Shown: piece by piece, positions 1 through 64,000 of the stretch
Layout: each line of letters begins with the position of its first letter
Numbering within the stretch: position 1 is the first letter of the stretch
Source of the DNA: Chloroflexota bacterium
GTDB taxonomy: Bacteria; Chloroflexota; Anaerolineae; Anaerolineales; Villigracilaceae
Direction: 5' to 3'
DNA length: 64,000 bases
NCBI GenBank assembly: GCA_016223135.1
Contig: JACRPQ010000006.1
Location: 62,001 to 126,000, forward strand
Program-made: the position numbers and the translations under genes
Notes under the pieces: generated by a model
Told to the model about the DNA's origin: nothing
The model's database searches: none
Seen by the model: the letters and a program-made list of their open reading frames with translations, nothing else

Positions 1-2
1 CG

Positions 3-917
3 TTTCAGAATAACGAAGCGGTCAACTGGCTGATTTTGCCGCTATTGACCATTCCCGCCGTTATGCTCCCTCTGTGGACCATCGTGGGGCTGGGCATACG
101 GGGCATTTCACTCGGTCCGCGCTGGCGCACGTGGGGGGTGTTGGGGATCAGCCTGACGCTCACGCCGTTTGTGTTGGTGGTCATCGAAATTGTTATGATC
201 ATCGGCATCATTGTGCTGGTTTTTTTGTATGCCGGAACCCAGCCCGATCTGGTGGCGGAGTTCAAGAGACTCGGCACGCAATTCATGTTTCTCGATGTCG
301 AAACGGAGGCGGGGGCGGAGGAAATTTTGAAACTGATTACTCCCTTTTTGATGAAGCCCGTCGTGTTCATCCCCATGCTGGTGATGTTTTCTCTACTCAT
401 CCCGCTGGTGGAGGAACTTATCAAGCCGCTGGTGGTCTGGTTTTTTGCGAGGCGGCTGGATTCACCGGCGCAGGGGTTCGCTTTTGGAGCATTGAGCGGC
501 GCCGGCTTTGCTATGTGGGAAACTTTCAACGTCAGCGGGCAGATGGCAGAGTGGGGCAGCATCCTCTTTAGCCGCATCGGAACCGGGCTTCTGCACATCA
601 CCACCTCTGGGCTCATGGGAATGGCAATCTACCTTGCCTGACGGGAACGCCGCTATCTGCGTCTGCTTGGCACCTACCTCTTGGTCGTGCTGCTGCATGG
701 TGTTTGGAACGCCGCCGCCATCACGGTCTCGTTTTCGGAGTTGTCGTTGATGTACATGCAGGCAGACGGCTACCTGCCCTTGAAATGGATAGCGAAGGGG
801 GGAGTGGTCATCCTTGTCATGGCATTGTTGGCGCTGCTAATTGTCACGAACCGCAAACTCCGTCAGGCGGCTGCGACGCAACAAACCATGGACGCGCCAT
901 ATCCAGCGGAAGCCTGA
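3..917 (+). pseudogene. PrsW-family intramembrane protease, 5' partial, interrupted by an in-frame TGA
   Basis: The frame is open from the left edge, so the gene starts outside the window. It encodes a multi-pass membrane protein with the PrsW-type glutamic protease motifs: VEELIKP (EExxK), FGALSGAGFAMWETF (second Glu), LLHITTSGLMG and HGVWNA. The reading frame is broken by TGA at 639-641 and then continues in the same frame to the stop ending at 917 with the HGVWN motif at about 697-714, so the family pattern spans the stop. A Trp codon TGG changed to TGA is the simplest explanation, either a real nonsense mutation or a base-call error. Family assignment is fairly sure; whether the gene is dead is not. 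Confidence 0.6.
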
Positions 918-968
918 AGTTGCCTCGCCCTCGCATCCCTTTTATCTGTGGTACTAAAAGTCATCTGG

Positions 969-974
969 TAAGAT
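969..974 (+). promoter_or_regulatory. Candidate -10 element of trmI (leaderless)
   Basis: TAAGAT lies six bases before the trmI ATG. No convincing -35 is visible at the expected distance. With a normal -10 to +1 distance, transcription would start at or next to the A of the ATG. Confidence 0.45.
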
Positions 975-980
975 AAGCGC

Positions 981-1811
981 ATGACATTTCATCCTCCCTC
1001 CTCCATTGCCCGCGAAGGCGATCTGGCTGAACTGGTCGGCTTGCGGCACAAGCACTTTATCATCACGCTGCAAGCGGGCGCCAAGTTCGAGACACATCGC
1101 GGCATCCTTTTGCACGACGACTTGATTGGCAAACCCTGGGGCTCGCAGGTCTTCAGCCATCTCGGCGCGCCGTTCTTCCTGCTTCAGCCGTCGCTCGCCG
1201 ATCTGCTGGTGGACCTGCCCCGCACCACTCAAATCCTTTACCCGAAAGACATTGGCTTCATCCTCGTCACAATGGGCGTCGGACCGGGGCAAAAGGTCCT
1301 CGAAGCGGGAACAGGCTCCGGGTCCATGACGACCGCGCTGGCGTATGCTGTTGGGAATGAGGGACGAGTCGTCTCTTATGAAATCCGCCCCGATATGCAG
1401 AATCTCGCCCGCAAGAATCTCACCCGCTTCGGGCTCGCTTCGCGCGTGGACTTCAAACTGCGCGACATCCAACAGGGCTTCGACGAAACCGACGCCGACT
1501 CTTTCTTCCTCGACGTGCCAAATCCTTATGACTACATCGCTCAGGTGCGCGCCGCGCTCAAACCCGGCGGGTTTCTGTGTTGTCTGATTCCCACTTTCAA
1601 TCAGGTGGAGAAGACACTGTTTGCCATGCGGCAGAACAAATTTGCCTTTATTGAGGTCTGCGAGATTTTATTGCGCTACTACAAACCCGAACCCACCCGC
1701 CTGCGTCCCACCGACCGCATGGTGGCGCACACCGGCTTCCTCGTCTTCGGACGCCGCATTGAACCCAGCGAAGACCCGCGCGGAAAGGAATTGGCGGAGG
1801 AGGTGGGGTAG
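981..1811 (+). CDS. trmI: tRNA (adenine(58)-N1)-methyltransferase TrmI
   Basis: SAM-dependent enzyme expected to make m1A58 in the T-loop of tRNA. The 276-residue protein has the usual layout: an N-terminal beta domain (about 1-75), then a Rossmann methyltransferase fold with SAM motif LEAGTGSGSMT (about 105-115), the acidic SAM-ribose region YEIRP, and FLDVPNPYDY where the family has the catalytic D-x-P motif. The length fits bacterial and archaeal TrmI. The start is the ATG six bases after a -10-like TAAGAT at 969-974, so the mRNA is probably leaderless. It follows the broken PrsW gene and converges on the M23 lipoprotein gene. Confidence 0.88.
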   Translation: MTFHPPSSIAREGDLAELVGLRHKHFIITLQAGAKFETHRGILLHDDLIGKPWGSQVFSHLGAPFFLLQPSLADLLVDLPRTTQILYPKDIGFILVTMGVGPGQKVLEAGTGSGSMTTALAYAVGNEGRVVSYEIRPDMQNLARKNLTRFGLASRVDFKLRDIQQGFDETDADSFFLDVPNPYDYIAQVRAALKPGGFLCCLIPTFNQVEKTLFAMRQNKFAFIEVCEILLRYYKPEPTRLRPTDRMVAHTGFLVFGRRIEPSEDPRGKELAEEVG

Positions 1812-1940
1812 AGGGAAACGCCATCACCCTGCCATCTCCCAGCAGGAGAGGGGGAATTTGTCCCGCCATAAACCGTCGCAATCGGGGTGAGGTCATGACC
1901 CCACGCATCGAAAAGTCCGTTTTCGTCTAATAGAACTACT

Positions 1941-3185
1941 TTATGGAGTGTATTTCCTGTTATTTAGCAAATAAACCACAAGAGGTAAGAAAACTATTGC
2001 GCTTACGCCCAAACATTGTTGTAACCAAATAATAATTTGTGCTTCAAGTTCACGCCAAAAGGCTTCCCACTGTTCTCTTGCCCACTCTTCAAGACGGCGC
2101 TGAATATTTTCTAATTGCTTCGCCCACCAAGTTCTCAATTTTTCCATTTGATTATTCCACCAAGTTTGCAGTTTTTGAACTTGTTCATCCCACCAATTTT
2201 TAATTATATTCTTTATTTTTGACCATTTCTTATCTAACCACGATTGCGTTGGTTGCTCTGTTTGGCCATTATTAGACTCGTCATTAGGCGTGGGCGTTGG
2301 AGTTAGCATTCGTATCGGCGTTACTCCAAGAACAGAGGGGGTAAATGTGGGAATAGGTGCCAAAGAATTAGTAAGAGCATAACACGTCAATGCAGATTTC
2401 TTACCTATATAATTATTGGGATTACGATATCCCCAATCATCAGGTGGATTGCTGCTTACATAACCATATTTCGTGCCACCTCCAGATGGGTTGCTAAGTA
2501 TTCCTCTGATCTTAAACTCTAAATGCAAATGCGGCATTGGAGGATCCAATTTTGTCCACCAATTTTGTTGTCCATAACCGCTTGCTCCCATTATTCCAAG
2601 AGTGGTATGCTGATCAACACAAAGGCTTTCCCCTTCGGATAGCGATTTGAAATTTTCTTCTAAACTCGAATCTATTTTTTCAAGATGAGCATACAGGGTA
2701 TAAATTTCTTCTCGGCTATCGGCTAATACGTGTTTCATTATCACTGTATTGCCCAAACCATGATCGTCACAATCTCCTTTTGCTGGGGGCGGCTTACACC
2801 CAATTTCGTTGTGGATAATAGCAACAACATACCCCGGAGCAGATGAAAAAATTACTGGTCGCTTTTCATCTTCTGGATATGTTTGTTTAGGATCTCCCCA
2901 ATAATCAACCCCTGCATGAACAATATTCAATGTTTCTTTGGGATTAGCAGCGCATGGAGAATCGCCGTAACCACAACCAGGTGTTGGATTATCTACATCT
3001 AGCGGTCTCTCAAAAGTTTCTTCAAGCAGTGGAGTGGGTGTTTTTTGAGCGGTAGGTACAAGGGCTGTATTTGTTCCTCCAGAGCAAGCTGAAAACAACC
3101 CTAAAGTTAAAAGCAGGTTTATTACTGATTTTTGAAAATTGAATGTCTTACTTTTAGCCAAAAACACGAGTAAATTTAGCCTCAT
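1941..3185 (-). CDS. M23-type metallopeptidase lipoprotein with Trp-rich C-terminal helical repeat
   Basis: The N-terminus has a hydrophobic signal followed by FSAC, a plausible lipobox. The middle carries LytM/M23 zinc-site motifs, HAGVD (HxGxD) and HLHLEF (HxH), in a fold that normally cleaves peptidoglycan cross-bridges. A Thr/Pro linker (about 275-300) leads to a charged amphipathic region where a Trp-Trp pair recurs every 11 residues (WWDEQVQKLQT, WWNNQMEKLRT, WWAKQLENIQR), then a hydrophobic segment at the end. The ATG at 3185 is preferred over an upstream TTG because it leads directly into the signal. The gene and its neighbour are strikingly AT-rich for this window, suggesting transfer. 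Function of the helical tail is unknown. Confidence 0.7.
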   Translation of the reverse strand: MRLNLLVFLAKSKTFNFQKSVINLLLTLGLFSACSGGTNTALVPTAQKTPTPLLEETFERPLDVDNPTPGCGYGDSPCAANPKETLNIVHAGVDYWGDPKQTYPEDEKRPVIFSSAPGYVVAIIHNEIGCKPPPAKGDCDDHGLGNTVIMKHVLADSREEIYTLYAHLEKIDSSLEENFKSLSEGESLCVDQHTTLGIMGASGYGQQNWWTKLDPPMPHLHLEFKIRGILSNPSGGGTKYGYVSSNPPDDWGYRNPNNYIGKKSALTCYALTNSLAPIPTFTPSVLGVTPIRMLTPTPTPNDESNNGQTEQPTQSWLDKKWSKIKNIIKNWWDEQVQKLQTWWNNQMEKLRTWWAKQLENIQRRLEEWAREQWEAFWRELEAQIIIWLQQCLGVSAIVFLPLVVYLLNNRKYTP

Positions 3186-3273
3186 TTTGTGACTTACTTT
3201 ATTCAAAAATCAGTAGTTGCTTTGTTTTTATTTCCACTCTTTGTTTATTCAACGTGACAATTACAAACTTCCG

Positions 3274-3876
3274 TCACATCCCATGACGCTTCAACTCATC
3301 ATTAACTGCCCTACGAATCATTTCTTCCTGACGTTGACGCTCATAACTTCTCTGAATGTCGGCAGCTGCCAGCGCAACAAGTTCTATTGCTAAGCTTCCC
3401 GCCATTCGAAGCTTTTCTTTTCGTCTCTCTGATTTATAGATTTTATAAAATTCAGAAAAATGTGGTTTGGAACTAACCTGTTCTGCAAGAATCTTATTTC
3501 TCAAGATATTCTCAGCTACATACCTAAATACACTGAACACTAATCCTATTGGAAGGAGGGCGCAAAAGAACGATGTAAAATAATCTTCTGGTTTTTTCAC
3601 TCCAAAATACACAAACATTGCAATTAAGACCATAAAGCCTAATGGTCTCATCCATTTAATTAATTGCTGCGTCGGATAATACTCAACATGTTGCGCAAGC
3701 TTGTAATACTCTTCAATTAAATCATCCTGCATCTTTCGCTCAGAGCATTCACTGCAAAGTTTATCCTTGGAATGGACAGCGCAATAGAAACTCCCGCAAC
3801 TCCTTTTATATCCCCCACATTGACCGATTACAGGATTCGTACACCCAGGCGACGAACAAGCAACATTTGAAAGCAT
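3274..3876 (-). CDS. Cys-rich N-terminus membrane protein of unknown function
   Basis: No family was recognised. The 200-residue product starts with a Cys/His cluster (ACSSPGCTNPVIGQC, CGSFYCAVH, LCSEC) that looks like a small zinc-binding module, then has two hydrophobic segments (about 80-100 and 105-125) and a basic, charged C-terminal helix. The start is the ATG at 3876: GGAGG lies five bases upstream, while the TTG 12 bases earlier would place this ribosome site inside the coding region. A good promoter (TTGAAT, 17 bp, TATAGT) is at 3918-3946. It shares the AT-rich composition of the M23 lipoprotein gene downstream. Confidence 0.65.
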   Translation of the reverse strand: MLSNVACSSPGCTNPVIGQCGGYKRSCGSFYCAVHSKDKLCSECSERKMQDDLIEEYYKLAQHVEYYPTQQLIKWMRPLGFMVLIAMFVYFGVKKPEDYFTSFFCALLPIGLVFSVFRYVAENILRNKILAEQVSSKPHFSEFYKIYKSERRKEKLRMAGSLAIELVALAAADIQRSYERQRQEEMIRRAVNDELKRHGM

Positions 3877-3917
3877 TGCACCCTCCAAAAACCTGATTTA
3901 CGGCAACAACTTTCCTT

Positions 3918-3946
3918 ACTATACAACAAACCCCATTGCAATTCAA
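3918..3946 (-). promoter_or_regulatory. Sigma-70-type promoter upstream of the Cys-rich membrane protein gene
   Basis: On the minus strand, TTGAAT (3941-3946), a 17-base spacer, then TATAGT (3918-3923). The start codon is about 40 bases downstream with a GGAGG ribosome site. Confidence 0.6.
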
Positions 3947-3987
3947 GCACCAATTTTTGAATCTTTACGCAACACGCCCATGCTCCA

Positions 3988-6252
3988 CTAATACCTTCCC
4001 CTCCTTACCTCAACCTCAGGATTCGCCAACTCATCCTCCCTCGCCGGAAAGACCTGCACCGCGCACGCCTTGTATTCAGGAATCTTCGCCTCGGGGTCGA
4101 GCGCGTCGTTCGTGAGCAAGTTCGCGGCGGCTTCGGCGAAATGCCAAGGGATGAACACCACACCCACCGACGTCTTCTCGGTGACGGTGGCGCGCAGAAC
4201 AATTTCGCCGCGGCGTGACGTCACGCGCACGGGCATGTTATTCGTGATGCCGTGCATCTCCGCGTCCGCGGGGTGCATCTCCACGCGCGCTTCGGGGTAC
4301 GCCTCATTCAGTGCCGAGTTGCGCGTCATCGTGCCGCCGTGCCAGTGTTCGAGCAGGCGTCCCGTCGTCAAAACGAACGGATACTCGTCATCGGCTTCCT
4401 CCATCACGGGCACATAATCGAGCACGTGAAATTTTCCGCGCCCGCTGGGGAAGGTCTCGGTGAACAGCGTCGGCGTACCGGGATGATCCATATCAGGCAC
4501 GGGATAGATCAACCCGACCTTTTCGATGCGCTCATATGTCACGCCCGCGTAATCCTTGTTGACGGACGCCATCTCACGCAGGATTTCCTCCGGCGAGGCG
4601 TAATCCCATTTGGCGGACCGCTCGCGTCCCAAACGGACCTCGAGCCTGGTCGCCAAATCACAAAGTATTTTCCAGTCTGGACGCGCCTGCCCGCGCGGCG
4701 CAATAGCCGCCCGCACCCGTTGGACTCGTCGGTCGGTGTTGGTGAACGTCCCATCCTTTTCCGCGAACGGAGTCGCAGGCAGGAAGACATCCGCAAACGC
4801 ACCGCTCTCGTTGATGAACAAATCCTGCGCGACGAGAAATTCAAGTTGCGCCATGTGCTTGCGCGTCTCGTTGAGGTTCGGCTCAGACATCATCGGGTTC
4901 TCACCCATGATGTACAATGCCCGCACGCCGCCCGGATGCGCATGGGACAAAATCTCGGTGGTGGTCAGACCAAGTTTGCGCGAAAGACCGCCCGGTTCGA
5001 TGTTCCATGCCGCTTCCCACTTGCGGGCGTTCTCTTCGTTATCCACACGCATATAGCCAGGATAGTGGAACGGCATCGCGCCCATGTCGCTCGCGCCCTG
5101 CACGTTGTTCTGTCCGCGCAAGGGATTCAGTCCCGTGCCATCGCGCCCGATGTGACCGGTGAGGAACGCCAGATGGATAAGCGCCATCGCGCTGGCAGTT
5201 CCATGCGAGAGTTGTGAGATGCCCATACCCCAATAAATCGCGCCGTTTTTTGCGGTCGCATACATGCGCGCCGCTTTGCGAATATCATCAGCAGGCACAC
5301 CCGAAATCTCTTCGGCATATTCCGGCGTAAATTTCTCCAGCGATTCAACGAACACATCGAAGCCTTCGGTTCGGCGATTGACAAAATCCCAATTGACCAG
5401 ATTTTCCTTGACAATCACATGCGCCATCGCGCTGAAGACCGGCACGTTCGTCCCCGGCTTGAGCGGCAGCCACAACGCGGCAAAGTCAACGAGGTCAATG
5501 CGGCGCGGGTCCACGACAATCATCTTCGCGCCGTGCTTCTGCACCGCTTCCTTCATCTGCAGCGCAATGATGGGATGATTCTCGCCCGTGTTCGAGCCTG
5601 TGACGATGAACACGTCATTCTGAATCACCTGCGATGCGGTGTTACTCATCGCAGAAGAACCAATCGCCTTTTGCAGCGCCACCACCGAACCGGCGTGACA
5701 CAGACGCGTGCAGTGATCCACGTTGTTGGTGCGGAACAAGGCGCGCCACATTTTTTGCAGCAGGTAATTATCTTCGTTCGTGGCTTTGGCACAGCAATAG
5801 ACCGCCATCGCATCGGAACCGTCGCGCCGGTAGATGCGGACGAGATTATCAGCAACGATGTCGAGGGCGGTGTCCCAGTCGGTTTCCACCCAATCCCAGG
5901 GAGAGTGTGATGAGTGATCAGCCTTCAGCGAGCGGTTGCCAAGTTCGGGCGCGTCGTTACGACTTCGCCACTGATCACTGATAACTGACGACTGATTATT
6001 TTCCAAAAGGTATCTTCTTACCAATGGCACCGTCACACGCTTGGGGTGATAAATAAAATCGTAGCCGAAGCGCCCTTTGACGCATAGATTCCCCTTATTG
6101 ACCGGCGAATCAAACGGCGAGGTGACTTTGAAGATGAAATCGTCCTTGACATGCAATTCAAGATTGCATCCCACGCCGCAATAGGGACAGGTGGTTGTGA
6201 CGACACGATCAGCGACAACTCGATTGGTATCCAGTTTAATTTCAGTAACCAT
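3988..6252 (-). CDS. Formate dehydrogenase alpha subunit, cysteine form
   Basis: Molybdopterin oxidoreductase of the formate dehydrogenase family, expected to oxidise formate to CO2 at a Mo/W bis-MGD centre and pass electrons to one 4Fe-4S cluster. The 754-residue protein has CPYCGVGC ... GNLCVKGRFG (4Fe-4S), then NNVDHCTRLCHAGSV, where the metal ligand is Cys185 (TGT at 5698-5700), and the usual C-terminal MopB domain. The ATG at 6252 has GGAGGAG just upstream. Compared with the selenocysteine paralogue upstream, residues about 84-118 are an extra segment encoded by repeat DNA (5899-6003). No SECIS-like hairpin follows the Cys codon. It lies at the end of the formate dehydrogenase cluster. 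Confidence 0.87.
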   Translation of the reverse strand: MVTEIKLDTNRVVADRVVTTTCPYCGVGCNLELHVKDDFIFKVTSPFDSPVNKGNLCVKGRFGYDFIYHPKRVTVPLVRRYLLENNQSSVISDQWRSRNDAPELGNRSLKADHSSHSPWDWVETDWDTALDIVADNLVRIYRRDGSDAMAVYCCAKATNEDNYLLQKMWRALFRTNNVDHCTRLCHAGSVVALQKAIGSSAMSNTASQVIQNDVFIVTGSNTGENHPIIALQMKEAVQKHGAKMIVVDPRRIDLVDFAALWLPLKPGTNVPVFSAMAHVIVKENLVNWDFVNRRTEGFDVFVESLEKFTPEYAEEISGVPADDIRKAARMYATAKNGAIYWGMGISQLSHGTASAMALIHLAFLTGHIGRDGTGLNPLRGQNNVQGASDMGAMPFHYPGYMRVDNEENARKWEAAWNIEPGGLSRKLGLTTTEILSHAHPGGVRALYIMGENPMMSEPNLNETRKHMAQLEFLVAQDLFINESGAFADVFLPATPFAEKDGTFTNTDRRVQRVRAAIAPRGQARPDWKILCDLATRLEVRLGRERSAKWDYASPEEILREMASVNKDYAGVTYERIEKVGLIYPVPDMDHPGTPTLFTETFPSGRGKFHVLDYVPVMEEADDEYPFVLTTGRLLEHWHGGTMTRNSALNEAYPEARVEMHPADAEMHGITNNMPVRVTSRRGEIVLRATVTEKTSVGVVFIPWHFAEAAANLLTNDALDPEAKIPEYKACAVQVFPAREDELANPEVEVRRGRY
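5899..6003. repeat. Palindromic dispersed repeat inserted in frame in the Cys formate dehydrogenase gene
   Basis: The segment encodes about 35 residues absent from the paralogue. It contains an inverted repeat, AGTGATCAG (5913-5921) and CTGATCACT (5971-5979), and runs of ACTGATNACTG-like sequence also found at 10684-10705 and 16181-16280. Confidence 0.6.
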
Positions 6253-6551
6253 AATGCTCTCCTCCGGCAAATATGTTCATCGTTGCATCGGACCTATCCC
6301 CCCAGCCCCCCTTTCCTTGAAGGAAAGAGGGAGTCTCGCTGTTCCCCTTCTCTTCCAGGGAAAGGGTTAGGGGATAGGTCAGGGAAGGGGCTGAGAAATA
6401 GGTCAAAAATCGCTCCGCGCATCACCTGCACGGAGCGGATTCATGCGCTGAGCGCAATTATACTCTCACAATATTATGAACGTCCCGAAGGTTCACGTTG
6501 AGCGGGCTGAAATCGCACACCAAACCTTCAGGACGCTATATTTACAACAAC
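6253..6551. other. Repeat-filled spacer between the two formate dehydrogenase genes
   Basis: No gene seen. It holds a C-rich/G-rich inverted repeat with outer arms GACCTATCCCC (6291-6301) and GGGGATAGGTC (6370-6380), a minus-strand TATAAT at 6457-6462 that could start transcription of the downstream gene with a roughly 200-base leader, and the CGTCCCGAAGG-type palindrome at 6481-6535. Confidence 0.6.
6481..6535. repeat. CGTCCCGAAGG-family palindrome, copy 1
   Basis: Arms CGTCCCGAAGGTT (6481-6493) and AACCTTCAGGACG (6523-6535) pair with one mismatch around a 29-base loop. The same arms occur at 13266-13319 and, in a larger version, at 39001-39104 and 55188-55291. Confidence 0.75.
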
Positions 6552-8642
6552 CTACACTCTCTCAATCTTCACCGCACTGACCTTGTATTCGGGTATCTTC
6601 GCCACCGGGTCCACGCCTGCGCCGGTCAGCGCGTTGGTGGGCACTTCGGCAAAGTGGAAATTCATGAAGACCATGCCGCGCGGCAGTTTGCTGGTGAGGC
6701 GCACTCTGCCGGTCGCCTCGCCGCGGCGGGACGAAACCCGAACCATATCACCGCTGGCGATGCCGAGATTTGAGCCGTCTTCCTCGTTGATCTGGATCTC
6801 ACCCTCTGGCACAACCCAATCGAGTCCTTCAGAACGACGGCTCAACGTCCCGCCATGCCAGTGCTGGAGGATGCGTCCCGTGTTCAGGATGAACGGATAT
6901 TCCTCGTCCGGGTTCTCAATGGGCTCACGGAAGGTCAACGGCGTGAACTTGCCAAGTCCGCGTGTGAATTTTTCCTTGTGCAAGATGGGCGTGCCGGGGT
7001 GATCGGGCGCGGGGCAGGGCCATTGCAGTCCGTGTGGAACAAGCCGTTCGTGACGGATTCCAGCCATCGTCGGAGTCAGAGCCGCAATCTCGTCCCATAC
7101 GGCAGAGGCGCCGGCGTACTTCCAGTTCGTCACGGGGTGAACGACATCCGCCGAGTCATCTGGAGAGACGCCGCTCAAACGCTGTCCCAAATCGCAGAGG
7201 ATGTCGAGGTCACGCCGCGCGCCGCCGCGAATGGGAAGTGCCGGGCGCACCAACTGCACACGCCGTTCGGTGTTGGTGAACGTGCCTTCCTTCTCGGCGA
7301 AACTCACGCCAGGCAAAACCACATGCGCCATCTGCGCGGTCTCGTTGAGGAAAATATCCTGCACGGCAAGGAACTCGATTTCCTCCAGCGCCTCGCGCAC
7401 GTGATTGGTGTTTGGATCGGAGAGAATCGGATTCTCGCCCATGATATAGAGCGCCTTGATGCGTCCCTCCAGCACGCCGTTCATCATCTCGGTGACCGTT
7501 AGACCGGGCGTTGGAGGAATCTTTACCTTCGTCTGCCAGGCGTTTTCAAACTTGGCGCGCACCGCTTCATCCGTGACCGGCTGATAGCCCGTCAGCACAT
7601 TCGGCAAGCCGCCCACGTCGCACGCGCCCTGCACGTTATTCTGTCCGCGCAGGGGATTGACGCCCGTGCCGGGTCTGCCGAAGTTACCGGTCAGCAGCGC
7701 GAGATTTGCCAGCGCCTGAACGTTATCCACGCCGTGCGATGACTGCGTGATGCCCATCGCCCAGAAAATGGCTGCGCTTCCCGCCTGACCGTAAACCCGT
7801 GCCGCCTCAACAATCATTTCCGCCGGGACGCCGCTAATATCCTCCGCCCACTGCGGCGTGCAGCCTTTGACCGCCTCTTTGAAAGCGTCAAAGTTCTCAG
7901 TGCGCGCCGCAATGAATTCTTTATCTTCCAATCCTTCCGCAAGGATGACGTGCGCCATGGCGTTGAGCAAAGCCACATCCGTGCCGGAACGCGGGCGGAT
8001 ATGGATGGCGGCGAAATTCGACAATTCAATCTCGCGCGGGTCAATCAGGATCAACTTTGCGCCGCGTTTGCGAACCGCCTTCTTCATCTCCAGGCTGATG
8101 ACCGGATGCGCCTCGGTGGTGTTGCTGCCTGTGACGAGCAGAACATCGGCGAGGTGAATATCCGCGATGGAATTGGTCATCGCGCCCGACCCCAGGGTTG
8201 CCGCCAGACCGGCGACAGAACTGGAGTGTCAGAGCCGCGCGCAGTGATCCACGTTGTTCGTGCCGATCAATCCGCGCGCCGCCTTTTGCAGGAGATAATT
8301 TTCCTCGTTCGTACATTTCGCCGAGACGAGAAAACCAATCGAGTCGGGTCCGTACTTGTCGCGGATTTCGAGCAAACGCTCCGCAACATATCCCATCGCA
8401 TCATTCCATGCCGCAGGAACAAGTTTGCCGTCCTTTCTCATAAACGGCTGGGTCAACCTATCCTTCGCATGGACAAAGTCATATCCGAAGCGTCCCTTCA
8501 CGCACAAATTGCCGTGATTGGCGGGCGCATCGAACGGCGATGTGACGCGATAAACAACATCGCTCTTGATGTGCAGGTTCAATGTGCATCCCACGCCGCA
8601 ATAGGGACAGATGGTGGTGACAATTCGGTCAGGCTTGATCAT
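6552..8642 (-). CDS. fdhA: Selenocysteine-containing formate dehydrogenase alpha subunit
   Basis: Read through TGA at 8229-8231, this is one continuous 696-residue formate dehydrogenase. The N-terminus has CPYCGVGC ... GNLCVKGRFG (4Fe-4S cluster). The TGA falls in NNVDHCARL-U-HSSSV, exactly where the Cys paralogue has CTRLCHAGSV and where E. coli FdhF has Sec, so it is read as Sec138, the Mo/W ligand. A SECIS-like hairpin follows directly. After it come the MopB and molydopterin-binding domains to the end. The ATG at 8642 is preferred over one at 8675: GGAG sits five bases upstream and the earlier codons come from a small repeat. Gene finders will split this into two pieces. It should work with the two upstream subunits as an NAD-linked formate dehydrogenase. 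Confidence 0.92.
8199..8231 (-). promoter_or_regulatory. Bacterial SECIS element
   Basis: Starting 12 bases after the UGA, the mRNA can form U-GUCGCC / GGCGGC-A (7 bp: 8217-8211 with 8205-8199) closed by the loop GGUCU (8210-8206). The apical GGU is codon +7 after UGA, as in E. coli fdhF, whose loop is also GGUCU as far as recalled. SelB is expected to bind this loop. Confidence 0.88.
8229..8231 (-). other. Selenocysteine codon (UGA) of fdhA
   Basis: TGA in the minus-strand frame, context CTC-TGA-CAC, with no other stop from 8642 to 6552. The flanking protein matches the active-site loop of Sec formate dehydrogenases. Confidence 0.92.
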
Positions 8643-8653
8643 GTTCGCTCCAT

Positions 8654-8676
8654 ATTGGTAATTGCCATTTACCAAT
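8654..8676. repeat. Small ATTGGTAA/TTACCAAT palindrome before fdhA
   Basis: Arms ATTGGTAA (8654-8661) and TTACCAAT (8669-8676) with a 7-base loop, between the iron-sulfur subunit gene and fdhA. Related sequence (ATTACCATTTACCAAT) recurs inside the FAD dehydrogenase gene at 41386-41411. Confidence 0.5.
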
Positions 8677-8678
8677 TA

Positions 8679-9365
8679 CTATTTCCGTCTCTTCCTTCCC
8701 GTATTCAACACGCTAATCTCTTCAGGGCTTACCCCCTGCTCCAACAAATACTGCCGCTTCGGTTTCAGCGCGCCGGTCGGGCAGACGCCCACACACTGAC
8801 CGCACAGCACACAGGTCGTTTCAGGAATGGGCTTATCGAAGAACGTGCCGATTTGCGTCTCATAACCGCGCCCCTCGAAGTTGATGGCATAGGTGTACTG
8901 CGCGTCGTCCGCGCAAACCTGCACGCAGCGCCAGCACAACAGGCATTTCGAGTAATCGCGGATGTACATCGGATTGTCGTCCTTGACTTCCGACTCGCGG
9001 CGCACAGCATCCGGGAAACGGGATGCGTCCGCGCCGTACTCGTCCATCATCGTGAGAATTTCCGGCGCGTCCGACAAATCCAGCGTGGACGCCAGCATCT
9101 CAAGGATGGTTTTTCGCGCGCGCACAACCTTCTCGCTTCGCGTCTGGACCTTCATACCTGCGCCCGCCTTGACAACGCACGCCGGCTGAAGCGTTCTCCA
9201 CCCCTCCACTTCGACAACACACATGCGGCATAAGCCGTTCGCTGTGGTTGCCTCATGCCAGCAGATGGTGGGAATATCCATGCCGTTCTCGCGGGCGGCA
9301 TCCAGCAGAGTCTGCCCATCTTCTACGGTAATTTCCTTGCCATCCATTACGAATGTAACCGTCAT
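8679..9365 (-). CDS. NuoG/HoxU-like iron-sulfur subunit of NAD-linked formate dehydrogenase
   Basis: A 228-residue electron-transfer subunit. The N-terminal 2Fe-2S ferredoxin domain has Cys in ICWHE, GLCRMC and LQPAC (about 35-64). The C-terminal half has two 4Fe-4S motifs, [11 protein letters not shown] and [12 protein letters not shown] (about 140-190). This is the N-terminal part of NuoG without the molybdopterin domain, as in HoxU and in the beta subunits of soluble NAD-dependent formate dehydrogenases and [FeFe] hydrogenases. It lies between the NuoE-NuoF fusion and fdhA, so it should relay electrons between the formate site and the FMN/NAD site. Confidence 0.87.
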
Positions 9366-9390
9366 AGTTTCACCTTTAGAGTCAAGAGTC

Positions 9391-9437
9391 GAAGGTCAAA
9401 CGCCGGTAAAACATTAGACCTTTGACGTTTGACCTTC
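9391..9437. repeat. Inverted repeat covering the 3' end of the NuoE-NuoF gene
   Basis: Perfect 12-bp arms GAAGGTCAAACG (9391-9402) and CGTTTGACCTTC (9426-9437). The stop codon (9414-9416) lies between them, and the last residues VEGQTSKV are encoded by the right arm. The same kind of sequence, encoding VEGQASS, interrupts the penicillin acylase gene at 56088-56150. Confidence 0.65.
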
Positions 9438-11111
9438 AACGAAAAGCCCGGGCCACAACTTCATCGCCGAAAGCACCGCGCTCGCCGCCGTCTGCCCCAA
9501 GCCGCACAAGGAGGCGTCCGTCATCGTCCAACCGACATCCTGCAGGCGCTCGAAGTCACCCTCCGAGATGTTGCCGTCGGCAATACGATCCAAAATTTCC
9601 TTTTGGCGCTGTGTTCCCATCTGGCAGGGATAGCACTTGCCGCACGATTCATGCGCAAAGAAGTGACCCAAACTCTTGAGCACCTGTCGCATGTCGCGCG
9701 TTTCGTCGAAGACCATCACCACGCCGGAGCCGAGAGGCAAGCCTGCCGCACGCAGGTCTTCAAAGGTCAACTTCACGTCCAGATGTTCAGAAGTGGCAAA
9801 CGCACCGGCAGCGCCGCCGAACAAAACCGCTTGCAGCCGCTTTCCGCCCTGCACACCGCCTGCCATTTCCAGCAATTCGCGCAGGGTCACGCCAAACGGA
9901 ACCTCGTACACTCCCGTCTGTGCCACGTCACCGGAAACGCAGAATAACTTCGAGCCGGGCGATTTTTCCGTGCCAAGTTTGCGGTATTCCGCCGCACCCT
10001 GCGCAAGAATCATCGGCACAGTGCAAAGCGTCTCCACATTGTTAATGACGGTGGGCTTGCCAAAAACGCCGTGAGTCGTGGGGAAAGGCGGCTTGATGCG
10101 CGGGAAGCCGCGCTTTCCCTCAATCGACTCAAACAGCGCCGTCTCCTCGCCGCAAATGTAAGCGCCAGCGCCGACGCGAATTTCAATATCGAAGCCGTTC
10201 CCCAAATACCCCGCCCTTCTTGCCTCCTGCAGCGCATCCTCCAAAACGGGGACAATGTACGGATACTCGCCCCGAATATAAATATAGCCTTTCACCGCAC
10301 CGATGGCATACGCGGCAATGCACATCCCTTCGATGACACGGTGCGGATCGTCGAGTAGTAACACGCGGTCTTTGAACGTGCCGGGCTCGGACTCGTCCGC
10401 ATTGCAGATAACATATTTGGGCGTCCCCTCGGCTTTTGCCGCCCCCTCCCATTTGACGCCGGTGGGAAACGCCGCCCCGCCGCGTCCAACCAGACCTGAA
10501 GCCTTGACCTCCGCAACAACCTCTTCGGGCGTCATCGCTTTCGCCTTCTTCAGCCCGGCATACTCACCGTACTTTGCCAGCGAAGTCGTGCCGTTTCCGC
10601 AATTCGCAGTCAAAATACGAACCGAGCCATAAACCCGAGAGGGCGGACGACGATTTAATGACACGGAGGTCGCGCCATCTTCACTGTTCAGTGATGACTG
10701 CTCACCGCCCGTCTCCCACACCGCCGGCGCATGTTCACAAAGCCCCAGGCAGGGACTCGGCTCAATGGTCAGAGACAGGTCATCGGTCGTTTGACCCGCT
10801 TTAAGTCCATGCTTTTTACAAAGGCGATCGAGAATCCCCTCTCCGCCTTTGAGCGCACACGCCACATCCGTGCACACGCGAATGACATGCTTGGATGTCG
10901 GCATATCGTAGAAGAGGGAGTAGAACTCGATGACGCCATGCACATCTGCCAGCGGAACGCGCAGGGCTTTGGCAATTTCCGCTGCGGCTGCTTCGGGGAC
11001 CCAGCCGTATAATTTTTGAGCCGCGTGCAGGGCAGGCAACAGCCCCGAGCGGCCCAAAGGAATATAAGGTTCGATTGCAGTGTAGAGAGGGGAAGGTTCA
11101 GTGACTGTCAT
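9414..11111 (-). CDS. Fused NuoE-NuoF NADH dehydrogenase-type subunit of formate dehydrogenase
   Basis: Residues 1-130 are a NuoE (thioredoxin-like 2Fe-2S) domain with Cys80, Cys85, Cys121 and Cys125. After a linker (about 134-163), residues 164-565 are Nuo[17 protein letters not shown] and [13 protein letters not shown] for NADH and FMN, and CGKCYPC ... CGLG for a 4Fe-4S cluster. The protein should bind FMN and reduce NAD+ with electrons from formate. NuoE and NuoF are usually separate genes; here they are joined, and part of the linker is encoded by a dispersed repeat (10684-10705). GGAG precedes the ATG, and a good promoter is at 11128-11156, making this the first gene of the operon. Confidence 0.9.
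10684..10705. repeat. Dispersed repeat fragment in the NuoE-NuoF linker
   Basis: This 22-base stretch matches 16229-16250 at 20 of 22 positions by eye. It encodes residues of the linker (EQSSLNS) between the two fused domains. Confidence 0.5.
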
Positions 11112-11127
11112 GTTTCACTCCGCTCAG

Positions 11128-11156
11128 AGTATAGACGGAAAAAGAAGAGATGACAA
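11128..11156 (-). promoter_or_regulatory. Promoter of the formate dehydrogenase operon
   Basis: TTGTCA (11151-11156), 17-base spacer, TATACT (11128-11133) on the minus strand, about 17 bases before the ATG of the NuoE-NuoF gene. Confidence 0.65.
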
Positions 11157-11307
11157 GCCGGACAAAAGGCAGTCAACCTGAAGCAAAATGTCATGGTACT
11201 AAACTCACATGTCGTGCGCCTTGCTCAGATCGAGGAAGTGTAGTTTAATCAGCGCCGCCTTAAAAATCCAAATGGTTTTGAAAGAAATCTTTTGTTAAGA
11301 TTTAAGG

Positions 11308-11338
11308 TATAATGGCTGCGGTTCATAGTATTCGAACC
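11308..11338 (+). promoter_or_regulatory. -10 element and small inverted repeat upstream of the response regulator gene
   Basis: TATAAT at 11308-11313 without a clear -35, followed by GGTTC (11320-11324) and GAACC (11334-11338), a 5-bp inverted repeat near the expected transcription start that could be an operator. The leader to the ATG would be about 50 bases. Confidence 0.35.
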
Positions 11339-11370
11339 ATAAGTAATTTTTTCAATCATTTTTCAACCCA

Positions 11371-12027
11371 ATGAAAAACACAACCATACTTGTCATCGAG
11401 GGAAGACATGCAGAAATCCCTTCTTTTGCCACAGACTTGCAAAAGAAGGGATTTGATATTCGCTCCTTTCAAAATGGGAGTCAGGCAGTTTCAAAGATGA
11501 AACAAACCAACCCCAGTTTGGTGGTCATCAACGCCGCCTCCCTCAGAAGCACAGGCATTCGCATTTGCCTGGCTGTTCGCAAAAAGGATCCCAAACTTCC
11601 CATTATCCTCATCCTCGAATCCGAAAAAGCGGTGGATAAAGAGGTGGCAGAAGCCGTGCTTGTCCTGCCGTTCACCGTGCAAAAACTTGTCAACCGCATC
11701 AAAGCCCTGCTGCCAAGCGACGGGAAAAATGTTGTAACAGCGGGTCCCATTCAACTCGATCTCGATCACAAACGTGTCCGCTGCCTGAGTAAGAATGCCA
11801 AACTCACCCCGCGCCTGATTACGCTTCTTCAAATTCTGATGGAGAAGCATGGCGAAGTGGTGGAACGCGAATCGCTTTTCAAAAAGGTGTGGGAAACCAA
11901 CTATACGGGCGACACACGCACGCTGGATGTTCACATCTCATGGCTCAGGCGCGCCATCGAACTCGACCCCAACAACCCCAAGTTTCTAAAGACCATCCGC
12001 GGCGTCGGCTACAGGCTGGACGTGTAA
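11371..12027 (+). CDS. OmpR/PhoB-type response regulator with a degenerate receiver domain
   Basis: The 218-residue protein has a receiver-like N-terminus (about 1-115) and a clear OmpR-type winged helix (about 125-218, with TPRLITLLQIL, VWETNYTGDTRTLDVHISWLRRAIE and IRGVGYRLDV). The receiver lacks the key acidic residues: the first strand reads VIEGRHAEI instead of carrying the Asp pair, and the phospho-acceptor strand reads VVINAASLRSTG with no Asp. Normal phosphorylation by a histidine kinase is therefore unlikely. No kinase gene is adjacent. Its 3' end overlaps the convergent methyltransferase gene by 42 bp. Confidence 0.82.
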   Translation: MKNTTILVIEGRHAEIPSFATDLQKKGFDIRSFQNGSQAVSKMKQTNPSLVVINAASLRSTGIRICLAVRKKDPKLPIILILESEKAVDKEVAEAVLVLPFTVQKLVNRIKALLPSDGKNVVTAGPIQLDLDHKRVRCLSKNAKLTPRLITLLQILMEKHGEVVERESLFKKVWETNYTGDTRTLDVHISWLRRAIELDPNNPKFLKTIRGVGYRLDV

Positions 12028-13239
12028 TTGATACTGCCTTCCCTTTGCAGTCACAAGCCGGATGCAGATATTGCGCCCGGCTTTTATTTTTAGTTCCAAT
12101 GGAATCTCTCCGCTTCGCGCTGGACGTTTTGCCTGCGCCGCACTTCGGAAGATTTTCCCGTCCCAATCGGGATCCACTTCCCAATAATCAAGATCGAGAT
12201 TTGTCTTTAACGACACCGTCTCTTTGGAAACCGTTGCTTTTACTGACCTTGACGCAGCAGAAAGCGGAAAGCGCAGAGACTCATCACATTCAATCGAAAA
12301 CACGGTGTGGACATCCAATAAACGTGAACGGGTTGTGTGTATTGCACGGAAGTTCTCATCGCAGGCGATGAAGCGGCGTCCGTGTTTAGCGGCGACGAAG
12401 GGGGTTGTGCCTGAGCCGCAAAAAAAATCCGCCACCAGGTCGCCAGGATTGGAGGACGCTAAAATAATGCGCTCCAGCAAGGCTTGCGGCTTTTGCGTGG
12501 GGTACCCTGTCCGCTCGCTGTGAAGGCGCGCCACGACTGGGAAATACCACCAGTCTTCGGGGACCTTGCCGCGCTCAAGGTCTGGGACTTTTCCAAATCC
12601 CGCCTTGGGGGAGGATTTGAAAGTGTTCACTGTGTTGTGATGATATGGCTCACGGACAGCATCTGCGTTGAAAGTGTATCCCTTCCCTTTGACATAGGAA
12701 AGGATCGTGTCGTGCTTGCGATTGAAGGCGCTGCGAATGGGCGATGGTCCGTGATACACCCAAATAATTTCGTTCAAAAGGTTGTCGGCACCAAACAACT
12801 CGTCCAGCAGGAGGCGGGCGTAGGCATCGGCGTGCCAGTCAAGGTGAAGATAGAGGGTGCCGTTGGGAGCCAGCAGGCGATACATCAGCGCCAGGCGTTG
12901 GTAGAGAAAGTCAAGATATTCGTCCAACCCGTTCCAGTCGTCGCCATAGCCTTCGACAAGTTTCCATTGGTCAGGCTTGCGGGAGTCTTCCCCCCTGCCG
13001 ATGCGGGCATTGAATTTTCGGTTGGTGAAGAAGGGCGGATCAGCGTAAATCAGGTTGATTTTCCCTTCATACTCGGGAAGCAGCGCCGCCATGACGGCGA
13101 GATTATCCCCCAAAATTAAACGGCTGGACGGAGCGGTCTTGGAATAGCCAAGTCCGTTGGGGTGAAGGAGAGAGTCGGTCGTCAGCACGGCAGGCTGAGG
13201 CGGAGAAAGATGCTTTCCTGTCCAGTGAAGAGTTGGCAT
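11986..13239 (-). CDS. Solo DNA methyltransferase (adenine-N6/cytosine-N4 class, beta type)
   Basis: The catalytic motif IV YADPPF comes early (about residue 66) and the SAM motif FFCGSGTTPFVAA later (about 270), the order of beta-class N6-adenine/N4-cytosine methyltransferases. TQKPQALLERII is the usual motif X region just before it. The tail of about 100 residues is not recognised. No restriction endonuclease gene lies next to it, so it is likely an orphan methyltransferase with a regulatory or protective role. It overlaps the end of the convergent response regulator gene. There is no clear ribosome site before the ATG at 13239. Confidence 0.82.
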   Translation of the reverse strand: MPTLHWTGKHLSPPQPAVLTTDSLLHPNGLGYSKTAPSSRLILGDNLAVMAALLPEYEGKINLIYADPPFFTNRKFNARIGRGEDSRKPDQWKLVEGYGDDWNGLDEYLDFLYQRLALMYRLLAPNGTLYLHLDWHADAYARLLLDELFGADNLLNEIIWVYHGPSPIRSAFNRKHDTILSYVKGKGYTFNADAVREPYHHNTVNTFKSSPKAGFGKVPDLERGKVPEDWWYFPVVARLHSERTGYPTQKPQALLERIILASSNPGDLVADFFCGSGTTPFVAAKHGRRFIACDENFRAIHTTRSRLLDVHTVFSIECDESLRFPLSAASRSVKATVSKETVSLKTNLDLDYWEVDPDWDGKIFRSAAQAKRPARSGEIPLELKIKAGRNICIRLVTAKGRQYQLHVQPVADAADGL

Positions 13240-13265
13240 GGTCTAGTAACTCACCTTACGCAGAA

Positions 13266-13319
13266 CGTCCCGAAGGTTCCTTGAGTTCGGCATTGATTTT
13301 TACCAAAACCTTCGGGACG
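13266..13319. repeat. CGTCCCGAAGG-family palindrome, copy 2
   Basis: Perfect 13-bp arms CGTCCCGAAGGTT (13266-13278) and AACCTTCGGGACG (13307-13319) with a 28-base loop, between the methyltransferase and the L,D-transpeptidase genes. Confidence 0.8.
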
Positions 13320-13333
13320 GTGCGTAACATCAG

Positions 13334-14374
13334 TTAGTAATGAATCCGCACCTGTGTGCCAAAGCCGCGATTAAAGGATTTCCCGATTTGATGGGGCGGC
13401 AATGCCCAACGGAAGAGCCATTTGGCTTCTTCGGTGCGCATGTTGATACAGCCGCGGCTCATGGGAACGCCGAAGTTTTCGTGCCAATAGGTGCCGTGAA
13501 AGGCGTGTCCCTGTGTGGTGAAGAAGCAGGTCCAGGGGACGCCGGGCAGTTCGTAATCGGTGAAGTCGGAGAAGAGGTTGCCGTTACCCATGTGTTTGGC
13601 GGGCATTTTATCGAGGATGCGGAATTCGCCTTCGGGGGTTTTGGTAGGGATGCCATTCACCTCGCGTGAGCCGTTGGGGATGCCGGAGGAAATGATGGCT
13701 TGGAAAACCGCTTTGTCGTATTCGTAGGCGGTCAGGGTTTGGGTGGTGAGGTTGACCTCGATGCGTTTGTTTTGCGGCTCCACCTCGGGACTGATGGGGG
13801 TCAATTCTTCCAGCGGAATGGGACGGGCGTGAAGCGGGTCAATGTGATAGGGATAGCCGGTCAGGTCGTCATAGATGCGGTACCAAGGTTCGCCGCTCGG
13901 ACCTGCCTCGATGGCTTCCACCCAGTGGACGGATCCATAATACAGGCGGAAACCAAGTTGCTGCCAGCCGTAGGTTTTGGTGCTGCGCCAAGGTTGGGTG
14001 TAAGGGACGGTGATTTCCGCCAGGCGAGGGACGCCCCCTTCCAGTGCAGTCAGCGGCTGGTTGAACAGCACTTTGACCTTTTGCAAACGGGCGCGGTGCA
14101 TGTACCCGCCCCACACGCGGTACCAGACGGGGTTGTAGGTCGGCGCCTCGGCAATCACTTCGCCGTAAGTGTGAACGAGTTCGTCGCGGTACCACGTGGC
14201 AACGATGCGGCTCTTGTCATCGGGCTGGCTGTGAACACTGACCGAATTAGTCGCTACGCGCACCAGATTGCTGTCGTCGAAGTTGAGCGCGCCGCGCAGG
14301 GAGGGAGTAAAGGCAAGAGCGCCGAGACTCAAGCCGCCCAATTTGAGGAAGTCGCGCCGGGATAGTTTGTTCAT
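13334..14374 (-). CDS. Tat-exported L,D-transpeptidase (YkuD)
   Basis: The N-terminus MNKLSRRDFLKLGGLSLGALAF is a twin-arginine signal. The middle (about 35-110) looks like an SH3-type wall-binding region. The C-terminal YkuD domain has the catalytic signature with His in FHGTYWH and SRGCINM around the nucleophile Cys (about 305). Such enzymes make 3-3 cross-links in peptidoglycan or attach proteins to it outside the membrane. A Tat signal fits the tatA/tatC genes at 51361-52642. The promoter TTGGAA-16-TAGAAT ends nine bases before the ATG, so the transcript is probably leaderless. Confidence 0.88.
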   Translation of the reverse strand: MNKLSRRDFLKLGGLSLGALAFTPSLRGALNFDDSNLVRVATNSVSVHSQPDDKSRIVATWYRDELVHTYGEVIAEAPTYNPVWYRVWGGYMHRARLQKVKVLFNQPLTALEGGVPRLAEITVPYTQPWRSTKTYGWQQLGFRLYYGSVHWVEAIEAGPSGEPWYRIYDDLTGYPYHIDPLHARPIPLEELTPISPEVEPQNKRIEVNLTTQTLTAYEYDKAVFQAIISSGIPNGSREVNGIPTKTPEGEFRILDKMPAKHMGNGNLFSDFTDYELPGVPWTCFFTTQGHAFHGTYWHENFGVPMSRGCINMRTEEAKWLFRWALPPHQIGKSFNRGFGTQVRIHY

Positions 14375-14383
14375 AGCGGGTAC

Positions 14384-14411
14384 ATTCTACTCGAAATCCT
14401 TTAATTTCCAA
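14384..14411 (-). promoter_or_regulatory. Promoter of the L,D-transpeptidase gene (leaderless)
   Basis: TTGGAA (14406-14411), 16-base spacer, TAGAAT (14384-14389) on the minus strand; the ATG is nine bases downstream of the -10. Confidence 0.55.
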
Positions 14412-14430
14412 TGAGCAGGCAAAGGCGTAA

Positions 14431-14460
14431 AAACAACTGCCCTCCGGGGCGGGAGGGCAG
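14431..14460 (-). terminator. Rho-independent terminator after the SWIM gene
   Basis: Stem CTGCCCTCC (14437-14445) / GGAGGGCAG (14452-14460) with a 6-base loop. On the minus strand it is followed by TTGTTTTTACG. Confidence 0.75.
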
Positions 14461-14483
14461 CGGGTGTGGGTTCAGTTGTCGGG

Positions 14484-14729
14484 TCAGGATTGAGTCGGCT
14501 CGGCGATCATCCCCTTGAGCAGGTAATCTTCCAAAGCCATGGTATGGGCACAGCGTTGATGGGTAATGAAGAATTCGCAATCGCAGTTGAAAACGCCGTT
14601 GTCGAAGGTGACATGATGGTCGTTGTTGTCGCCATGGAAGGTAAGATCGAACGTATTGAATCGGAAGCGTTTAGGTTCCTCGGCATAGCGTTTCGCCTTT
14701 TCGCGTTTTCCAATCAGTCCGTAGTCCAT
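14484..14729 (-). CDS. Small SWIM zinc-finger protein
   Basis: An 81-residue protein that is essentially one SWIM zinc finger: NCDCEFFITHQRCAHTMA gives the CxC ... CxH pattern (about 48-64). SWIM domains bind DNA or proteins and usually form part of larger proteins; a free-standing copy has no obvious function. AAGGAG precedes the ATG. A terminator-like hairpin (14758-14789) lies between its likely promoter (14828-14856) and the ribosome site, which suggests control by attenuation. Confidence 0.75.
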   Translation of the reverse strand: MDYGLIGKREKAKRYAEEPKRFRFNTFDLTFHGDNNDHHVTFDNGVFNCDCEFFITHQRCAHTMALEDYLLKGMIAEPTQS

Positions 14730-14757
14730 AGGGCACTCCTTTTATAGGGTTGGAAAC

Positions 14758-14789
14758 AAAAAGGCACGCAGCAAGGCGCGTGCCTTTTT
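14758..14789 (-). terminator. Terminator hairpin in the leader of the SWIM gene (possible attenuator)
   Basis: Arms AAAAAGGCACGC (14758-14769) and GCGTGCCTTTTT (14778-14789). The stem is flanked by A and T runs, so it can terminate in either direction. On the minus strand it lies about 30 bases before the SWIM start codon, downstream of the candidate promoter. Confidence 0.75.
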
Positions 14790-14827
14790 CACCAAGTAGG
14801 TATGTGAACCATCGTTCGCATGCCGTC

Positions 14828-14856
14828 AGTATAGTACGTTTCCCGGTGCAAGTCAA
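14828..14856 (-). promoter_or_regulatory. Promoter ahead of the attenuator-like leader of the SWIM gene
   Basis: TTGACT (14851-14856), 17-base spacer, TATACT (14828-14833). The leader would be about 90 bases and contains a seven-codon ORF, MVHIPTW, whose stop lies just before the hairpin at 14758-14789. Confidence 0.6.
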
Positions 14857-14895
14857 CGTGGGAATCGAAATCGTATAGAAATCGTAAGGAAATCG

Positions 14896-16143
14896 TCAAT
14901 CTGCCGTTGCGCCCGCCAGGGCGGGTTCGTCGCCGTTGTAGGTGAGCAAGGCGGGCCACTTGCGGACAATCAGCGCCATGCCAAGGATACACGCAATCCC
15001 TCCGCTGACGATGGCAAAGGGCGCGCCGAACAACTGCGCCACGAGCCCCGCTTCCACTTCTCCCAATTGCGGTCCGCCTTGGAAGAAAATCTGGTTGATG
15101 CTGGTCATGCGCCCGCGAATGTGATCGGGGGTCTGTAGTTGACGGATGGTGTTGCGGATAATAGTGCTGACCGAATCCGCCGCCCCGGTGACCGCCAATG
15201 CGATCCATGCCACGACGAAGGAACTGCTCAATCCAAAGACGATGGTTGCCGCGCCGAAAACGACCACAGACCCGAGGAAGATCGGTCCCTGGCGCTTCAA
15301 TTCATGGACCTGGGAAACGATCAACGCCGCCAGCACCGCCCCCACCGATTGCGCTGCGGAGAGCCAGCCGTATTCCACCACGCCAACTTTGAGTATGTCC
15401 ACAGCGACAATGGGCATGAGGGTGTTGGCAGAGGCGAAGAAAGTGGCGACAAAGTCCAGCAACATGGTGGAGAGAATGACGGGTTTGTTGAGGATGAACA
15501 CAATCCCTTCACGGATGGCCTCCCAACTGACCGCCTTTGCGCGTGCGACGGTCTTCTGCGGAATTTCGCCGATGAGAATCAGCGCAAGAATGACCGCCAC
15601 AAAGGAGCCGGCGTTGATGTAGTACACCGCTTCCTGCCCGCCATAGGCGATGGCAAAACCCGAAAGCGCCGGTCCGATGATGGAACCGCTTTGGAAGGCG
15701 AGGGAGGTCATACTGAAGGCGTTGGGCAGGTCTTTGGCGGGGACCAGGTTGGGGACAAGAGCCTGGCGCGCCGGTCCGTCGAAGGCGACGGCAATCGCCT
15801 GGAGGGCGGTCAGGGCGTAAATGTGCCAGACAGTGATATGTCCAAATTGGGTGAACAATCCCAGGGAGAGGGCGATGAGCGCGGCAGAACTTTGCGTGAG
15901 GAAGAGAATGCGGCGGCGGTTGAACGAGTCGGCGATTGCGCCGCCAATGAGCGAAAAGACAATCACCGGCAGGATGCGCGCCAAGCCCACGCCGCCGAGG
16001 GCGATGGGTTCATCGGTCAACGTGCGGATGTGCCAGAAGATTGCCCAAATCTGCATTTGGGTGCCGGCGATGGAAATGAGAAGACCAAGCCAGAGGTAGA
16101 AAAAGCGGCGGTGTTTGAGGGAAGGAGGAATGCGGAGGTGCAT
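14896..16143 (-). CDS. MFS transporter, EntS-like exporter family
   Basis: A 415-residue polytopic membrane protein with about 10-12 hydrophobic segments. The pattern GGAIADSFNRRRIL in the loop after the second segment and DGPARQALVPNLVP are typical of the enterobactin-exporter-like MFS branch. The substrate cannot be told from sequence. The C-terminus carries a short hydrophilic tail. Repeat DNA (16181-16280) fills the gap to nadE. Confidence 0.8.
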   Translation of the reverse strand: MHLRIPPSLKHRRFFYLWLGLLISIAGTQMQIWAIFWHIRTLTDEPIALGGVGLARILPVIVFSLIGGAIADSFNRRRILFLTQSSAALIALSLGLFTQFGHITVWHIYALTALQAIAVAFDGPARQALVPNLVPAKDLPNAFSMTSLAFQSGSIIGPALSGFAIAYGGQEAVYYINAGSFVAVILALILIGEIPQKTVARAKAVSWEAIREGIVFILNKPVILSTMLLDFVATFFASANTLMPIVAVDILKVGVVEYGWLSAAQSVGAVLAALIVSQVHELKRQGPIFLGSVVVFGAATIVFGLSSSFVVAWIALAVTGAADSVSTIIRNTIRQLQTPDHIRGRMTSINQIFFQGGPQLGEVEAGLVAQLFGAPFAIVSGGIACILGMALIVRKWPALLTYNGDEPALAGATAD

Positions 16144-16180
16144 GTTTTAGTGCGGGTTCTTTGGTATTGACAGAAGGTAG

Positions 16181-16280
16181 TGAGTAGTGATCAGTGCGCA
16201 GGAATCAGTGGCTCACTACAACAAGTAACTGTTCACTGATGACTGATCACTGTTCACTGATTACTGATTACTGATAACTG
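16181..16280. repeat. Array of ACTGATNACTG-type repeat between the MFS and nadE genes
   Basis: The gap is made of short overlapping units such as GTTCACTGATGACTGATCAC and ATTACTGATTACTG. The same units lie inside the Cys formate dehydrogenase gene (5899-6003) and the NuoE-NuoF linker (10684-10705). Confidence 0.65.
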
Positions 16281-16282
16281 GT

Positions 16283-17104
16283 TCAAGTTCCCCAATCGCG
16301 CAGGTAGAGGAAATCGTAGCCGATGGTGCGGTTGCTGAGTTTGGCGATGGGCGGCATCATCCGTTTGAACTGATTGCGGCGGACGCGCGCAATGACTGTG
16401 CTGACAAATTTTTCGTCGAAGCCTTCAGCAATGCACTCCTGCGGGCTGTAACGCTGATCCACCAACAGGTAAAGGAGTTTGTCCACCTGGTCATAGGTGA
16501 AGCCCAGTTCGTTTTCGTCGGTCTGTCCCTGCCACAGGTCGGCGGAGGGCGGCTTGTCAATGATGGGCGCAGGGACGCCGAGGGCGCGCGCCAATTGCCG
16601 CACCTGCGTCTTGTACAGGTCGCCGATGGGGTTGAGGGCAGATGCCATATCGCCCCACAAGGTGGAGTAGCCGAGCAAAATCTCAGTCTTGTTGCTCGTG
16701 CCGATGGGCAGTCCCTTGAACACTTCACTTTTGTCGTACAGCACAATCATGCGCATGCGCGCCAAAATATTTCCCTTGCGGACATTGGAGATGGACGGGT
16801 CGCGCTGGATGAGCGGCTCTGCCATGGGGGTAATGTCAATCGTTTCGCTGGGGATGTGGAGTTGGTCAATCAACAGTTGGGCATGCTCCAGCGAATCGGG
16901 CGAGGAGGCGCGGTAGGGCAGGCGCAAAGCAAGGACGTTTTCCGCGCCCAGCGCCTCGACCGCCAGCACGCAGGAAAGCGCCGAATCCAAACCGCCGGAG
17001 AGGTTGATGACGGCGCGGGAGTAGCCCACGCGCATCACCTCCGAACGGATGAACGCAGTCAAAATTTGACGGGCAACATCGGTGTTAATGGTCAGGTCAA
17101 CCAC
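16283..17104 (-). CDS. nadE: NAD+ synthetase, synthetase domain only
   Basis: ATP-pyrophosphatase that converts deamido-NAD to NAD. The 273-residue protein has the P-loop INLSGGLDSALS (about 34-45), LPIGTSNKTE, GDMASALNPIGDLYKTQV and PSADLWQGQTDE, all typical of NadE. The start is a GTG overlapping the end of the amidase gene by 8 bp. In most glutamine-using NAD synthetases the amidase is fused N-terminally; here it is the separate gene upstream, so the two are likely to form a complex that channels ammonia. Confidence 0.9.
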   Translation of the reverse strand: MVDLTINTDVARQILTAFIRSEVMRVGYSRAVINLSGGLDSALSCVLAVEALGAENVLALRLPYRASSPDSLEHAQLLIDQLHIPSETIDITPMAEPLIQRDPSISNVRKGNILARMRMIVLYDKSEVFKGLPIGTSNKTEILLGYSTLWGDMASALNPIGDLYKTQVRQLARALGVPAPIIDKPPSADLWQGQTDENELGFTYDQVDKLLYLLVDQRYSPQECIAEGFDEKFVSTVIARVRRNQFKRMMPPIAKLSNRTIGYDFLYLRDWGT

Positions 17105-17948
17105 GAGATAATATCCTGTTCAGTTCTTTTTGGACGAGCGCCGTCCGTTCGTCGCGCAGAAGCGGCAGACGGGCGCGCGTGCGGCGGAGTTGATTGAGGT
17201 CCAGTTCAGCGACGGTGAGCGATTCCTCAAAGTACGGTCCCTGAGCGATGAGTTCGCCGTTCGGGTCGTTGACCGTCGCCCCGCCCCAGAACAACAAGCC
17301 GTCCTCAAAGCCGACGCGGTTGCAGTGCGCCACAAAGGACGTGAACATGCTGGCATACGCCTTGCTGACGCGTTCCACCCAGCGGGCAGATTCGAGTTTT
17401 TCGCGGTCGTTCAATCCGCGGCCAGGGGAGGCGGAGGAGAAAAGCATGAGGTCGGCGCCATCGAGCCAGAGCAGGTACGGGGGCGAAGCGTGCCAGAAGT
17501 CTTCGCAGATGAGCATCCCGGCGCGTCCAAAACGAGTATCGAAGGAGCGGATTGAATCGCCCCAAGCGAAGAAACGTCCCTCGTCGAAGAGTCCGTAGGT
17601 GGGCAGGTACACCTTGTGATGGACATGGAGGACTTTTCCGCCCGAAAGGTAGGCGGAGGCGATGTAAAAGCGGTGACGGGAGTCCTCGTCCACGAATCCG
17701 ACCACGAGGTCCAGGCTGCGAGACGCCTCGATGAGCCGCTTGAAAATCGGGTCATCTTCTGTCGGTTTGTGAGCAACGGAGGCGACCAGGTCTTGCAGGA
17801 CGTAACCGGTGAGGGAAAGTTCGGGGAAGACGAGCAGGTCTGCCTTTTGCTTTTGGGCTTCCTGGATGTAATGCAGGTGTTTGTCGAGATTGGCTTCGAC
17901 ATCCCCCAGTTTGGTTGAAATTTGAGCGAGAGCGAGGTTCAGTTTCAT
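17097..17948 (-). CDS. Nitrilase-family amidase, probable glutaminase subunit of NAD synthetase
   Basis: Carbon-nitrogen hydrolase with the Glu-Lys-Cys catalytic set: Glu in VFPELSLTGY, Lys in HHKVYLPTYGLFDEGR, Cys in MLICEDFWH. These motifs are close to the glutaminase domain of glutamine-dependent NadE. It overlaps nadE, supporting a role in supplying ammonia for NAD synthesis. The ATG at 17948 is preferred over the GTG before it; a -10-like TAAGAT lies seven bases upstream (17956-17961), which suggests a leaderless transcript. Confidence 0.85.
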   Translation of the reverse strand: MKLNLALAQISTKLGDVEANLDKHLHYIQEAQKQKADLLVFPELSLTGYVLQDLVASVAHKPTEDDPIFKRLIEASRSLDLVVGFVDEDSRHRFYIASAYLSGGKVLHVHHKVYLPTYGLFDEGRFFAWGDSIRSFDTRFGRAGMLICEDFWHASPPYLLWLDGADLMLFSSASPGRGLNDREKLESARWVERVSKAYASMFTSFVAHCNRVGFEDGLLFWGGATVNDPNGELIAQGPYFEESLTVAELDLNQLRRTRARLPLLRDERTALVQKELNRILSRG

Positions 17949-18046
17949 CACGCGAATCTTACCACCAAAAATAAGACTGCAATGGTCTGAACCAAATCAT
18001 GCCTGCGCTGTAAAAAACTCTGGACACGGATTACCAATAACGTCAA

Positions 18047-18802
18047 TTACAAGTCAATGGTCATGAAGTCTTTAGCGATAAGAATATCGCCCTGGAAATT
18101 TTTGCGGGCTTCGGCGGCAAGGTCGCCTTTGGCAAAGCGGCCGGTGGGATAGTGAATCAGGTATAGCGTATCCACCTCCGCTCTGGCGGCAATCTCCCCC
18201 GCCTGCTCGGCGGAGGAATGTCCATAGACAGCGCCGCCGGCTTCATGGATGAGGATGTCCGCTCCATCTGCCAGCCGCACAGTTTGTTCGCAAGGCTCGG
18301 TGTCGCAAGAATAAGCCAGGACCTTTCCCGATTGTTTTGCCTCCACGCGGATGCCGATGGTGGGGATGATGTGATGAACCGGCGAGGAGGTGACTTTGAA
18401 TTCATCACAGTCCAACACAAAAGCCATTTCGGATTCCGGCAGGCGGTAAAAGGCGACGGGGAAGAAATTGGGCCAGTCCGCCCAGCCGTAGAAGCCCATC
18501 AGGTCTTCGAGGCGGTCCATAGTGAAGTGAAGCCCATAGATGTTGATCGGCTTGGTGCGTCCCAGCAGCCACATGTCCATGAGCAGAAGCGGCACGCCGG
18601 AGACATGGTCGGGATGAAAGTGGGTGATGATGATGTCGGTCAGTTCGTTGAAATCCACGCCAGCCTGTTCCAAGCGGATGATAGGGTTGCTGACACAATC
18701 CACTAGAATGGCGCGTTTTTTTCCGATGATTACCAAGTGGGTGTTTTCGTGATCCCTGCTTGGCACGGCATTGGACGAGCCCAGGATAATGACTTTAGCC
18801 AA
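18047..18802 (-). CDS. Metallo-beta-lactamase-fold hydrolase (RNase Z-like)
   Basis: A 251-residue MBL-fold enzyme with the metal-binding motif THFHPDH (about 60-66), later His in SSPVHHIIPT, Asp in YSCDTEPCE and His in LIHYPTG. The layout resembles RNase Z and related phosphodiesterases, but the substrate is open. AGGAG is followed nine bases later by the TTG taken as start, which puts the conserved VIILGSSNAVPS strand at the N-terminus. It lies just after the ABC exporter genes and probably belongs to their transcript. Confidence 0.78.
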   Translation of the reverse strand: MAKVIILGSSNAVPSRDHENTHLVIIGKKRAILVDCVSNPIIRLEQAGVDFNELTDIIITHFHPDHVSGVPLLLMDMWLLGRTKPINIYGLHFTMDRLEDLMGFYGWADWPNFFPVAFYRLPESEMAFVLDCDEFKVTSSPVHHIIPTIGIRVEAKQSGKVLAYSCDTEPCEQTVRLADGADILIHEAGGAVYGHSSAEQAGEIAARAEVDTLYLIHYPTGRFAKGDLAAEARKNFQGDILIAKDFMTIDL

Positions 18803-18814
18803 AATGGCACACTC

Positions 18815-20251
18815 CTATAAAAACGGAAACGCCAATTTGATTAGCACAGGCGTGAGATAGATTTCGATGACTGCAGCAATCGCCAGTAAAGGCACAACCA
18901 AACCAATAAACACCTTAAACCAGTCTGCCAGTGCGATGAGAAGAACCTCGCCAACGCTGCGCTCGGTGTTGGGTGAAACCAGCAGCGCGCCAACTTTCAA
19001 TGTGCCGGCTGTGGCAAGGATGACTGCCGTCAGTTCGAAAAGACCGTGAGGCAATACGCCAGCGGCAAAAGCCAGCACGGGTGAAAAACCAATCAGTTGA
19101 GCAATACCCAACACCCCGCCGATGAGCGCAAAATTCATCAGGAACAGCGTCAGCCCCAGCGTCCCAAAAGAGACGAGTCCCATGAGCAGGAAGACAATTG
19201 TCGTACGGGTATTGTAGAAAAACAGAAGCGGCGCGGGGAGATGTTCCTGAAATTGTTCCAGAAGAGCGATGTTATCGCCCACCATTTTCTGAAGATCCTC
19301 CATCCGCTCGGGCGAGTGTGAAAGGTAGGAGGGAAGTTCAGCCACCACCCAGAAGTAAGCCGCCAACACGGCGATTGCGCCCAAGGCAATCACGATGAAA
19401 ATGGGCTGTTTCATCTTTCCCACCGCGTCGAAGACCGACACACGATACCATTCCAGGATGGACCTGGCTCCGCCCACAAATTGATTGCGGAAGAGGCGGT
19501 ACATACCCTTGAAATCGAGCGTGTCAATTTCCCGCCCAAGCAGGTATTCACGTTTGAAATGGGCAAGTCCCAAGCGAACCAGCAGACCCGACAGCAATAT
19601 CACGGCAAGGATGGCAAACCAAAGCACATCCTCATTGCCCCAAAAAATCAGCATCGTCTCGCCCTGCAGGAGGAACGCCACCGGCACCACCACAAAGGAA
19701 GCCATCAAATTTGCCGCGCGGATGGTCGTCGCCTGCACTGAAATCACAATCGCGGCACTCACCATCAGCACAGCGTGCGCCAGCGTTAGCAGAAAAATCA
19801 GCGCCAGCATGTAAGCGCTGGGAAATTCCACGTCCCGCCGCGAAACCAGAAGCAGGTAAATTCCCATGGAGAGATAACTGAAGACAAGAGGCGTCGTCAC
19901 ACCCACCAATAATTTCCCCAAATACAACTGCGTATCTTCCAGCGGCGAAGAAAGAAGCGGTTCGATGGTGCCGCGTTCTTTTTCCCCTACAAACGCCTCC
20001 AGCGCCACCACCAGCGTAAACGACAACGGAAAGAAGCCGATGATCAAAATGACAAACGGCACCAAGCGATCCAGTATCAGATCGCCGCCATAACGGTTCA
20101 TGAAACTGACTGCCTGGCGGGTGGTGTCATCCGCAATAAAGGGAAACACCAGCACCAACAGCGCCATCGGCACGATAATGCGCCAGTCGCGCAGTTGATC
20201 TTTGAATTCGCGCTGCGCCACCAGCCAAATCGCTTCCCAATTACGCCGCAT
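18815..20251 (-). CDS. ABC-2 type permease fused to a SpoIIM-like membrane domain
   Basis: Residues 1-240 form an ABC-2 permease of the NatB type (WLVAQREFKDQLRDW, EAFVGEKERGTIEPLLSSPL). Residues about 290-478 resemble the stage II sporulation protein M family, including VLPHGLFELTAVILATAGTLKVG. The fusion suggests an exporter with an added integral membrane module; there is no sign of sporulation genes in the window. It overlaps the ABC ATPase gene by 11 bp, so the two form one transporter. Confidence 0.8.
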   Translation of the reverse strand: MRRNWEAIWLVAQREFKDQLRDWRIIVPMALLVLVFPFIADDTTRQAVSFMNRYGGDLILDRLVPFVILIIGFFPLSFTLVVALEAFVGEKERGTIEPLLSSPLEDTQLYLGKLLVGVTTPLVFSYLSMGIYLLLVSRRDVEFPSAYMLALIFLLTLAHAVLMVSAAIVISVQATTIRAANLMASFVVVPVAFLLQGETMLIFWGNEDVLWFAILAVILLSGLLVRLGLAHFKREYLLGREIDTLDFKGMYRLFRNQFVGGARSILEWYRVSVFDAVGKMKQPIFIVIALGAIAVLAAYFWVVAELPSYLSHSPERMEDLQKMVGDNIALLEQFQEHLPAPLLFFYNTRTTIVFLLMGLVSFGTLGLTLFLMNFALIGGVLGIAQLIGFSPVLAFAAGVLPHGLFELTAVILATAGTLKVGALLVSPNTERSVGEVLLIALADWFKVFIGLVVPLLAIAAVIEIYLTPVLIKLAFPFL

Positions 20252-21179
20252 ACGCGCCTCCCTGTGCCTCTGCCATCGTCTTCAAATAGACCTGTTCCAA
20301 TTTTCGGGAGACCTCCTGAAACGACACCAAAGGTGCGCGCCGGGAAGTCAACTCCTGCACGATTTGGGGATTGACCGCCAGCGGCGCCTCCACCCGGAAC
20401 CGTAAACTGGTCGCGCTGCGAAACGCCACTTCCACCCCCTCAGGCAAACGCAACTCACCCACCTCAAACGGTTCAGCAAACTGCGCTTCATATTCCACTG
20501 GTCCCAGCACGCGGCGTTTCAACTCATCCAGCGGTCCGTTCAGCAGGATGCGCCCGCGATAGATGATGGCAATCTCGTCCGCCAGCGCTTCCGCCTCGGC
20601 AAGATTATGCGTGCAAATGATGATGGTTCGCTTGGAGGAGCGCAGACGGGCAATCTCGTTCCGCACCAACTGCGCGGACTCGGGGTCCATGGCGGAAGTC
20701 GGCTCATCCAGCAAAAGCACAGAGGGGTCGTGAATGAGTGCGCGCGCCAGCGCCAATTTTTGCTTCATGCCTTTGGAATATTCTCCGCAGCGTTTGCGCG
20801 CCGCATCCGTCAGACCAAAATATTCCAGCAAATACTGACTTCGCTTGCGGCGGGTTTCGGCATCCAGCCCATAGACTTTGCCGAAGAATTCGAGGTATTC
20901 CTCCCCCGTCATGCGCATGTACAAGCCGTGCTGTTCGGTCAGCATGCCCACGTTCGCGCGCACCTCCTGCGGCTGTCTGACGACATCATAGCCAGCCACA
21001 CGCGCCCAGCCGCGCGTCGGCGAAATGAGCGCGGTCAACATGCGGACGGTGGTGGTTTTCCCGGCGCCGTTCTGCCCTAGTAACGCCAGAATTTGCCCAG
21101 GCTGGACACGCAGCGAAACCCCGTCCACCGCCCAAAAACTGCCATTGTATTTCTTGCTCAGGTCTTCACACTCGATCAT
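20241..21179 (-). CDS. ABC transporter ATP-binding protein
   Basis: A 312-residue ATPase with Walker A GQNGAGKTTT (about 35-44), Q-loop region, signature YSKGMKQKLALAR, Walker B VLLLDEPTSAMD and the switch His in ICTHNLAEAE. It is of the NatA/CcmA type that drives ABC-2 permeases; the partner is the next gene. The C-terminal 80 residues are the accessory region usual in these exporters. A promoter, TTGACC-16-TATGCT, is at 21197-21224. Confidence 0.9.
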   Translation of the reverse strand: MIECEDLSKKYNGSFWAVDGVSLRVQPGQILALLGQNGAGKTTTVRMLTALISPTRGWARVAGYDVVRQPQEVRANVGMLTEQHGLYMRMTGEEYLEFFGKVYGLDAETRRKRSQYLLEYFGLTDAARKRCGEYSKGMKQKLALARALIHDPSVLLLDEPTSAMDPESAQLVRNEIARLRSSKRTIIICTHNLAEAEALADEIAIIYRGRILLNGPLDELKRRVLGPVEYEAQFAEPFEVGELRLPEGVEVAFRSATSLRFRVEAPLAVNPQIVQELTSRRAPLVSFQEVSRKLEQVYLKTMAEAQGGAYAA

Positions 21180-21196
21180 GGCTCTCTCTCAATGGG

Positions 21197-21224
21197 AGCA
21201 TAGCATAGACAATCTTATGGTCAA
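21197..21224 (-). promoter_or_regulatory. Promoter of the ABC exporter genes
   Basis: TTGACC (21219-21224), 16-base spacer, TATGCT (21197-21202), about 18 bases before the ATG of the ATPase gene. Confidence 0.5.
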
Positions 21225-21268
21225 TAAGACAACGGTCACCCCGATTATCTTATCATCAAAGGACGATG

Positions 21269-22057
21269 TCACACCTTACGATGCCGCAAGTAAAGCGCCG
21301 CAGCCGCACAAATTGCCACCACGCCCATGACAGTCTGATTGATGTTGATGCCCGCAACGAGAGAGGCGTCGAGTCGCAAAAAGTCCAGTAAGAAGCGCCC
21401 AACGGGGTACACGATCAGGTAGGTAAGGAAGATGTCGCCGGTTTTCAGAGAAGAGGCGAATCGGCGCGAAATCCACAACAGCAGGAACATGTTCATCAGG
21501 TTCCACAACGCCTCGTAGAGGAAGAGCGGATGGTAATACTCCACGTCGAGGTAACCCGGCAGGCGGTGGGCGGGGTCAATGTAGAGTTTCCACGGCAGGC
21601 TGGTGGGCGCGCCGTAGAGTTCCTGATTGAAGAAGTTCCCCCAGCGACCGATTGCCTGTCCCAGCGCCAGCCCCGGCGCGCCGATGTCGGTCCACTCCGC
21701 AAAGTTGATGCCCGTTTTGCGGGAATACAGATACAACGCAATCAGCCCGCCGATAATCGCGCCGGGGATTCCCAGCCCGCCCTTCCAAACCGCCAGCGCA
21801 TCCAACGGATGGGAAAAGTACCACGCGGCGGTCACACCTGTGGAGGGAGAGGGCGTCAGGATATGCCAGAGCCGCGCGCCAATGATGCCGCCGACGAGCA
21901 AATAGACGAATATATCCCACACGATTTCAGGGTCGTAACCGCGGCGTTTTGCCTCCCGCCGCGCAAGAAACGCCCCCGCCACCGCGCCGGTCATCAGGAT
22001 GATGCCGTAAAACCGCACAAACAAAGGACCAATGCTAAAGCCTTCGGGCATATTCAC
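21269..22057 (-). CDS. lgt: Prolipoprotein diacylglyceryl transferase
   Basis: Transfers diacylglyceryl from phosphatidylglycerol to the lipobox Cys of prolipoproteins in the membrane. The 262-residue protein has the family signature GQAIGRWGNFFNQELYG (about 135-150), the conserved R-x-YG near the N-terminus (VRFYGIIL), YHPLFLYEALWNL and YPVGRFLLDFLR. It follows the CDP-alcohol phosphatidyltransferase gene by two bases. Its targets include the several lipoproteins of this window, and it pairs functionally with lspA at 36031. Confidence 0.93.
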   Translation of the reverse strand: MNMPEGFSIGPLFVRFYGIILMTGAVAGAFLARREAKRRGYDPEIVWDIFVYLLVGGIIGARLWHILTPSPSTGVTAAWYFSHPLDALAVWKGGLGIPGAIIGGLIALYLYSRKTGINFAEWTDIGAPGLALGQAIGRWGNFFNQELYGAPTSLPWKLYIDPAHRLPGYLDVEYYHPLFLYEALWNLMNMFLLLWISRRFASSLKTGDIFLTYLIVYPVGRFLLDFLRLDASLVAGININQTVMGVVAICAAAALYLRHRKV

Positions 22058-22059
22058 CT

Positions 22060-22692
22060 CTAATTCTTTCTTTTCATTCTTTCATGTACAAGACGGCGGA
22101 CATGCCAAATGCGCTGCAGCGCCGTCAGGTTGGCAAACACAGCCAGGATACCCAAGCCCACATAGATAAGGTTGAACACCAACGCCGGCGCAAGAACAAG
22201 ATACCGCTCCGCCCGCGTCAACAGCCCAACCCGCGCCTCATATCCCAACCCTTCCGCCCGCGCCTTGACATACGACACCAGCACCGACCCCGCCGCCGCG
22301 CCAAACGCGAGCATGCCGCCCGTCACGTCTCCCACCGAGAGGAAGTGATACATCAAACCGCCATAGATAATCAACTCGGAATAACGGTCGGAAACGGAGT
22401 CGACATAAGCGCCCCAGTCGCTCGCTTCACCGCGCAAACGCGCCATCGTACCGTCCAGCGCGTCAATGGGCGTCATCACTGCGATGAGGATGCCGCCGGT
22501 CAATAAATCGCCGCGCGCCAGAAAGTATGCGCCGGCGGTATTCCCTGCCAGCCCCAGCATGGTGACCATGTTGGGCGTCAGCCCGAGACGAAGAAACAAT
22601 CTTCCCAACGGGTCGAGCACCCACTTGAACCACAAGCGCAGATAATCTGTGAAAGTTTTCTTCGAGGTCATTGTATCAACGGTCTTCGCCAT
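22060..22692 (-). CDS. CDP-alcohol phosphatidyltransferase
   Basis: Membrane enzyme of phospholipid synthesis, with the family motif DALDGTMARLRG ... WGAYVDSVSD (D-x2-DG-x2-AR-x8-G-x3-D-x3-D, about 70-95). The exact alcohol acceptor (glycerol phosphate or inositol phosphate) is not decided by sequence alone. The ATG at 22692 has GAGGA upstream and overlaps the end of ftsK by 17 bp; a further ATG at 22671 has no ribosome site. It sits directly before lgt, whose substrate is phosphatidylglycerol. Confidence 0.83.
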   Translation of the reverse strand: MAKTVDTMTSKKTFTDYLRLWFKWVLDPLGRLFLRLGLTPNMVTMLGLAGNTAGAYFLARGDLLTGGILIAVMTPIDALDGTMARLRGEASDWGAYVDSVSDRYSELIIYGGLMYHFLSVGDVTGGMLAFGAAAGSVLVSYVKARAEGLGYEARVGLLTRAERYLVLAPALVFNLIYVGLGILAVFANLTALQRIWHVRRLVHERMKRKN

Positions 22693-24868
22693 TCGATTCC
22701 TCTTCATCCTCATCCAACGGACCCAACAGCACATCACGCTCCTTGCCGCCGCCCTGTGAGGGACCTACCACACCCATCTCCTCCAGTTGATCCAGCAGTC
22801 GCGCCGCACGCGGATAGCCGATGCGCAGACGCCTCTGCAACAGCGAAGCCGAAGCCCGCTGGCTTTGCCGCACAATCGAAACCGCCTGTTCGATCAGGCT
22901 TTCATCCTCGTTCTCATCCGGTTCGGTCAGCAGTTTTTCCCAAGGTGGCGGCGCGTCCGATTTTTCCGCTGTCTTCTGCCAATGAGCAATCACGCGCTCG
23001 ATTTCCATATCAGTGACAAACACACCCTGCGCGCGGATGGGGTTGCCCACCTCCGGGTTGAGGAAAAGCATATCGCCGCGCCCCAGCAGGTTTTCCGCAC
23101 CGGTGGTATCCAGAATGACGCGGCTGTCCACGCTGGAGGCAACCGCAAACGCCAACCGCGCCGGAAAGTTCGCCTTGATGAGACCCGTCACCACATCGGT
23201 GGAGGGACGCTGTGTGGCGACGATCAGGTGAATGCCGGTGGCGCGCGCCATTTGCGCCAGGCGCACCAGGTTATGCTCGGTCTGGTCGGGCGCCGACATC
23301 ATCAAGTCTGCCAGTTCGTCAATGAACACCACAATGCGCGGAAGAGGCTGCCCCTCTTTTTTGCGGGAGACCTTGCGATTGTAACTCTCCAAATCACGCG
23401 CATGGACGGCTTCCAACAGGCGGTAACGATGCTCCATCTCCACCACCACCCAGCGCAGCACGCCCAGAATGCGCTCCACGTTCGTCTCCACCTTGCCATA
23501 CAAATGCGGCAGACCGTTGAAGCGCAGCAACTCGACCATCTTCGCGTCAATCATCACCATCCGCAGGTCTTCCGGCGTGTTGTTCATCGCCAGGCACGTC
23601 GCCAGCGACGTGATGCAGATGGACTTGCCGGAACCCGTCGTGCCGGCAATCAACAGATGCGGCATACGCGCCAAATCCGCCACCACAGGCTGACCCGAAA
23701 CATCGCGCCCCAGCGCCAACGCCAGCGGCGTCCCAATCTTGTGAAACGCTTCCGTCTCCAGCAGGGGGCGCAGACGCACGTTCGATTGATGGGAATTCGG
23801 CACCTCAATGCCGATATACGGCTTGCCCGGCACCGGCGCCTCGATGCGCAGCCGCTCCGCCGAAAGCGCCAGCGCCAAATCCTTCTGCAAGGACGCAATT
23901 TGCGCCACGCGCACCTTGATTTGCTTCTCTTCCTCTTCGCTCGCGCCCGCCCGCTTCATAAAGCCGGGCTGCACGGCAAACTGCGTCACCGTCGGTCCCA
24001 CCCGAAAGCCAATGACCGTCGCCGAAATGCCAAACTCCGCCAGCGTCTTTTCGATCATGCCCGCCGTCTGGTTGATGGTGCGCTCGTCGGGGCGTGCGGC
24101 TTGGTCTGCCAGCAGAATGTTGAGCGGCGGCAGACGTTCATCGCGATTTTTCGGCTCGACCTTCTTCTCCTTCTGCTCCGACATCTTCAGGGATTTCCTA
24201 AACTCGGGCGGCAGAGGCACCGACTTCTTCTTCTCCACCCGCGGCTTTTCCTGCTTTTCTTCAGGCGCTTCTTCCTGGACCTCAGGCTGGGTCACCGTTT
24301 CAAGCGGCGGATTCTCCTCTGCGACCTTTGCCAGCCAGCGCTCGATCCACGCCCACAGATTGAACCCGCCCATGACCGCCAACAGCCATAGCGCAAACAT
24401 CGTCAGCGTCCCCCCCAGTTCCCCCAAATACCGCCAGAACAAAGCCGTGATACCCCAGCCGATGCGCCCGCCGTAGTTGCCCGATTCCGCTTCGAGGACG
24501 GAATTGCCTCCAGTTGCAGCCAGCAGCCCCAAGGTCAGGAGCGAAGCGATTTCGAGCGCGAAGAGCTGCGTCCAGCGTAAGAAACTGCCGCCGCGCCGCA
24601 GCAGGGTGAATCCGCCATATCCCATCCACATCACGACAAGATATGCCCCCCATCCAAACCAGAGGGAAAGAAACCCAGCCCAAAGCGTCAACAAAACGCC
24701 CCCGGTGTAACCGGGCACGGCGAGCAGCGTCATCACTGCAAAGGCAATCAGCAGAACGCCGAAAATATCGCCTGCAAAACGCCCAAAGTGCTGACGGAAG
24801 ACCGCCAGGCGGTCGAGCCAATCGGGCTCGCGTTCGGGGGCGGGCTCCGGCGGGAGATGGTTGGTCAT
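22676..24868 (-). CDS. ftsK: FtsK/SpoIIIE-family DNA translocase
   Basis: Pumps DNA during chromosome segregation at the division septum. The 730-residue protein has about four N-terminal membrane segments (20-185), a charged linker (190-240), then the motor with Walker A IAGTTGSGKS (about 410-420) and Walker B VVFIDELADL, and a C-terminal gamma-type winged helix (SASLLQRRLRIGYPRAARLLDQLEEMGVVGP). The start codon overlaps the stop of the S1-protein gene as ATGA, which implies translational coupling. Confidence 0.92.
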   Translation of the reverse strand: MTNHLPPEPAPEREPDWLDRLAVFRQHFGRFAGDIFGVLLIAFAVMTLLAVPGYTGGVLLTLWAGFLSLWFGWGAYLVVMWMGYGGFTLLRRGGSFLRWTQLFALEIASLLTLGLLAATGGNSVLEAESGNYGGRIGWGITALFWRYLGELGGTLTMFALWLLAVMGGFNLWAWIERWLAKVAEENPPLETVTQPEVQEEAPEEKQEKPRVEKKKSVPLPPEFRKSLKMSEQKEKKVEPKNRDERLPPLNILLADQAARPDERTINQTAGMIEKTLAEFGISATVIGFRVGPTVTQFAVQPGFMKRAGASEEEEKQIKVRVAQIASLQKDLALALSAERLRIEAPVPGKPYIGIEVPNSHQSNVRLRPLLETEAFHKIGTPLALALGRDVSGQPVVADLARMPHLLIAGTTGSGKSICITSLATCLAMNNTPEDLRMVMIDAKMVELLRFNGLPHLYGKVETNVERILGVLRWVVVEMEHRYRLLEAVHARDLESYNRKVSRKKEGQPLPRIVVFIDELADLMMSAPDQTEHNLVRLAQMARATGIHLIVATQRPSTDVVTGLIKANFPARLAFAVASSVDSRVILDTTGAENLLGRGDMLFLNPEVGNPIRAQGVFVTDMEIERVIAHWQKTAEKSDAPPPWEKLLTEPDENEDESLIEQAVSIVRQSQRASASLLQRRLRIGYPRAARLLDQLEEMGVVGPSQGGGKERDVLLGPLDEDEEESNGEDR

Positions 24869-25836
24869 TGGCTATCCAAAATCATGCTGAAGCCGAGGCG
24901 TTGATGCGCCGGGTCCACATGCAGGACGCGCAGTTGAAGCCGCTGTCCCACGCTCAGCAGGTCGCGCGGCGATTGACCTTCGGCAAGCGGCATTTGTGTG
25001 GCATGGATCAGCCCTTCCACGCCGACATCCAGGCTGGCAAATGCGCCGTAAGAAAGGACGTTGGTGACAGTGGCAGAAACAATTTTGCCCTGCGGAAATT
25101 CTTCGGCGGCGCGCTCCCACGGGTTGGGAAGCAGGCGCTTGCGGCTGAGCGCCACGCGGCAGCGCTCTGCGGAAAGGTCCAGCACCTGCACTTCGATTTC
25201 CTCGCCAAGTTTCACCAGATGCGCGGGGTGAATAACGCGTCCCCAGGAAAGTTCCGAAATGTGGATCAATCCTTCCACGCCGCCCAGGTCAACGAACACG
25301 CCGAAATCGGTGATGTTTGTAACTTTGCCAACGACGCGCATGCCCGGCGCGAGGGTATGGAACAGTTCCACGCGTTTGCCGGGTTCGGCAAGTGCGGCGC
25401 GCTCCGAAAAGATGATGCGCTCGTCCTCCGGCATGCACTCAATGACCTTGACTTTAAGGGTTTTGCCGATGTAGCCTTCGAGGCTTTGCAGAAGATCTCC
25501 GCTTTTTTCCTTACCCGTCAGTTCGACCAAATGCGAAAGCGGCACAAATCCGTTCAGCCCGCTGCCCTCCACCAGCAAACCGCCGCGATTATGCCCCACT
25601 ACCTTCATCTCCAGGACATGGTCGTTCTTGTAAAACTGCTTGATGGCTTCCCAGTCCGGCGGTTCAGGCTGGGCTTTGGGCGTTGGCGCCTCCTGCAAAG
25701 CCGCGGCGCGACTCACGGGCTTTGCATGTGCAGAGGCGTATTTTTGCTCGTCCGCCAGGACGGATTCCCACCATCCCTCATCCAACGCCGGCATTTCGCT
25801 GTACTGCTTTCTTTTGTTATTTTTTGGCTCGTTCAT
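24865..25836 (-). CDS. S1 RNA-binding domain protein (three S1 repeats)
   Basis: A 323-residue protein with a hydrophilic N-terminus (1-65) and three S1/OB domains: about 72-147, 163-235 (GKVTNITDFGVFVDLGGVEGLIHISELS) and 247-318. It resembles a short ribosomal protein S1 and may take part in translation initiation or RNA handling. It overlaps the membrane GAF/HTH gene by 20 bp and couples to ftsK by ATGA. Confidence 0.85.
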   Translation of the reverse strand: MNEPKNNKRKQYSEMPALDEGWWESVLADEQKYASAHAKPVSRAAALQEAPTPKAQPEPPDWEAIKQFYKNDHVLEMKVVGHNRGGLLVEGSGLNGFVPLSHLVELTGKEKSGDLLQSLEGYIGKTLKVKVIECMPEDERIIFSERAALAEPGKRVELFHTLAPGMRVVGKVTNITDFGVFVDLGGVEGLIHISELSWGRVIHPAHLVKLGEEIEVQVLDLSAERCRVALSRKRLLPNPWERAAEEFPQGKIVSATVTNVLSYGAFASLDVGVEGLIHATQMPLAEGQSPRDLLSVGQRLQLRVLHVDPAHQRLGFSMILDSQ

Positions 25837-27766
25837 TCTGCCCTCCCGATAAATAATTTTCGCCTTTTTCCATTGTGAGGATGGCGCGCGCCACGGCTTC
25901 CACCGCCACGCGTTGTTTCCGATAAAGATCCGCTTCCGACATCGCCAGGCGCGCCGCCACTTCGCGCACCTTGCGTCCTTCGATGAATTTCATCTCCAGA
26001 ATGTTGTAAAGGATCCATTCGCTGGTGAATTTGCGGTCGCCTTCCGGTTTGATTTGCTCCACCGCCTGACGAAGCAAAGCGCGCAGAGCATTCGAGGCGT
26101 TGCCGTCATAGTGCTGCATGAACTCCCGCACCACACGCAAGCGCATCAGCGGGCTGTTCGTCAGTTTGGGACCTCCCCAATAATGTGTCAGCGCATCCTT
26201 GACCCATTCCGCCAGGTCTGATTCTTCAAAGACCGGCTCGGTCAACAAGGTGTGGGTGGTGTCATATCGCCCTGCCGCGCGGATGCGCTGGAGCATATCC
26301 ATTTGCGGCTGGAGGTCTTCGAGCGAGCGGAAGACGCGCTGCTGCAAGCGGCGGTCCTCCAGCGCCAGCGCCACACGGTCTGCCAAAAGCCAGAGGGCGT
26401 CGCGCTGGTCGTTCTCCAACGGACGGTCAGACCTTCGCGCAATGCCCAGCAATCCCAGCAGAGGCGGCGCCTCATCCCGGTCGCCGTTGACCTTGCGCTG
26501 GTGAAGCGGCAGAATCCAAAACCCATCCCACACAAATTCCTGTCTTCCGCTCTCGCCATTATGGTTGACAACCTGCAAGGCGTCGCTCAGGTCCTCACGT
26601 TCCAGTAGGGCGCGGTTTCCAGCCACCACCGTCAGGGAGAGGTCATCGCCATCCAGCGCCGCAACAAAGGCGCAGGGTGACTGCAAGTGATCGCGCACCG
26701 CCGCCAGCACGTTTTCCAGAAACTGCTGGAGGTCGCTTTGCGTCAACAAGCGTTCTTCGATGTTTTGCAAGAGTTGAATTTCCTGGCGGTCGCGCCCAAA
26801 GAACAAGACGCGTTCCCACAGCGGCGAAAGCAGGGTAATGGCATGTTCGAACAGAAGCACCGTCGCCACCATTACCAGCGGCACAAAGCCCGAATACGGG
26901 TCGCCGCCAAAGAACTCCCCTGCACGGCGGACGATGGTCATGAATGCCAGCGCGGTGGAGGCGGTCACCGGTCCGCGCAGGAGCCATTTGAAGAGCCGGC
27001 TTTTGACCACACGGTCGGGCCAGGAAACGCCAAAGAATGCCACAGCGTATGCCATGGTCACCACCAGCACGGCGACCAGCAGATTATTGATGAGAACGGC
27101 AGACCAGAAAACAAGAGGATACTGCGCCGCAAAACCGGAACCGTACAACAGGTACGGGTATGAGCCGAGCGCCGGCGCTGTCGCACCAGCCATGAGGTAC
27201 AACATCCGCCGCCGGCCGGAACGCGTCAACATCAGGCGGTAGGCGCGGATGAAGTTGTATCCCGCCCAACCGATGATACCAATATAGAACAGCGTAAAAA
27301 TTTCAGTCCACAGGGTTCGATGGAGATAAGGAGCAGGCTTGCCGTTCGGCACCAGCCCGCCGACGAGAAGCCCCAAGGCAAGCAAAATCAGAAAGCCAAC
27401 CGCCACCCCGTAAACCAGACGCACCGCCATCCGCCGGCGTCCGCGTGAGGGACGTCCCGCCGTTACCAGCAGAGCGTCGGAAAGATGCAAATAAGCGGGC
27501 GGAAGAAAGATAATACCCAGCCACTGCAAACGCAAAAGGAGCTCGATTCCCCAGTCTGGCACGGTTTTGTTCTGCAGGGCTTCGGTGGTGAACACCACCA
27601 CCACGCACAACAGAATAATGGCAAACGAGCGCGCAACACGGTCGCGCAAATTGAACGACAGGGCGTATAACAACAAAGAAAAGGCGGTGATGGCAATCCC
27701 CGCCGTTAGAATGTTATTAAGAACCTGCAGCCCCGCCAGTAAACCTTCGTACCAACCGTTAAACAT
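25817..27766 (-). CDS. Seven-TM membrane protein with GAF domain and C-terminal HTH
   Basis: Residues 1-300 hold about seven to eight membrane segments, resembling the N-terminal membrane sensor of some histidine kinases. A GAF-like domain follows (about 330-490). The C-terminus (about 540-635) is helical and contains a helix-turn-helix-like stretch, KVREVAARLAMSEADLYRKQRVAVEAVA. No kinase or other enzymatic output domain is visible. A membrane-bound regulator is possible but unproven. GGAAGGA precedes the ATG. It sits in the middle of the pnp-lgt gene run. Confidence 0.68.
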   Translation of the reverse strand: MFNGWYEGLLAGLQVLNNILTAGIAITAFSLLLYALSFNLRDRVARSFAIILLCVVVVFTTEALQNKTVPDWGIELLLRLQWLGIIFLPPAYLHLSDALLVTAGRPSRGRRRMAVRLVYGVAVGFLILLALGLLVGGLVPNGKPAPYLHRTLWTEIFTLFYIGIIGWAGYNFIRAYRLMLTRSGRRRMLYLMAGATAPALGSYPYLLYGSGFAAQYPLVFWSAVLINNLLVAVLVVTMAYAVAFFGVSWPDRVVKSRLFKWLLRGPVTASTALAFMTIVRRAGEFFGGDPYSGFVPLVMVATVLLFEHAITLLSPLWERVLFFGRDRQEIQLLQNIEERLLTQSDLQQFLENVLAAVRDHLQSPCAFVAALDGDDLSLTVVAGNRALLEREDLSDALQVVNHNGESGRQEFVWDGFWILPLHQRKVNGDRDEAPPLLGLLGIARRSDRPLENDQRDALWLLADRVALALEDRRLQQRVFRSLEDLQPQMDMLQRIRAAGRYDTTHTLLTEPVFEESDLAEWVKDALTHYWGGPKLTNSPLMRLRVVREFMQHYDGNASNALRALLRQAVEQIKPEGDRKFTSEWILYNILEMKFIEGRKVREVAARLAMSEADLYRKQRVAVEAVARAILTMEKGENYLSGGQNERAKK

Positions 27767-27781
27767 GCGTTCCTTCCACGG

Positions 27782-28321
27782 CTATTTTAATGCTCTCCCA
27801 AAAAACAGGGCAACATCCTGGGTTGGATAGTAACGGTCATTATACCCGCAGAACTCATAGCCAAATTTCTGCGCCAGGCGGATGCAGGCATGATTTTTGG
27901 CTTGCATCTCCAGCAGGATGCGGCGGACGCCTCGATCCAACGCCCAAGCCTGGACCGCCGTCAAAAGAGCCGATGCCACACCCTGACGCCGCGCCGCCGC
28001 CGCCACAACCAGATCCGTCACCCGCACAAGGCTCGAGGCGGGTTCTTCCATCGCGGCGATATATCCCACCGCACGTCCCTCCTGCGCCGCCACTAAAAAC
28101 ACATCGAGCCGCTCCCATTCCTCCAACAGGCTGGCTGGATCGCGCGGATACATCACCGTCACTGCGCGCGGCAGGCGCACCTCATGAAAATTTGCCATGA
28201 CCCGTTTCGGTTCACTGCGCAGTTCCAACTGCCAGACGTACTCGCTCGAACAGGTGTGATCCATCGCCATCAGGCTGGGAATGTCATGCACGCTGGCAGG
28301 TCGAATATCGAAAGTATCCAC
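27782..28321 (-). CDS. GNAT-family N-acetyltransferase
   Basis: A 179-residue acetyltransferase with the acetyl-CoA binding motif RRQGVASALLTAVQAWALDRG (R/Q-x-x-G-x-A) and a C-terminal KFGYEFCGYNDRYYPTQDVALFFGR typical of the RimI-like branch. The substrate is unknown. The start is a GTG at 28321 with GGAGGG directly upstream; a longer frame would run deep into the preceding gene. Confidence 0.8.
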   Translation of the reverse strand: MDTFDIRPASVHDIPSLMAMDHTCSSEYVWQLELRSEPKRVMANFHEVRLPRAVTVMYPRDPASLLEEWERLDVFLVAAQEGRAVGYIAAMEEPASSLVRVTDLVVAAAARRQGVASALLTAVQAWALDRGVRRILLEMQAKNHACIRLAQKFGYEFCGYNDRYYPTQDVALFFGRALK

Positions 28322-28331
28322 ATACCCTCCG

Positions 28332-29000
28332 TCACTGATTTGCCACACGCACCGCGATGACGCATGGCTCGAGGGTCTTGCCAATGTTGTCAATAATGAC
28401 CAATTGCAAAAAGTAATCGCCGTTTGTCAGCGCGGTGGTATCCCATTGTCCCAGTTCACCGTCCTTGACCGGCTTGGAGCCCGCCGCAATCGTCGTCCAC
28501 AGGTCGGTGCCGACCGGGGCAATCTCATACTTGTAAAAGCCGAAATTGGGAACGTTCGCCGTGCCGGTCAATGTCACCGTCCCTTTGATGACCTCGCCCG
28601 GCTTGGGAGAGGTCAGCATAATCTTGTCCTTTTCACAGCCGCTCATCCCGCTCTGAACCGCCGGCGTCTCAAGCGGAAGCGCCGTGCCGGGAGGCAAAGT
28701 GCCTGCGGGCGTGGCAAGGAGGTCCAGCGTAGGGGTGACAAAGGCATCGGCGGCGGGCAGGGATGGCACAATCAGCGCCGCAACATAGAACTCGGCAAAA
28801 AAAAGGATCAGAATCAAAAAGCCAAAGGCGGTTGCGCCCCTCAGGCGATTGAGCGCAAACTCGCGCTCCAGCGAATACACAGCATCGCGCCATTCCCGCC
28901 ACGCCTTCCACATCCAGCGGAAGGCGTACAAAGCCGCAATCGCAAGCAAAATGTAAATGAGCGGGCTATACGCGGCAAGCGAACGATAAATTACACTCAC
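28332..29000 (-). CDS. Membrane-anchored protein with an extracellular Ig-like domain
   Basis: No specific family was recognised. Two hydrophobic segments (about 12-32 and 55-78) are followed by a Thr/Pro-rich stretch and a beta-rich C-terminal domain (about 125-220) starting SPKPGEVIKGTVTLTGTANVPNFGFYKYE, which reads like a bacterial Ig-like fold. Such proteins are common on Chloroflexota surfaces. The GTG start at 29000 has AGGTGA upstream, 10 bases after the pnp stop. Confidence 0.6.
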   Translation of the reverse strand: MSVIYRSLAAYSPLIYILLAIAALYAFRWMWKAWREWRDAVYSLEREFALNRLRGATAFGFLILILFFAEFYVAALIVPSLPAADAFVTPTLDLLATPAGTLPPGTALPLETPAVQSGMSGCEKDKIMLTSPKPGEVIKGTVTLTGTANVPNFGFYKYEIAPVGTDLWTTIAAGSKPVKDGELGQWDTTALTNGDYFLQLVIIDNIGKTLEPCVIAVRVANQ

Positions 29001-29010
29001 AGGCGATCAC

Positions 29011-29850
29011 CTATAGTGCGCGCAACACGCCGCGGATGATGGTTTCGATTTTGGGGGTGATGACCTTACCCGCCTCCATCACTTCTTCATGTGTGGTGAT
29101 GGTGGAACCATCCAGGTTGGCTTTGTTGCTGATGCCCGAAAAACCCAGCACCCGCATCCCCCCATGCCGGGCAACGATCACTTCCGGCACAGTGGACATG
29201 CCCACCGCATCTGCGCCCGCCAGGCGCAGAAAACGCAAATCTGCCGGGGTTTCAAAGGAGGGACCGCTCAACCCGCAATACACACCCTCGCGCAGAGAAA
29301 TTTTATTTTCAGCAGCAACATTTCTGGCAATCTGCATCAGGTCGGGGTCATAGGAACGACTCATATCGGGAAAGCGTGGACCGAGTTCGTCAATGTTCGG
29401 TCCCATCAGAGGGTTGGCGCCCGCCATGCCGATTAGATTCAGATTATCGGTGATGAGCATCACGTCGCCGGGGACAAATTCAGGGTTAATGCCGCCGGCG
29501 GCGTTGGTTACAAACAGCATGGGAATGCCCAGGCGTGTCATCACCCGCACGGGCAGAGTCACCTGCGCCATGCTGTAGCCTTCATAAAAATGAACACGCC
29601 CCTGCATGACCAGCACCGGCTGCCCTTCCAGAACGCCAATGACCAGCCGTCCGACATGACCCTGCACTGTCGAGCGGGGCCAATGGGGCAGATCAGCATA
29701 CGGGATGATCACGGCATCTCGGACGGAATCAGCCAGCGCGTTAAGCCCCGAACCGAGAATTAATCCCACGCGCGGCTTGTAAGAGGTGCGTGCGCGGATC
29801 GAATCCGCCGCTTCGTCTATTTGTTGTAAAGTAATGAATTGATTCGTCAT
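29011..29850 (-). CDS. Purine-nucleoside phosphorylase
   Basis: Phosphorolysis of purine nucleosides for salvage. The 279-residue protein is of the trimeric PNP/MTAP type: LILGSGLNALAD (phosphate loop), GHVGRLVIG, MQGRVHFYEGYS, VTNAAGGINPEFVPGDVMLITDNLNL, GVYCGLSGPSFETPAD and the base-binding FSGISNKANLDG. It is the first gene of the long leftward run ending with lgt. Upstream are TATAAT (29896-29901) and a 16-base near-palindrome (29913-29928) that may be an operator. Confidence 0.92.
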   Translation of the reverse strand: MTNQFITLQQIDEAADSIRARTSYKPRVGLILGSGLNALADSVRDAVIIPYADLPHWPRSTVQGHVGRLVIGVLEGQPVLVMQGRVHFYEGYSMAQVTLPVRVMTRLGIPMLFVTNAAGGINPEFVPGDVMLITDNLNLIGMAGANPLMGPNIDELGPRFPDMSRSYDPDLMQIARNVAAENKISLREGVYCGLSGPSFETPADLRFLRLAGADAVGMSTVPEVIVARHGGMRVLGFSGISNKANLDGSTITTHEEVMEAGKVITPKIETIIRGVLRAL

Positions 29851-29895
29851 GGGTGCTTCTTTTCGTTTAGGATGTGGGACAGCGCCCCTCGAAAA

Positions 29896-29928
29896 ATTAT
29901 ATCAGAGAACAACTTGCAACGTTGTAAG
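29896..29928 (-). promoter_or_regulatory. pnp -10 element and candidate operator palindrome
   Basis: TATAAT on the minus strand at 29896-29901. Just upstream, CTTGCAACGTTGTAAG (29913-29928) is a palindrome with one mismatched pair, covering the spacer/-35 region where a repressor could act. Confidence 0.45.
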
Positions 29929-29965
29929 TAACCGATTCCCGGGTGGGTTGTCTTGCAGGTAAAAT

Positions 29966-32530
29966 ATGACCTACAAAATGATGTCATCTCCAAACATCGA
30001 ACGAGCCAGCCAAATCCAATTGACTGCCGCTGGAATTCTTTCCATCCTTGCGCAAAGCCTGCTGATTCTACCCGCCAGCTTCTTCTCGCGCTTGCCGCTG
30101 CCCGATTGGGGAGGTATTGCCATTGGCGCGACCCTTTTTGCCGCCGCCACCATTTGGACGGTTTCCGTCATCCGCATGCTCAACGCGGGATGGCGCGGCA
30201 ACGCCCATTTCATCCTCAACCAAGCCATCATCGTCATTGGCATCCTGCTCCTGTCAGACTCGTCCGATTCTTTCGCACGGGCGGGCGGATTCCTGCTCAC
30301 CAGCCTGATCACCGCTCTGACGGTGTACGGCATAATGGCGAATACCGCCACTCCTTCGCTTTCGAATGCAATGGAAGCCCAGGCAAAGAAACTGGAACAG
30401 GAGACCTTGCGCCTGCAGGAACTTGCCCAAAACACCGGAGCGCTCAAGGAACAGCTGGCGCTCGCGCATCAAAAACTGAATATTGAAAAACAGCGCACCA
30501 CCCAGTTGACCTACCTCATTGAATTGAGCCATCAACTGAATGAGGAGCTCGATCCGCCGGTCGCCGCGCAGATTGCCGTCAACGCTCTGGAACGGGTGGT
30601 AAAAGGCGCCGTTGTTTCCTTGCTGATGTACGAAGCAGAAACGCGGGACTTGGTGGCTCTGGCATCGGGCGGACCCATGACCAGCATCCTTCCGCCGGGG
30701 CATCGTCAGAACGCGCAGCAGGGGATACACGCCCGCGTCATCCGCTCAAAAAAAACCATCGTCCTAAACGACACAACGCAGGATGCCGATTTCATTGCCG
30801 TCAACAATGAAAACACCCGCTCGCTGATTATCACCCCCATGTTTTCTCAGGGACAATTGACCGGCGTCATCGAAGTCCGCTCCGATAAACCGCACGCTTT
30901 CAACAACATGGACATTGCCAGCGTGGAGGGCGTGGCGCTCGAATTGACGCGCGCTTGGGAGCGCGCCCGCCACCAACAGAGACTTTCCGAACTCATCCAA
31001 TCCGGCGTTTCCCTCGCCTCCCTACTCGACCCGGAAGCCGCCGTGCAGGAAATTGCCCTGCTCGCCCGCAAGACCTTCGATGCGCGCTTTGTGTTCGTCA
31101 CCCTGCTCGACCATCAGGGCGGCTACTCCCGCACCGCTCACGCCGGCGATGCTCCCCGTTTGCTCGATTCGCTGAACAAAAATCCCGCCAGCGACCCCCT
31201 GCTGCAAGCCGCGCTCAACGCCGCCAACCCCTTTCGCGTCCGCGATGTACGCAAGTACACCAGCCCCAACACCATCGAACTCGACCACCCTGCTCTGCGC
31301 AGCGCCCTGGCAATTCCCATCCGCTTGCACCGCCTGAGCATTGGCACCATCCTGGCGTTCGGAAAACAAAGCGGCGTATTTTTCACGGAAAAAGACGAGG
31401 CGCTCGCAGGTTTGCTCGGCTCACAAGCGGCGGCATCGGTGGAAAGTTCGTGGCTGTATCAGGAATTAAGGAACAAGGAAAGCGTCACATCCATGCTCCG
31501 TCAGTTGAGCGAAGAAGTCTTGATGACCGATGACGTGGGCAAGGCGGCGGAGACTATCGCGCGAGCAGCACATAAAACGGCAAACGCCATCGAAACCGGC
31601 ATTGTTCTCATCGCGCCCAACGGCGACATTCAAACAGAAGTACAACTCGACCATCGAGGCGCCCACACCCGCGGGCGGCACCCCATGGAACGCATTCAAC
31701 AGGCAATTCAAACGGGGCAAAGCATCTTCGTCACCATCGAACAAGGCGAACTCGCCTGCTACCCCATGATCACCCGTTCCCGCCCGATTGGGGCATTGTG
31801 GGTGTTGATCCCCGAAATTCGCGGACAAAACTTTGCCAACGTACAGTTGCTGGCGAATCAGGCGGCAGTGACGCTGGAGCGCGTCAATTTGCTGGCAGAA
31901 TCGCGGCGGCAGGCAAAAGAACTGGAAGCCGCCTACGAAGAATTGGAAAAAACGTACGATCAAACCCTCAAAGCGCTGATGTCTGCGCTGGACGCGCGCG
32001 ACCGCGAGACCGAAGGGCACAGCACGCGCGTCAGCCGGTTGGCTTGTCTGCTGGGGGAAAAGATGGGGTTGAACAGCGACCAACTCAAAGCCCTGGAACG
32101 AGGCGCGCTCCTGCACGACATCGGCAAAATTGGAATCAGCGACGTTATCCTCCACAAGCCCGGCCGATTAACCGAAGAAGAATGGAAAATCATGCGCATG
32201 CATCCCGAAATCGGAGCGCGCATTGTGGAACGCATCCCCTTTCTGCAGGAAAGCATGGCAGTCGTCCGCTACCACCATGAGCGCTGGGACGGGAGCGGCT
32301 ACCCGCTTGGCGTTCGAGGTGAGGAAATCCCCCTTCACGCCCGGATTTTTGCAGTGGCAGATGTCTTCGACGCCCTGACCAGCAGCCGCAACTATCGTAA
32401 AAAGTCCACCCCACAGGAAGCATTGCAATACCTGCGCGACCAGGCTGGCATCTTGTTTGACCGCGAAATTGTCGAAGCGCTGGCAGAATTGCCCTACCAT
32501 GAATTTGTGGAGGAACACAGAATCCCATGA
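29966..32530 (+). CDS. Membrane GAF-HD-GYP protein, probable c-di-GMP phosphodiesterase
   Basis: Four membrane segments (about 15-120), a coiled coil (130-180), two or three GAF-like domains (about 190-640), then a complete HD-GYP domain (about 665-850): HSTRVSRLACLLG, LLHDIGKIGISD, HPEIGARIV, YHHERWDGSGYP and DVFDALTSSRNYR. HD-GYP enzymes hydrolyse c-di-GMP. ATGs at 29966, 29978 and 29981 are possible; a -10-like TAAAAT at 29960-29965 would suit one of the later two. The stop overlaps the start of the GGDEF gene as ATGA. Confidence 0.85.
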   Translation: MTYKMMSSPNIERASQIQLTAAGILSILAQSLLILPASFFSRLPLPDWGGIAIGATLFAAATIWTVSVIRMLNAGWRGNAHFILNQAIIVIGILLLSDSSDSFARAGGFLLTSLITALTVYGIMANTATPSLSNAMEAQAKKLEQETLRLQELAQNTGALKEQLALAHQKLNIEKQRTTQLTYLIELSHQLNEELDPPVAAQIAVNALERVVKGAVVSLLMYEAETRDLVALASGGPMTSILPPGHRQNAQQGIHARVIRSKKTIVLNDTTQDADFIAVNNENTRSLIITPMFSQGQLTGVIEVRSDKPHAFNNMDIASVEGVALELTRAWERARHQQRLSELIQSGVSLASLLDPEAAVQEIALLARKTFDARFVFVTLLDHQGGYSRTAHAGDAPRLLDSLNKNPASDPLLQAALNAANPFRVRDVRKYTSPNTIELDHPALRSALAIPIRLHRLSIGTILAFGKQSGVFFTEKDEALAGLLGSQAAASVESSWLYQELRNKESVTSMLRQLSEEVLMTDDVGKAAETIARAAHKTANAIETGIVLIAPNGDIQTEVQLDHRGAHTRGRHPMERIQQAIQTGQSIFVTIEQGELACYPMITRSRPIGALWVLIPEIRGQNFANVQLLANQAAVTLERVNLLAESRRQAKELEAAYEELEKTYDQTLKALMSALDARDRETEGHSTRVSRLACLLGEKMGLNSDQLKALERGALLHDIGKIGISDVILHKPGRLTEEEWKIMRMHPEIGARIVERIPFLQESMAVVRYHHERWDGSGYPLGVRGEEIPLHARIFAVADVFDALTSSRNYRKKSTPQEALQYLRDQAGILFDREIVEALAELPYHEFVEEHRIP

Positions 32531-34065
32531 AAAGCACAAAACCAATTGTGCCTTTTGCCCCCCACGAGGTGAGACGCTTCGTTTCCCCGCTGACAGTTGC
32601 CTCCATTGCCCTCATGACCGCCATCTTCGCCGACGCCATTACGGCTTCGCCCGCCCCCAACCTCCTGCTGGCATTTTTCAGCATACTGGGCATTGCTTAC
32701 ATTGGTGTGGCGCATTATTTGATTGTGCGCTCCGCCTTTCGATACACAACCTACAAATTGCTGAACGCCCTGCTGACCGGCATCGGCATTGGCATTTTCT
32801 CCACTCTCCTGCCTGCCAACCGCACGGAAATCACTGGGGCGTTAATTGTCTTCGGCGTCATTGTGACTACAGTCGTTACCGACCGCTCGCTTGCCTATGT
32901 CACCCTCCTTCTTATTGGCGCAATCAATCTACCCCTCATCCGCATCCAACATAATGCCCCCGAAGATACACTCAGGACTTTCGTGCCCTATTTTATTGCC
33001 GCCATCGTCCTGGAAGTAATCGTCCGCCTGCAAGACACCACTCATCAGCATATTCACCGTCTCGAAACCATCAATAACATCAGCCGCCAAATCATGCAGA
33101 CGCTCGACAAGGACAAGACCCTTGCCCTGTTAAATACAGCCCTGCAGAACACGCTCCGCGCCGACACTTACTTCATCGGTTTTGTTGACAACGACCAGTT
33201 GCAGCTTGAACTTTTTTACGACGACGGCGAGTATTTCAACGGCGCCCGTGTTCCTCTCGCCGGCACACTTTCCGGGTGGGTGATCAGAAACCAAAAAGTG
33301 CTGTTCCTGCCCGACTTGCGCGAAGACGTGAGCATGGAGGGCGTCAGCCTGCAAGTCATCGGCAAGGAGAAAGCCAGCCTTTCCTGGATGGGTGTGCCGC
33401 TCAGCGCCGAAAATGTGACCGGCATCCTCACCCTCGCATCCTATACCGCCAACGCCTTCGACCGCGCCGACTTGGAACTGCTCACCAGCCTGGGACAGCA
33501 TGTCACCCTCGCGCTGGATAACGCCCTGCGTCATGCTCAAGTGGAAGAACAGGCGCGCCTCGACAGTCTGACCGGCGTGTACAATCACGGCTATTTTCTC
33601 AAACTACTGGGAGAACAAACCGAACAAGCGGCGCAGTCCCATACCCCCCTCAGCCTGATCATGCTCGATATTGATTATTTCAAACAATACAACGACGCCT
33701 ACGGTCACCTCGTGGGAGACAATATTCTTACAGCCATCTGTACGGCGATTCGCCACAATATCAAGCACACAGACGCCATCGGCAGATGGGGCGGCGAGGA
33801 GTTTGCCATTTCGCTGCCCGGCGCAAGTGGCTCTCAGGCTTATCAAATTGCCAACCGAATCGCCGAAACAATGAGAATCCTGCGCGTGGAAGACCGCGAC
33901 CACCAGACCATCCCCATCCCCACCGTCAGTCAGGGAATCGCAGTCTATCCCGAGGAAGCAGACGAAATCTACCATCTGATAGATGTCGCCGACCGGCGTT
34001 TGTATGTTGCCAAAGAACGGGGTAGGAATCAAATCGAGCCGGGCGCCGATTTTTGGCGGGAATGA
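32527..34065 (+). CDS. Membrane GAF-GGDEF diguanylate cyclase
   Basis: Six or so membrane segments (about 15-165), a GAF domain (about 185-345) and a GGDEF domain (about 350-510) with DSLTGVYNHGYF, MLDIDYFKQYND and an intact catalytic GRWGGEEF. The allosteric I-site, normally RxxD, reads KHTD, so feedback inhibition may be weak. It is translationally coupled to the upstream HD-GYP gene, pairing c-di-GMP synthesis and breakdown in one transcript. Confidence 0.88.
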   Translation: MKSTKPIVPFAPHEVRRFVSPLTVASIALMTAIFADAITASPAPNLLLAFFSILGIAYIGVAHYLIVRSAFRYTTYKLLNALLTGIGIGIFSTLLPANRTEITGALIVFGVIVTTVVTDRSLAYVTLLLIGAINLPLIRIQHNAPEDTLRTFVPYFIAAIVLEVIVRLQDTTHQHIHRLETINNISRQIMQTLDKDKTLALLNTALQNTLRADTYFIGFVDNDQLQLELFYDDGEYFNGARVPLAGTLSGWVIRNQKVLFLPDLREDVSMEGVSLQVIGKEKASLSWMGVPLSAENVTGILTLASYTANAFDRADLELLTSLGQHVTLALDNALRHAQVEEQARLDSLTGVYNHGYFLKLLGEQTEQAAQSHTPLSLIMLDIDYFKQYNDAYGHLVGDNILTAICTAIRHNIKHTDAIGRWGGEEFAISLPGASGSQAYQIANRIAETMRILRVEDRDHQTIPIPTVSQGIAVYPEEADEIYHLIDVADRRLYVAKERGRNQIEPGADFWRE

Positions 34066-34072
34066 AACGCCG

Positions 34073-35110
34073 CTACTTCAATGCCTGCGCAAACGCAGCG
34101 ACCGTCTTTTCCACCGCCGCATCGTCAATCCAGTAATGCGTCACCAGGCGAAAACGACGCAGACCGTCCGCATCCACGAGGACGCCCAACGCCTTGAGTC
34201 TCTCGGTCAGCTCCCATGCGTTCCAGCGGATTTCTTCGCCAATGTTGAAATACACCATGTTGGTGTAAGGCGTGCCTTCATCCAGCAGGATGCCGGGTAG
34301 TTGACGTAAACCATCCGCCAGTTTTTTAGCGCGGATGTGATCTTCACCCAGGCGGACAGTCATCTTTTCGAGCGAAATAATTCCCGCCGCGGCAATCACC
34401 CCCACCTGCCGCATCCCCCCGCCCAGCATCTTGCGGATGTGACGCGCCCGCGCAATGAACTTTTCTGTTCCCACCAGCAGCGAGCCAATGGGCGATGCCA
34501 GCCCTTTGCTCAGGCAGAACATCACCGAATCAGCCGGCGCCGCCAGTTCTTTCACATCCACATGCTGCGCCGCCGCCGCATTGAAAAGGCGTGCCCCGTC
34601 AATGTGCAGCGCAAGGTTGTGAGCGCGGGCAATCTCCGCCACCTGACGGGTGTATTCGGCTGTCAACGGCACGCCGCCGCAAATGTTTTGGGTATTTTCG
34701 AGGCAAATCAAACGCGTGATGGGGTGATGCACGTCCTCGGTGCGGATGGAGGCGAGAATGTCATCCAGCGCCAGCGTCCCGTCTTTTTGATTCGGGACCG
34801 GGCAGGGCTGAATCCCACCCAAAGCCGACATGCCGCCCGCTTCGTTCAAGTAGATGTGAGACTTGTTCCCCAAAATGACCTCATCGCCGCGCTGACAGTG
34901 AACCAGCAAGGCAATCAAATTACCCATTGTCCCCGAGGGGACGAACAGTGCGGCTTCCTTGCCAATCCGTTCCGCCGCCATCGCCTCCAACTTGTTGACG
35001 GTTGGATCGTCACGAAAGACATCGTCGCCCACTTCCGCCTCTGCCATCGCTGCGCGCATTTCGGCGGTGGGCTTGGTGACAGTATCGGAACGAAGGTCAA
35101 TGTAATCCAT
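34073..35110 (-). CDS. ltaE: Low-specificity L-threonine aldolase
   Basis: PLP enzyme cleaving threonine/allo-threonine to glycine and acetaldehyde. Family features: [12 protein letters not shown] at the N-terminus, [33 protein letters not shown] and the PLP lysine in [12 protein letters not shown]. The ATG at 35110 has GGGAG seven bases upstream; a longer frame starting at 35143 would add residues not seen in the family. It overlaps the neighbouring rluD-like stop by none, lying two bases inside its end region. Confidence 0.9.
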
Positions 35111-35111
35111 A

Positions 35112-36038
35112 TCAACTCCCTTTTCGCAAAAATTGAAGGACATTTTCGAGTTCTTCCGGCAGGGGCGCTTCGAACGTTCTTGGCTCTTTTTCGTTCGGCA
35201 AAAGGATTTTCAGCCGCCAGGCATGCAGGAAGTGACGCCCAATGTCGAGGGTCGGCGTTTTGCGCCCATACACTTCATCGCCCACAATCGGACATTTCAA
35301 AAACGCACAATGCAGGCGGATTTGATGCGTGCGCCCGGTGTGCGGATGAAATTCCAGCAGGGTATGTTTATCGAACTCTTCGATGGTTTTGTATTCCGAA
35401 ACCGCCTCCCGCCCTTTGCCAAGTGGGACGATTGCCATGCGCTTGCGGTTTTTCGGGTCGCGCCCGATGGGCGCTTCCACCCGCCCGGAGGGAGTGGGCG
35501 GTCTGCCGTCCACGAGAGCAAGGTACGTTTTTTCCACGTTCCGCAGGCGGAACTGGTCTTGCAGCCAGCGGTGGGCGCGTTCGTTTTTGGCAAGCAGGAT
35601 GAGTCCCGAGGTCTCTTTATCGAGGCGGTGAACGACGCCGGGGCGTTCCTCGCCGCCGATGCCTTCGAGGTCGGGGTCGTACCCCAACACCGCATTGACC
35701 AGCGTGCCGGAGGCATGTCCCGCCGCAGGATGAACAACCATCCCGGCTGGTTTATTGACCACGAGCAGGTCATCGTTTTCAAAGAGGATGTCGAGGGGAA
35801 TGTTTTCGGGGAGCAGCCCGCTGGGGGCGGGGGGAGGAATCCGAACCGTCAGCGTGAAGCCAGCCTCGAGAGGCTGACCAGCCTTCCGCGCGGGACGACC
35901 GTTTACGTCCACACAGCCGTTGGCGATCAGGCTCTGAATCCGCGAACGGGAAAATTCCGGCAGTTGTGCGGTGAGGAATTTATCGAGTCGCTGCGGGGTA
36001 TCGCTTTCAAAACGAAGGGTGACGATGCGTTCAGTCAC
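35112..36038 (-). CDS. Large-subunit rRNA pseudouridine synthase, RluD family
   Basis: N-terminal S4 domain (about 15-75: [25 protein letters not shown]) and a pseudouridine synthase domain with the catalytic Asp in [16 protein letters not shown] (about 145). [13 protein letters not shown] is the conserved motif III. Length and layout match RluD, which modifies helix 69 of 23S rRNA; RluC-like specificity cannot be excluded. The start is a GTG overlapping the end of lspA by 8 bp. Confidence 0.88.
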
Positions 36039-36567
36039 TGGAGGTTTCGCTGGGTTTCTCGGCGGGCGGGGTTTCCTGTTTGCGTCGCTTTTCGGCGCGT
36101 TCCGTCAGCCAGACGCCGAGGAACAAGACCGCCGCGCCGACCGTGATGCTGGCATCTGCCAGATTGAAAACGGGGAAAGTGCCAACCGAAATGAAATCGG
36201 TCACATGCCCAATGGTCAGGCGGTCAATCAGGTTGCCAGCCGCGCCGCCCAACTGCATGGACATGGCAAGGCGCAGAGACCAGTCCGCCTGCTCGACATG
36301 GGGATAGTAGTAAAGAATCAAGCCGATGACAAGAAAGGCAAGCACGGTAAAGACCATGCCGCCCTGCTGAAAAATTCCGAATGCCGCGCCGGTGTTATAC
36401 CAATGCACAATACGCGCGTAAGGGCTAAGCCAAGCAAGCGATTCAGGAAGCCATGTGCCGCCGAGCGGAAGGTTGGCGCGCACCAGGTTTTTCGTCCACT
36501 GATCGAGCGCGATGATGACAACTGCAATCAAGAGAATCTGCCAATAACGTTGAAACAAAGTTTTCAA
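36031..36567 (-). CDS. lspA: Signal peptidase II (lipoprotein signal peptidase)
   Basis: Aspartic membrane protease that removes signal peptides of lipid-modified prolipoproteins. The 178-residue protein has four membrane segments and the motifs DQWTKNLV, NTGAAFG, GGAAGNLIDR and VFNLADASI, the last two with the catalytic Asp pair. The start is TTG with GAGGTGA upstream. It follows the alr stop closely and acts after lgt (21269). Confidence 0.93.
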   Translation of the reverse strand: MKTLFQRYWQILLIAVVIIALDQWTKNLVRANLPLGGTWLPESLAWLSPYARIVHWYNTGAAFGIFQQGGMVFTVLAFLVIGLILYYYPHVEQADWSLRLAMSMQLGGAAGNLIDRLTIGHVTDFISVGTFPVFNLADASITVGAAVLFLGVWLTERAEKRRKQETPPAEKPSETSSD

Positions 36568-36590
36568 GGGTCACCTCAAGCCGCCCCATT

Positions 36591-37703
36591 CTACCACTCC
36601 CGCACGTACACGCGCGGCACGCGGGCGCTGATGTTCGTCAACACTTCGTATTCGTTTGTGCCGCTCCACTCCGCCAGGTCTTCCGGGCGAATATCGCCGC
36701 CCAGCAGGATGACTTCCTCGCCAACGCCAATCTCGTCATCGCCGACGTTGACCATGAACTGATCCATGCAGATGCGCCCCACCTGCGGATATTTCTTTCC
36801 GCGGATCAGCACTTGCGCGCGGTTCGTCATGCGGCGGAAGTAGCCATCCCCATAACCGCACGGGATGGTGACGATTCGGGACTCCGCCTCAGCCTGCCAC
36901 AACGACCCATAACTGACCGGCCGCCCCGGCTGAATCCGCTTGGAATACGAGACGCGCGCGCGCCAGGTGACTGCCGGCTGAACGTTCACCACCCGCTCCG
37001 CTTCTGGACCCGGATAGACGCCGTAGAACAAAATCCCCGGACGTACCATGTCGAAGTGCGCCTGCGGCAGGTTGAGGATGCCGCCCGAGTTGCACACATG
37101 CCGCAGTGATGGAACGGGCAGACTCAACCTTTCGTACAGATGCAGGACTTCCTGAAACCGCTCCAATTGCAACAGGGAAAATGAACGGTCTCCCAGTTCG
37201 GAGTTGGCGAGATGCGTATAAATCCCCTCCACGTCCAAATGAGGGCACGCCGCCGCTTTCAGGATGAGTCCCTCCGCTTCGTATTCATGGACGCCCACCC
37301 GTTCCATGCCGGTATCAATCTTCAAGTGGGTCTTGATGCGTCTGCCGGTCTGCCGGGCAATTTTCTCGGCGGCGTCGAGTAATTCGACGGAGGAGCCGGT
37401 CAAGGTCAGGTCATGTTCCGCAAATAGAGAGAGCTGTTCCGGCAGTGTCCCGCCGGCGACGAGAATCGGCTTGGTAATCCCCAGCCGCCGCAGATGAATC
37501 GCCTCCTCCATCAAAGCCACGCCGAAATAATCCACATACGGCTCGATGAACGGCGCCACCCCGTCCACGCCATGACCATAGGCGTTTGCCTTGACCATCG
37601 GCATGACCTTCGCCGGCGCGACATGCGCCCGGATCGCTTCGAGATTTTTCTTGAGTTGGGAAAGGCGAACTTCCAGATAAACGGGTCGGGTCAAATCAGG
37701 CAT
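36591..37703 (-). CDS. alr: Alanine racemase
   Basis: PLP enzyme providing D-alanine for the cell wall. The PLP lysine is in VMPMVKANAYGHG (about 35-45), and the C-terminal domain has the catalytic Tyr in SYGSLWQ and CMDQFMVN. At 370 residues from the ATG at 37703 the length is normal. The longer frame from 37760 would translate a terminator hairpin and is rejected. No clear ribosome site is seen before the ATG. Confidence 0.9.
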   Translation of the reverse strand: MPDLTRPVYLEVRLSQLKKNLEAIRAHVAPAKVMPMVKANAYGHGVDGVAPFIEPYVDYFGVALMEEAIHLRRLGITKPILVAGGTLPEQLSLFAEHDLTLTGSSVELLDAAEKIARQTGRRIKTHLKIDTGMERVGVHEYEAEGLILKAAACPHLDVEGIYTHLANSELGDRSFSLLQLERFQEVLHLYERLSLPVPSLRHVCNSGGILNLPQAHFDMVRPGILFYGVYPGPEAERVVNVQPAVTWRARVSYSKRIQPGRPVSYGSLWQAEAESRIVTIPCGYGDGYFRRMTNRAQVLIRGKKYPQVGRICMDQFMVNVGDDEIGVGEEVILLGGDIRPEDLAEWSGTNEYEVLTNISARVPRVYVREW

Positions 37704-37722
37704 ACAGACAACGATGCAAAAT

Positions 37723-37761
37723 TTTGAGCCAAATGGATGGCGCCTGTCCATTTGGCTCAAA
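37723..37761 (-). terminator. Terminator between the RRM protein gene and alr
   Basis: Perfect 15-bp stem, TTTGAGCCAAATGGA (37723-37737) and its complement at 37747-37761, with a 9-base loop, followed on the minus strand by TTTTGC. Confidence 0.7.
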
Positions 37762-37783
37762 GCGGACGAGAAAAAAATGCGGC

Positions 37784-38107
37784 TTAGTAATCGCGTCTGC
37801 GATCGCGGTTACCGCCCTGCCCGCGTCCTCCGCCACTGCGAAAGCCGCCTGGGCGTTCCTCGCGCGGACGGGCAAGGTTCACCGTCAGTGCGCGCCCGCC
37901 AAAATCCTGCCCATGGAACCTGTTGATGGCAGCCTGGGCTTCCTCTGCGCTGGACATCTCGACAAAGCCAAAGCCCTTCGAGCGTCCGCTTGCGCGATCC
38001 TTGATGACCTGCGCCGACTTTACCGTGCCAGCCTGCGAAAATAAATTCTGCAAGTCAGCATCTTCAGTGCTGTACGGCAGGTTTCCAACATAAAGTTTCG
38101 CTTCCAT
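37784..38107 (-). CDS. RRM RNA-binding protein with Arg/Gly-rich tail
   Basis: A 107-residue protein with one RRM domain (RNP2 LYVGNL, RNP1 KGFGFVEM) and a short Gly/Arg-rich tail. Such proteins in cyanobacteria and other bacteria are often cold-induced and may act as RNA chaperones. The mRNA seems to have a leader of about 160 bases (candidate -10 TAGAAT at 38274-38279) with a GGCGGT/ACCGCC hairpin, which would fit control at the level of RNA structure. A terminator follows at 37723-37761. Confidence 0.9.
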   Translation of the reverse strand: MEAKLYVGNLPYSTEDADLQNLFSQAGTVKSAQVIKDRASGRSKGFGFVEMSSAEEAQAAINRFHGQDFGGRALTVNLARPREERPGGFRSGGGRGQGGNRDRRRDY

Positions 38108-38279
38108 AGAGTGACTCTTCTCCTAGGTGTACGCCGGGCGGTGAAGCAACCGCCTGCGGCAAAACGGAACGACGATGCATGACGACGGGATCCCAGACAC
38201 CCAGGCGCCAGGAAGTGAAACAACTTTCCCCTTCTGATTGCCGGACCACCAAACCTCATGCACTTGCAAAGCGATTCTA
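38108..38279 (-). promoter_or_regulatory. Long leader of the RRM protein gene
   Basis: Minus-strand TAGAAT at 38274-38279 gives a leader of about 160 bases without a gene. It contains a stem GGCGGT ... ACCGCC near the start codon. The -35 is poor, so promoter placement is tentative. Confidence 0.4.
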
Positions 38280-38327
38280 GCACAAGAGCAGAAACAATAC
38301 CAGAAACTGCCAAATGCCAGAGTGAGA

Positions 38328-38333
38328 TATAAT
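38328..38333 (+). promoter_or_regulatory. -10 element of the transglutaminase-like gene
   Basis: TATAAT, 15 bases before the ATG at 38349. No clear -35 is seen. Confidence 0.4.
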
Positions 38334-38348
38334 GCGCCCCAAAAAACC

Positions 38349-39002
38349 ATGGACTTCATCGCTCAATTCGAATCCCGCCTGCCCGAATCTCTTCGCCGCC
38401 TCTTCCGCAGCCTCGACACGCCCTTTGCCATCCAAAATTATCTCGACACCATCACCTACAAAGGCGAAGAGCGCGACCGCTCCCCCCTCAACGTGATGCT
38501 CGATAATCAAGGGCATTGCCTCGACGGCGGATTCCTCGCCGCGCTTTGCCTGTGGCGCATCGGATTCAAACCGCTCCTGCTCGACATTGTCCCCGACCCC
38601 GGCGTGGACGATGACCATGTCCTGGCGTTGTATCAGATTGAAGGTCGCTGGGGAGCCGTGGCAAAGACCAATTACATCTTCCTCGGTTTCCGCGAGCCGG
38701 TCTATAAAAACTTCCGCGAATTGGTAATGACCTACTTCGAGCATTACGTCAGCATCCACAAACGAAAGGTGCTGACCGGCTACCTGCGTCCCTTCGACGC
38801 TTCGCGCTACACTCACCTCAACTGGGCGTGGGATGAGACTGGGGCAAACATCCTGTACCACAAACACTTCTACGGGCGGAAACCCATTCCCCTCATTACC
38901 AAAAGCATGGCGGCACGCCTCAGCCCTGTCACCGATCGCACGTACCAGGCGGAAACCCTCTTCACCGATTTGAACGAGTCGTTTGGAAACCGAAAATATT
39001 AA
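38349..39002 (+). CDS. Transglutaminase-like protein of unknown function
   Basis: A 217-residue soluble protein. GHCLDGGFLAALCLWRIGFKPLLLD followed by DDDHVLALY gives a Cys ... His arrangement like that of transglutaminase/papain-fold proteins, but the third catalytic residue is not certain. The role is unknown. The start ATG at 38349 fits TATAAT at 38328-38333, 15 bases upstream; a longer frame reaching back to 38238 would run through that promoter. Confidence 0.65.
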   Translation: MDFIAQFESRLPESLRRLFRSLDTPFAIQNYLDTITYKGEERDRSPLNVMLDNQGHCLDGGFLAALCLWRIGFKPLLLDIVPDPGVDDDHVLALYQIEGRWGAVAKTNYIFLGFREPVYKNFRELVMTYFEHYVSIHKRKVLTGYLRPFDASRYTHLNWAWDETGANILYHKHFYGRKPIPLITKSMAARLSPVTDRTYQAETLFTDLNESFGNRKY

Positions 39003-39104
39003 CGTCAGTTCGGGATAAGCGTCCCGAAGGCTGATTCTGTTCTCGAACCCGCTGCGTCAAAAGCCTTCGGGACGATTCAAAAGCCTTATCCCGAATTCAG
39101 GTTA
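39001..39104. repeat. 104-bp palindromic repeat, copy A
   Basis: Nested inverted repeat: outer arms TTCGGGATAAG (39009-39019) and CTTATCCCGAA (39085-39095), inner arms CGTCCCGAAGGCT (39020-39032) and AGCCTTCGGGACG (39062-39074). By eye it differs from 55188-55291 at a single base. It lies just downstream of the transglutaminase-like gene. Confidence 0.9.
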
Positions 39105-39117
39105 TTAACCACCCAGG

Positions 39118-39146
39118 TTGTGAGCGATTCCAAATAAATGTACAAT
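39118..39146 (+). promoter_or_regulatory. Promoter of the FAD dehydrogenase gene (leaderless)
   Basis: TTGTGA (39118-39123), 17-base spacer, TACAAT (39141-39146); the ATG at 39153 follows after six bases. Confidence 0.6.
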
Positions 39147-39152
39147 GGGAGC

Positions 39153-42068
39153 ATGGAATTCGCCGCGCGGCTCTCCCAAATCATCCACCCGTCCCGCGTC
39201 CATACCCGCCTGATTGACCGCATCGCCTACGCCAACGACGCGTCGTATTTTCGGCTGGTGCCGCAGGCAGTGGTACAGCCCAACTCCATCGGGGAAATTC
39301 AGGCGCTGTTCAAATTCACTCAACAACACAAAATTCCCATGACCTTCCGCGCCGCCGGGACAAGCCTTTCGGGGCAGGCGGTCACGGACGGTATCCTCGT
39401 GGACATCTCCAAGCATTGGGACAAATACAGCATCGAAGACGACGCAAAACACATCCGCTTCCAACCTGGACTGGTGGGCGGATTCCTCAACACGGCGCTG
39501 AAGCCCCACCGACGCCGCATCGGACCTGATCCTGCATCGATTGACGCCTGCATGATGGGCGGCATCCTCGCCAACAACTCCAGCGGCATGTGCTGCGGCG
39601 TGACCGAAAACGCCTACCGCACCATCCACTCGATGACCTTTGTTTTGCCCAACGGCTTTACCCTCGACACCGCCGCGCCGAATGCCCGTCAAATCTTCGA
39701 GAACGAACAGCCGCACATCGCCAAAGGATTGCTCGAACTTAAGCGGAGAATCCTCGAAGCGCCCTCACCCCTGCGCCCCTCTCCCAGTGGGAGAGGGGAT
39801 GGGGGTGAGGGCGAGACCCTCGCGCAGCGCATCCGCCGCCGCTACCAGATGAAGAACACCAACGGCTATCTGCTCAACGCCTTTCTCGATTTCGACTCGC
39901 CGCTCGACATCCTTGTCCATCTGCTCATCGGCTCGGAAGGCACGCTGGGGTTTATCGCCGAAGCCGTACTCCATACCCTGCCCGATTACAGCTACAAATA
40001 CACGGGACAACTGTATTTCAAGAACACGCAGGACGCCGCCGACGCCATCTACCCGCTTGCACAATCGGGAGCGCGCGCCGCTGAAATCATGGATCGTCCC
40101 TCACTGCGTTCGGTCGAAGACCTGCCCGGCGCGCCGCCCCTCCTCAAGGAACTGCCCGGCAAAGCGACTGCCATTCTGGTGGAGTATCAGGCTGAAGATG
40201 CAGAATCAATTTCCAGATTTAGCAAAGAAGCGCAGCGCGTCGTCAAGAATCTCAAAGTGATTCACGATGTCCGCTTTACAGACGACCCTGTAGAGCAGGC
40301 GTCGCTTTGGAAACTACGCAAGGGCATCATCCCCTCGGTCGGCGCGATGCGTCCGCCCGCCACTACGCTGCTGTGCGAAGACATCGTTTTCCCCGTGCAA
40401 TCGCTGGCTGACGGCGTCACTAACTTGCAGTGTCTTTTCAACGAACACGGTTACGAGGAAGGTGTCATCTTCGGTCACGCCAAGGACGGCAACCTGCACT
40501 TCCTCATCGCGCAATCGTTCAACACCGAAGCCGAAACCCGCCGCTTTGCCGCGTTCATGGACGACCTCGTGCGCGTGGTCAGCGGCAAATACGACGGCGC
40601 GCTCAAAGCCGAGCATGGCACGGGGCGCAACACCGCGCCGTTCGTCGAAACCGAATGGGGCGCGGAGGCTTACGCCATCATGCGCGACCTCAAATCGCTG
40701 CTCGACCCCGATACCATGCTCAACCCCGGCGTCATCATCAACACTGACCCGCAGGCGCATGTGACCCATGTCAAAAGCATCGCGATGGTCGCGCCGGAAA
40801 TTGACAAGTGCATCGAATGTGGATTTTGCGAGTCGAAGTGTCCAAGCCGCCGCCTGACATTGACTCCCCGCCAGCGCATCGTCGTTCAGCGTGAACTCGC
40901 CTCCCTTCGCCTCGCCGCTTCGGACTCACCCGAGGCTGTCTCCCTCTCGAAAGACTTTCTCTACGCTGGCATCGAAACCTGCGCCGCCGATGGGTTGTGC
41001 GCCACCGCCTGCCCTGTGGGCATCAACACGGGAGAATACATCAAGAAATTAAGAGCAAAGAAAGTGCAAAGCGCCGCCCTGAGCAAGTCGAAGGGTGGAA
41101 AATGGGCGGCATGGATGGCGGATCATTTCGCTTTGGCTGAAAAGACCATCGGCGCCGGCGTGACCCTTGGGCACATTGCTGAAAAAGTCATCGGTGTGAA
41201 CGGATTGAATTCCGTCCTGCGGGCAGCGGAAAAAATCTCAAAGACAACTTTGCCAAAGTGGAACGATTCCATCCCTCACCCCACTCGCTCCGCTCGTCTC
41301 CCCTCTCCCAATGGGAGAGGGGTTGGGGGTGAGGGTAATTTCATTTATTTCCCCTCCTGCATCTCGCGCCAATTGGGGCAGCCTCAATTACCATTTACCA
41401 ATCGCCAATCTCTCGCCCAAACCTTCACCGTCATCGCCAACCGCGCCAACATCCGCCTCCACATTCCCACAAACGTGACCGGTCTCTGTTGCGGCATGCC
41501 CTTCCACTCAAAGGGCTATACGCGGGCATATCAGACCGCGCTTCACAAAACACTGCTCGCCATGTGGGAGTGGTCGGAGCAGGGCAAGTACCCCATCGTG
41601 ATTGACACCACCTCCTGTACCCACTCCCTGCGCATCTGCGGAGATGACCTCAGCATCGAAGACAAAGCCCTGTGGGAAAAACTCACGCTTCTTGACGGCA
41701 TCGAATTTCTGCACGACCACGTTCTTCCCAAACTCCGCCTCCACCGCTTGGACGAAGATGTGACGCTGCACCCCAACTGTTCTCTGCGCAGGCTTGGCTT
41801 GGAGGGGAAAATGCTGTCCATCGCGAAGCAATGTGCGAGGTCCGCGCACGTACCGTTGAATCTTGGTTGCTGCGCCTTCGCCGGCGACCGCGGATTGCTT
41901 TATCCCGAACTAACCGCCTCTGCCACCGAAAAAGAATCCGCTGAAGTCCTTGGCGGTGACTACCACGGCTATTATTCATCCAACATCCCCTGCGAAATCG
42001 GCATGTCCGAAGCAACGGGAAAGGACTACGTTTCGATTGCGTATCTGGTGGAAAGGGCAAGCAGGTAA
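39153..42068 (+). CDS. FAD-linked 2-hydroxyacid dehydrogenase fused to Fe-S/CCG domains (YdiJ/Dld-II-like)
   Basis: A 971-residue membrane-associated flavoenzyme type. Residues 1-540 are FAD-binding (FRAAGTSLSGQAVTDG, GPDPASIDACMMGGILANNSSG) plus FAD-oxidase C-terminal domains (FGHAKDGNLHF, KAEHGTGRN). Two 4Fe-4S motifs follow, CIECGFCESKC and CAADGLCATACPVG, then two CCG domains (GLCCGMPFHSKGY, NLGCCAFAGDRG). D-lactate, D-2-hydroxyglutarate or glycolate are possible substrates. Three short stretches are encoded by dispersed repeats (39762-39811, 41273-41335, 41386-41411). The ATG at 39153 is six bases after TACAAT; the earlier ATG at 39138 would overlap the promoter. Confidence 0.8.
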   Translation: MEFAARLSQIIHPSRVHTRLIDRIAYANDASYFRLVPQAVVQPNSIGEIQALFKFTQQHKIPMTFRAAGTSLSGQAVTDGILVDISKHWDKYSIEDDAKHIRFQPGLVGGFLNTALKPHRRRIGPDPASIDACMMGGILANNSSGMCCGVTENAYRTIHSMTFVLPNGFTLDTAAPNARQIFENEQPHIAKGLLELKRRILEAPSPLRPSPSGRGDGGEGETLAQRIRRRYQMKNTNGYLLNAFLDFDSPLDILVHLLIGSEGTLGFIAEAVLHTLPDYSYKYTGQLYFKNTQDAADAIYPLAQSGARAAEIMDRPSLRSVEDLPGAPPLLKELPGKATAILVEYQAEDAESISRFSKEAQRVVKNLKVIHDVRFTDDPVEQASLWKLRKGIIPSVGAMRPPATTLLCEDIVFPVQSLADGVTNLQCLFNEHGYEEGVIFGHAKDGNLHFLIAQSFNTEAETRRFAAFMDDLVRVVSGKYDGALKAEHGTGRNTAPFVETEWGAEAYAIMRDLKSLLDPDTMLNPGVIINTDPQAHVTHVKSIAMVAPEIDKCIECGFCESKCPSRRLTLTPRQRIVVQRELASLRLAASDSPEAVSLSKDFLYAGIETCAADGLCATACPVGINTGEYIKKLRAKKVQSAALSKSKGGKWAAWMADHFALAEKTIGAGVTLGHIAEKVIGVNGLNSVLRAAEKISKTTLPKWNDSIPHPTRSARLPSPNGRGVGGEGNFIYFPSCISRQLGQPQLPFTNRQSLAQTFTVIANRANIRLHIPTNVTGLCCGMPFHSKGYTRAYQTALHKTLLAMWEWSEQGKYPIVIDTTSCTHSLRICGDDLSIEDKALWEKLTLLDGIEFLHDHVLPKLRLHRLDEDVTLHPNCSLRRLGLEGKMLSIAKQCARSAHVPLNLGCCAFAGDRGLLYPELTASATEKESAEVLGGDYHGYYSSNIPCEIGMSEATGKDYVSIAYLVERASR
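39762..39811. repeat. Palindromic repeat in frame in the FAD dehydrogenase gene, site 1
   Basis: Nested palindrome: outer CCCTCACCC ... GGGTGAGGG, inner CCCCTCTCCC / GGGAGAGGGG around AGT. It encodes PSPLRPSPSGRGDGGEG (about residues 204-220), low-complexity sequence within the FAD domain, in a surface loop by inference. Confidence 0.8.
41273..41335. repeat. Palindromic repeat in frame in the FAD dehydrogenase gene, site 2
   Basis: Same family as 39762-39811: outer CCCTCACCCC / GGGGGTGAGGG, inner CCCCTCTCCC / GGGAGAGGGG around AAT, plus 13 extra bases. It encodes PHPTRSARLPSPNGRGVGGEG (about residues 707-728), directly before the first CCG domain. Confidence 0.82.
41386..41411. repeat. ATTACCATTTACCAAT-type repeat inside the FAD dehydrogenase gene
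   Basis: Resembles the palindrome before fdhA (8654-8676). It encodes QLPFTNRQ in the first CCG domain region. Short, so this could be chance. Confidence 0.4.
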
Positions 42069-42089
42069 AATTTTTGCAAAGGAGTTTCT

Positions 42090-42629
42090 ATGCACCGTCT
42101 GTTTCGCCGTCAAATCCGAAAGTCGCTTGCGCAAAACGTGCCGCCGATTTTGCAGGAGGCAAATTTCGTCTTCTCGAAAGGGGAATATGGTCGCGCTGCC
42201 GAACTGTTTGAGCAGCTTGCCCGCACAGCGGAGGGACGCGGCGGACCGCGCGCTCCATTATTTTATCTGCAAGCCGGGCGCGCGCGTCTCCTTGCCGGGC
42301 AAGCCGCGCTGGGCATCCCCTCTCTCCAACGCGGGCTGGAACTGCTGGCGCAGCGCGGACAGTTTCAGCGGCTGAACCAAGCAGGAAAGCGCACCGTCCG
42401 CGAACTGGTCGAGCAGGGACTGAACGCAGAGGCATCGGCAATCGAAGCCTGGCTCGGTTCTGTTCTGCCTGCGGGCATCCCCATCGAAATGTCTTCTGTT
42501 GAACGGGGCGTACTGCCCACGCATTGCCCTGCCTGCGGCGCGCCGCTCCGCCCCAGCGATGTGGAATGGCTGGATGAGAGGACTGCCGAATGCGGCTACT
42601 GCGGCAGCCCCGTTCGTGAAAATCCATGA
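42090..42629 (+). CDS. TPR-like protein with C-terminal zinc ribbon
   Basis: A 179-residue protein. The N-terminal two thirds (about 20-125) are helical with a TPR-like look (EANFVFSKGEYGRAAELFEQLA). The C-terminus has two CxxC pairs, CPACGAPLRPS and CGYCGSP (about 148-175), forming a zinc ribbon. The function is unknown. AAGGAG precedes the ATG. Its stop overlaps the start of the NUDIX gene as ATGA. Confidence 0.7.
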   Translation: MHRLFRRQIRKSLAQNVPPILQEANFVFSKGEYGRAAELFEQLARTAEGRGGPRAPLFYLQAGRARLLAGQAALGIPSLQRGLELLAQRGQFQRLNQAGKRTVRELVEQGLNAEASAIEAWLGSVLPAGIPIEMSSVERGVLPTHCPACGAPLRPSDVEWLDERTAECGYCGSPVRENP

Positions 42630-43228
42630 CGCTCCGACTCAGCGAAGAATTCATCGCCCGGCGGCTGCGTGAAGCGCTTCAATCCGCCGGACCCTCTTCC
42701 GACGGCTTTTCGGAAGTGACGCTCACCGATGAGACGCGCCTCAAATGCGCGGCGGTTTTGGTGCCGCTCGTCTGGCAGGATGAGGAATGGCATTTGCTCT
42801 ACACGCGCCGCACTGAGAAGGTCGAATCACACAAGGGACAGGTTTCTTTCCCCGGCGGCGCATGTGACGACGGCGAGACCACCCCCGAAGAAACCGCCCT
42901 GCGCGAAGCCGAGGAGGAAATTGGCACCCGCCCGCAGGATGTAAGAATTTTAGGCAGGCTTGCCAACCTCATCACCATCACCTACTTCCGCGTGACGCCG
43001 GTGGTGGGCGTGGTCAAATGGCCCACCGTCCTGCGGGTGGAGGGAAACGAGGTGGCGCGCGTATTCACGATTCCGCTGAGGTGGCTGGCAGATCCGTCGA
43101 ACCGCTGGCAGTTCGAACGGTCTGGTATGAAGCGCCCGCTGATTGCTTATCATCCCTACGACGGGGAATTGCTGTGGGGCGCCACGGCGCGCATCACGGT
43201 GGATTTTTTGAACGTCTTGGGGTATTAA
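42626..43228 (+). CDS. NUDIX hydrolase, CoA pyrophosphatase type
   Basis: A 200-residue hydrolase with the NUDIX box G-x5-E-x7-REAEEEIG (about 77-99), preceded by SHKGQVSFPGGACDDG, the pattern of the CoA/peroxisomal subgroup (LLxxRSxxLxxHxGQVSFPGG). It probably cleaves CoA or its derivatives to phosphopantetheine and 3',5'-ADP. It is translationally coupled to the zinc-ribbon gene. Confidence 0.85.
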   Translation: MTLRLSEEFIARRLREALQSAGPSSDGFSEVTLTDETRLKCAAVLVPLVWQDEEWHLLYTRRTEKVESHKGQVSFPGGACDDGETTPEETALREAEEEIGTRPQDVRILGRLANLITITYFRVTPVVGVVKWPTVLRVEGNEVARVFTIPLRWLADPSNRWQFERSGMKRPLIAYHPYDGELLWGATARITVDFLNVLGY

Positions 43229-43257
43229 AAAAACTGGGACGCTCGCGCGTCCCAGTT
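43227..43257 (-). terminator. Rho-independent terminator of rplY
   Basis: Stem AACTGGGACGC (43232-43242) / GCGTCCCAGTT (43247-43257), loop of four, followed on the minus strand by a run of seven T. On the plus strand there is no T run, so it serves rplY. Confidence 0.85.
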
Positions 43258-43271
43258 CGTGAAGAGCAAAA

Positions 43272-43925
43272 TTATTCTTCCTCTTCTTCCTTCTTGCCGC
43301 GTTCCACCGCCAGTTCGGGCTCTGTAGCGGTCGGAGCGCCGGCTTCGGCGCCTGCAGCAGTAACTTCTTCCACCTTTGGCGCGCTCGCCACACATACCAC
43401 GGTGTCGGGGTTTTCCAGCACGCGGATTTTATCCGAGAGGGCAATATCTCCCACGCGGATGGCATCGCCCACGCGCTTGAGCATGGAGATGTCAATATCA
43501 ATGTGTTCGGGCAGGTCGGCAGGCAGACATTCCACATGGAACTGTTCGAGGTTATGCACGAACACGGCGTTGTAGTCCTTGACCGCCGGCGACACGCCCA
43601 CGAAATTGAGCGAGACGGTCGCGCGCAGTTTTTCTGTCAGCGACACCGCCAGGAAGTCCACGTGCAGGAGGCGGTTCTTGATAAAGTCGCGCTGCTTTTC
43701 GCGCACCAATACCGGGTATTCCTTGCCGTCCACATCCACAGTGACCAGTGTGGATGAACTCGCCTTTGCCAACGCCAGCGAGGCGGTATGCGCATCCAAC
43801 AAGATGTTGACCGGCTCGGTGTGCCTGCCATAGATGACCGCCGGCAGTTTGCCTTCGCGGCGCAGAGCTTTCACCTGCTTGCCAATCACATCGCGTTTGG
43901 TTGCTTTGAGTACTACTTTTTCCAT
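43272..43925 (-). CDS. rplY: Ribosomal protein bL25, CTC form
   Basis: 5S rRNA-binding protein of the large subunit. Residues 1-95 are the L25 domain (VIGKQVKALRREGKLPAVIYG, LVREKQRDFIKNRLLHVDFLAV) and 96-190 the CTC beta domain (VFVHNLEQFHVECLPADLPEHIDIDIS). The tail is Glu/Lys-rich. The ATG at 43925 has GAGGAG five bases upstream; an earlier in-frame start would include this site. The leader contains a CCCGCC/GGCGGG hairpin (43950-43964) that might be regulatory. Confidence 0.93.
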   Translation of the reverse strand: MEKVVLKATKRDVIGKQVKALRREGKLPAVIYGRHTEPVNILLDAHTASLALAKASSSTLVTVDVDGKEYPVLVREKQRDFIKNRLLHVDFLAVSLTEKLRATVSLNFVGVSPAVKDYNAVFVHNLEQFHVECLPADLPEHIDIDISMLKRVGDAIRVGDIALSDKIRVLENPDTVVCVASAPKVEEVTAAGAEAGAPTATEPELAVERGKKEEEEE

Positions 43926-44105
43926 CTTTACTCCTCGAGCGCCTCTCACCCCGCCTCAGGCGGGATTACCTTCGCTCTATGAAATAGAATTTCTGTTACC
44001 AGCGGCGAAAGCCGCCGCTGCACTCCAACAAGGCGGGCAGGATTTTACCACACAAACCACACGCATCAGCCATTTTCATTTTGGGATTTGGGAATCGCCG
44101 TGGTT

Positions 44106-44149
44106 AAATCAGCGTTCATCTGCGTCCCAAAACAAAAGCGTCGGGTGGC
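44106..44149. repeat. Dispersed 44-bp repeat, copy 1
   Basis: Matches 50471-50514 at 43 of 44 positions by eye; core AATCAGCGTTCATCTGCGT. Looser relatives lie at 50412-50470 and 59085-59170. Confidence 0.85.
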
Positions 44150-44252
44150 GAGGATTTTCTGGGCTTTTTCTTTGCGAATCCGTGAAATCCGTGTACAGAA
44201 TCACGGCAGCTCCCAGAGAGCTTCAATTTGGCGGCGCAGCCTGGCGGGGAAT

Positions 44253-44258
44253 TATAAT
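44253..44258 (+). promoter_or_regulatory. -10 element of the CAP/LysM gene (leaderless)
   Basis: TATAAT, six bases before the ATG at 44265. No clear -35. Confidence 0.55.
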
Positions 44259-44264
44259 TACTTC

Positions 44265-45665
44265 ATGCGTTTTCAACGTTTCTTTGGCTGGCTCTCTCTT
44301 TTAGCGTTTGGAATGGGAGCGCTCGCCCATCCTCAACCTGCCCGTGCGGAACAACCTCTCGCGCCGGCAGGTCAGGTCAGCGCTTACGAGTTAATCCTCG
44401 CCATGAACACTTTGCGCGTCTCCTATGGGCTGCCGCCGCTCATCGAAGACCCCATCATCAATGCCGTCGCCCAATCCACCGCAGAGACCATGGCGGTCAA
44501 CAACATGTCCTGGCATATCGGCAACGTGCGCGGACGTCTCGCCGCGGCTGGCTATGGCGGCGGCGGCACCGTGTGGGCAACCGAAAACTTTGCCGTGAGT
44601 TGGGGCGGCATGGGCATTGACGAAATCATGGCGGTCTGGGCTGACCCCGACCACATGCGCCCGGCAGTGGACCCCGCCTACTGTCACGTAGGAGCCGGCG
44701 TCGCCACCTACAATGGCAAAACGTATTACATCCTTCAGGCGGCGTATGTCGGCGGGCAGGCGTGCGGAAGCGGGTCACCCTCGGCGCCGGGCGGCACGTC
44801 CCAGCCGGGGGGTGGAAGCGGTTCGGGGTACGTGCCGCAGATTATCGTCCCGGTGCAGATCGCCACGCCCGACTCCGAAGGCAGGGTCTATCACGTCGTC
44901 CAGCAGGGACAGTCGCTTTGGGCGATTGCTGTCGCCTATCAAATCACCATTCAAGACATCGAAACCTGGAACAACATCTCCCGCAACGTACCGCTCCAAG
45001 CCGGGCAGAAATTGTTCATCCCCAACAAAAATACCGAAGGCTACGCCACGCCGACGCCGCGCGACATGGTCGCCATCGCCACCCCCGACGCCGACGGCAG
45101 AATCGTTCACGAGGTCCAGCCGTATCAAACACTGATTACCATTGCCAGCGCTTACAACGTCACGGTGGAGCGGATTTTGGCATTGAACGGACTTCAGGCA
45201 GATTGGCCCCTTTCCATTGGGCAAAAACTGTTGATTTCGCCGGGCAACGTCACCCCCAGCCCCACGTTGAGCGCCATCCAGCGCCTCACTCCCGAAGCCG
45301 ATGGCAAGTACTACCACACCGTTCAAAGCGGTGAAACCCCGTTGTGGATCGCGAACCTGTACAACATTCCACTTGCCGATTTGATGAGTTGGAACGGATT
45401 GAACAACAACTCAGTCATCTACCCCGGACAGAAATTGCTGCTGCTCGTCACCCCGCCCGCCACAGCGACGTTCACGCCCGCCCCGATAACTGCCACGCCC
45501 TCCCCAACCGCTTCCCACACCCCAGCCCCTCCAACTATGACCCCAACGGTTGTCGCTGCCGAGCCTCCAGCGCGCGGATTCAACTTGGGACTTTTCTTTG
45601 TCATCATCGTGCTCGTCATCGGCGGCGGTGGATTGCTTTGGTGGAAACTCCCGCGCAGAAGTTAA
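44265..45665 (+). CDS. Secreted CAP-domain protein with three LysM repeats
   Basis: A signal peptide (MRFQRFFGWLSLLAFGMGALA ... ARA) leads to a CAP/SCP domain (about 30-165: TLRVSYGLPPLIEDP, HIGNVRGRLAAAGY, CHVGAGVATYNGKTYYILQAAY). Three LysM modules follow at about 205-250, 280-325 and 345-392, each with the ...HxVQxGxSLWxIA-type start, then a Thr/Pro linker and a C-terminal membrane segment. It should bind peptidoglycan or related glycans at the cell surface. The start is set by TATAAT six bases before the ATG, with the signal peptide beginning immediately. Confidence 0.85.
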   Translation: MRFQRFFGWLSLLAFGMGALAHPQPARAEQPLAPAGQVSAYELILAMNTLRVSYGLPPLIEDPIINAVAQSTAETMAVNNMSWHIGNVRGRLAAAGYGGGGTVWATENFAVSWGGMGIDEIMAVWADPDHMRPAVDPAYCHVGAGVATYNGKTYYILQAAYVGGQACGSGSPSAPGGTSQPGGGSGSGYVPQIIVPVQIATPDSEGRVYHVVQQGQSLWAIAVAYQITIQDIETWNNISRNVPLQAGQKLFIPNKNTEGYATPTPRDMVAIATPDADGRIVHEVQPYQTLITIASAYNVTVERILALNGLQADWPLSIGQKLLISPGNVTPSPTLSAIQRLTPEADGKYYHTVQSGETPLWIANLYNIPLADLMSWNGLNNNSVIYPGQKLLLLVTPPATATFTPAPITATPSPTASHTPAPPTMTPTVVAAEPPARGFNLGLFFVIIVLVIGGGGLLWWKLPRRS

Positions 45666-45681
45666 CTCGCAACGTTCTGAA

Positions 45682-45743
45682 AAACCCTAAAGGTCTTTTT
45701 GAAATTCTCAAATTCATGAAGGGAAAGCAGACCTTTAGGGTTT
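45682..45743. repeat. CCCTAAAGGTCTT-family inverted repeat, copy 1
   Basis: Perfect 15-bp arms AAACCCTAAAGGTCT (45682-45696) and AGACCTTTAGGGTTT (45729-45743) with a 32-base loop. A compact version is at 55300-55334. It might terminate the CAP/LysM transcript, but the T run is poor. Confidence 0.7.
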
Positions 45744-45755
45744 CTGTATGGACGG

Positions 45756-45761
45756 TATAAT
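45756..45761 (+). promoter_or_regulatory. -10 element of the spermidine synthase-like gene (leaderless)
   Basis: TATAAT, nine bases before the ATG at 45771. No good -35; the region upstream is the arm of an inverted repeat. Confidence 0.5.
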
Positions 45762-45770
45762 CCTCATTCT

Positions 45771-47321
45771 ATGAAACGCTACATCCTCTTCACGGTCTTC
45801 ATCTCTGGCATGACCACCCTCGCCGCGGAACTTGCCGCCGGGCGGTTGATCGGCAACGTGTTCGGCACGAGCAACATCGTCTGGGCGAGCATCATCGGGC
45901 TGATCCTTATCTACCTCACGTTCGGCTACTTCCTCGGCGGCAAATGGGCGGACTCCAACCCAACCGCCGTCGCGATGTACCGCGTCCTGGCGTGGGGCGC
46001 GTTCACGCTGGGACTCGTTCCGTATGTCGCCGGACCCGTCCTCAGGTCCGCGGCGAACGCTTTCGACGCGCTGAACATCGGCATCTTGGGCGCGTCGTTC
46101 ATCGCCGTACTGATCCTGTTCATTGTCCCCATCACATTGCTCGGCACAATCTCGCCCTTCGCCATCCGCTTAAGCGTTGACGACACCTCGCGCGCGGGAC
46201 AAGTCTCCGGGCAGATTTACGCCATCTCCACGCTCGGCTCCTTCATCGGGACGTTTCTGCCCACACTGGTCTTCATCCCCGCAATCGGCACCACGCGCAC
46301 ATTTTTATTGTTCAGCCTCGTCCTGCTGTTCGTTGCGCTGGCAGGGCTGGGAAAATCCGCGGGGCGCAAAGAGACGCTCAAATATCTTTGGATGCCCGTA
46401 CTGCTTGCGGTCATCGCAATTGTCGCGGCGAACCAAGCGGTCAAAAATAACCTCGGGCAAATCTACGAGACCGAGTCGGCGTACAACTACATTCAGGTCA
46501 AGCAGCAGGGCGAGTTCACGCTTCTGCGCCTGAACGAGGGACAAGGCGTGCATTCCATTTACAGCCCCAACACCCTGCAATATGACGGTCCATGGGATCA
46601 GGTACTCGCCGGTCCCTATTTTTACGCGGACAAAAACCCATCGGATATAAAGCGTGTCGCCATCGTGGGACTTGCCGCCGGCACCACCGCGCGTCAACTC
46701 ACCGCCGTTTACGGGGACATCCCCATTGACGGCTACGAACTCGACCCCGAGATCGTCCGCGTAGGGCGCGAATACTTTGGCATGACGATGCCCAACCTGA
46801 ACGTCATCATCGGCGACGGACGCTTGAACCTCGAACGCAGCGAACACAAATACGACATCATCTCTGTGGACGCCTACCGTCCCCCGTACATTCCTCCGCA
46901 CATGACCACGCAGGAATTCTTCCGCATCGCCGCTTCGCACTTAACGGACGGCGGAGTCCTGACCATCAACTCTGCCTCCGTCCCCGGCGACCGCCGCCTC
47001 ATCAACGGGCTGGCAACTACCATGGCGACGGTCTTCCCCTCCATTTACATGGTGGACATCCCCGGCTCGCTGAACACGGTCATCTTCGCCACCAAACAAC
47101 CGACCCAGCCTGAGAACTTCGCCGCAAACCTGATGAAACTGAGCGCTGATCCAAACGTCCACCCGCTGCTCATTCACACCATGCAGGTGACCTTCTCAAA
47201 CCTCCGCACAGACTACGAAACGACGACCATCTTCACCGACGACCACGCCCCCATCGAGTGGATTGTCAATGACATGGTCCTGCGCTTCATCATCGGCGGC
47301 GGGACAGAGTATTTGCAGTAA
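45771..47321 (+). CDS. Membrane-fused spermidine synthase-like protein
   Basis: Residues 1-220 hold about seven membrane segments; residues 225-516 are a spermidine synthase-like fold with VAIVGLAAGTTARQLTAVYG (SAM site), YELDPEIVRVGREYFG and ISVDAYRPPYIPPHMTTQEFFRI. Fused membrane aminopropyltransferase-like proteins are widespread in bacteria and their true substrate is often unknown; polyamine synthesis is only one option. TATAAT ends nine bases before the ATG. Confidence 0.83.
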   Translation: MKRYILFTVFISGMTTLAAELAAGRLIGNVFGTSNIVWASIIGLILIYLTFGYFLGGKWADSNPTAVAMYRVLAWGAFTLGLVPYVAGPVLRSAANAFDALNIGILGASFIAVLILFIVPITLLGTISPFAIRLSVDDTSRAGQVSGQIYAISTLGSFIGTFLPTLVFIPAIGTTRTFLLFSLVLLFVALAGLGKSAGRKETLKYLWMPVLLAVIAIVAANQAVKNNLGQIYETESAYNYIQVKQQGEFTLLRLNEGQGVHSIYSPNTLQYDGPWDQVLAGPYFYADKNPSDIKRVAIVGLAAGTTARQLTAVYGDIPIDGYELDPEIVRVGREYFGMTMPNLNVIIGDGRLNLERSEHKYDIISVDAYRPPYIPPHMTTQEFFRIAASHLTDGGVLTINSASVPGDRRLINGLATTMATVFPSIYMVDIPGSLNTVIFATKQPTQPENFAANLMKLSADPNVHPLLIHTMQVTFSNLRTDYETTTIFTDDHAPIEWIVNDMVLRFIIGGGTEYLQ

Positions 47322-47327
47322 TGGTCG

Positions 47328-48728
47328 TTAGGGGACATGCAGAGTGGATAACACCTTCTCTGCTTGCGCCTTGCATGCATCCCATTCGCTGACGCTTGCC
47401 TGAACCGCTAAAATAGGCAAACCTGCTACATAGTCATAATCAACCAGTGACTGATCTTCAATGTACCAGGCAGATATGACAGATGGTGTTGTTTCTCCCC
47501 AGAAAATCACAGAATAGCGAATGTCACCCAGTAGAGCAGGGACAAACTCCGGCTGAGGACCGTTGAAATCCGTTGGTCCCTGCACTCCAATGATGCACGT
47601 ACTTAAACGCCGTGACTGCAAAAAATTTTCCATGAATTTGAAGTCGGTATAACGTGATTCGTCCTTCCATTCAGATGGGTCATAATTCACAATCAAAGGT
47701 GGATAAAACTTCAACGCAAAGATACCCAACGGGACAGGCGTTGGCGTAAACGGGGTGCGCCCCAGAAACAATTTTTCCTTTGTGGACAAATCATACGTCC
47801 AGTAATTCCCATCGCCATCCCGCAAGGTAACCTGCCCCGCAGAATGCCAATCCACTCCTCCAAAACCCGGCGGCGGATATTTTACAAGCAGGGTTTGCGA
47901 CATTTTGCCAAGGTCCATCAGTATCAGATATGAAACGCCATAGTCTGGCGCGCAATCGAACTCCGTTTGCAAATACACAAGAGATTGAGAGTCCGGCGCC
48001 CAGGCGATTTCTCCCGCCAAGAACCCGGGAACCAGACTGCGCACCCGCCCGATTTCACCCCTGTCAAGGTCCCAAATCACAATATCATCACCATCCCACA
48101 TGGCAAGCCTTGTTCCATCTGGTGAAAGGTGCCCCCCGCCAAGCGGAAAACTTTCTTGAGAGATCACATCCAGCCTGTAGATAAAGTGTACAAGATAGTT
48201 GCCACAAGTTTCGGGGTAACCTTCACGCCAGTTGGTGTAGTAAAAATAGCGGCTGCTCGGTGACCAATAGAGACCCTTGAAACCATAAGTGCCTATGCCC
48301 CCGCAGTTTTGCAGTTCGTCAACGATGATTTTTTCTGTTCCATCGGCAACGTTGACGAGTTTCAATTGTTCATACGCCATCGCATCAACCGCGCCGGGGA
48401 AATTGGTGCATTCATAGCGGATCACATCCACCCGCCATCTTCCATTCGGGGATGGATACTGCGCAAGGATTACAGGCTGGACGGTCGAGAGTATGGCGCC
48501 CACATGCGCTGTTTCGATGATATGCAGAGTAGCCGCAAAATCGGGAGTGGGGGTTTCGGTGGCGGACAGCAGAGGGGTGCGGGAGGGCGTCATGGTAAAT
48601 GTCATTGGCTTTGTCGCAGTTTGTATCACCGGCAATTCGGCAGGGGATGGACTTACGCCACAACCCTGAATAAGCAGAACGATCAAAATCAGGAGAAGTT
48701 TGCCTTTAGGTCGAATATCGGAAGCCAT
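47328..48728 (-). CDS. Lipoprotein with a beta-propeller-like region
   Basis: The signal LLLILIVLLIQGC ends in a lipobox (LIQGC, about 20-24). A Ser/Thr/Pro linker follows. The main part has recurrent propeller-like strands such as LYWSPSSRYFYYTN, GGHLSPDGTRLAMWDGDDIVIWDLD and IAWAPDSQSLVYLQ. No enzyme motif was recognised. It converges on the spermidine synthase-like gene with only six bases between stops. Confidence 0.7.
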   Translation of the reverse strand: MASDIRPKGKLLLILIVLLIQGCGVSPSPAELPVIQTATKPMTFTMTPSRTPLLSATETPTPDFAATLHIIETAHVGAILSTVQPVILAQYPSPNGRWRVDVIRYECTNFPGAVDAMAYEQLKLVNVADGTEKIIVDELQNCGGIGTYGFKGLYWSPSSRYFYYTNWREGYPETCGNYLVHFIYRLDVISQESFPLGGGHLSPDGTRLAMWDGDDIVIWDLDRGEIGRVRSLVPGFLAGEIAWAPDSQSLVYLQTEFDCAPDYGVSYLILMDLGKMSQTLLVKYPPPGFGGVDWHSAGQVTLRDGDGNYWTYDLSTKEKLFLGRTPFTPTPVPLGIFALKFYPPLIVNYDPSEWKDESRYTDFKFMENFLQSRRLSTCIIGVQGPTDFNGPQPEFVPALLGDIRYSVIFWGETTPSVISAWYIEDQSLVDYDYVAGLPILAVQASVSEWDACKAQAEKVLSTLHVP

Positions 48729-48782
48729 GGTAACCTGCTTTCTCTACCTATAATTATTCATCCGATGAATGCGTTACCCTTT

Positions 48783-48811
48783 TTGAAACATGAATCCAAA
48801 TCGCTTACAAT
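48783..48811 (+). promoter_or_regulatory. Promoter of the DUF1461 protein gene (leaderless)
   Basis: TTGAAA (48783-48788), 17-base spacer, TACAAT (48806-48811); the ATG at 48821 follows after nine bases. This is one of the best promoters in the window. Confidence 0.7.
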
Positions 48812-48820
48812 AAGACTACC

Positions 48821-49507
48821 ATGACAAACATAAAGTTCCAACTCCTCTCCTGGCTCGTTGCTATCCTTGTCCCTCTCGCCCTCATCGGGCTGGGACTGCG
48901 CGTTCTGCTCACGCCGCTCTTCCTGCAAGTGGAATACAACATGCCCTACTTCCCGCCCGACGAGTACGGCTTTACAAAAGAAGACCGCCTGAAGTGGGCG
49001 CCCTACGCACTAGAGTACCTCGTCAACAGTGCAGACATTTCCTACCTCGGCGACTTGAAATTCGACGATGGCACTCCGCTCTACAACAAACGCGAGTTGA
49101 GTCACATGGAAGATGTCAAGCGCGTGACGCGGGGCGCGCTGAACGCCTGGTACATCTCGCTGGCGCTGCTGACCCTGCTCGGGATTTGGTCATGGCGCGG
49201 GGTGTGGACTCAGGCGTATCGTCAAGGGCTGAGGCGGGGCGGCTGGTTGATGGTCGGTCTGGCGGGAGCGATCGGGTTGGTCGTCGTCATCGGCATCGCA
49301 GTCAATCCGAACGTCTTCTGGAATTTCTTTGCGGGATTCCACACCCTGTTCTTTGAAGGCGACTCGTGGCTGTTCTTGTATTCGGATACGCTCATCCGCC
49401 TGTTCCCCTTGCGCTTCTGGCAGGATGCCTTCCTGTGGGCGGCGGTCATCGCGCTGGGCGGAGGCGCGGCTTTGGGGCTGGGGTTGAAATCTACGAATCT
49501 ACCCTAA
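48821..49507 (+). CDS. TIGR01906/DUF1461 integral membrane protein
   Basis: A 228-residue protein with membrane segments at about 8-30, 105-125, 145-165 and 200-222. The conserved features of this family are seen: YLVNSADISYLGDLKF, LYNKRELSHMEDVK and FHTLFFEGDSWLFLYSDTLIRLFPLRFWQDAF. The function is unknown. It starts right behind a consensus-like promoter. Confidence 0.8.
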   Translation: MTNIKFQLLSWLVAILVPLALIGLGLRVLLTPLFLQVEYNMPYFPPDEYGFTKEDRLKWAPYALEYLVNSADISYLGDLKFDDGTPLYNKRELSHMEDVKRVTRGALNAWYISLALLTLLGIWSWRGVWTQAYRQGLRRGGWLMVGLAGAIGLVVVIGIAVNPNVFWNFFAGFHTLFFEGDSWLFLYSDTLIRLFPLRFWQDAFLWAAVIALGGGAALGLGLKSTNLP

Positions 49508-49566
49508 TCCACACGAATGGGCTTTATGCGCGCAAATTCGCAAAGAGTAGCGGACAACACATGATG

Positions 49567-49584
49567 TATAATTTCGCCGAGGAG
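49567..49584 (+). promoter_or_regulatory. -10 element and ribosome site of fabG
   Basis: TATAAT at 49567-49572 and GAGGAG at 49579-49584, before the ATG at 49591. Confidence 0.5.
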
Positions 49585-49590
49585 AACTAC

Positions 49591-50349
49591 ATGACAGAGA
49601 CGTTATCGCTTGAAAATCGAGTGGCAGTGGTGACCGGCGGCTCGCGCGGCATTGGGCGGGCGGTGGCGCTGGAATTTGCGGCGCGCGGCGCGGCGGTGGT
49701 GGTAAACTACAACAAATCGCCCGAAGCCGCCGAGGAAGTGGTGCAAAAGATTCAGGCAGCGGGCGGGAAAGCCGCCGCTTTTCAAGCCGATGTATCCGAT
49801 TTCAAGCAGGCGGAGGCGCTCATCAAGTTCGCCATCGAAACGTTCGGCGACTTGAGCATCCTCGTCAACAACGCCGGCATCACCCGCGACACACTCATCA
49901 TGATGATGTCCGAAGCCGATTGGGACGCGGTCATCAACACCAACCTCAAATCCACGTTCAACTGCTCGAAAGCCGCCGTCAAACACATGATGCGCAAACG
50001 CTACGGGCGCATCATCAACATGGCGTCGGTGGCGGGGCAGATGGGCAACGCCGGGCAGACGAACTACTCCGCCTCCAAGGGCGGGCAGATTGCCTTCACC
50101 AAGGCGCTGGCGCGGGAGGTGGCGTCGCGCAACATCACGGTCAACGCCATCGCGCCCGGCTTTGTGGATACCGAAATTCTCGACGCCATGCCGCCCGAAA
50201 CCCTCGAAGCCGCGCTGAAGATGGTGCCGCTCGGGCGCAAGGCAAAACCCGAAGAAGTGGCATACGCCGCCGCCTTCCTCGCCTCCGACCAAGCTGCCTT
50301 TATCACCGGGCAGGTACTGGCGGTGGACGGCGGCATGGCGATGATGTGA
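49591..50349 (+). CDS. fabG: 3-oxoacyl-ACP reductase FabG-type SDR
   Basis: Short-chain dehydrogenase of 252 residues with the NADP site VTGGSRGIGRAVA (about 14-26), NNAGIT, and the catalytic Ser-Tyr-Lys set (MASVAGQMG, NYSASKGG). The sequence is that of FabG, which reduces 3-oxoacyl-ACP in fatty acid synthesis. The ATG at 49591 has GAGGAG upstream and TATAAT at 49567-49572; the longer open frame is upstream noise. Repeat DNA separates it from asp23. Confidence 0.9.
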   Translation: MTETLSLENRVAVVTGGSRGIGRAVALEFAARGAAVVVNYNKSPEAAEEVVQKIQAAGGKAAAFQADVSDFKQAEALIKFAIETFGDLSILVNNAGITRDTLIMMMSEADWDAVINTNLKSTFNCSKAAVKHMMRKRYGRIINMASVAGQMGNAGQTNYSASKGGQIAFTKALAREVASRNITVNAIAPGFVDTEILDAMPPETLEAALKMVPLGRKAKPEEVAYAAAFLASDQAAFITGQVLAVDGGMAMM

Positions 50350-50350
50350 G

Positions 50351-50514
50351 TTTTTCACCGCGAAGAACCGAAGAACGCGAAGGATAAAAGAAAAGTTAGC
50401 GACCTGACAGTTTCAAATGGGACGCTGAAAAACGCAGATAAACGCAGAAAAAAACAACTTAAATCAGCGTAAATCAGCGTTCATCTGCGTCCCAAAACAA
50501 AAGTGTCGGGTGGC
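50351..50514. repeat. Cluster of dispersed repeats between fabG and asp23, including the 44-bp repeat copy 2
   Basis: CACCGCGAAGAACCGAAGAACGC-like sequence at 50358-50380, then units with AACGCAGATAAACGCAG, and finally 50471-50514, a 43/44 match to 44106-44149. No gene fits here. Confidence 0.75.
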
Positions 50515-50560
50515 TAGAAGAAAAGCATCTTTGCGGCTTCGCGGCTCAAATGGAGACAAT

Positions 50561-50917
50561 ATGACCGAAGAACAAGAAACAGGAAAAACCACCGTTGCGC
50601 CAGATGTGCTGACCGCCATCGCCAAAATGGCAGCGTTGAGCGTGCCGGGCGTCAGCCGCATGGCAGAGGTCAGCGGAGGCGTGAACCGCCTGTTCAAACG
50701 CGGCATCCACGACGGCGTGCGAATTGACGTGGAAGACAACGTCGCCGCCGCCAGCCTGTATCTCGTCCTCAAACAGGACGTCAACATCCGCGAAGTGAGC
50801 CGCAACGTACAGACGCAGGTGGCGCGCGCCATTCAGGAAATGATTGGCATGGATGTGGACCGCATAGACATTCACGTCGAAGACATAGACTACGACGAAG
50901 AGGTGTCGCCCGCATGA
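50561..50917 (+). CDS. Asp23/Gls24 family protein
   Basis: A 118-residue protein matching the Asp23 (alkaline shock/Gls24) family: VLTAIAKMAALSVPGVSRMA, GVRIDVEDNVAAASLYLVLKQDVNIREVSRNVQ and MIGMDVDRIDIHVEDI. These proteins are linked to cell envelope homeostasis and often lie next to nusB, as here. GGAGA precedes the ATG. The stop overlaps the nusB start as ATGA. Confidence 0.87.
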   Translation: MTEEQETGKTTVAPDVLTAIAKMAALSVPGVSRMAEVSGGVNRLFKRGIHDGVRIDVEDNVAAASLYLVLKQDVNIREVSRNVQTQVARAIQEMIGMDVDRIDIHVEDIDYDEEVSPA

Positions 50918-51354
50918 AACCCCGCACCAGGGCGCGCGCGCTCGCCCTGCAGGTACTTTACGAAGTTGACATGGCGAACCATCCTCCCGGCGAGGTCTTC
51001 AAAGCACGCCTGGAGGACATGGACGGAACGCCGCTCTCGCCGGAACTGGTCGAGTTTGCCCGCCAGATTGTCTTTGGCGTGCTCCCCATCGTTCACCTCC
51101 TCGACGCCGCCATCTCCCAATACGCCCCCGAATGGCCCTTTGACCAAATCGCCGCCATAGACCGCAACATCCTGCGCATGGCATGCTGGGAATTCGCCGT
51201 CTCTCACGATACCCCCGTCAAAGTCGCCATCAACGAGGCGGTGGAACTCGCCAAACTCTTCGGCTCCGACTCCGCTCCGCGCTTCATCAACGGCGTGCTG
51301 GGCAGTCTGGCAGAACACCAATACGAACTCAAACAAGCCCTGCAGAAAGCCTGA
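50914..51354 (+). CDS. nusB: Transcription antitermination factor NusB
   Basis: A 146-residue helical protein with RARALALQVLYEVDMA at the N-terminus, PLTKIAAIDRNILRMA-like centre (FDQIAAIDRNILRMACWEF), VAINEAVELAKLFGSDSAPRFINGVLGSL at the C-terminus, all typical of NusB, which with NusE promotes rRNA antitermination. It is coupled to asp23 by an ATGA overlap and followed six bases later by tatA. Confidence 0.92.
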   Translation: MKPRTRARALALQVLYEVDMANHPPGEVFKARLEDMDGTPLSPELVEFARQIVFGVLPIVHLLDAAISQYAPEWPFDQIAAIDRNILRMACWEFAVSHDTPVKVAINEAVELAKLFGSDSAPRFINGVLGSLAEHQYELKQALQKA

Positions 51355-51360
51355 CCCTTC

Positions 51361-51744
51361 ATGGAAATTCTTGGCATCGGACCATCCGAACTCCTCTTTA
51401 TCATCATCATCGCCCTCATTGTGCTGGGACCCAAAGACATGCAGCAGGCGGGCAAGACCATCGGACGCTGGCTCAACAATCTCGTGCGCTCCGAAGGGTG
51501 GAAAACCTTTCAGCAGACCTCGCGCGAACTCCGCACCCTGCCGACCAAACTGATGCGCGAGGCAAACATGGAACTTGCCGAGACGGAAAAGGACATCCAC
51601 AAGACCATCGCAGGCGCTCCCCCTCGCCCCGCTTCGCGCCCGACCTCCAGCCCGCTGCCCTCCCAACCGGCCGCCACTCCGCCTCAGCCTCCTTCTGCCA
51701 CTCCTGCCGACAACGCAACCGAACCCAATGAAAAGACTTCTTAA
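51361..51744 (+). CDS. tatA: Sec-independent protein translocase TatA/TatB
   Basis: The N-terminal membrane helix, GIGPSELLFIIIIALIVLGPKDM, has the FGP-like hinge of TatA/B, followed by an amphipathic helix and a long Pro-rich tail. With 127 residues and Glu in the first helix it could be TatA or TatB. It lies directly before tatC, overlapping it by 17 bp. A Tat substrate is encoded at 13334-14374. Confidence 0.87.
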   Translation: MEILGIGPSELLFIIIIALIVLGPKDMQQAGKTIGRWLNNLVRSEGWKTFQQTSRELRTLPTKLMREANMELAETEKDIHKTIAGAPPRPASRPTSSPLPSQPAATPPQPPSATPADNATEPNEKTS

Positions 51745-52642
51745 ATTCCTCTGGCGGGTCATCACATTCCCGTTCGTTCTCGTCTTTAACATCCTTGCCT
51801 TCCCCTTTCGGCTGATTCACCGTGCGCACGAATTCCTCAACCGCGAACTGGATGAAGACCGCCCGTTGATGGACACCTTCGCCGCCATCGCATCGGAACA
51901 GCAGGCGCGCGCCAGCCTGTGGGAACATGTCGAAGTCTTCCGCATGCACCTGCTGCGAATGGTGATTGCCCTGGCAATCGGTGTGGGCGTCTCCTTCTAC
52001 TTCACCATCCCCCTCATGGAATACCTTGCCGTTCCCGCCGGCGGGCTGGAAAAACTGCAAGCCATCCAGGTTACCGAAGAAATCGGCGTCTTCATGCGCG
52101 TGGCGTTGATGAGCGGCATTGCCATCGCGCTTCCCTACCTTGCCTTTGAATTGTGGCTGTTTACCGCGCCGGGACTGCGCCCGCGCGAACGCAAGATGGG
52201 CTTGGCAGGCATCCCGCTGGCAACCATCCTCTTCCTGAGCGGCATGGCATTCACGTTCTATGCGCTCCTGCCTGCCGCCCTGCCCTTCCTGAAAGGCTTC
52301 ACGAAAATTTCCGAATTTTGGACGGCGCGCGAATACTTCAAATTCGTCACCGGGTTGATGCTGTGGATTGGTCTGTTCTTCGAGTTCCCGCTGGTGGTTT
52401 ATATCCTCACCTCCATCGGGTTCGTTAAGCCGCACATTCTGCTTCAGCAGTGGAGGCTGGCAGTGGTCATCATCGCCGTCATCGCCGCCGTCATCACCCC
52501 CACCGTGGACCCGGTCAACATGGGACTGGTCATGCTCCCCATGACCCTGCTCTATTTCATCAGCATCGGGTTGAGTTATATCGCCTATGCCGGACGCCGC
52601 CGCAGGGAAGCAAAAGCCGCAGAGGAGACAAAGGCTGTTTAG
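51728..52642 (+). CDS. tatC: Sec-independent protein translocase TatC
   Basis: A 304-residue membrane protein. Residues 60-290 are TatC with ASLWEHVEVFRMHLLRMVIALAIG (the usual H-L-x-E-L-R region, here with variations), FALYLPYLAFELWLFTAPGLRPRERK-like loop (ALPYLAFELWLFTAPGL) and the characteristic FEFPLVVYIL. The N-terminal 60 residues are an extra positively charged, helical extension. The ATG at 51728 lies inside the end of tatA. Confidence 0.9.
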   Translation: MKRLLKFLWRVITFPFVLVFNILAFPFRLIHRAHEFLNRELDEDRPLMDTFAAIASEQQARASLWEHVEVFRMHLLRMVIALAIGVGVSFYFTIPLMEYLAVPAGGLEKLQAIQVTEEIGVFMRVALMSGIAIALPYLAFELWLFTAPGLRPRERKMGLAGIPLATILFLSGMAFTFYALLPAALPFLKGFTKISEFWTAREYFKFVTGLMLWIGLFFEFPLVVYILTSIGFVKPHILLQQWRLAVVIIAVIAAVITPTVDPVNMGLVMLPMTLLYFISIGLSYIAYAGRRRREAKAAEETKAV

Positions 52643-52685
52643 CCGGATGCCGTCCTGAGGTCCGGCAGGAAGCGTTGGAGGAGTC

Positions 52686-55178
52686 ATGAGTTTCCGTCAC
52701 AGAGTTTCGCGTCCCATCCTGTTCTTCATCCTGATTCTGGCGCTGACCGCTCAGGCGTGCAATATCAGCCTGTTGGAACTGCCTTTTGGCAATCCCACCC
52801 CCAACACGCCCGTCGGCGCGCCGCCCACCCCTCTGCCGCGCGCGCAGGTCAAAATCACCGTGCAATTGCCGGAGCCGCTGCAGCCCGGCGAAATTTTGGC
52901 GCTCAGCGTGCTGGACGAGGTGACCGGGCTGGAGTTGAACAGCGTGGACTATCAGATGGACCCGCTGGATGCGATTACGTACTCCGCCTCCTTCCCCATT
53001 CCCGATAAGGCAGTCATCAAATACCGTTATGTGCGGCGCGGCGCTTCGCGGATTGTGGAAGACACCAACGCCGACCTGGGCATCCGCTACCGCTTGCTCT
53101 ACGTCAACGGCAACACGGAGATTGTGGATACGGTCAGTTCCTGGAGCGATAAGCCGGTCAACACCCTTTCCGGCTCCATCTTCGGGACAGTCCGAAACGC
53201 CGAGAGCGGCGAACCGCTGGGAGAAATCATGGTCGCCGCCGGCGGCGTGCAAACGCTGACCGACTCTGCCGGGCGCTTCACATTGAGCGGTCTGCGCGGC
53301 GGGATGCACAACCTGGTCGCTTATGCGCTCGACGGGACGTATCAAACCTTTCAACAGGGCGCCATGGTGGAGGGGAACAAAAGCACGCCGGTTGAAATTC
53401 AGATGAAGCCCGCCCCGCTGGTCAACGTCATCTTTGTTGTCTCCGTGCCGCAGAACACGCAAAGGAATGTTCCTCTGCGTATTGCCGGCAGCCTGCTCCA
53501 GTTTGGCAATACCTTCGCCAACTTGAAAGGGGGGCTGAGCGCTGTTGCCGACCGCATGCCCGTCATGACGGAACTGCCCGACGGGCGCTACTCCGTCTCC
53601 CTGTTCCTGCCGGCAGGGGCGCATCTTTCCTACAAATACACATTGGGCGATGGTTTCTGGAACTCCGAGTTCAACACCGCCGGGCAATACGTCATCCGCA
53701 ACTTGATTATTCCATCCCAGAACACCACTGTTGAGGACACCGTCCAATCCTGGCAAGCGGGACCCAACGCGCCCATCACCTTTGAAGTGCAGGTCCCGCA
53801 AGATACGCCGGTAAGCGACGTGGTCTATATCCAGTTCAATTCCTTTGGCTGGGCAGAGCCGCTGCCCATGTGGAAGACCGGCGCCAACCGCTGGGCATAT
53901 AAGCTCTACGGACCGCTCAACATCCTCGGCTCCTTCCGTTACCGCTACTGCCGCAACGCCCAATGCGGCGCCGCTGACGACGCCGCCACCCCCGGCGCAG
54001 ATCCGCCCGGGCGTAACGTGACCCCCGCTCTCACTCCGCAAGATATTCTCGACACCGTCAACCAGTGGGCGTGGAATAACCCCCAAACCGCCACCCTCGT
54101 CCAGACCGACATTCCCGCACGCGGCGCAGGCTTTGTGGCGGGCGTCGAATTTCAACGTTACTACAGCCCAGCCATGCACGTCTTTGCGCCGACTGCCCTG
54201 CAAAACATCCAAGCCATCGGCGGCAACTGGGTGTTCCTCTCCCCATCCTGGACCTACGCCGCCAGCGACCCGCTCACCTTCCGCCAGCAGCCGGGCTTGG
54301 ACCCCTTCGCCGGCGACACGAAAAGCGCCGCCGCCTACGCCCGCTCCCTCAACATGAACGTGGCGCTCTTCCCGCAGCCCCGCTTCCCTCAAAGCGCAAA
54401 TGATTTCTGGAAGAGCGCTCCCCGCAACTCCGCCTGGTGGGACGCTTGGTTTAATCATTACCGCGCCTTCGCCGTTCATTTTGCGGATTTGGCGACCAAA
54501 GCCGACGCGCAGGCGCTCATCCTGGGCGGCGACTGGATCGCCCCGGCTCTTCCGAACGGGAAACTTGCCGACGGCAACCCCAGCGCAGTCCCCGCTGACG
54601 CCGAAGCCCGCTGGCTGACGATCCTCGCCGAAGTGCGCCAGCACTATACCGGGCGGGTGCTGTTCGCCATCCCTTACACCAACGCCGACCTCCAGCCGCC
54701 GGTCAACCTGCTCAAAGCCGCCGACGCCATGTACCTGCTGTGGTTTGCCAAACTCAGCGACTCCGCCTCGCCCGACAAGGCGGCGATGACCGCCGAAGCC
54801 GGGCGCCTGCTCGACGAAAACATCTTCCCTGTGCAGGCGCAGGTGGGCAAACCGGTCATCATCGGGCTTTCCTACCCATCCGCATCCTACTCCGCTACCG
54901 GCTGTCTTCCCAACCCGGTGGGGGGCTGCCTGGATTGGACCTCGCTCGACCGCCCCAATGCCGACATCCCTTCCCTCAACCTTGACCTTCAGCAGCAGTT
55001 CGACATCTACGACGCCGTCCTGAACGCCGTCAACGGACGCACATGGGTGAACGGCATCGTCAGCCGCGGCTACTTCCCGCCGGCGGCGCTGCAGGACAAA
55101 TCCGCCTCGGTGCATGGCAAACCTGCCGCCGACCTGCTCTGGTATTGGTTCCCGCGTCTGCTGGGAAATGTCAAATAG
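52686..55178 (+). CDS. Large lipoprotein with carbohydrate-binding-like modules and a C-terminal glycosidase-like domain
   Basis: The signal LILALTAQAC gives a lipobox. Domains: several beta-sandwich segments, one like a carboxypeptidase regulatory domain (SIFGTVRNAESGEPLGEIMV ... about 160-215) and starch-binding-like stretches (SYKYTLGDGFWNSEFNTAG; FRYRYCRN). From about 475 on, GVEFQRYYSP ... NIQAIGGNWVFLSPSW ... WLTILAEVRQHYTGRVLFAIPY reads like a TIM-barrel glycoside hydrolase of the GH113 type, but catalytic residues could not be fixed. GGAGGAG precedes the ATG. A long antisense open frame is a shadow. Confidence 0.72.
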   Translation: MSFRHRVSRPILFFILILALTAQACNISLLELPFGNPTPNTPVGAPPTPLPRAQVKITVQLPEPLQPGEILALSVLDEVTGLELNSVDYQMDPLDAITYSASFPIPDKAVIKYRYVRRGASRIVEDTNADLGIRYRLLYVNGNTEIVDTVSSWSDKPVNTLSGSIFGTVRNAESGEPLGEIMVAAGGVQTLTDSAGRFTLSGLRGGMHNLVAYALDGTYQTFQQGAMVEGNKSTPVEIQMKPAPLVNVIFVVSVPQNTQRNVPLRIAGSLLQFGNTFANLKGGLSAVADRMPVMTELPDGRYSVSLFLPAGAHLSYKYTLGDGFWNSEFNTAGQYVIRNLIIPSQNTTVEDTVQSWQAGPNAPITFEVQVPQDTPVSDVVYIQFNSFGWAEPLPMWKTGANRWAYKLYGPLNILGSFRYRYCRNAQCGAADDAATPGADPPGRNVTPALTPQDILDTVNQWAWNNPQTATLVQTDIPARGAGFVAGVEFQRYYSPAMHVFAPTALQNIQAIGGNWVFLSPSWTYAASDPLTFRQQPGLDPFAGDTKSAAAYARSLNMNVALFPQPRFPQSANDFWKSAPRNSAWWDAWFNHYRAFAVHFADLATKADAQALILGGDWIAPALPNGKLADGNPSAVPADAEARWLTILAEVRQHYTGRVLFAIPYTNADLQPPVNLLKAADAMYLLWFAKLSDSASPDKAAMTAEAGRLLDENIFPVQAQVGKPVIIGLSYPSASYSATGCLPNPVGGCLDWTSLDRPNADIPSLNLDLQQQFDIYDAVLNAVNGRTWVNGIVSRGYFPPAALQDKSASVHGKPAADLLWYWFPRLLGNVK

Positions 55179-55187
55179 AATGTAACT

Positions 55188-55291
55188 AACGTCAGTTCGG
55201 GATAAGCGTCCCGAAGGCTGATTCTGCTCTCGAACCCGCTGCGTCAAAAGCCTTCGGGACGATTCAAAAGCCTTATCCCGAATTCAGGTTA
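55188..55291. repeat. 104-bp palindromic repeat, copy B
   Basis: Same element as 39001-39104, with one base difference (T to C in the central part). It lies directly after the large lipoprotein gene. Confidence 0.9.
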
Positions 55292-55299
55292 ATTACCCC

Positions 55300-55334
55300 A
55301 TACCCTAAAGGTCTTCGGAAAGACCTTTGGGTAT
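55300..55334. repeat. CCCTAAAGGTCTT-family hairpin, copy 2
   Basis: ATACCCTAAAGGTCTT (55300-55315) pairs with AAGACCTTTGGGTAT (55320-55334) with a one-base bulge and a CGGA loop. No T run follows, so it is not a good terminator. Confidence 0.7.
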
Positions 55335-55360
55335 CAAAACTTCAATTCGTCGGAGGAGAA

Positions 55361-57958
55361 ATGTCAAAGATAAAAATCCATTTGAAACGAGCAGGCATTG
55401 GTCTGCTCGTCCTGCTTATCGCGCTGGGAGCAGGCGGAGGGTATTACTTCAAAAGTTACTTGCCGAACATCGTCGCGCGGAAGTCCTTCCCCCAAATTGA
55501 CGGGGAAATTCAACTCGAAGGTCTCGACGCGCCCGTCAGCATCTACCGCGACTCGATGGGCATCCCGCATATCTACGCCAGCACCGCCCACGACTTGTTC
55601 TTCGCGCAGGGCTATGTCCACGCGCAAGACCGCTTCTGGCAGATGGACACATGGCGGCACATCGGTTCGGGAACGCTCAGCGAAATGTTCGGCAAGGGGC
55701 AGGTGAAAACCGATACCTTCCTGCGCACCCTCGGTTGGCGGCGCACCGCCGAAGCCGAATACGCCCAACTCGACCCCGCATCCAAAGCCATCCTCGACTC
55801 CTACGCGGCGGGCGTCAACGCCTACCTCAAAGACCGTTCCGCCGAAGCCCTGAGTTTGGAATATGCCATCCTCGGCTTGCTCAGCCCCGATTACAAAATC
55901 GAACCGTGGACGCCCGTCCACAGCCTCACCTGGGGCAAAGCCATGGCGTGGGACCTGCGCGGCAACATGGGCGAGGAAATCGAACGGGCGGAACTCCTGA
56001 AAGTGATGCCGCCCGAACAAGCCGCCAAATTCTTCCCCGACTATCCTGCCGACCATCCCGTCATCGTCAACAAGATTGGAGAGGGACAGTCGAATGTCGA
56101 GGGTCAAGCGTCCTCCCTATCGCCCATCATTCAACTTTCGACTTTCGACTTTCAACCTGCGCAGGAACGCCTCGCTCTCCTGGACCCTTGGCTGGGGCGC
56201 GTGGGCGATGGAATTGGTTCCAACTCCTGGGCAGTCTCCGGCAAACTGACCGCCAGCGGCATGCCGCTGCTCGCCAACGACCCGCACCTGGGCATTCAAA
56301 TGCCTTCCATTTGGTATCAAGCGCACTTGGAATGCAAACCCGTCAGCGATGACTGTCCCTTCAACGTGGCTGGCTTCACCTTCGCCGGCGTGCCGGGCGT
56401 GATCATTGGTCACAACGACCGCATTGCCTGGGGCTTCACCAATCTCGGTCCCGATGTGATGGACCTGTATATCGAACGCGTCAACCCCGAAAACCCGAAC
56501 CAGTACGAAGTCAACGGCAAATGGGTGGACTTCGAGGTCCGCACCGAAACGGTCAACGTGGTGGGCGGCGAGCCGGTGGAAATTACCATCAAGTCCACCC
56601 GGCACGGACCGGTCATCTCGGAGGTATATGGTCCGCTCAAAAATGAAGGCGATCCGAAAGACAAGGAGTTCGTTCCATTCAAAGAGCGGGCGGGCATCGA
56701 ACTGCCTGAGCAATACGTCATCGCCCTCAAGTGGACGGCGTTGAGTCCATCCACCCCGTTCCAGGCAATTTGGGGCTTCAACCGCGCGCAGAACTGGGAA
56801 GATTTCCGCGAGGCGGCGCGCGGCTTCCACGTGCCGGCGCAGAACCTGCTCTATGCCGATGTGGACGGTAATATCGGCTACCAGGCGCCGGGCGACATCC
56901 CCATCCGCGCCAACGGCGACGGCTCGCTTCCCGTCCCCGGCTGGACGGACGATTACGAATGGACGGGCTTCATCCCCTTCGAGGAACTGCCCTACACCTT
57001 CAACCCCGTCGAAGGCTACATCGTCACTGCCAACAACCAGGCATCGCCGCGCGATTATCCCTACCTCATCACCAACAACTGGGATTACGGCTACCGTGCC
57101 GCCCGCATCGTGGAGATGATCGAGAACGCGCCTGGCAAGATTGACATTCCCTACATTCAATCCATGCAGGGCGACGCGATGGACTTGGGCGCAAAGGCGC
57201 TTCTGCCCGTCTGGAAGGAAATTGATTACAAAGCCGAAACGCCCGTCCAGCAGGCGGTCCTCGACATGATGCTCAACTGGGACTATCAATGCACCGCCGA
57301 TTCACAAAGCGCGGCAGTGTATCAGTGGTTCTGGTGGAATCTCCTGCAAAATACGCTCAACGACGAATTGCCGGAACGCACCCAAAAGATGGGCGGCAGA
57401 AGCGGCGGCAGCCCCGACTTTGAAATCATGCGACGGCTGATTCAAACTCCCAACGATCCCTTCTGGGACGATAAGAACTCGGCGGAAGTCGTCGAAACGC
57501 GCGACGATATTTACATCGCTTCGCTGGCGGAGACCGCAGAACAAATCGAAAAAGAATACGGCAAAGACACCGCCAAATGGCCCCGCTGGGGCGAACTGCA
57601 CACCGCCACCTTCCGCAATGGGACACTGGGCGAATCGGGCATTGGGCTGATTGAAAACTTGTTCAATCGCGGTCCGTTCGAGACGGGCGGCGGCAAGAGC
57701 ATCGTCAACGCCACCGGCTGGGATGTGGGCGTCGGCTTCCAGGTGGACTGGCTGCCCTCCATGCGCATGATTGTGGATTTGGGCAACTTGAACAATTCCA
57801 TCACGGTTCACACAACGGGACAGTCCGGTCATGCCTATCACCCGCACTACATTGACATGGCGCCGTTATGGGCAAATGTTCAGTATTATCCGATGCTGTG
57901 GGATGAAGCGTCAATCACCAGCGATGCCGAAGGGCATTTGGTGCTGAAGCCAAAATAA
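55361..57958 (+). CDS. Penicillin acylase family Ntn-hydrolase
   Basis: An 865-residue precursor with an N-terminal membrane/signal segment (10-30), alpha-chain (about 40-240: VSIYRDSMGIPHIYA, AQGYVHAQDRFWQMD), a spacer, and the beta-chain starting at the nucleophile Ser287 in GIG-SNSWAVSG. Autocleavage before Ser287 is expected. HGPVISE and the C-terminal GQSGHAYHPHY are family features. The substrate may be an acyl-homoserine lactone, an acyl-peptide or another amide. Residues about 243-264 come from a dispersed palindromic repeat (56088-56150). GGAGGAG precedes the ATG. Confidence 0.87.
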   Translation: MSKIKIHLKRAGIGLLVLLIALGAGGGYYFKSYLPNIVARKSFPQIDGEIQLEGLDAPVSIYRDSMGIPHIYASTAHDLFFAQGYVHAQDRFWQMDTWRHIGSGTLSEMFGKGQVKTDTFLRTLGWRRTAEAEYAQLDPASKAILDSYAAGVNAYLKDRSAEALSLEYAILGLLSPDYKIEPWTPVHSLTWGKAMAWDLRGNMGEEIERAELLKVMPPEQAAKFFPDYPADHPVIVNKIGEGQSNVEGQASSLSPIIQLSTFDFQPAQERLALLDPWLGRVGDGIGSNSWAVSGKLTASGMPLLANDPHLGIQMPSIWYQAHLECKPVSDDCPFNVAGFTFAGVPGVIIGHNDRIAWGFTNLGPDVMDLYIERVNPENPNQYEVNGKWVDFEVRTETVNVVGGEPVEITIKSTRHGPVISEVYGPLKNEGDPKDKEFVPFKERAGIELPEQYVIALKWTALSPSTPFQAIWGFNRAQNWEDFREAARGFHVPAQNLLYADVDGNIGYQAPGDIPIRANGDGSLPVPGWTDDYEWTGFIPFEELPYTFNPVEGYIVTANNQASPRDYPYLITNNWDYGYRAARIVEMIENAPGKIDIPYIQSMQGDAMDLGAKALLPVWKEIDYKAETPVQQAVLDMMLNWDYQCTADSQSAAVYQWFWWNLLQNTLNDELPERTQKMGGRSGGSPDFEIMRRLIQTPNDPFWDDKNSAEVVETRDDIYIASLAETAEQIEKEYGKDTAKWPRWGELHTATFRNGTLGESGIGLIENLFNRGPFETGGGKSIVNATGWDVGVGFQVDWLPSMRMIVDLGNLNNSITVHTTGQSGHAYHPHYIDMAPLWANVQYYPMLWDEASITSDAEGHLVLKPK
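56088..56150. repeat. Palindromic repeat in frame in the penicillin acylase spacer
   Basis: AGTCGAATGTCGA (56088-56100) and TCGACTTTCGACT (56138-56150) pair at 12 of 13 positions around a 37-base loop. It encodes SNVEGQASSLSPIIQLSTFDF, about 23 residues before the nucleophile. Its VEGQASS part is related to the repeat at 9391-9437. Confidence 0.65.
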
Positions 57959-57974
57959 ACAGCACTGTCAGCGT

Positions 57975-58007
57975 GTAGGGCGAGATTAATCTCGCCCTAC
58001 AGTTTTT
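57975..58007 (+). terminator. Terminator of the penicillin acylase gene
   Basis: Perfect 13-bp palindrome arms GTAGGGCGAGATT / AATCTCGCCCTAC (57975-58000) followed by AG and five T. The VanZ stop codon on the other strand lies inside the hairpin. Confidence 0.75.
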
Positions 58008-58351
58008 AACGCCAGAAGGGAAAAGAAGCACACCCCAAAATAACTGAAGGTCAAATCCACCAGGTCGAAAGAACGGGCGGAGAAATATCGCTGGGAGAAT
58101 TCCTCGAGACCGATGAACAGGGCGAGGATCAAGGCAACTCGTCGGGCAATCAGGCTCGGGTTTAAGTCCGGACGCGAACGGAGGAGGGCAAGGTCAATGA
58201 GCAGGGTGAGGATGCCGAAGAGGAGAAAATGTCCCAGTTTATCGCCGAAGGGTATCCCGTTCACAAAGCGCAAGACGCCGAGCCGTCCGCCATCGGCAAG
58301 GATAATGATGAGAATGATGAAAAGCGCAAAGAGAACGGCAAGGTATTTCAT
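57986..58351 (-). CDS. VanZ-like small membrane protein
   Basis: A 121-residue protein with four membrane segments and the VanZ pattern: GDKLGHFLLFGILTLL and FIGLEEFSQRYFSARSFDLVDLTFSYFGV. VanZ proteins are implicated in teicoplanin resistance in enterococci, but most family members have no assigned role. The ATG at 58351 lies after the exoD-like stop at 58377; a longer frame would run into that gene. Confidence 0.75.
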   Translation of the reverse strand: MKYLAVLFALFIILIIILADGGRLGVLRFVNGIPFGDKLGHFLLFGILTLLIDLALLRSRPDLNPSLIARRVALILALFIGLEEFSQRYFSARSFDLVDLTFSYFGVCFFSLLALKTVGRD

Positions 58352-58376
58352 AAGGTGCAGGCTGTGCCACACCTGT

Positions 58377-59039
58377 TTATTGGAGGCGTTGTAAGAGTTC
58401 AACGAGGGAAAAACCCCCGCCTGCAATCAGGAAACCAAAATAGATGACCGTGGCGAGGTTGGAAAGATGACCGAGGAGGATCGAACCGCCGTCCCTGTCC
58501 ATCATGCCGATGGCAAGAAAAATCAACGCCAGGGCGGGCAATGTGTTGCTAAAGGGGATGAAACCAAACGGCGCCATGAGCAGAAGCGCGGCAAGGATGA
58601 ACGCCAGGTTATTGAACGTATTCACAACGCGACCGTTTGTGAGCCGCGGCAAACGGTGCGGGCGGCTGATCCGCTCAAGGCGATGAATCCAAGTGAGTGC
58701 ACGCCCGAGGGCTTCGCGAAGTTTGGGCGCAGAAAGTTTGCGATGGGCAATGAAACCGGGCAGCCAGAGTTTCCGCGCAAATAAGTGCGTGACGCCAAAT
58801 AGCAAGATGCCTGTGCCAAACACAGTGCTGACGCCGGGAATCGAAACCGGCACCAGGAAAATCAACGACATGAAAATGGTGAGGAGCATCAAACTGTCCA
58901 CGCCGACGATGTCCATGATCTCATTCAGGGTGACTTCGTGAGGCGGCAGTTTCCTGGCAATCAGTTCGATTTTTTCGCCAAGCGATTCGGCATTGAGTTC
59001 CTCCTCTTCAGCCTGAGTCAGGTAAATATGTTCTTCCAT
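58377..59039 (-). CDS. ExoD-family membrane protein
   Basis: A 220-residue protein with the ExoD features VTLNEIMDIVGVDSLMLLTIFMSLIFLVPVSIPGVSTVFG, LSAPKLREALGRALTWIHRLERISRPR-like region and GFIPFSNTLPALALIFLAIGMMDRDG, with four to five membrane segments. ExoD was first linked to exopolysaccharide synthesis in rhizobia. The ATG at 59039 has AGGTGA upstream; the open frame further upstream is made of dispersed repeat sequence and is not coding. Confidence 0.82.
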   Translation of the reverse strand: MEEHIYLTQAEEEELNAESLGEKIELIARKLPPHEVTLNEIMDIVGVDSLMLLTIFMSLIFLVPVSIPGVSTVFGTGILLFGVTHLFARKLWLPGFIAHRKLSAPKLREALGRALTWIHRLERISRPHRLPRLTNGRVVNTFNNLAFILAALLLMAPFGFIPFSNTLPALALIFLAIGMMDRDGGSILLGHLSNLATVIYFGFLIAGGGFSLVELLQRLQ

Positions 59040-59375
59040 TAAATTACTCACCTTGTCTGAATATCTTGCACTTTCAAAATTGTACGCAGATAAACGCTGA
59101 AAACGCTGATTCTTCTTGATTTTCTTGGCGGTTCCGCTTAAAAATCTGCGCTCGTCTGCGTTTTTCAGCATCCCGAATAAACGTGTAAGGTAATCAATCA
59201 CCTTGTTTAGCGATATTTTGCGTTTTTCCAAATCAATCGAGCAATAAAACCGGCTTACGAAAGACAAAATCAAACCACGGAGTCACGGAGAAAAGTCCTT
59301 AAAAGCCCCGTGACTCTGTATCTCAGCGATTCAATTGGGATTGCACAGATGTTGACAATCAAATTTGGGGCGGGA
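59040..59375. other. Repeat-rich gap between the exoD-like and dedA-like genes
   Basis: No gene. 59085-59170 is a diverged AACGCTGA/ATCTGCG repeat (relatives at 44106 and 50412-50514). 59280-59316 is a hairpin GAGTCACGG/CCGTGACTC within CACGGAGTCACGGAG-type repeat sequence. A minus-strand TACAAT at 59079-59084 may start the exoD-like transcript. Confidence 0.6.
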
Positions 59376-60026
59376 TCAGGAAACAGGCTGACCGGCTTTT
59401 GCCTCGTGGCGAGCCTTCCACCATTCCACGAACATGGGGATCACGGAGATCAGGATGATGGCGATGATGACAATCTCAAAATTCGCCTTTACAAATGGAA
59501 TGTTGCCGAAGAAATAACCGAGCATGGTAAACAAGGCAACCCAGGTGATCCCACCCACGATGTTATACGTGGCGAAATATCCGTAAGTCATTTTTCCGAT
59601 GCCCGCCACAAAGGGAGCAAAGGTGCGCACAATCGGCACAAAGCGTGCCAGAAAAATCGCTTTGCCGCCGTGCTTCTCGAAGAAGGCATGAGTTTTTTCG
59701 AGATATTCCTTCTTAACCCACTTGATGTTATAGGCGCGTTCACCCAGATAATGACCGATGGAATAATTCATGGCATCCCCCAGAACAGCCGCTGCAATCA
59801 ACAAGCCGATTAATCCCCAGACGTTCAAAGACCCCAGTGCGGCAAAGGTTCCTGCCGCAAAGAGCAGCGAATCACCCGGCAGGAAGGGCGTGACCACCAG
59901 CCCGGTCTCGATAAAGATGACCACGAAGAGGATGCCATACGTCCATGCGCCGTAGGCAGCAATAATGCCCGACAGATACTCATCCAGATGCAGGAACAGG
60001 TCCAGCGTGTTTTTCAGAAACTCCAT
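59376..60026 (-). CDS. DedA-family membrane protein
   Basis: A 216-residue protein with the DedA/SNARE-associated core: FIETGLVVTPFLPGDSLLFAAG, GDAMNYSIGHYLGERAY and FFEKHGGKAIFLARFVPIVRTFAPFVAGIGKM with the family's conserved Arg residues. DedA proteins act as membrane transporters, some moving lipid carriers such as undecaprenyl phosphate. Four to five membrane segments are visible. It is followed by a repeat-rich gap. Confidence 0.87.
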   Translation of the reverse strand: MEFLKNTLDLFLHLDEYLSGIIAAYGAWTYGILFVVIFIETGLVVTPFLPGDSLLFAAGTFAALGSLNVWGLIGLLIAAAVLGDAMNYSIGHYLGERAYNIKWVKKEYLEKTHAFFEKHGGKAIFLARFVPIVRTFAPFVAGIGKMTYGYFATYNIVGGITWVALFTMLGYFFGNIPFVKANFEIVIIAIILISVIPMFVEWWKARHEAKAGQPVS

Positions 60027-60128
60027 GTGCTTTGCTCACTTTCAATGCCAGGATGCCCGGCAGAGGATTCACCTACTCAAGCGGAAGGTCAGGTTTGCGA
60101 ACAGGCGCAGATTATACCTTGCTTTGCT

Positions 60129-60395
60129 TTATGGTTTCGTCTCAGTGCGGCTGAACCAATCGCCCGCGAGAAGAAAGAGGACGCTGCCCAGAGATGACAT
60201 TCCCAAATTCAACAAGCCCAACGGCAGAAAAACCCATCCGCGCCACGCGCCGAACAAATGCCCGGCTGTAAATCCCAAAACGCTCAAGAGGAGATACAAC
60301 AGCAAGCGCCCACCCCCTCCGCCGCGCAGCAGGTGATACAGCACGCCGTAACTCAGGGCAATGAGCAGGGCAAGCAAAAGCGAAGGTACAGTCAT
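60129..60395 (-). CDS. Small three-segment membrane protein
   Basis: No family recognised. The 88 residues form three hydrophobic segments separated by short loops (RGGGGG; GAWRGW). The size and layout recall subunits such as AtpI/AtpZ-like or other small accessory proteins, but there is no specific evidence. The ATG and first five codons fall in the first copy of a tandem repeat (60379-60578), and no ribosome site is visible. Confidence 0.5.
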   Translation of the reverse strand: MTVPSLLLALLIALSYGVLYHLLRGGGGGRLLLYLLLSVLGFTAGHLFGAWRGWVFLPLGLLNLGMSSLGSVLFLLAGDWFSRTETKP

Positions 60396-60578
60396 GAGGG
60401 GAATGAATTCACAAGGTTACATGAGTGCGTACAAAAAGACAATCATCCACGAAGGACACGAAGAACACCAAGAAATTTCCGAAGCGAAGGTACAGTCATG
60501 AGGGAAATGAATTCACAAGGTTACATGAGTGCAGTACAAAAAGACAATCATCCACGAAGGACACGAAGAAATTTCCGA
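60379..60578. repeat. Tandem duplication of about 104 bp
   Basis: 60379-60482 and 60483-60578 are near-identical copies (one substitution, one inserted A, nine bases missing from the second). Each contains CCACGAAGGACACGAAG. The first copy includes the start codon of the small membrane protein gene. Confidence 0.85.
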
Positions 60579-60645
60579 GCGGTCATATGCGCTCTCTTTC
60601 TTTCTCTCCTACATCATCCCTACATCTTGGCTACACGCAAATTTA

Positions 60646-61707
60646 TTACTGAATGATACCGCCGCCGACCAACACATCACCCTGATAAAAGACCGCCGCC
60701 TGCCCAGCTGTCACATCGCGCTGCGGCGCATCAAACTTGACCTGAACCTGATCCGCCCCCATCGGCATCACCCACGCCTCCGCCTCCTTTGCCGTGTAGC
60801 GAATCTTCACCTCCGCGCGGAACGGCTCACGCGGCGCCTCCCCGCTCAGCCAGTTGACGGAATGGGCTGATAACTCGAGGGAGCCTAATTCCTCCTGCGT
60901 GCCAACCACCAGTGCGTTCCGCGCCGCATCTTTGGCGAGCACGTACAAAGGCACGGGAAACGCAATGCCGAGACCTTTTCTCTGCCCAATGGTGTAATTC
61001 GCCAAACCCGTATGCCGTCCCAGCGCCTTCCCATCGCGCGTGACAATCTCGCCTGGCTTCAGCATCTCCGCCGCATTTCGCTGGATGAAGTTGCGGTAAT
61101 CTTCGCCTGCCAGAAAGCACAAATCCTGCGAGTCTTTGCGCGAGGCGGTAGGAAGCCCGTGTTTCTCTGCAATGGCGCGAATCTCCGCCTTTGTGTAACC
61201 GCCAACAGGAAAAAGAGCGTACTTCAATTGCTCCTGCTTCAAAACATGCAAGACATAAGACTGATCTTTCGAGCGATCCACCGCCCTCAACAACTCGATC
61301 GTTCCATTTTCATCTTTTCTTACTCGTGCATAATGCCCGGTTGCCATGTACTCCGCACCAACCGCCAGGGCGTGTTCCAGCAAAAACGTCCAGCGGATTT
61401 TGCGGTTGCAAATCAAACAAGGATTGGGCGTCTCGCCGCGCGCATATCCCTCGAGAAAATAGTCCACCACCGTTTCGCGGAAAACATTCTTCGCATCAAT
61501 GACATAGAAGGGAATGCCCAGCATCGCTGCCACGCGCCGGGCTTGCGCCATCGAATCGGGCGTGCAGCAGCGGTTGGAATCCTCTTTACCCGGCTCGCTC
61601 CACAGCCGCAGCATCATGCCAATCACTTCATACCCCTGCTCTTTCAGCAAAGCGGCGGCAACGGAGGAATCCACCCCTCCCGACATGGCAACAACCACTT
61701 TATTCAT
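60646..61707 (-). CDS. mnmA: tRNA-specific 2-thiouridylase MnmA
   Basis: Makes 2-thiouridine at position 34 of tRNA Glu, Gln and Lys. The 353-residue protein has the PP-loop VAMSGGVDSSVAA at the N-terminus, NPCLICNRKIRW with the catalytic Cys, ATGHYAR, SKDQSYVLHVLKQEQL, SRKDSQDLCFL with the second Cys and GRHTGLANYTIGQRKGLGIA. The start is the ATG at 61707. The cysteine desulfurase gene two genes upstream likely provides the sulfur. Confidence 0.94.
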   Translation of the reverse strand: MNKVVVAMSGGVDSSVAAALLKEQGYEVIGMMLRLWSEPGKEDSNRCCTPDSMAQARRVAAMLGIPFYVIDAKNVFRETVVDYFLEGYARGETPNPCLICNRKIRWTFLLEHALAVGAEYMATGHYARVRKDENGTIELLRAVDRSKDQSYVLHVLKQEQLKYALFPVGGYTKAEIRAIAEKHGLPTASRKDSQDLCFLAGEDYRNFIQRNAAEMLKPGEIVTRDGKALGRHTGLANYTIGQRKGLGIAFPVPLYVLAKDAARNALVVGTQEELGSLELSAHSVNWLSGEAPREPFRAEVKIRYTAKEAEAWVMPMGADQVQVKFDAPQRDVTAGQAAVFYQGDVLVGGGIIQ

Positions 61708-61745
61708 AAACCACCGATGAAAGGGATAAAAGGAAACAGGCAAAA

Positions 61746-62174
61746 TTAACTATGGCGATGCGATATCGCATGCGTCTTTTTCTCCTTCCAAACATCATAA
61801 GGAACCAACCGGCGGATTTCCATTTTGGGCCTGCCAAAATTAATCAACAGACATACAGGCATTCCACTGGCTTTCAAGTAATTCATCGCCTGTGCGACAT
61901 GAATTTCGTCCAACTCTCGTACCGCTTTCAATTCCACAAGAACTTTCTTTTCAACCACGATATCGACAAAAAACTCGCCAAGAAGAATGCCATCGTAGAA
62001 AATTTTCAACGGACATTGCCGTTCAGCAAACAATCCATCCTTTTGAAGTTGATGATAAAGTGCCTTTTCATAGACGCTCTCGAGGAAGCCGCTGCCCAGC
62101 GTATTACTCACTTCGTACGCACAACCGATGATTTTCTTGGTAAGTTCGTCGAGAAGATCCTTCTCCTCGGTCAT
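61746..62174 (-). CDS. GxxExxY-family protein (PD-(D/E)XK-like)
   Basis: A 142-residue protein with the name-giving motif GSGFLESVYEKAL (about 27-39) and a nuclease-like core GEFFVDIVVEKKVLVELKAV (D ... ExK, about 69-88). The family is widespread and often found in isolated positions; the biochemical role is unknown. It lies between iscS-type and mnmA genes and is more AT-rich than both, which suggests insertion into an older pair. Confidence 0.83.
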   Translation of the reverse strand: MTEEKDLLDELTKKIIGCAYEVSNTLGSGFLESVYEKALYHQLQKDGLFAERQCPLKIFYDGILLGEFFVDIVVEKKVLVELKAVRELDEIHVAQAMNYLKASGMPVCLLINFGRPKMEIRRLVPYDVWKEKKTHAISHRHS

Positions 62175-62190
62175 ACTTATTCCATCTCTT

Positions 62191-63345
62191 TCATCCGTGG
62201 TTCAAGAGGCGGGCTCTTTCGACAATACCCGGCAGAACGGCAAGAAATGACTCGACATCCTCGGCGGTTGTCCCCATACCCAGCGTCACCCGCAGCGACC
62301 CCAATCCCCACTCCCGCTCCAGACCGATGGCATTCATCACCTCGCTGGGTTCGGGATTGCCAGTCTTGCAGGCGGAGCCGGAAGAACAGGCAAAGCCAGC
62401 CGCATCCAGCAGGGTGAGCAGAAGGTTGCCATCCACGCCCTTGAAGACAAAACTGGCGTGATGCGGGAGGCGGATATTCATATCGCCGGTCAGGCGCGAG
62501 TTGGGGATGGTTTCAAGCACTGTGCCGATAATTTTGTCGCGTAGCGGTTGGACGTGCGCCGCACGCTGCTCGCGTTCTTCGTGCGTCAGGCGCAGCGCTT
62601 CCGCAAAGCCGACGATGTACGGCACGTTCTGTGTCCCCGCCCGCAGACCGAACTCCTGCCCGCCGCCCGTCAGATGAGGAACCAGCGGCGTCCCCTTGCG
62701 AACGTACAACACGCCGACTCCTTTCGGACCGTAGAACTTGTGCGCCCCCAGCGACATCATATCCACGCCCAATTCTTGCACATCCAACGACAAATAGGCG
62801 GCGGCTTGCACGGCGTCGGTGTGGAAAAGGATTTGGCGGGCGCGGCAGATTTCGGCGATGTCCCGAATCGGGTTGATGGTTCCAATCTCATTATTGGCAT
62901 ACATCACAGAGACGAGGGCGGTCTCTTCACAAATCGCCCTCGAGACAACCTCCGGCGTCACCATCCCCTGTTCGTTCACATCCAGCCATTCGATTTGAAA
63001 TCCGTCGTATTTTTCCAATTGCAATAACGTTTTCGTCACGGCGGGATGTTCGGCGCGCGAAGCGAGAATCCAGCGGGCGCCGTTTTTTTCGCGCATGGCA
63101 TACGCCGCGCCGCGAATCGCAAGGTTATCTGACTCGGAGCCGCAGGAAGTAAAGATGATTTCATCGGGGCGGCAGTTGAGGATGCGCGCCACCGTCTCGC
63201 GCGCGGCATCCACAGCGGCTTCGGCTTGCTGTCCGTAGCGATGCACCGATGAAGGATTGCCGAACGAATCAGAGAAATACGGCTTCATGGCATCCAGAAC
63301 GCGGGCATCCACAGGGGTTGTGGCGGAGTAATCCAGATAAATCAT
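62191..63345 (-). CDS. Cysteine desulfurase (NifS/IscS family)
   Basis: PLP enzyme giving persulfide sulfur to Fe-S cluster and thio-tRNA synthesis. The 384-residue protein starts MIYLDYSATTPVD, has the PLP lysine in MSLGAHKFYGPKGVGVLYVRKG and the catalytic Cys in FACSSGSACKTGNPEPS (class I loop). The ATG at 63345 is seven bases after a minus-strand TATAAT (63353-63358), so the transcript is probably leaderless. Together with mnmA it forms a 2-thiouridine pathway; it may also supply selenium or sulfur elsewhere. Confidence 0.92.
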   Translation of the reverse strand: MIYLDYSATTPVDARVLDAMKPYFSDSFGNPSSVHRYGQQAEAAVDAARETVARILNCRPDEIIFTSCGSESDNLAIRGAAYAMREKNGARWILASRAEHPAVTKTLLQLEKYDGFQIEWLDVNEQGMVTPEVVSRAICEETALVSVMYANNEIGTINPIRDIAEICRARQILFHTDAVQAAAYLSLDVQELGVDMMSLGAHKFYGPKGVGVLYVRKGTPLVPHLTGGGQEFGLRAGTQNVPYIVGFAEALRLTHEEREQRAAHVQPLRDKIIGTVLETIPNSRLTGDMNIRLPHHASFVFKGVDGNLLLTLLDAAGFACSSGSACKTGNPEPSEVMNAIGLEREWGLGSLRVTLGMGTTAEDVESFLAVLPGIVERARLLNHG

Positions 63346-63352
63346 GGAAGCG

Positions 63353-63358
63353 ATTATA
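63353..63358 (-). promoter_or_regulatory. -10 element of the cysteine desulfurase gene (leaderless)
   Basis: TATAAT on the minus strand, seven bases before the ATG at 63345; -35 not clear. Confidence 0.5.
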
Positions 63359-63449
63359 GCATGTGGAGCGTAGGAACTTCGTAGGGGAATCGTACGTTTA
63401 ATGCCGAACAAATCCGCTTAAAATTGCGGCTCATTGATAAGGAGTGACC

Positions 63450-64000
63450 ATGAAACAAAAACTGACCATTTTTCTACTTGCAAGCCTTCTCATTCTAACA
63501 GCCTGCGGAGGCGGCAAAGCGGAACCTACGCCAACGCTGGATGCGAATCTGATTCAAACCCAGGCAATCGAGACTTTTTCGGCGGTTCTGACTCAGACCG
63601 CGCTTGCCGCGCCCACCCAAACCCCTCTTCCCACTCTGACCGCCTCGCCCACCTTTGCCCCATTTTCCACCAGCGCCGTCATGACCCTGCCTGCCGTCAC
63701 TCAAACGGTGGCAGGCGCTGCACCTACGGCATCCTGTTACCAACTGCGCTTCGTCAGCGACGTGACCATCCCCGACAATACCCCCATGGCGCCGGGGCAA
63801 GCCTTCACCAAGACCTGGCGGGTGCGAAACACCGGTTCTTGCGCTTGGGAGGCGGGCTTCAAATTTACCTTCGTCGGCGGGGAGCAGATGAACGGCGCGA
63901 CCTACACTCTGCCTTCGGCTGTGCCTGCCAACACCGAAATTGACATTTCCATTGCCATGGTTGCACCGACGAATAAGACCGGCGCTCTGCGCGGCAACTG
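63450..64000 (+). CDS. Lipoprotein with NBR1-type Ig-like domain, 3' partial
   Basis: The frame is open from the ATG at 63450 to the window end (183 codons). The signal peptide ends in a lipobox, LILTAC. A Thr/Pro-rich linker (about 25-90) is followed by SDVTIPDNTPMAPGQAFTKTWRVRNTGSCAW, the start of the NBR1 four-tryptophan Ig-like domain common in Chloroflexota surface proteins. AAGGAG is located nine bases before the ATG. What follows the domain cannot be seen. Confidence 0.82.
   Translation, partial: MKQKLTIFLLASLLILTACGGGKAEPTPTLDANLIQTQAIETFSAVLTQTALAAPTQTPLPTLTASPTFAPFSTSAVMTLPAVTQTVAGAAPTASCYQLRFVSDVTIPDNTPMAPGQAFTKTWRVRNTGSCAWEAGFKFTFVGGEQMNGATYTLPSAVPANTEIDISIAMVAPTNKTGALRGN

Follow-up and report, generated by a model that had tools for sequence, protein, structure and literature searches.

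Why does a single dehydrogenase gene of a Chloroflexota bacterium carry two copies of one palindrome, both in frame, and how does such a repeat spread? The gene lies in the window, a stretch of 64,000 nucleotides from contig JACRPQ010000006.1 (GenBank assembly GCA_016223135.1). Its product contains the Pfam domains FAD_binding_4, FAD-oxidase_C and Fer4 (Fer4_8) and is an FAD-linked dehydrogenase fused to a 4Fe-4S part, resembling D-lactate, glycolate and 2-hydroxyglutarate dehydrogenases, with LctD, glycolate oxidase and D-LDH as its solved relatives.

Two palindromes of the TM/PIT type

The first-pass annotation had described two palindromes with common arms in this gene, and both their coordinates and their in-frame location are borne out (Table 1). 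Copy 1 is translated as PSPLRPSPSGRGDGGEG and copy 2 as RSARLPSPNGRGVGGEG. As single-stranded DNA they fold with -23.2 and -21.3 kcal/mol, respectively, and none of 200 shuffles of either copy folds equally well.

Table 1. The host gene and its palindromes, in window positions.
Feature	Position	Strand	Remarks
Host ORF, 976 aa	39138-42068	+	ORF call; alternative start 39153
Palindrome copy 1, four arms C-C-G-G, 50 nt, in frame	39762-39811	.	Between the two FAD domains (linker)
Arms of copy 1: CCCTCACCC, CCCTCTCCC, GGGAGAGGG, GGGTGAGGG	39762-39770, 39777-39785, 39789-39797, 39803-39811		Loop AGT between second and third
Core hairpin of copy 1: CCCTCTCCC AGT GGGAGAGGG	39777-39797	.	
Palindrome copy 2, four arms, longer left interior, 63 nt, in frame	41273-41335	.	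After the Fe-S domain
Arms of copy 2, identical to the four of copy 1	41273-41281, 41301-41309, 41313-41321, 41327-41335		
Core hairpin of copy 2: CCCTCTCCC AAT GGGAGAGGG	41301-41321	.	

Their sequence places both window palindromes in the TM/PIT (intrastrand triplex) type, a very widespread family of palindromic repeats that occurs in many bacterial phyla; they are solo copies and lie in frame. The portion of Holder et al. 2015 (PMC4666352) drawn on here defines a TM in general as a C-rich stem, a G-rich stem and a second G-rich stem of 6-15 nt with loops of 1-6 nt, and both window copies fit, with 9-nt stems and loops of 3 and 5 nt. That portion also describes TM_ECO, earlier named the PIT motif, from 262 proteobacterial genomes, with 23 sites in MG1655, all of them intergenic. 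The window repeat resembles TM_ECO in its C9-loop-G9-loop-G9 layout with CCCTCNCCC and GGGNGAGGG arms, in its palindromic (inverted) and deletion forms and in its high copy number, but the second loop measures 5 nt in both copies as opposed to 3 in the strict consensus, so the copies are filed as TM type and not as TM_ECO proper. They also sit inside a gene of a Chloroflexota genome, whereas TM_ECO was reported from proteobacteria and is intergenic in MG1655. In the same portion, Holder et al. state that they never met mobility functions around TM_ECO sites, so the spread of the repeat was open.

Copies across the genome and its relatives

Exact cores of the form CCCTCTCCC-N2-12-GGGAGAGGG number 34 in the 3.82-Mb genome, against 0 for a reversed-pattern control, and a covariance model built from 22 of these copies gives 73 matches in the same genome (strands counted apart; 150 of 1892 first-look candidates scored). 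The condition that the first-pass annotation set for an internal duplication, a count of just two copies, therefore fails, and such a duplication, or chance G/C-rich sequence, can be dismissed despite the 94% identity of the final 36 nt of both copies, since the genome count excludes it, the surroundings of the two copies differ and the closest relative has a counterpart of copy 2 and none of copy 1. A search of the locus against Rfam gave five matches up to E 1, all under the family gathering scores.

The orthologues of four relatives (G008, G012, G009 and G020) lack copy 1. At the copy 2 site the closest of these, G008, carries a degenerate counterpart, a related but different palindrome, which the covariance model finds as well (G008:C31:63957-64007). 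The linkers in which the two copies sit vary in length, a pattern that speaks for tolerance more than for target choice. Similarly, in an aromatic-amino-acid gene cluster, what occupies a given site changes from relative to relative: a different palindrome, another small repeat, or nothing. The first-pass annotation had proposed independent insertions reflecting either target preference or relaxed constraint: independent insertion and relaxed constraint are upheld by the genome count and by these comparisons, while an informal look for target preference at the sequence level saw none. Strand preference, also proposed as a check, has little meaning for a palindrome; reading phases are 9:3:5 among the 17 copies counted as in-gene by reading codon scores (L030 and L031:7465 were too unclear to include; L024 was retained in spite of a weak score).

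The copies are modestly clustered, with seven adjacent pairs within 5 kb versus 1.44 expected (P 0.00025); within 1.6 kb there are two pairs versus 0.47 expected (P 0.08), so that such a pair is unremarkable alone. No avoidance of genes was detected in an ORF-span test of the genome's own copies (18-22 of 34 spanned versus 53-77% of random positions, p 0.1-1.0), and loci from across the phyla showed a mild depletion in that test (p 0.0013-0.049).

DUF559 units bounded by the motif

A search for genes shared by 80 cross-phylum motif loci gave tRNA synthetases and methylases as its first lead, and DUF559 emerged when those proteins were scanned. Across 49 genomes not titled Chloroflexi, a strict core lies within 150 nt of the DUF559 domain in 32 of 56 cases versus 0.27 expected, and in relatives of the window genome the proportion of domains with such a core is 13 of 16 where the ORF has at least 240 aa and 1 of 27 where it is shorter. 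The core-proximity set comprised 100 domains, those under 85 aa or identical having been left out (L101, L289, L290 and L291 among them); L092 was left out of the DUF559 search of motif-bearing genomes, and the DUF559 regions examined were 20 selected for the length of their ORFs, together with the window genome's own DUF559 gene. All motif and DUF559 counts are uncorrected for kinship.

The units have a regular build. Motif and domain are separated by medians of 58 and 29 nt, and of the 31 classifiable units, 28 have their two motifs inverted and most carry three-arm motifs at both edges (CGG|CCG in 22 of 31, CCG|CGG in 6 of 31). The domain spans about 0.33 kb and the motif-bounded unit very roughly 0.45-0.6 kb. 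Units lie in frame within ValRS, MetRS, MetH, HsdR and others, and Pfam assigns their hosts to many unrelated proteins in several phyla; the MetH series has the full insert in 7 of 31. In four pairs with different named host genes, homology passes the domain on both sides and ends at the motifs, that is, the same unit stands in unrelated locations as in transposons with terminal inverted repeats; in other pairs, homology ended inside the domain. DUF559 residues are conserved across 40 embedded copies, and dN/dS is 0.06-0.19 in those MetH pairs, 10 of 28, that have a usable dS. By fold, the domain matches I-Bth0305I (3r3p, E 4.8e-5) and Vsr. Among Anaerolineales, 34 of the 48 genomes that have DUF559 carry at least four cores, as against 0 of the 13 that lack it. 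The phage collection held no DNA match to the MetH DUF559 unit; in the plasmid collection 43 records had a protein match to DUF559, and the two E. coli records followed were chromosome-sized.

In E. coli the DUF559 gene is ycjD, which adjoins the motif; an initial view that K-12 has no DUF559 was wrong for MG1655, where ycjD is present. Among 5,426 E. coli genomes, 3,365 match ycjD. Presence of ycjD accompanies higher motif counts in the E. coli sample (60 rows; H165, which has no sapF place, left out). As a separate observation, the series of states in E. coli fits an origin of solo palindromes as remnants of deletion between inverted motifs.

We infer that the motif-DUF559 units are mobile. 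The motif-DUF559-motif arrangement is probably a mobile element and the palindromes of the window its solo copies. In its wider form, to which we incline with some reserve, the proposal is that TM/PIT palindromes are the ends of an unrecognised class of mobile element with a DUF559 endonuclease of Vsr fold, which inserts in frame, by way of palindrome-encoded linkers and without splicing, into important proteins (tRNA synthetases, MetH, UvrA, restriction enzymes), with solo palindromes as its miniature form and ycjD as its E. coli representative. The motif-bounded unit would be the autonomous form; its nuclease would cut DNA, and repair would copy the unit in. Solo palindromes, including both window copies, would be either non-autonomous copies or what is left after deletion between a pair of inverted motifs. 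They may survive in genes because their stop-free frames encode probably flexible stretches, rich in Pro, Ser and Gly, within tolerant loops; where they persist would then depend on selection and not on target sequence.

Several findings speak against this reading. Just 4 of the 80 motif-selected loci contain DUF559, and 10 of the 49 motif-bearing genomes not titled Chloroflexi, carrying 1 to 219 cores, have no DUF559 match; MTES_1575 is also missing from nine of these ten. Some E. coli without ycjD retain 4-5 motif places. The UvrA units have loose arms without a strict core, no core was found near several embedded domains of other phyla (L333, L358, L368, L369 and L377), and the arms at the window genome's own DUF559 gene are degenerate only. 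The stand-alone genes sampled in relatives (loci of best matches) are mostly unflanked and many form a separate clade, so just part of the DUF559 family appears to be involved. Sites that lack the element occur in relatives, whose divergence or rearrangement blurs the exact junctions, and neither target-site duplication nor movement was seen in these comparisons.

Alternatives and known systems

The motif could instead move or form alone, by replication slippage, triplex-induced instability or another enzyme, DUF559 being a passenger captured between two motifs. Motif-rich genomes without DUF559 are in line with this, as is the link between the triplex motif and instability drawn in the cited portion of Holder et al. 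(PMC4666352). We nevertheless consider it doubtful, as the regular spacing and inverted ends in several phyla and the conserved nuclease residues suggest a working partner. DUF559 might also be a homing endonuclease that targets the palindrome and inserts into pre-existing motifs, as its homing-endonuclease-like fold and the motifs at the unit edges would allow; this is improbable, because a split palindrome would give half motifs (CC | GG), contrary to the three-arm motifs described above. Finally, a RAYT-type Y1 transposase might move the palindromes, as it does REPs. Most relatives (57 of 61) have Y1_Tnp, whose number shows a weak correlation with that of the cores (rho 0.41), but a strict core occurs in 0 of 34 Y1 loci (103 kb), and Y1_Tnp was rejected as a flanking gene on that count. 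At the density of the window genome chance alone would give about 0.9, so this result is weak on its own; with no REP-type GTAG tag seen by eye at the element edge, we regard such a transposase as very improbable.

Under the preferred reading, a mobile motif-DUF559-motif element, the spread of the repeat can be put to the test through the specific, conserved nuclease of the units, in E. coli K-12 too by way of ycjD. If that reading is true, endonuclease domains can reside in important enzymes without intein-type splicing, and annotated proteins with Pro/Gly-rich inserts of the PSPxGRGxGGEG kind would have a possible source for them. Short in-frame palindromes inside protein-coding genes are also seen in the Rickettsia palindromic elements, which differ from the present repeat in sequence and lineage and are not known to have a nuclease partner.

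Like the EDxHD/Vsr-like homing endonucleases (I-Bth0305I, as covered in the part of PMC3943268 used here), which it resembles in its fold and its conserved acidic and His residues, DUF559 is predicted to cleave DNA and appears as a selfish gene within other genes. In contrast to those enzymes, its units are bounded by inverted palindromes and occupy many unrelated host genes, and no intron or intein was seen at them in the Pfam results. The REP/RAYT system, in the part of Nunvar et al. 2010 (PMC2817692) considered here, likewise has a nuclease gene between two inverted palindromic repeats, many solo repeats elsewhere and a repeat number that tracks gene presence. It employs a Y1 HUH transposase where the present units have a DUF559/Vsr-like enzyme, its repeat sequence is different, and DUF559 units differ from it in lying in frame inside host proteins; the Y1 loci described above lack the flanking repeat that membership of this system would require. 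If the nuclease does move the repeat, the two would represent independent designs of the same kind, a palindrome plus a nuclease, with DUF559 the second beside REP/RAYT.

Two palindromes in one dehydrogenase gene

The palindromes have exactly the coordinates reported in the first-pass annotation and do share one gene, lying in frame within a single 976-aa ORF for an FAD/Fe-S dehydrogenase. None of 200 shuffles folded as well as copy 1 or copy 2. In each copy, four of the six frames, with both strands represented, are stop-free, and their products are Pro/Ser/Gly/Glu-rich. Because alignments of the dehydrogenase to two solved homologues skip query residues ~173 to 253, copy 1 falls in an extension missing from both.

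Dehydrogenase gene and its palindromes (residues numbered on the 971-aa version, start at 39153)
Feature	Window position	Residues	Placement
Dehydrogenase gene	39138-42068 (+)		
FAD_binding_4		37-172	
FAD-oxidase_C		287-527	
4Fe-4S domain		549-624	
Copy 1 and its product	39762-39811	~204-220	between both FAD domains
Copy 2 and its product	41273-41335	~707-728	C-terminal to Fe-S domain

Exact CCCTCTCCC-N2-12-GGGAGAGGG sites number 34 in the bacterium's own genome (3.82 Mb, 19 contigs) and the reversed control pattern gives 0, a count that favors the independent insertions suggested earlier and rules out internal duplication within the gene. A covariance model built from 22 of the 34 copies, with 150 of 1892 candidates scored, adds weaker members, for at least 73 matches (strands counted apart). 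Copy 1 is absent from all four orthologues covering its site, those of G008, G012, G009 and G020, relatives in the same order with 83%, 71%, 69% and 57% protein identity. At the copy 2 site, the closest orthologue (G008) has a related degenerate palindrome and five other aligned orthologues have other linkers of varying length. The G008 counterpart, found only at copy 2, points to copy 2 as probably the older; copy 1 is probably younger, or else was lost in relatives. Elsewhere in the genome, locus L037 carries at 3001 an element with two ends, C-C-G then C-G-G arms and a short spacer, which by eye resembles the long E. coli form. Other dispersed repeats include a 111-nt one (39000-39110 and 55187-55297, 97% identical; one copy directly 5' of the dehydrogenase gene) and another of ~110 nt (L031:5637-5754) with 96-98% copies elsewhere in the genome; at 60378-60570 a ~104-nt stretch occurs twice, side by side, 98-100% identical in parts.

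Two insertions in one gene had been attributed to target preference or relaxed constraint; of these, site tolerance has the better support. The 34 sites are modestly clustered: 7 neighboring pairs lie no more than 5 kb apart where 1.44 are expected (P 0.00025), and 2 lie within 1.6 kb (0.47 expected, P 0.08). Most of this comes from five copies in a gene cluster for aromatic amino acids, where the same site in relatives is occupied by a palindrome of another kind or by some other small repeat, or is empty. Judged from codon scores, 17 of the 34 copies are in genes, in reading phases 9:3:5. The sites of L031 in relatives (loci L241 and L229) are filled by other small repeats, for example a TCGAG-hairpin (G008) or CCTTCGACTCACTCAGGA (G007).

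Identity and spread of the repeat

The arm sequences agree with those of the G/C-rich intrastrand triplex motif CCCTCNCCC-N3-6-GGGNGAGGG-N3-GGGNGAGGG (PMC4666352); with a second loop of 5 nt, the window copies fall within its general definition and outside the strict TM_ECO consensus. Counting the bacterium's own genome, 49 of the order's 61 genomes contain the core, the strict inner hairpin. A scan of public genomes gave at least 115 stretches, of which 80 were taken as loci. Record titles among the matches listed include Acidobacteria, Gamma- and Betaproteobacteria, Planctomycetota, Nostoc, Chloroflexi, Akkermansiaceae, Peribacteria, Armatimonadetes, Desulfobotulus, Bacillota and others, many being metagenome bins in which single cases may be mis-binned.

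A DUF559 domain bounded by the motif

A search for genes common to motif surroundings across phyla led to DUF559 (PF04480), a small endonuclease domain, embedded in host proteins. In long ORFs of relatives the hosts are MetH, ValRS, UvrA, PIG-L, an APH-family protein and MTHFR; elsewhere they are HsdR, HsdM, HsdS, MmeI, MetRS, a class II tRNA synthetase, RibD, RibE, GDE, HAD and GDSL proteins, while 5 of 20 ORFs scanned in non-relative genomes gave only DUF559-type models or no other host domain. ValRS recurs as a host, with in-frame solo palindromes in L018 (G000:C3:357367, own genome) and L133 and DUF559 units in L149 and L272.

Among relatives, a core lies within 150 nt of 13 of 16 domains in ORFs of at least 240 aa (on both sides of 8) and of 1 of 27 domains in shorter ORFs. 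Of the 49 genomes that were found through the motif and have no Chloroflexi title (three name no phylum in theirs), 39 carry DUF559. In these genomes, chosen for carrying the motif, a strict core lies within 150 nt of 32 of the 56 domains, where each genome's own copy number would predict 0.27; 25 of 33 genomes have a core-flanked domain. The motifs sit at regular distances (medians 58 nt left, 29 nt right), and the ends are inverted in 28 of the 31 units classifiable at both ends (31 of 100 domains). Homology ends at the motifs in HsdS/HsdR (60 and 85 nt beyond the domain), HsdS/MmeI (67 and 59), HsdR/MmeI (58 and 46) and MetH/HsdR units (114 and 75, limited by a contig end), these being pairs in different named hosts whose homology passes the domain on both sides; in other pairs from different hosts it stops inside the domain. 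Two units that share a host gene often resemble each other for at least 1 kb on one side or both.

Between the pterin- and B12-binding domains of MetH, 7 of 31 aligned orthologues have a long motif-bearing insert. Pfam or a PF04480 search confirmed DUF559 in those of G007, G024, G021 and G044, whereas it is assigned by likeness alone for G071, G072 and G075. A contig end truncates MetH of G006, and the remaining 23 have short or unrelated linkers, a few of them motif-like (G022, G023, G069). L278 is one of the MetH inserts in which a second type of palindrome, CCCTTCCCC...GGGGGAAGG...GGATGAGGG, sits nested next to the main one.

Across 40 embedded and 60 stand-alone domains, residues of nuclease type vary hardly or not at all, and dN/dS is 0.06-0.19 in the 10 of 28 MetH pairs with usable dS, the rest being saturated. 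In the domain tree (107 columns; 37 of 97 inner branches open), the MetH copies from one family cluster together (96/98), with that of G030 outside; the two UvrA copies pair, as do the two ValRS copies. Sister pairs are also formed by RibD and RibE inserts from one genome (99/89) and by HsdR and HsdM inserts from another (94/89), and most unflanked stand-alone DUF559 genes of relatives branch separately. The L149 domain, modelled with three other motif-flanked copies in the alignment (pLDDT 85.9), matches gonococcal endonuclease-like protein 3hrl (E 2.4e-8), homing endonuclease I-Bth0305I (3r3p, E 4.8e-5) and Vsr (1vsr, E 0.018).

Proposed mobility and comparison with known systems

That DUF559 moves the motif is inferred, in view of the following counter-evidence and limits. 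Ten of the 49 motif-reached genomes have no DUF559 match, yet 1 to 219 cores; MTES_1575, looked for in these ten, is absent from nine. DUF559 occurs at 4 of 80 motif loci only, each with a core within 60 nt. The own genome's DUF559 gene has degenerate arms only, and UvrA units loose arms only. Within the order, 34 of 48 genomes with DUF559 have at least 4 cores versus 0 of 13 without, kinship uncorrected; Y1_Tnp number likewise correlates with motif copy number.

A loose match to copy 1 occurs in 3962 of 5426 E. coli genomes. At one locus, the strains compared have either a pair of inverted motifs separated by a short spacer, or one four-arm palindrome that a deletion between the motifs seems to have produced, or no motif and diverged flanks. 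Judging by this locus, a window-type palindrome can arise by deletion between two inverted motifs. The E. coli DUF559 gene is ycjD (MG1655 b1289), with motif arms directly 3' and a match in 3365 of 5426 genomes. Strain 55989 has ycjD and 29 TM_ECO sites; strain IHE3034, with one site, lacks ycjD between fabI and sapF, where other genes lie (site counts from PMC4666352). In a spread sample of 60 rows (one left out), genomes with ycjD (n=37) have on average 4.27 places that match a ycjD-plus-motif query, versus 2.59 in those without (n=22; Mann-Whitney p 2.7e-6, lineage not corrected for); six rows without ycjD, including an O157:H7 strain, still have 4 or 5 places.

The published work on TM_ECO gives 3610 sites in 262 proteobacterial genomes, including 23 in MG1655, every one intergenic, and its authors found no mobility gene nearby (PMC4666352); in contrast to these proteobacterial intergenic sites, the window copies are in frame inside a gene. 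No description of motif-bounded DUF559 units was found in the literature searched, which covers few subscription papers, and the works there naming DUF559 together with palindromes appear not to concern such units. Repeated transposase-plus-DUF559 segments are reported as putative recombination hotspots in Legionella (PMC12308824), and a Vsr-like DUF559 protein is described as causing DNA damage in Caulobacter (PMC12907096). The units mirror the design of RAYT genes, described as flanked by inverted REPs (PMC2817692), but with a different enzyme.
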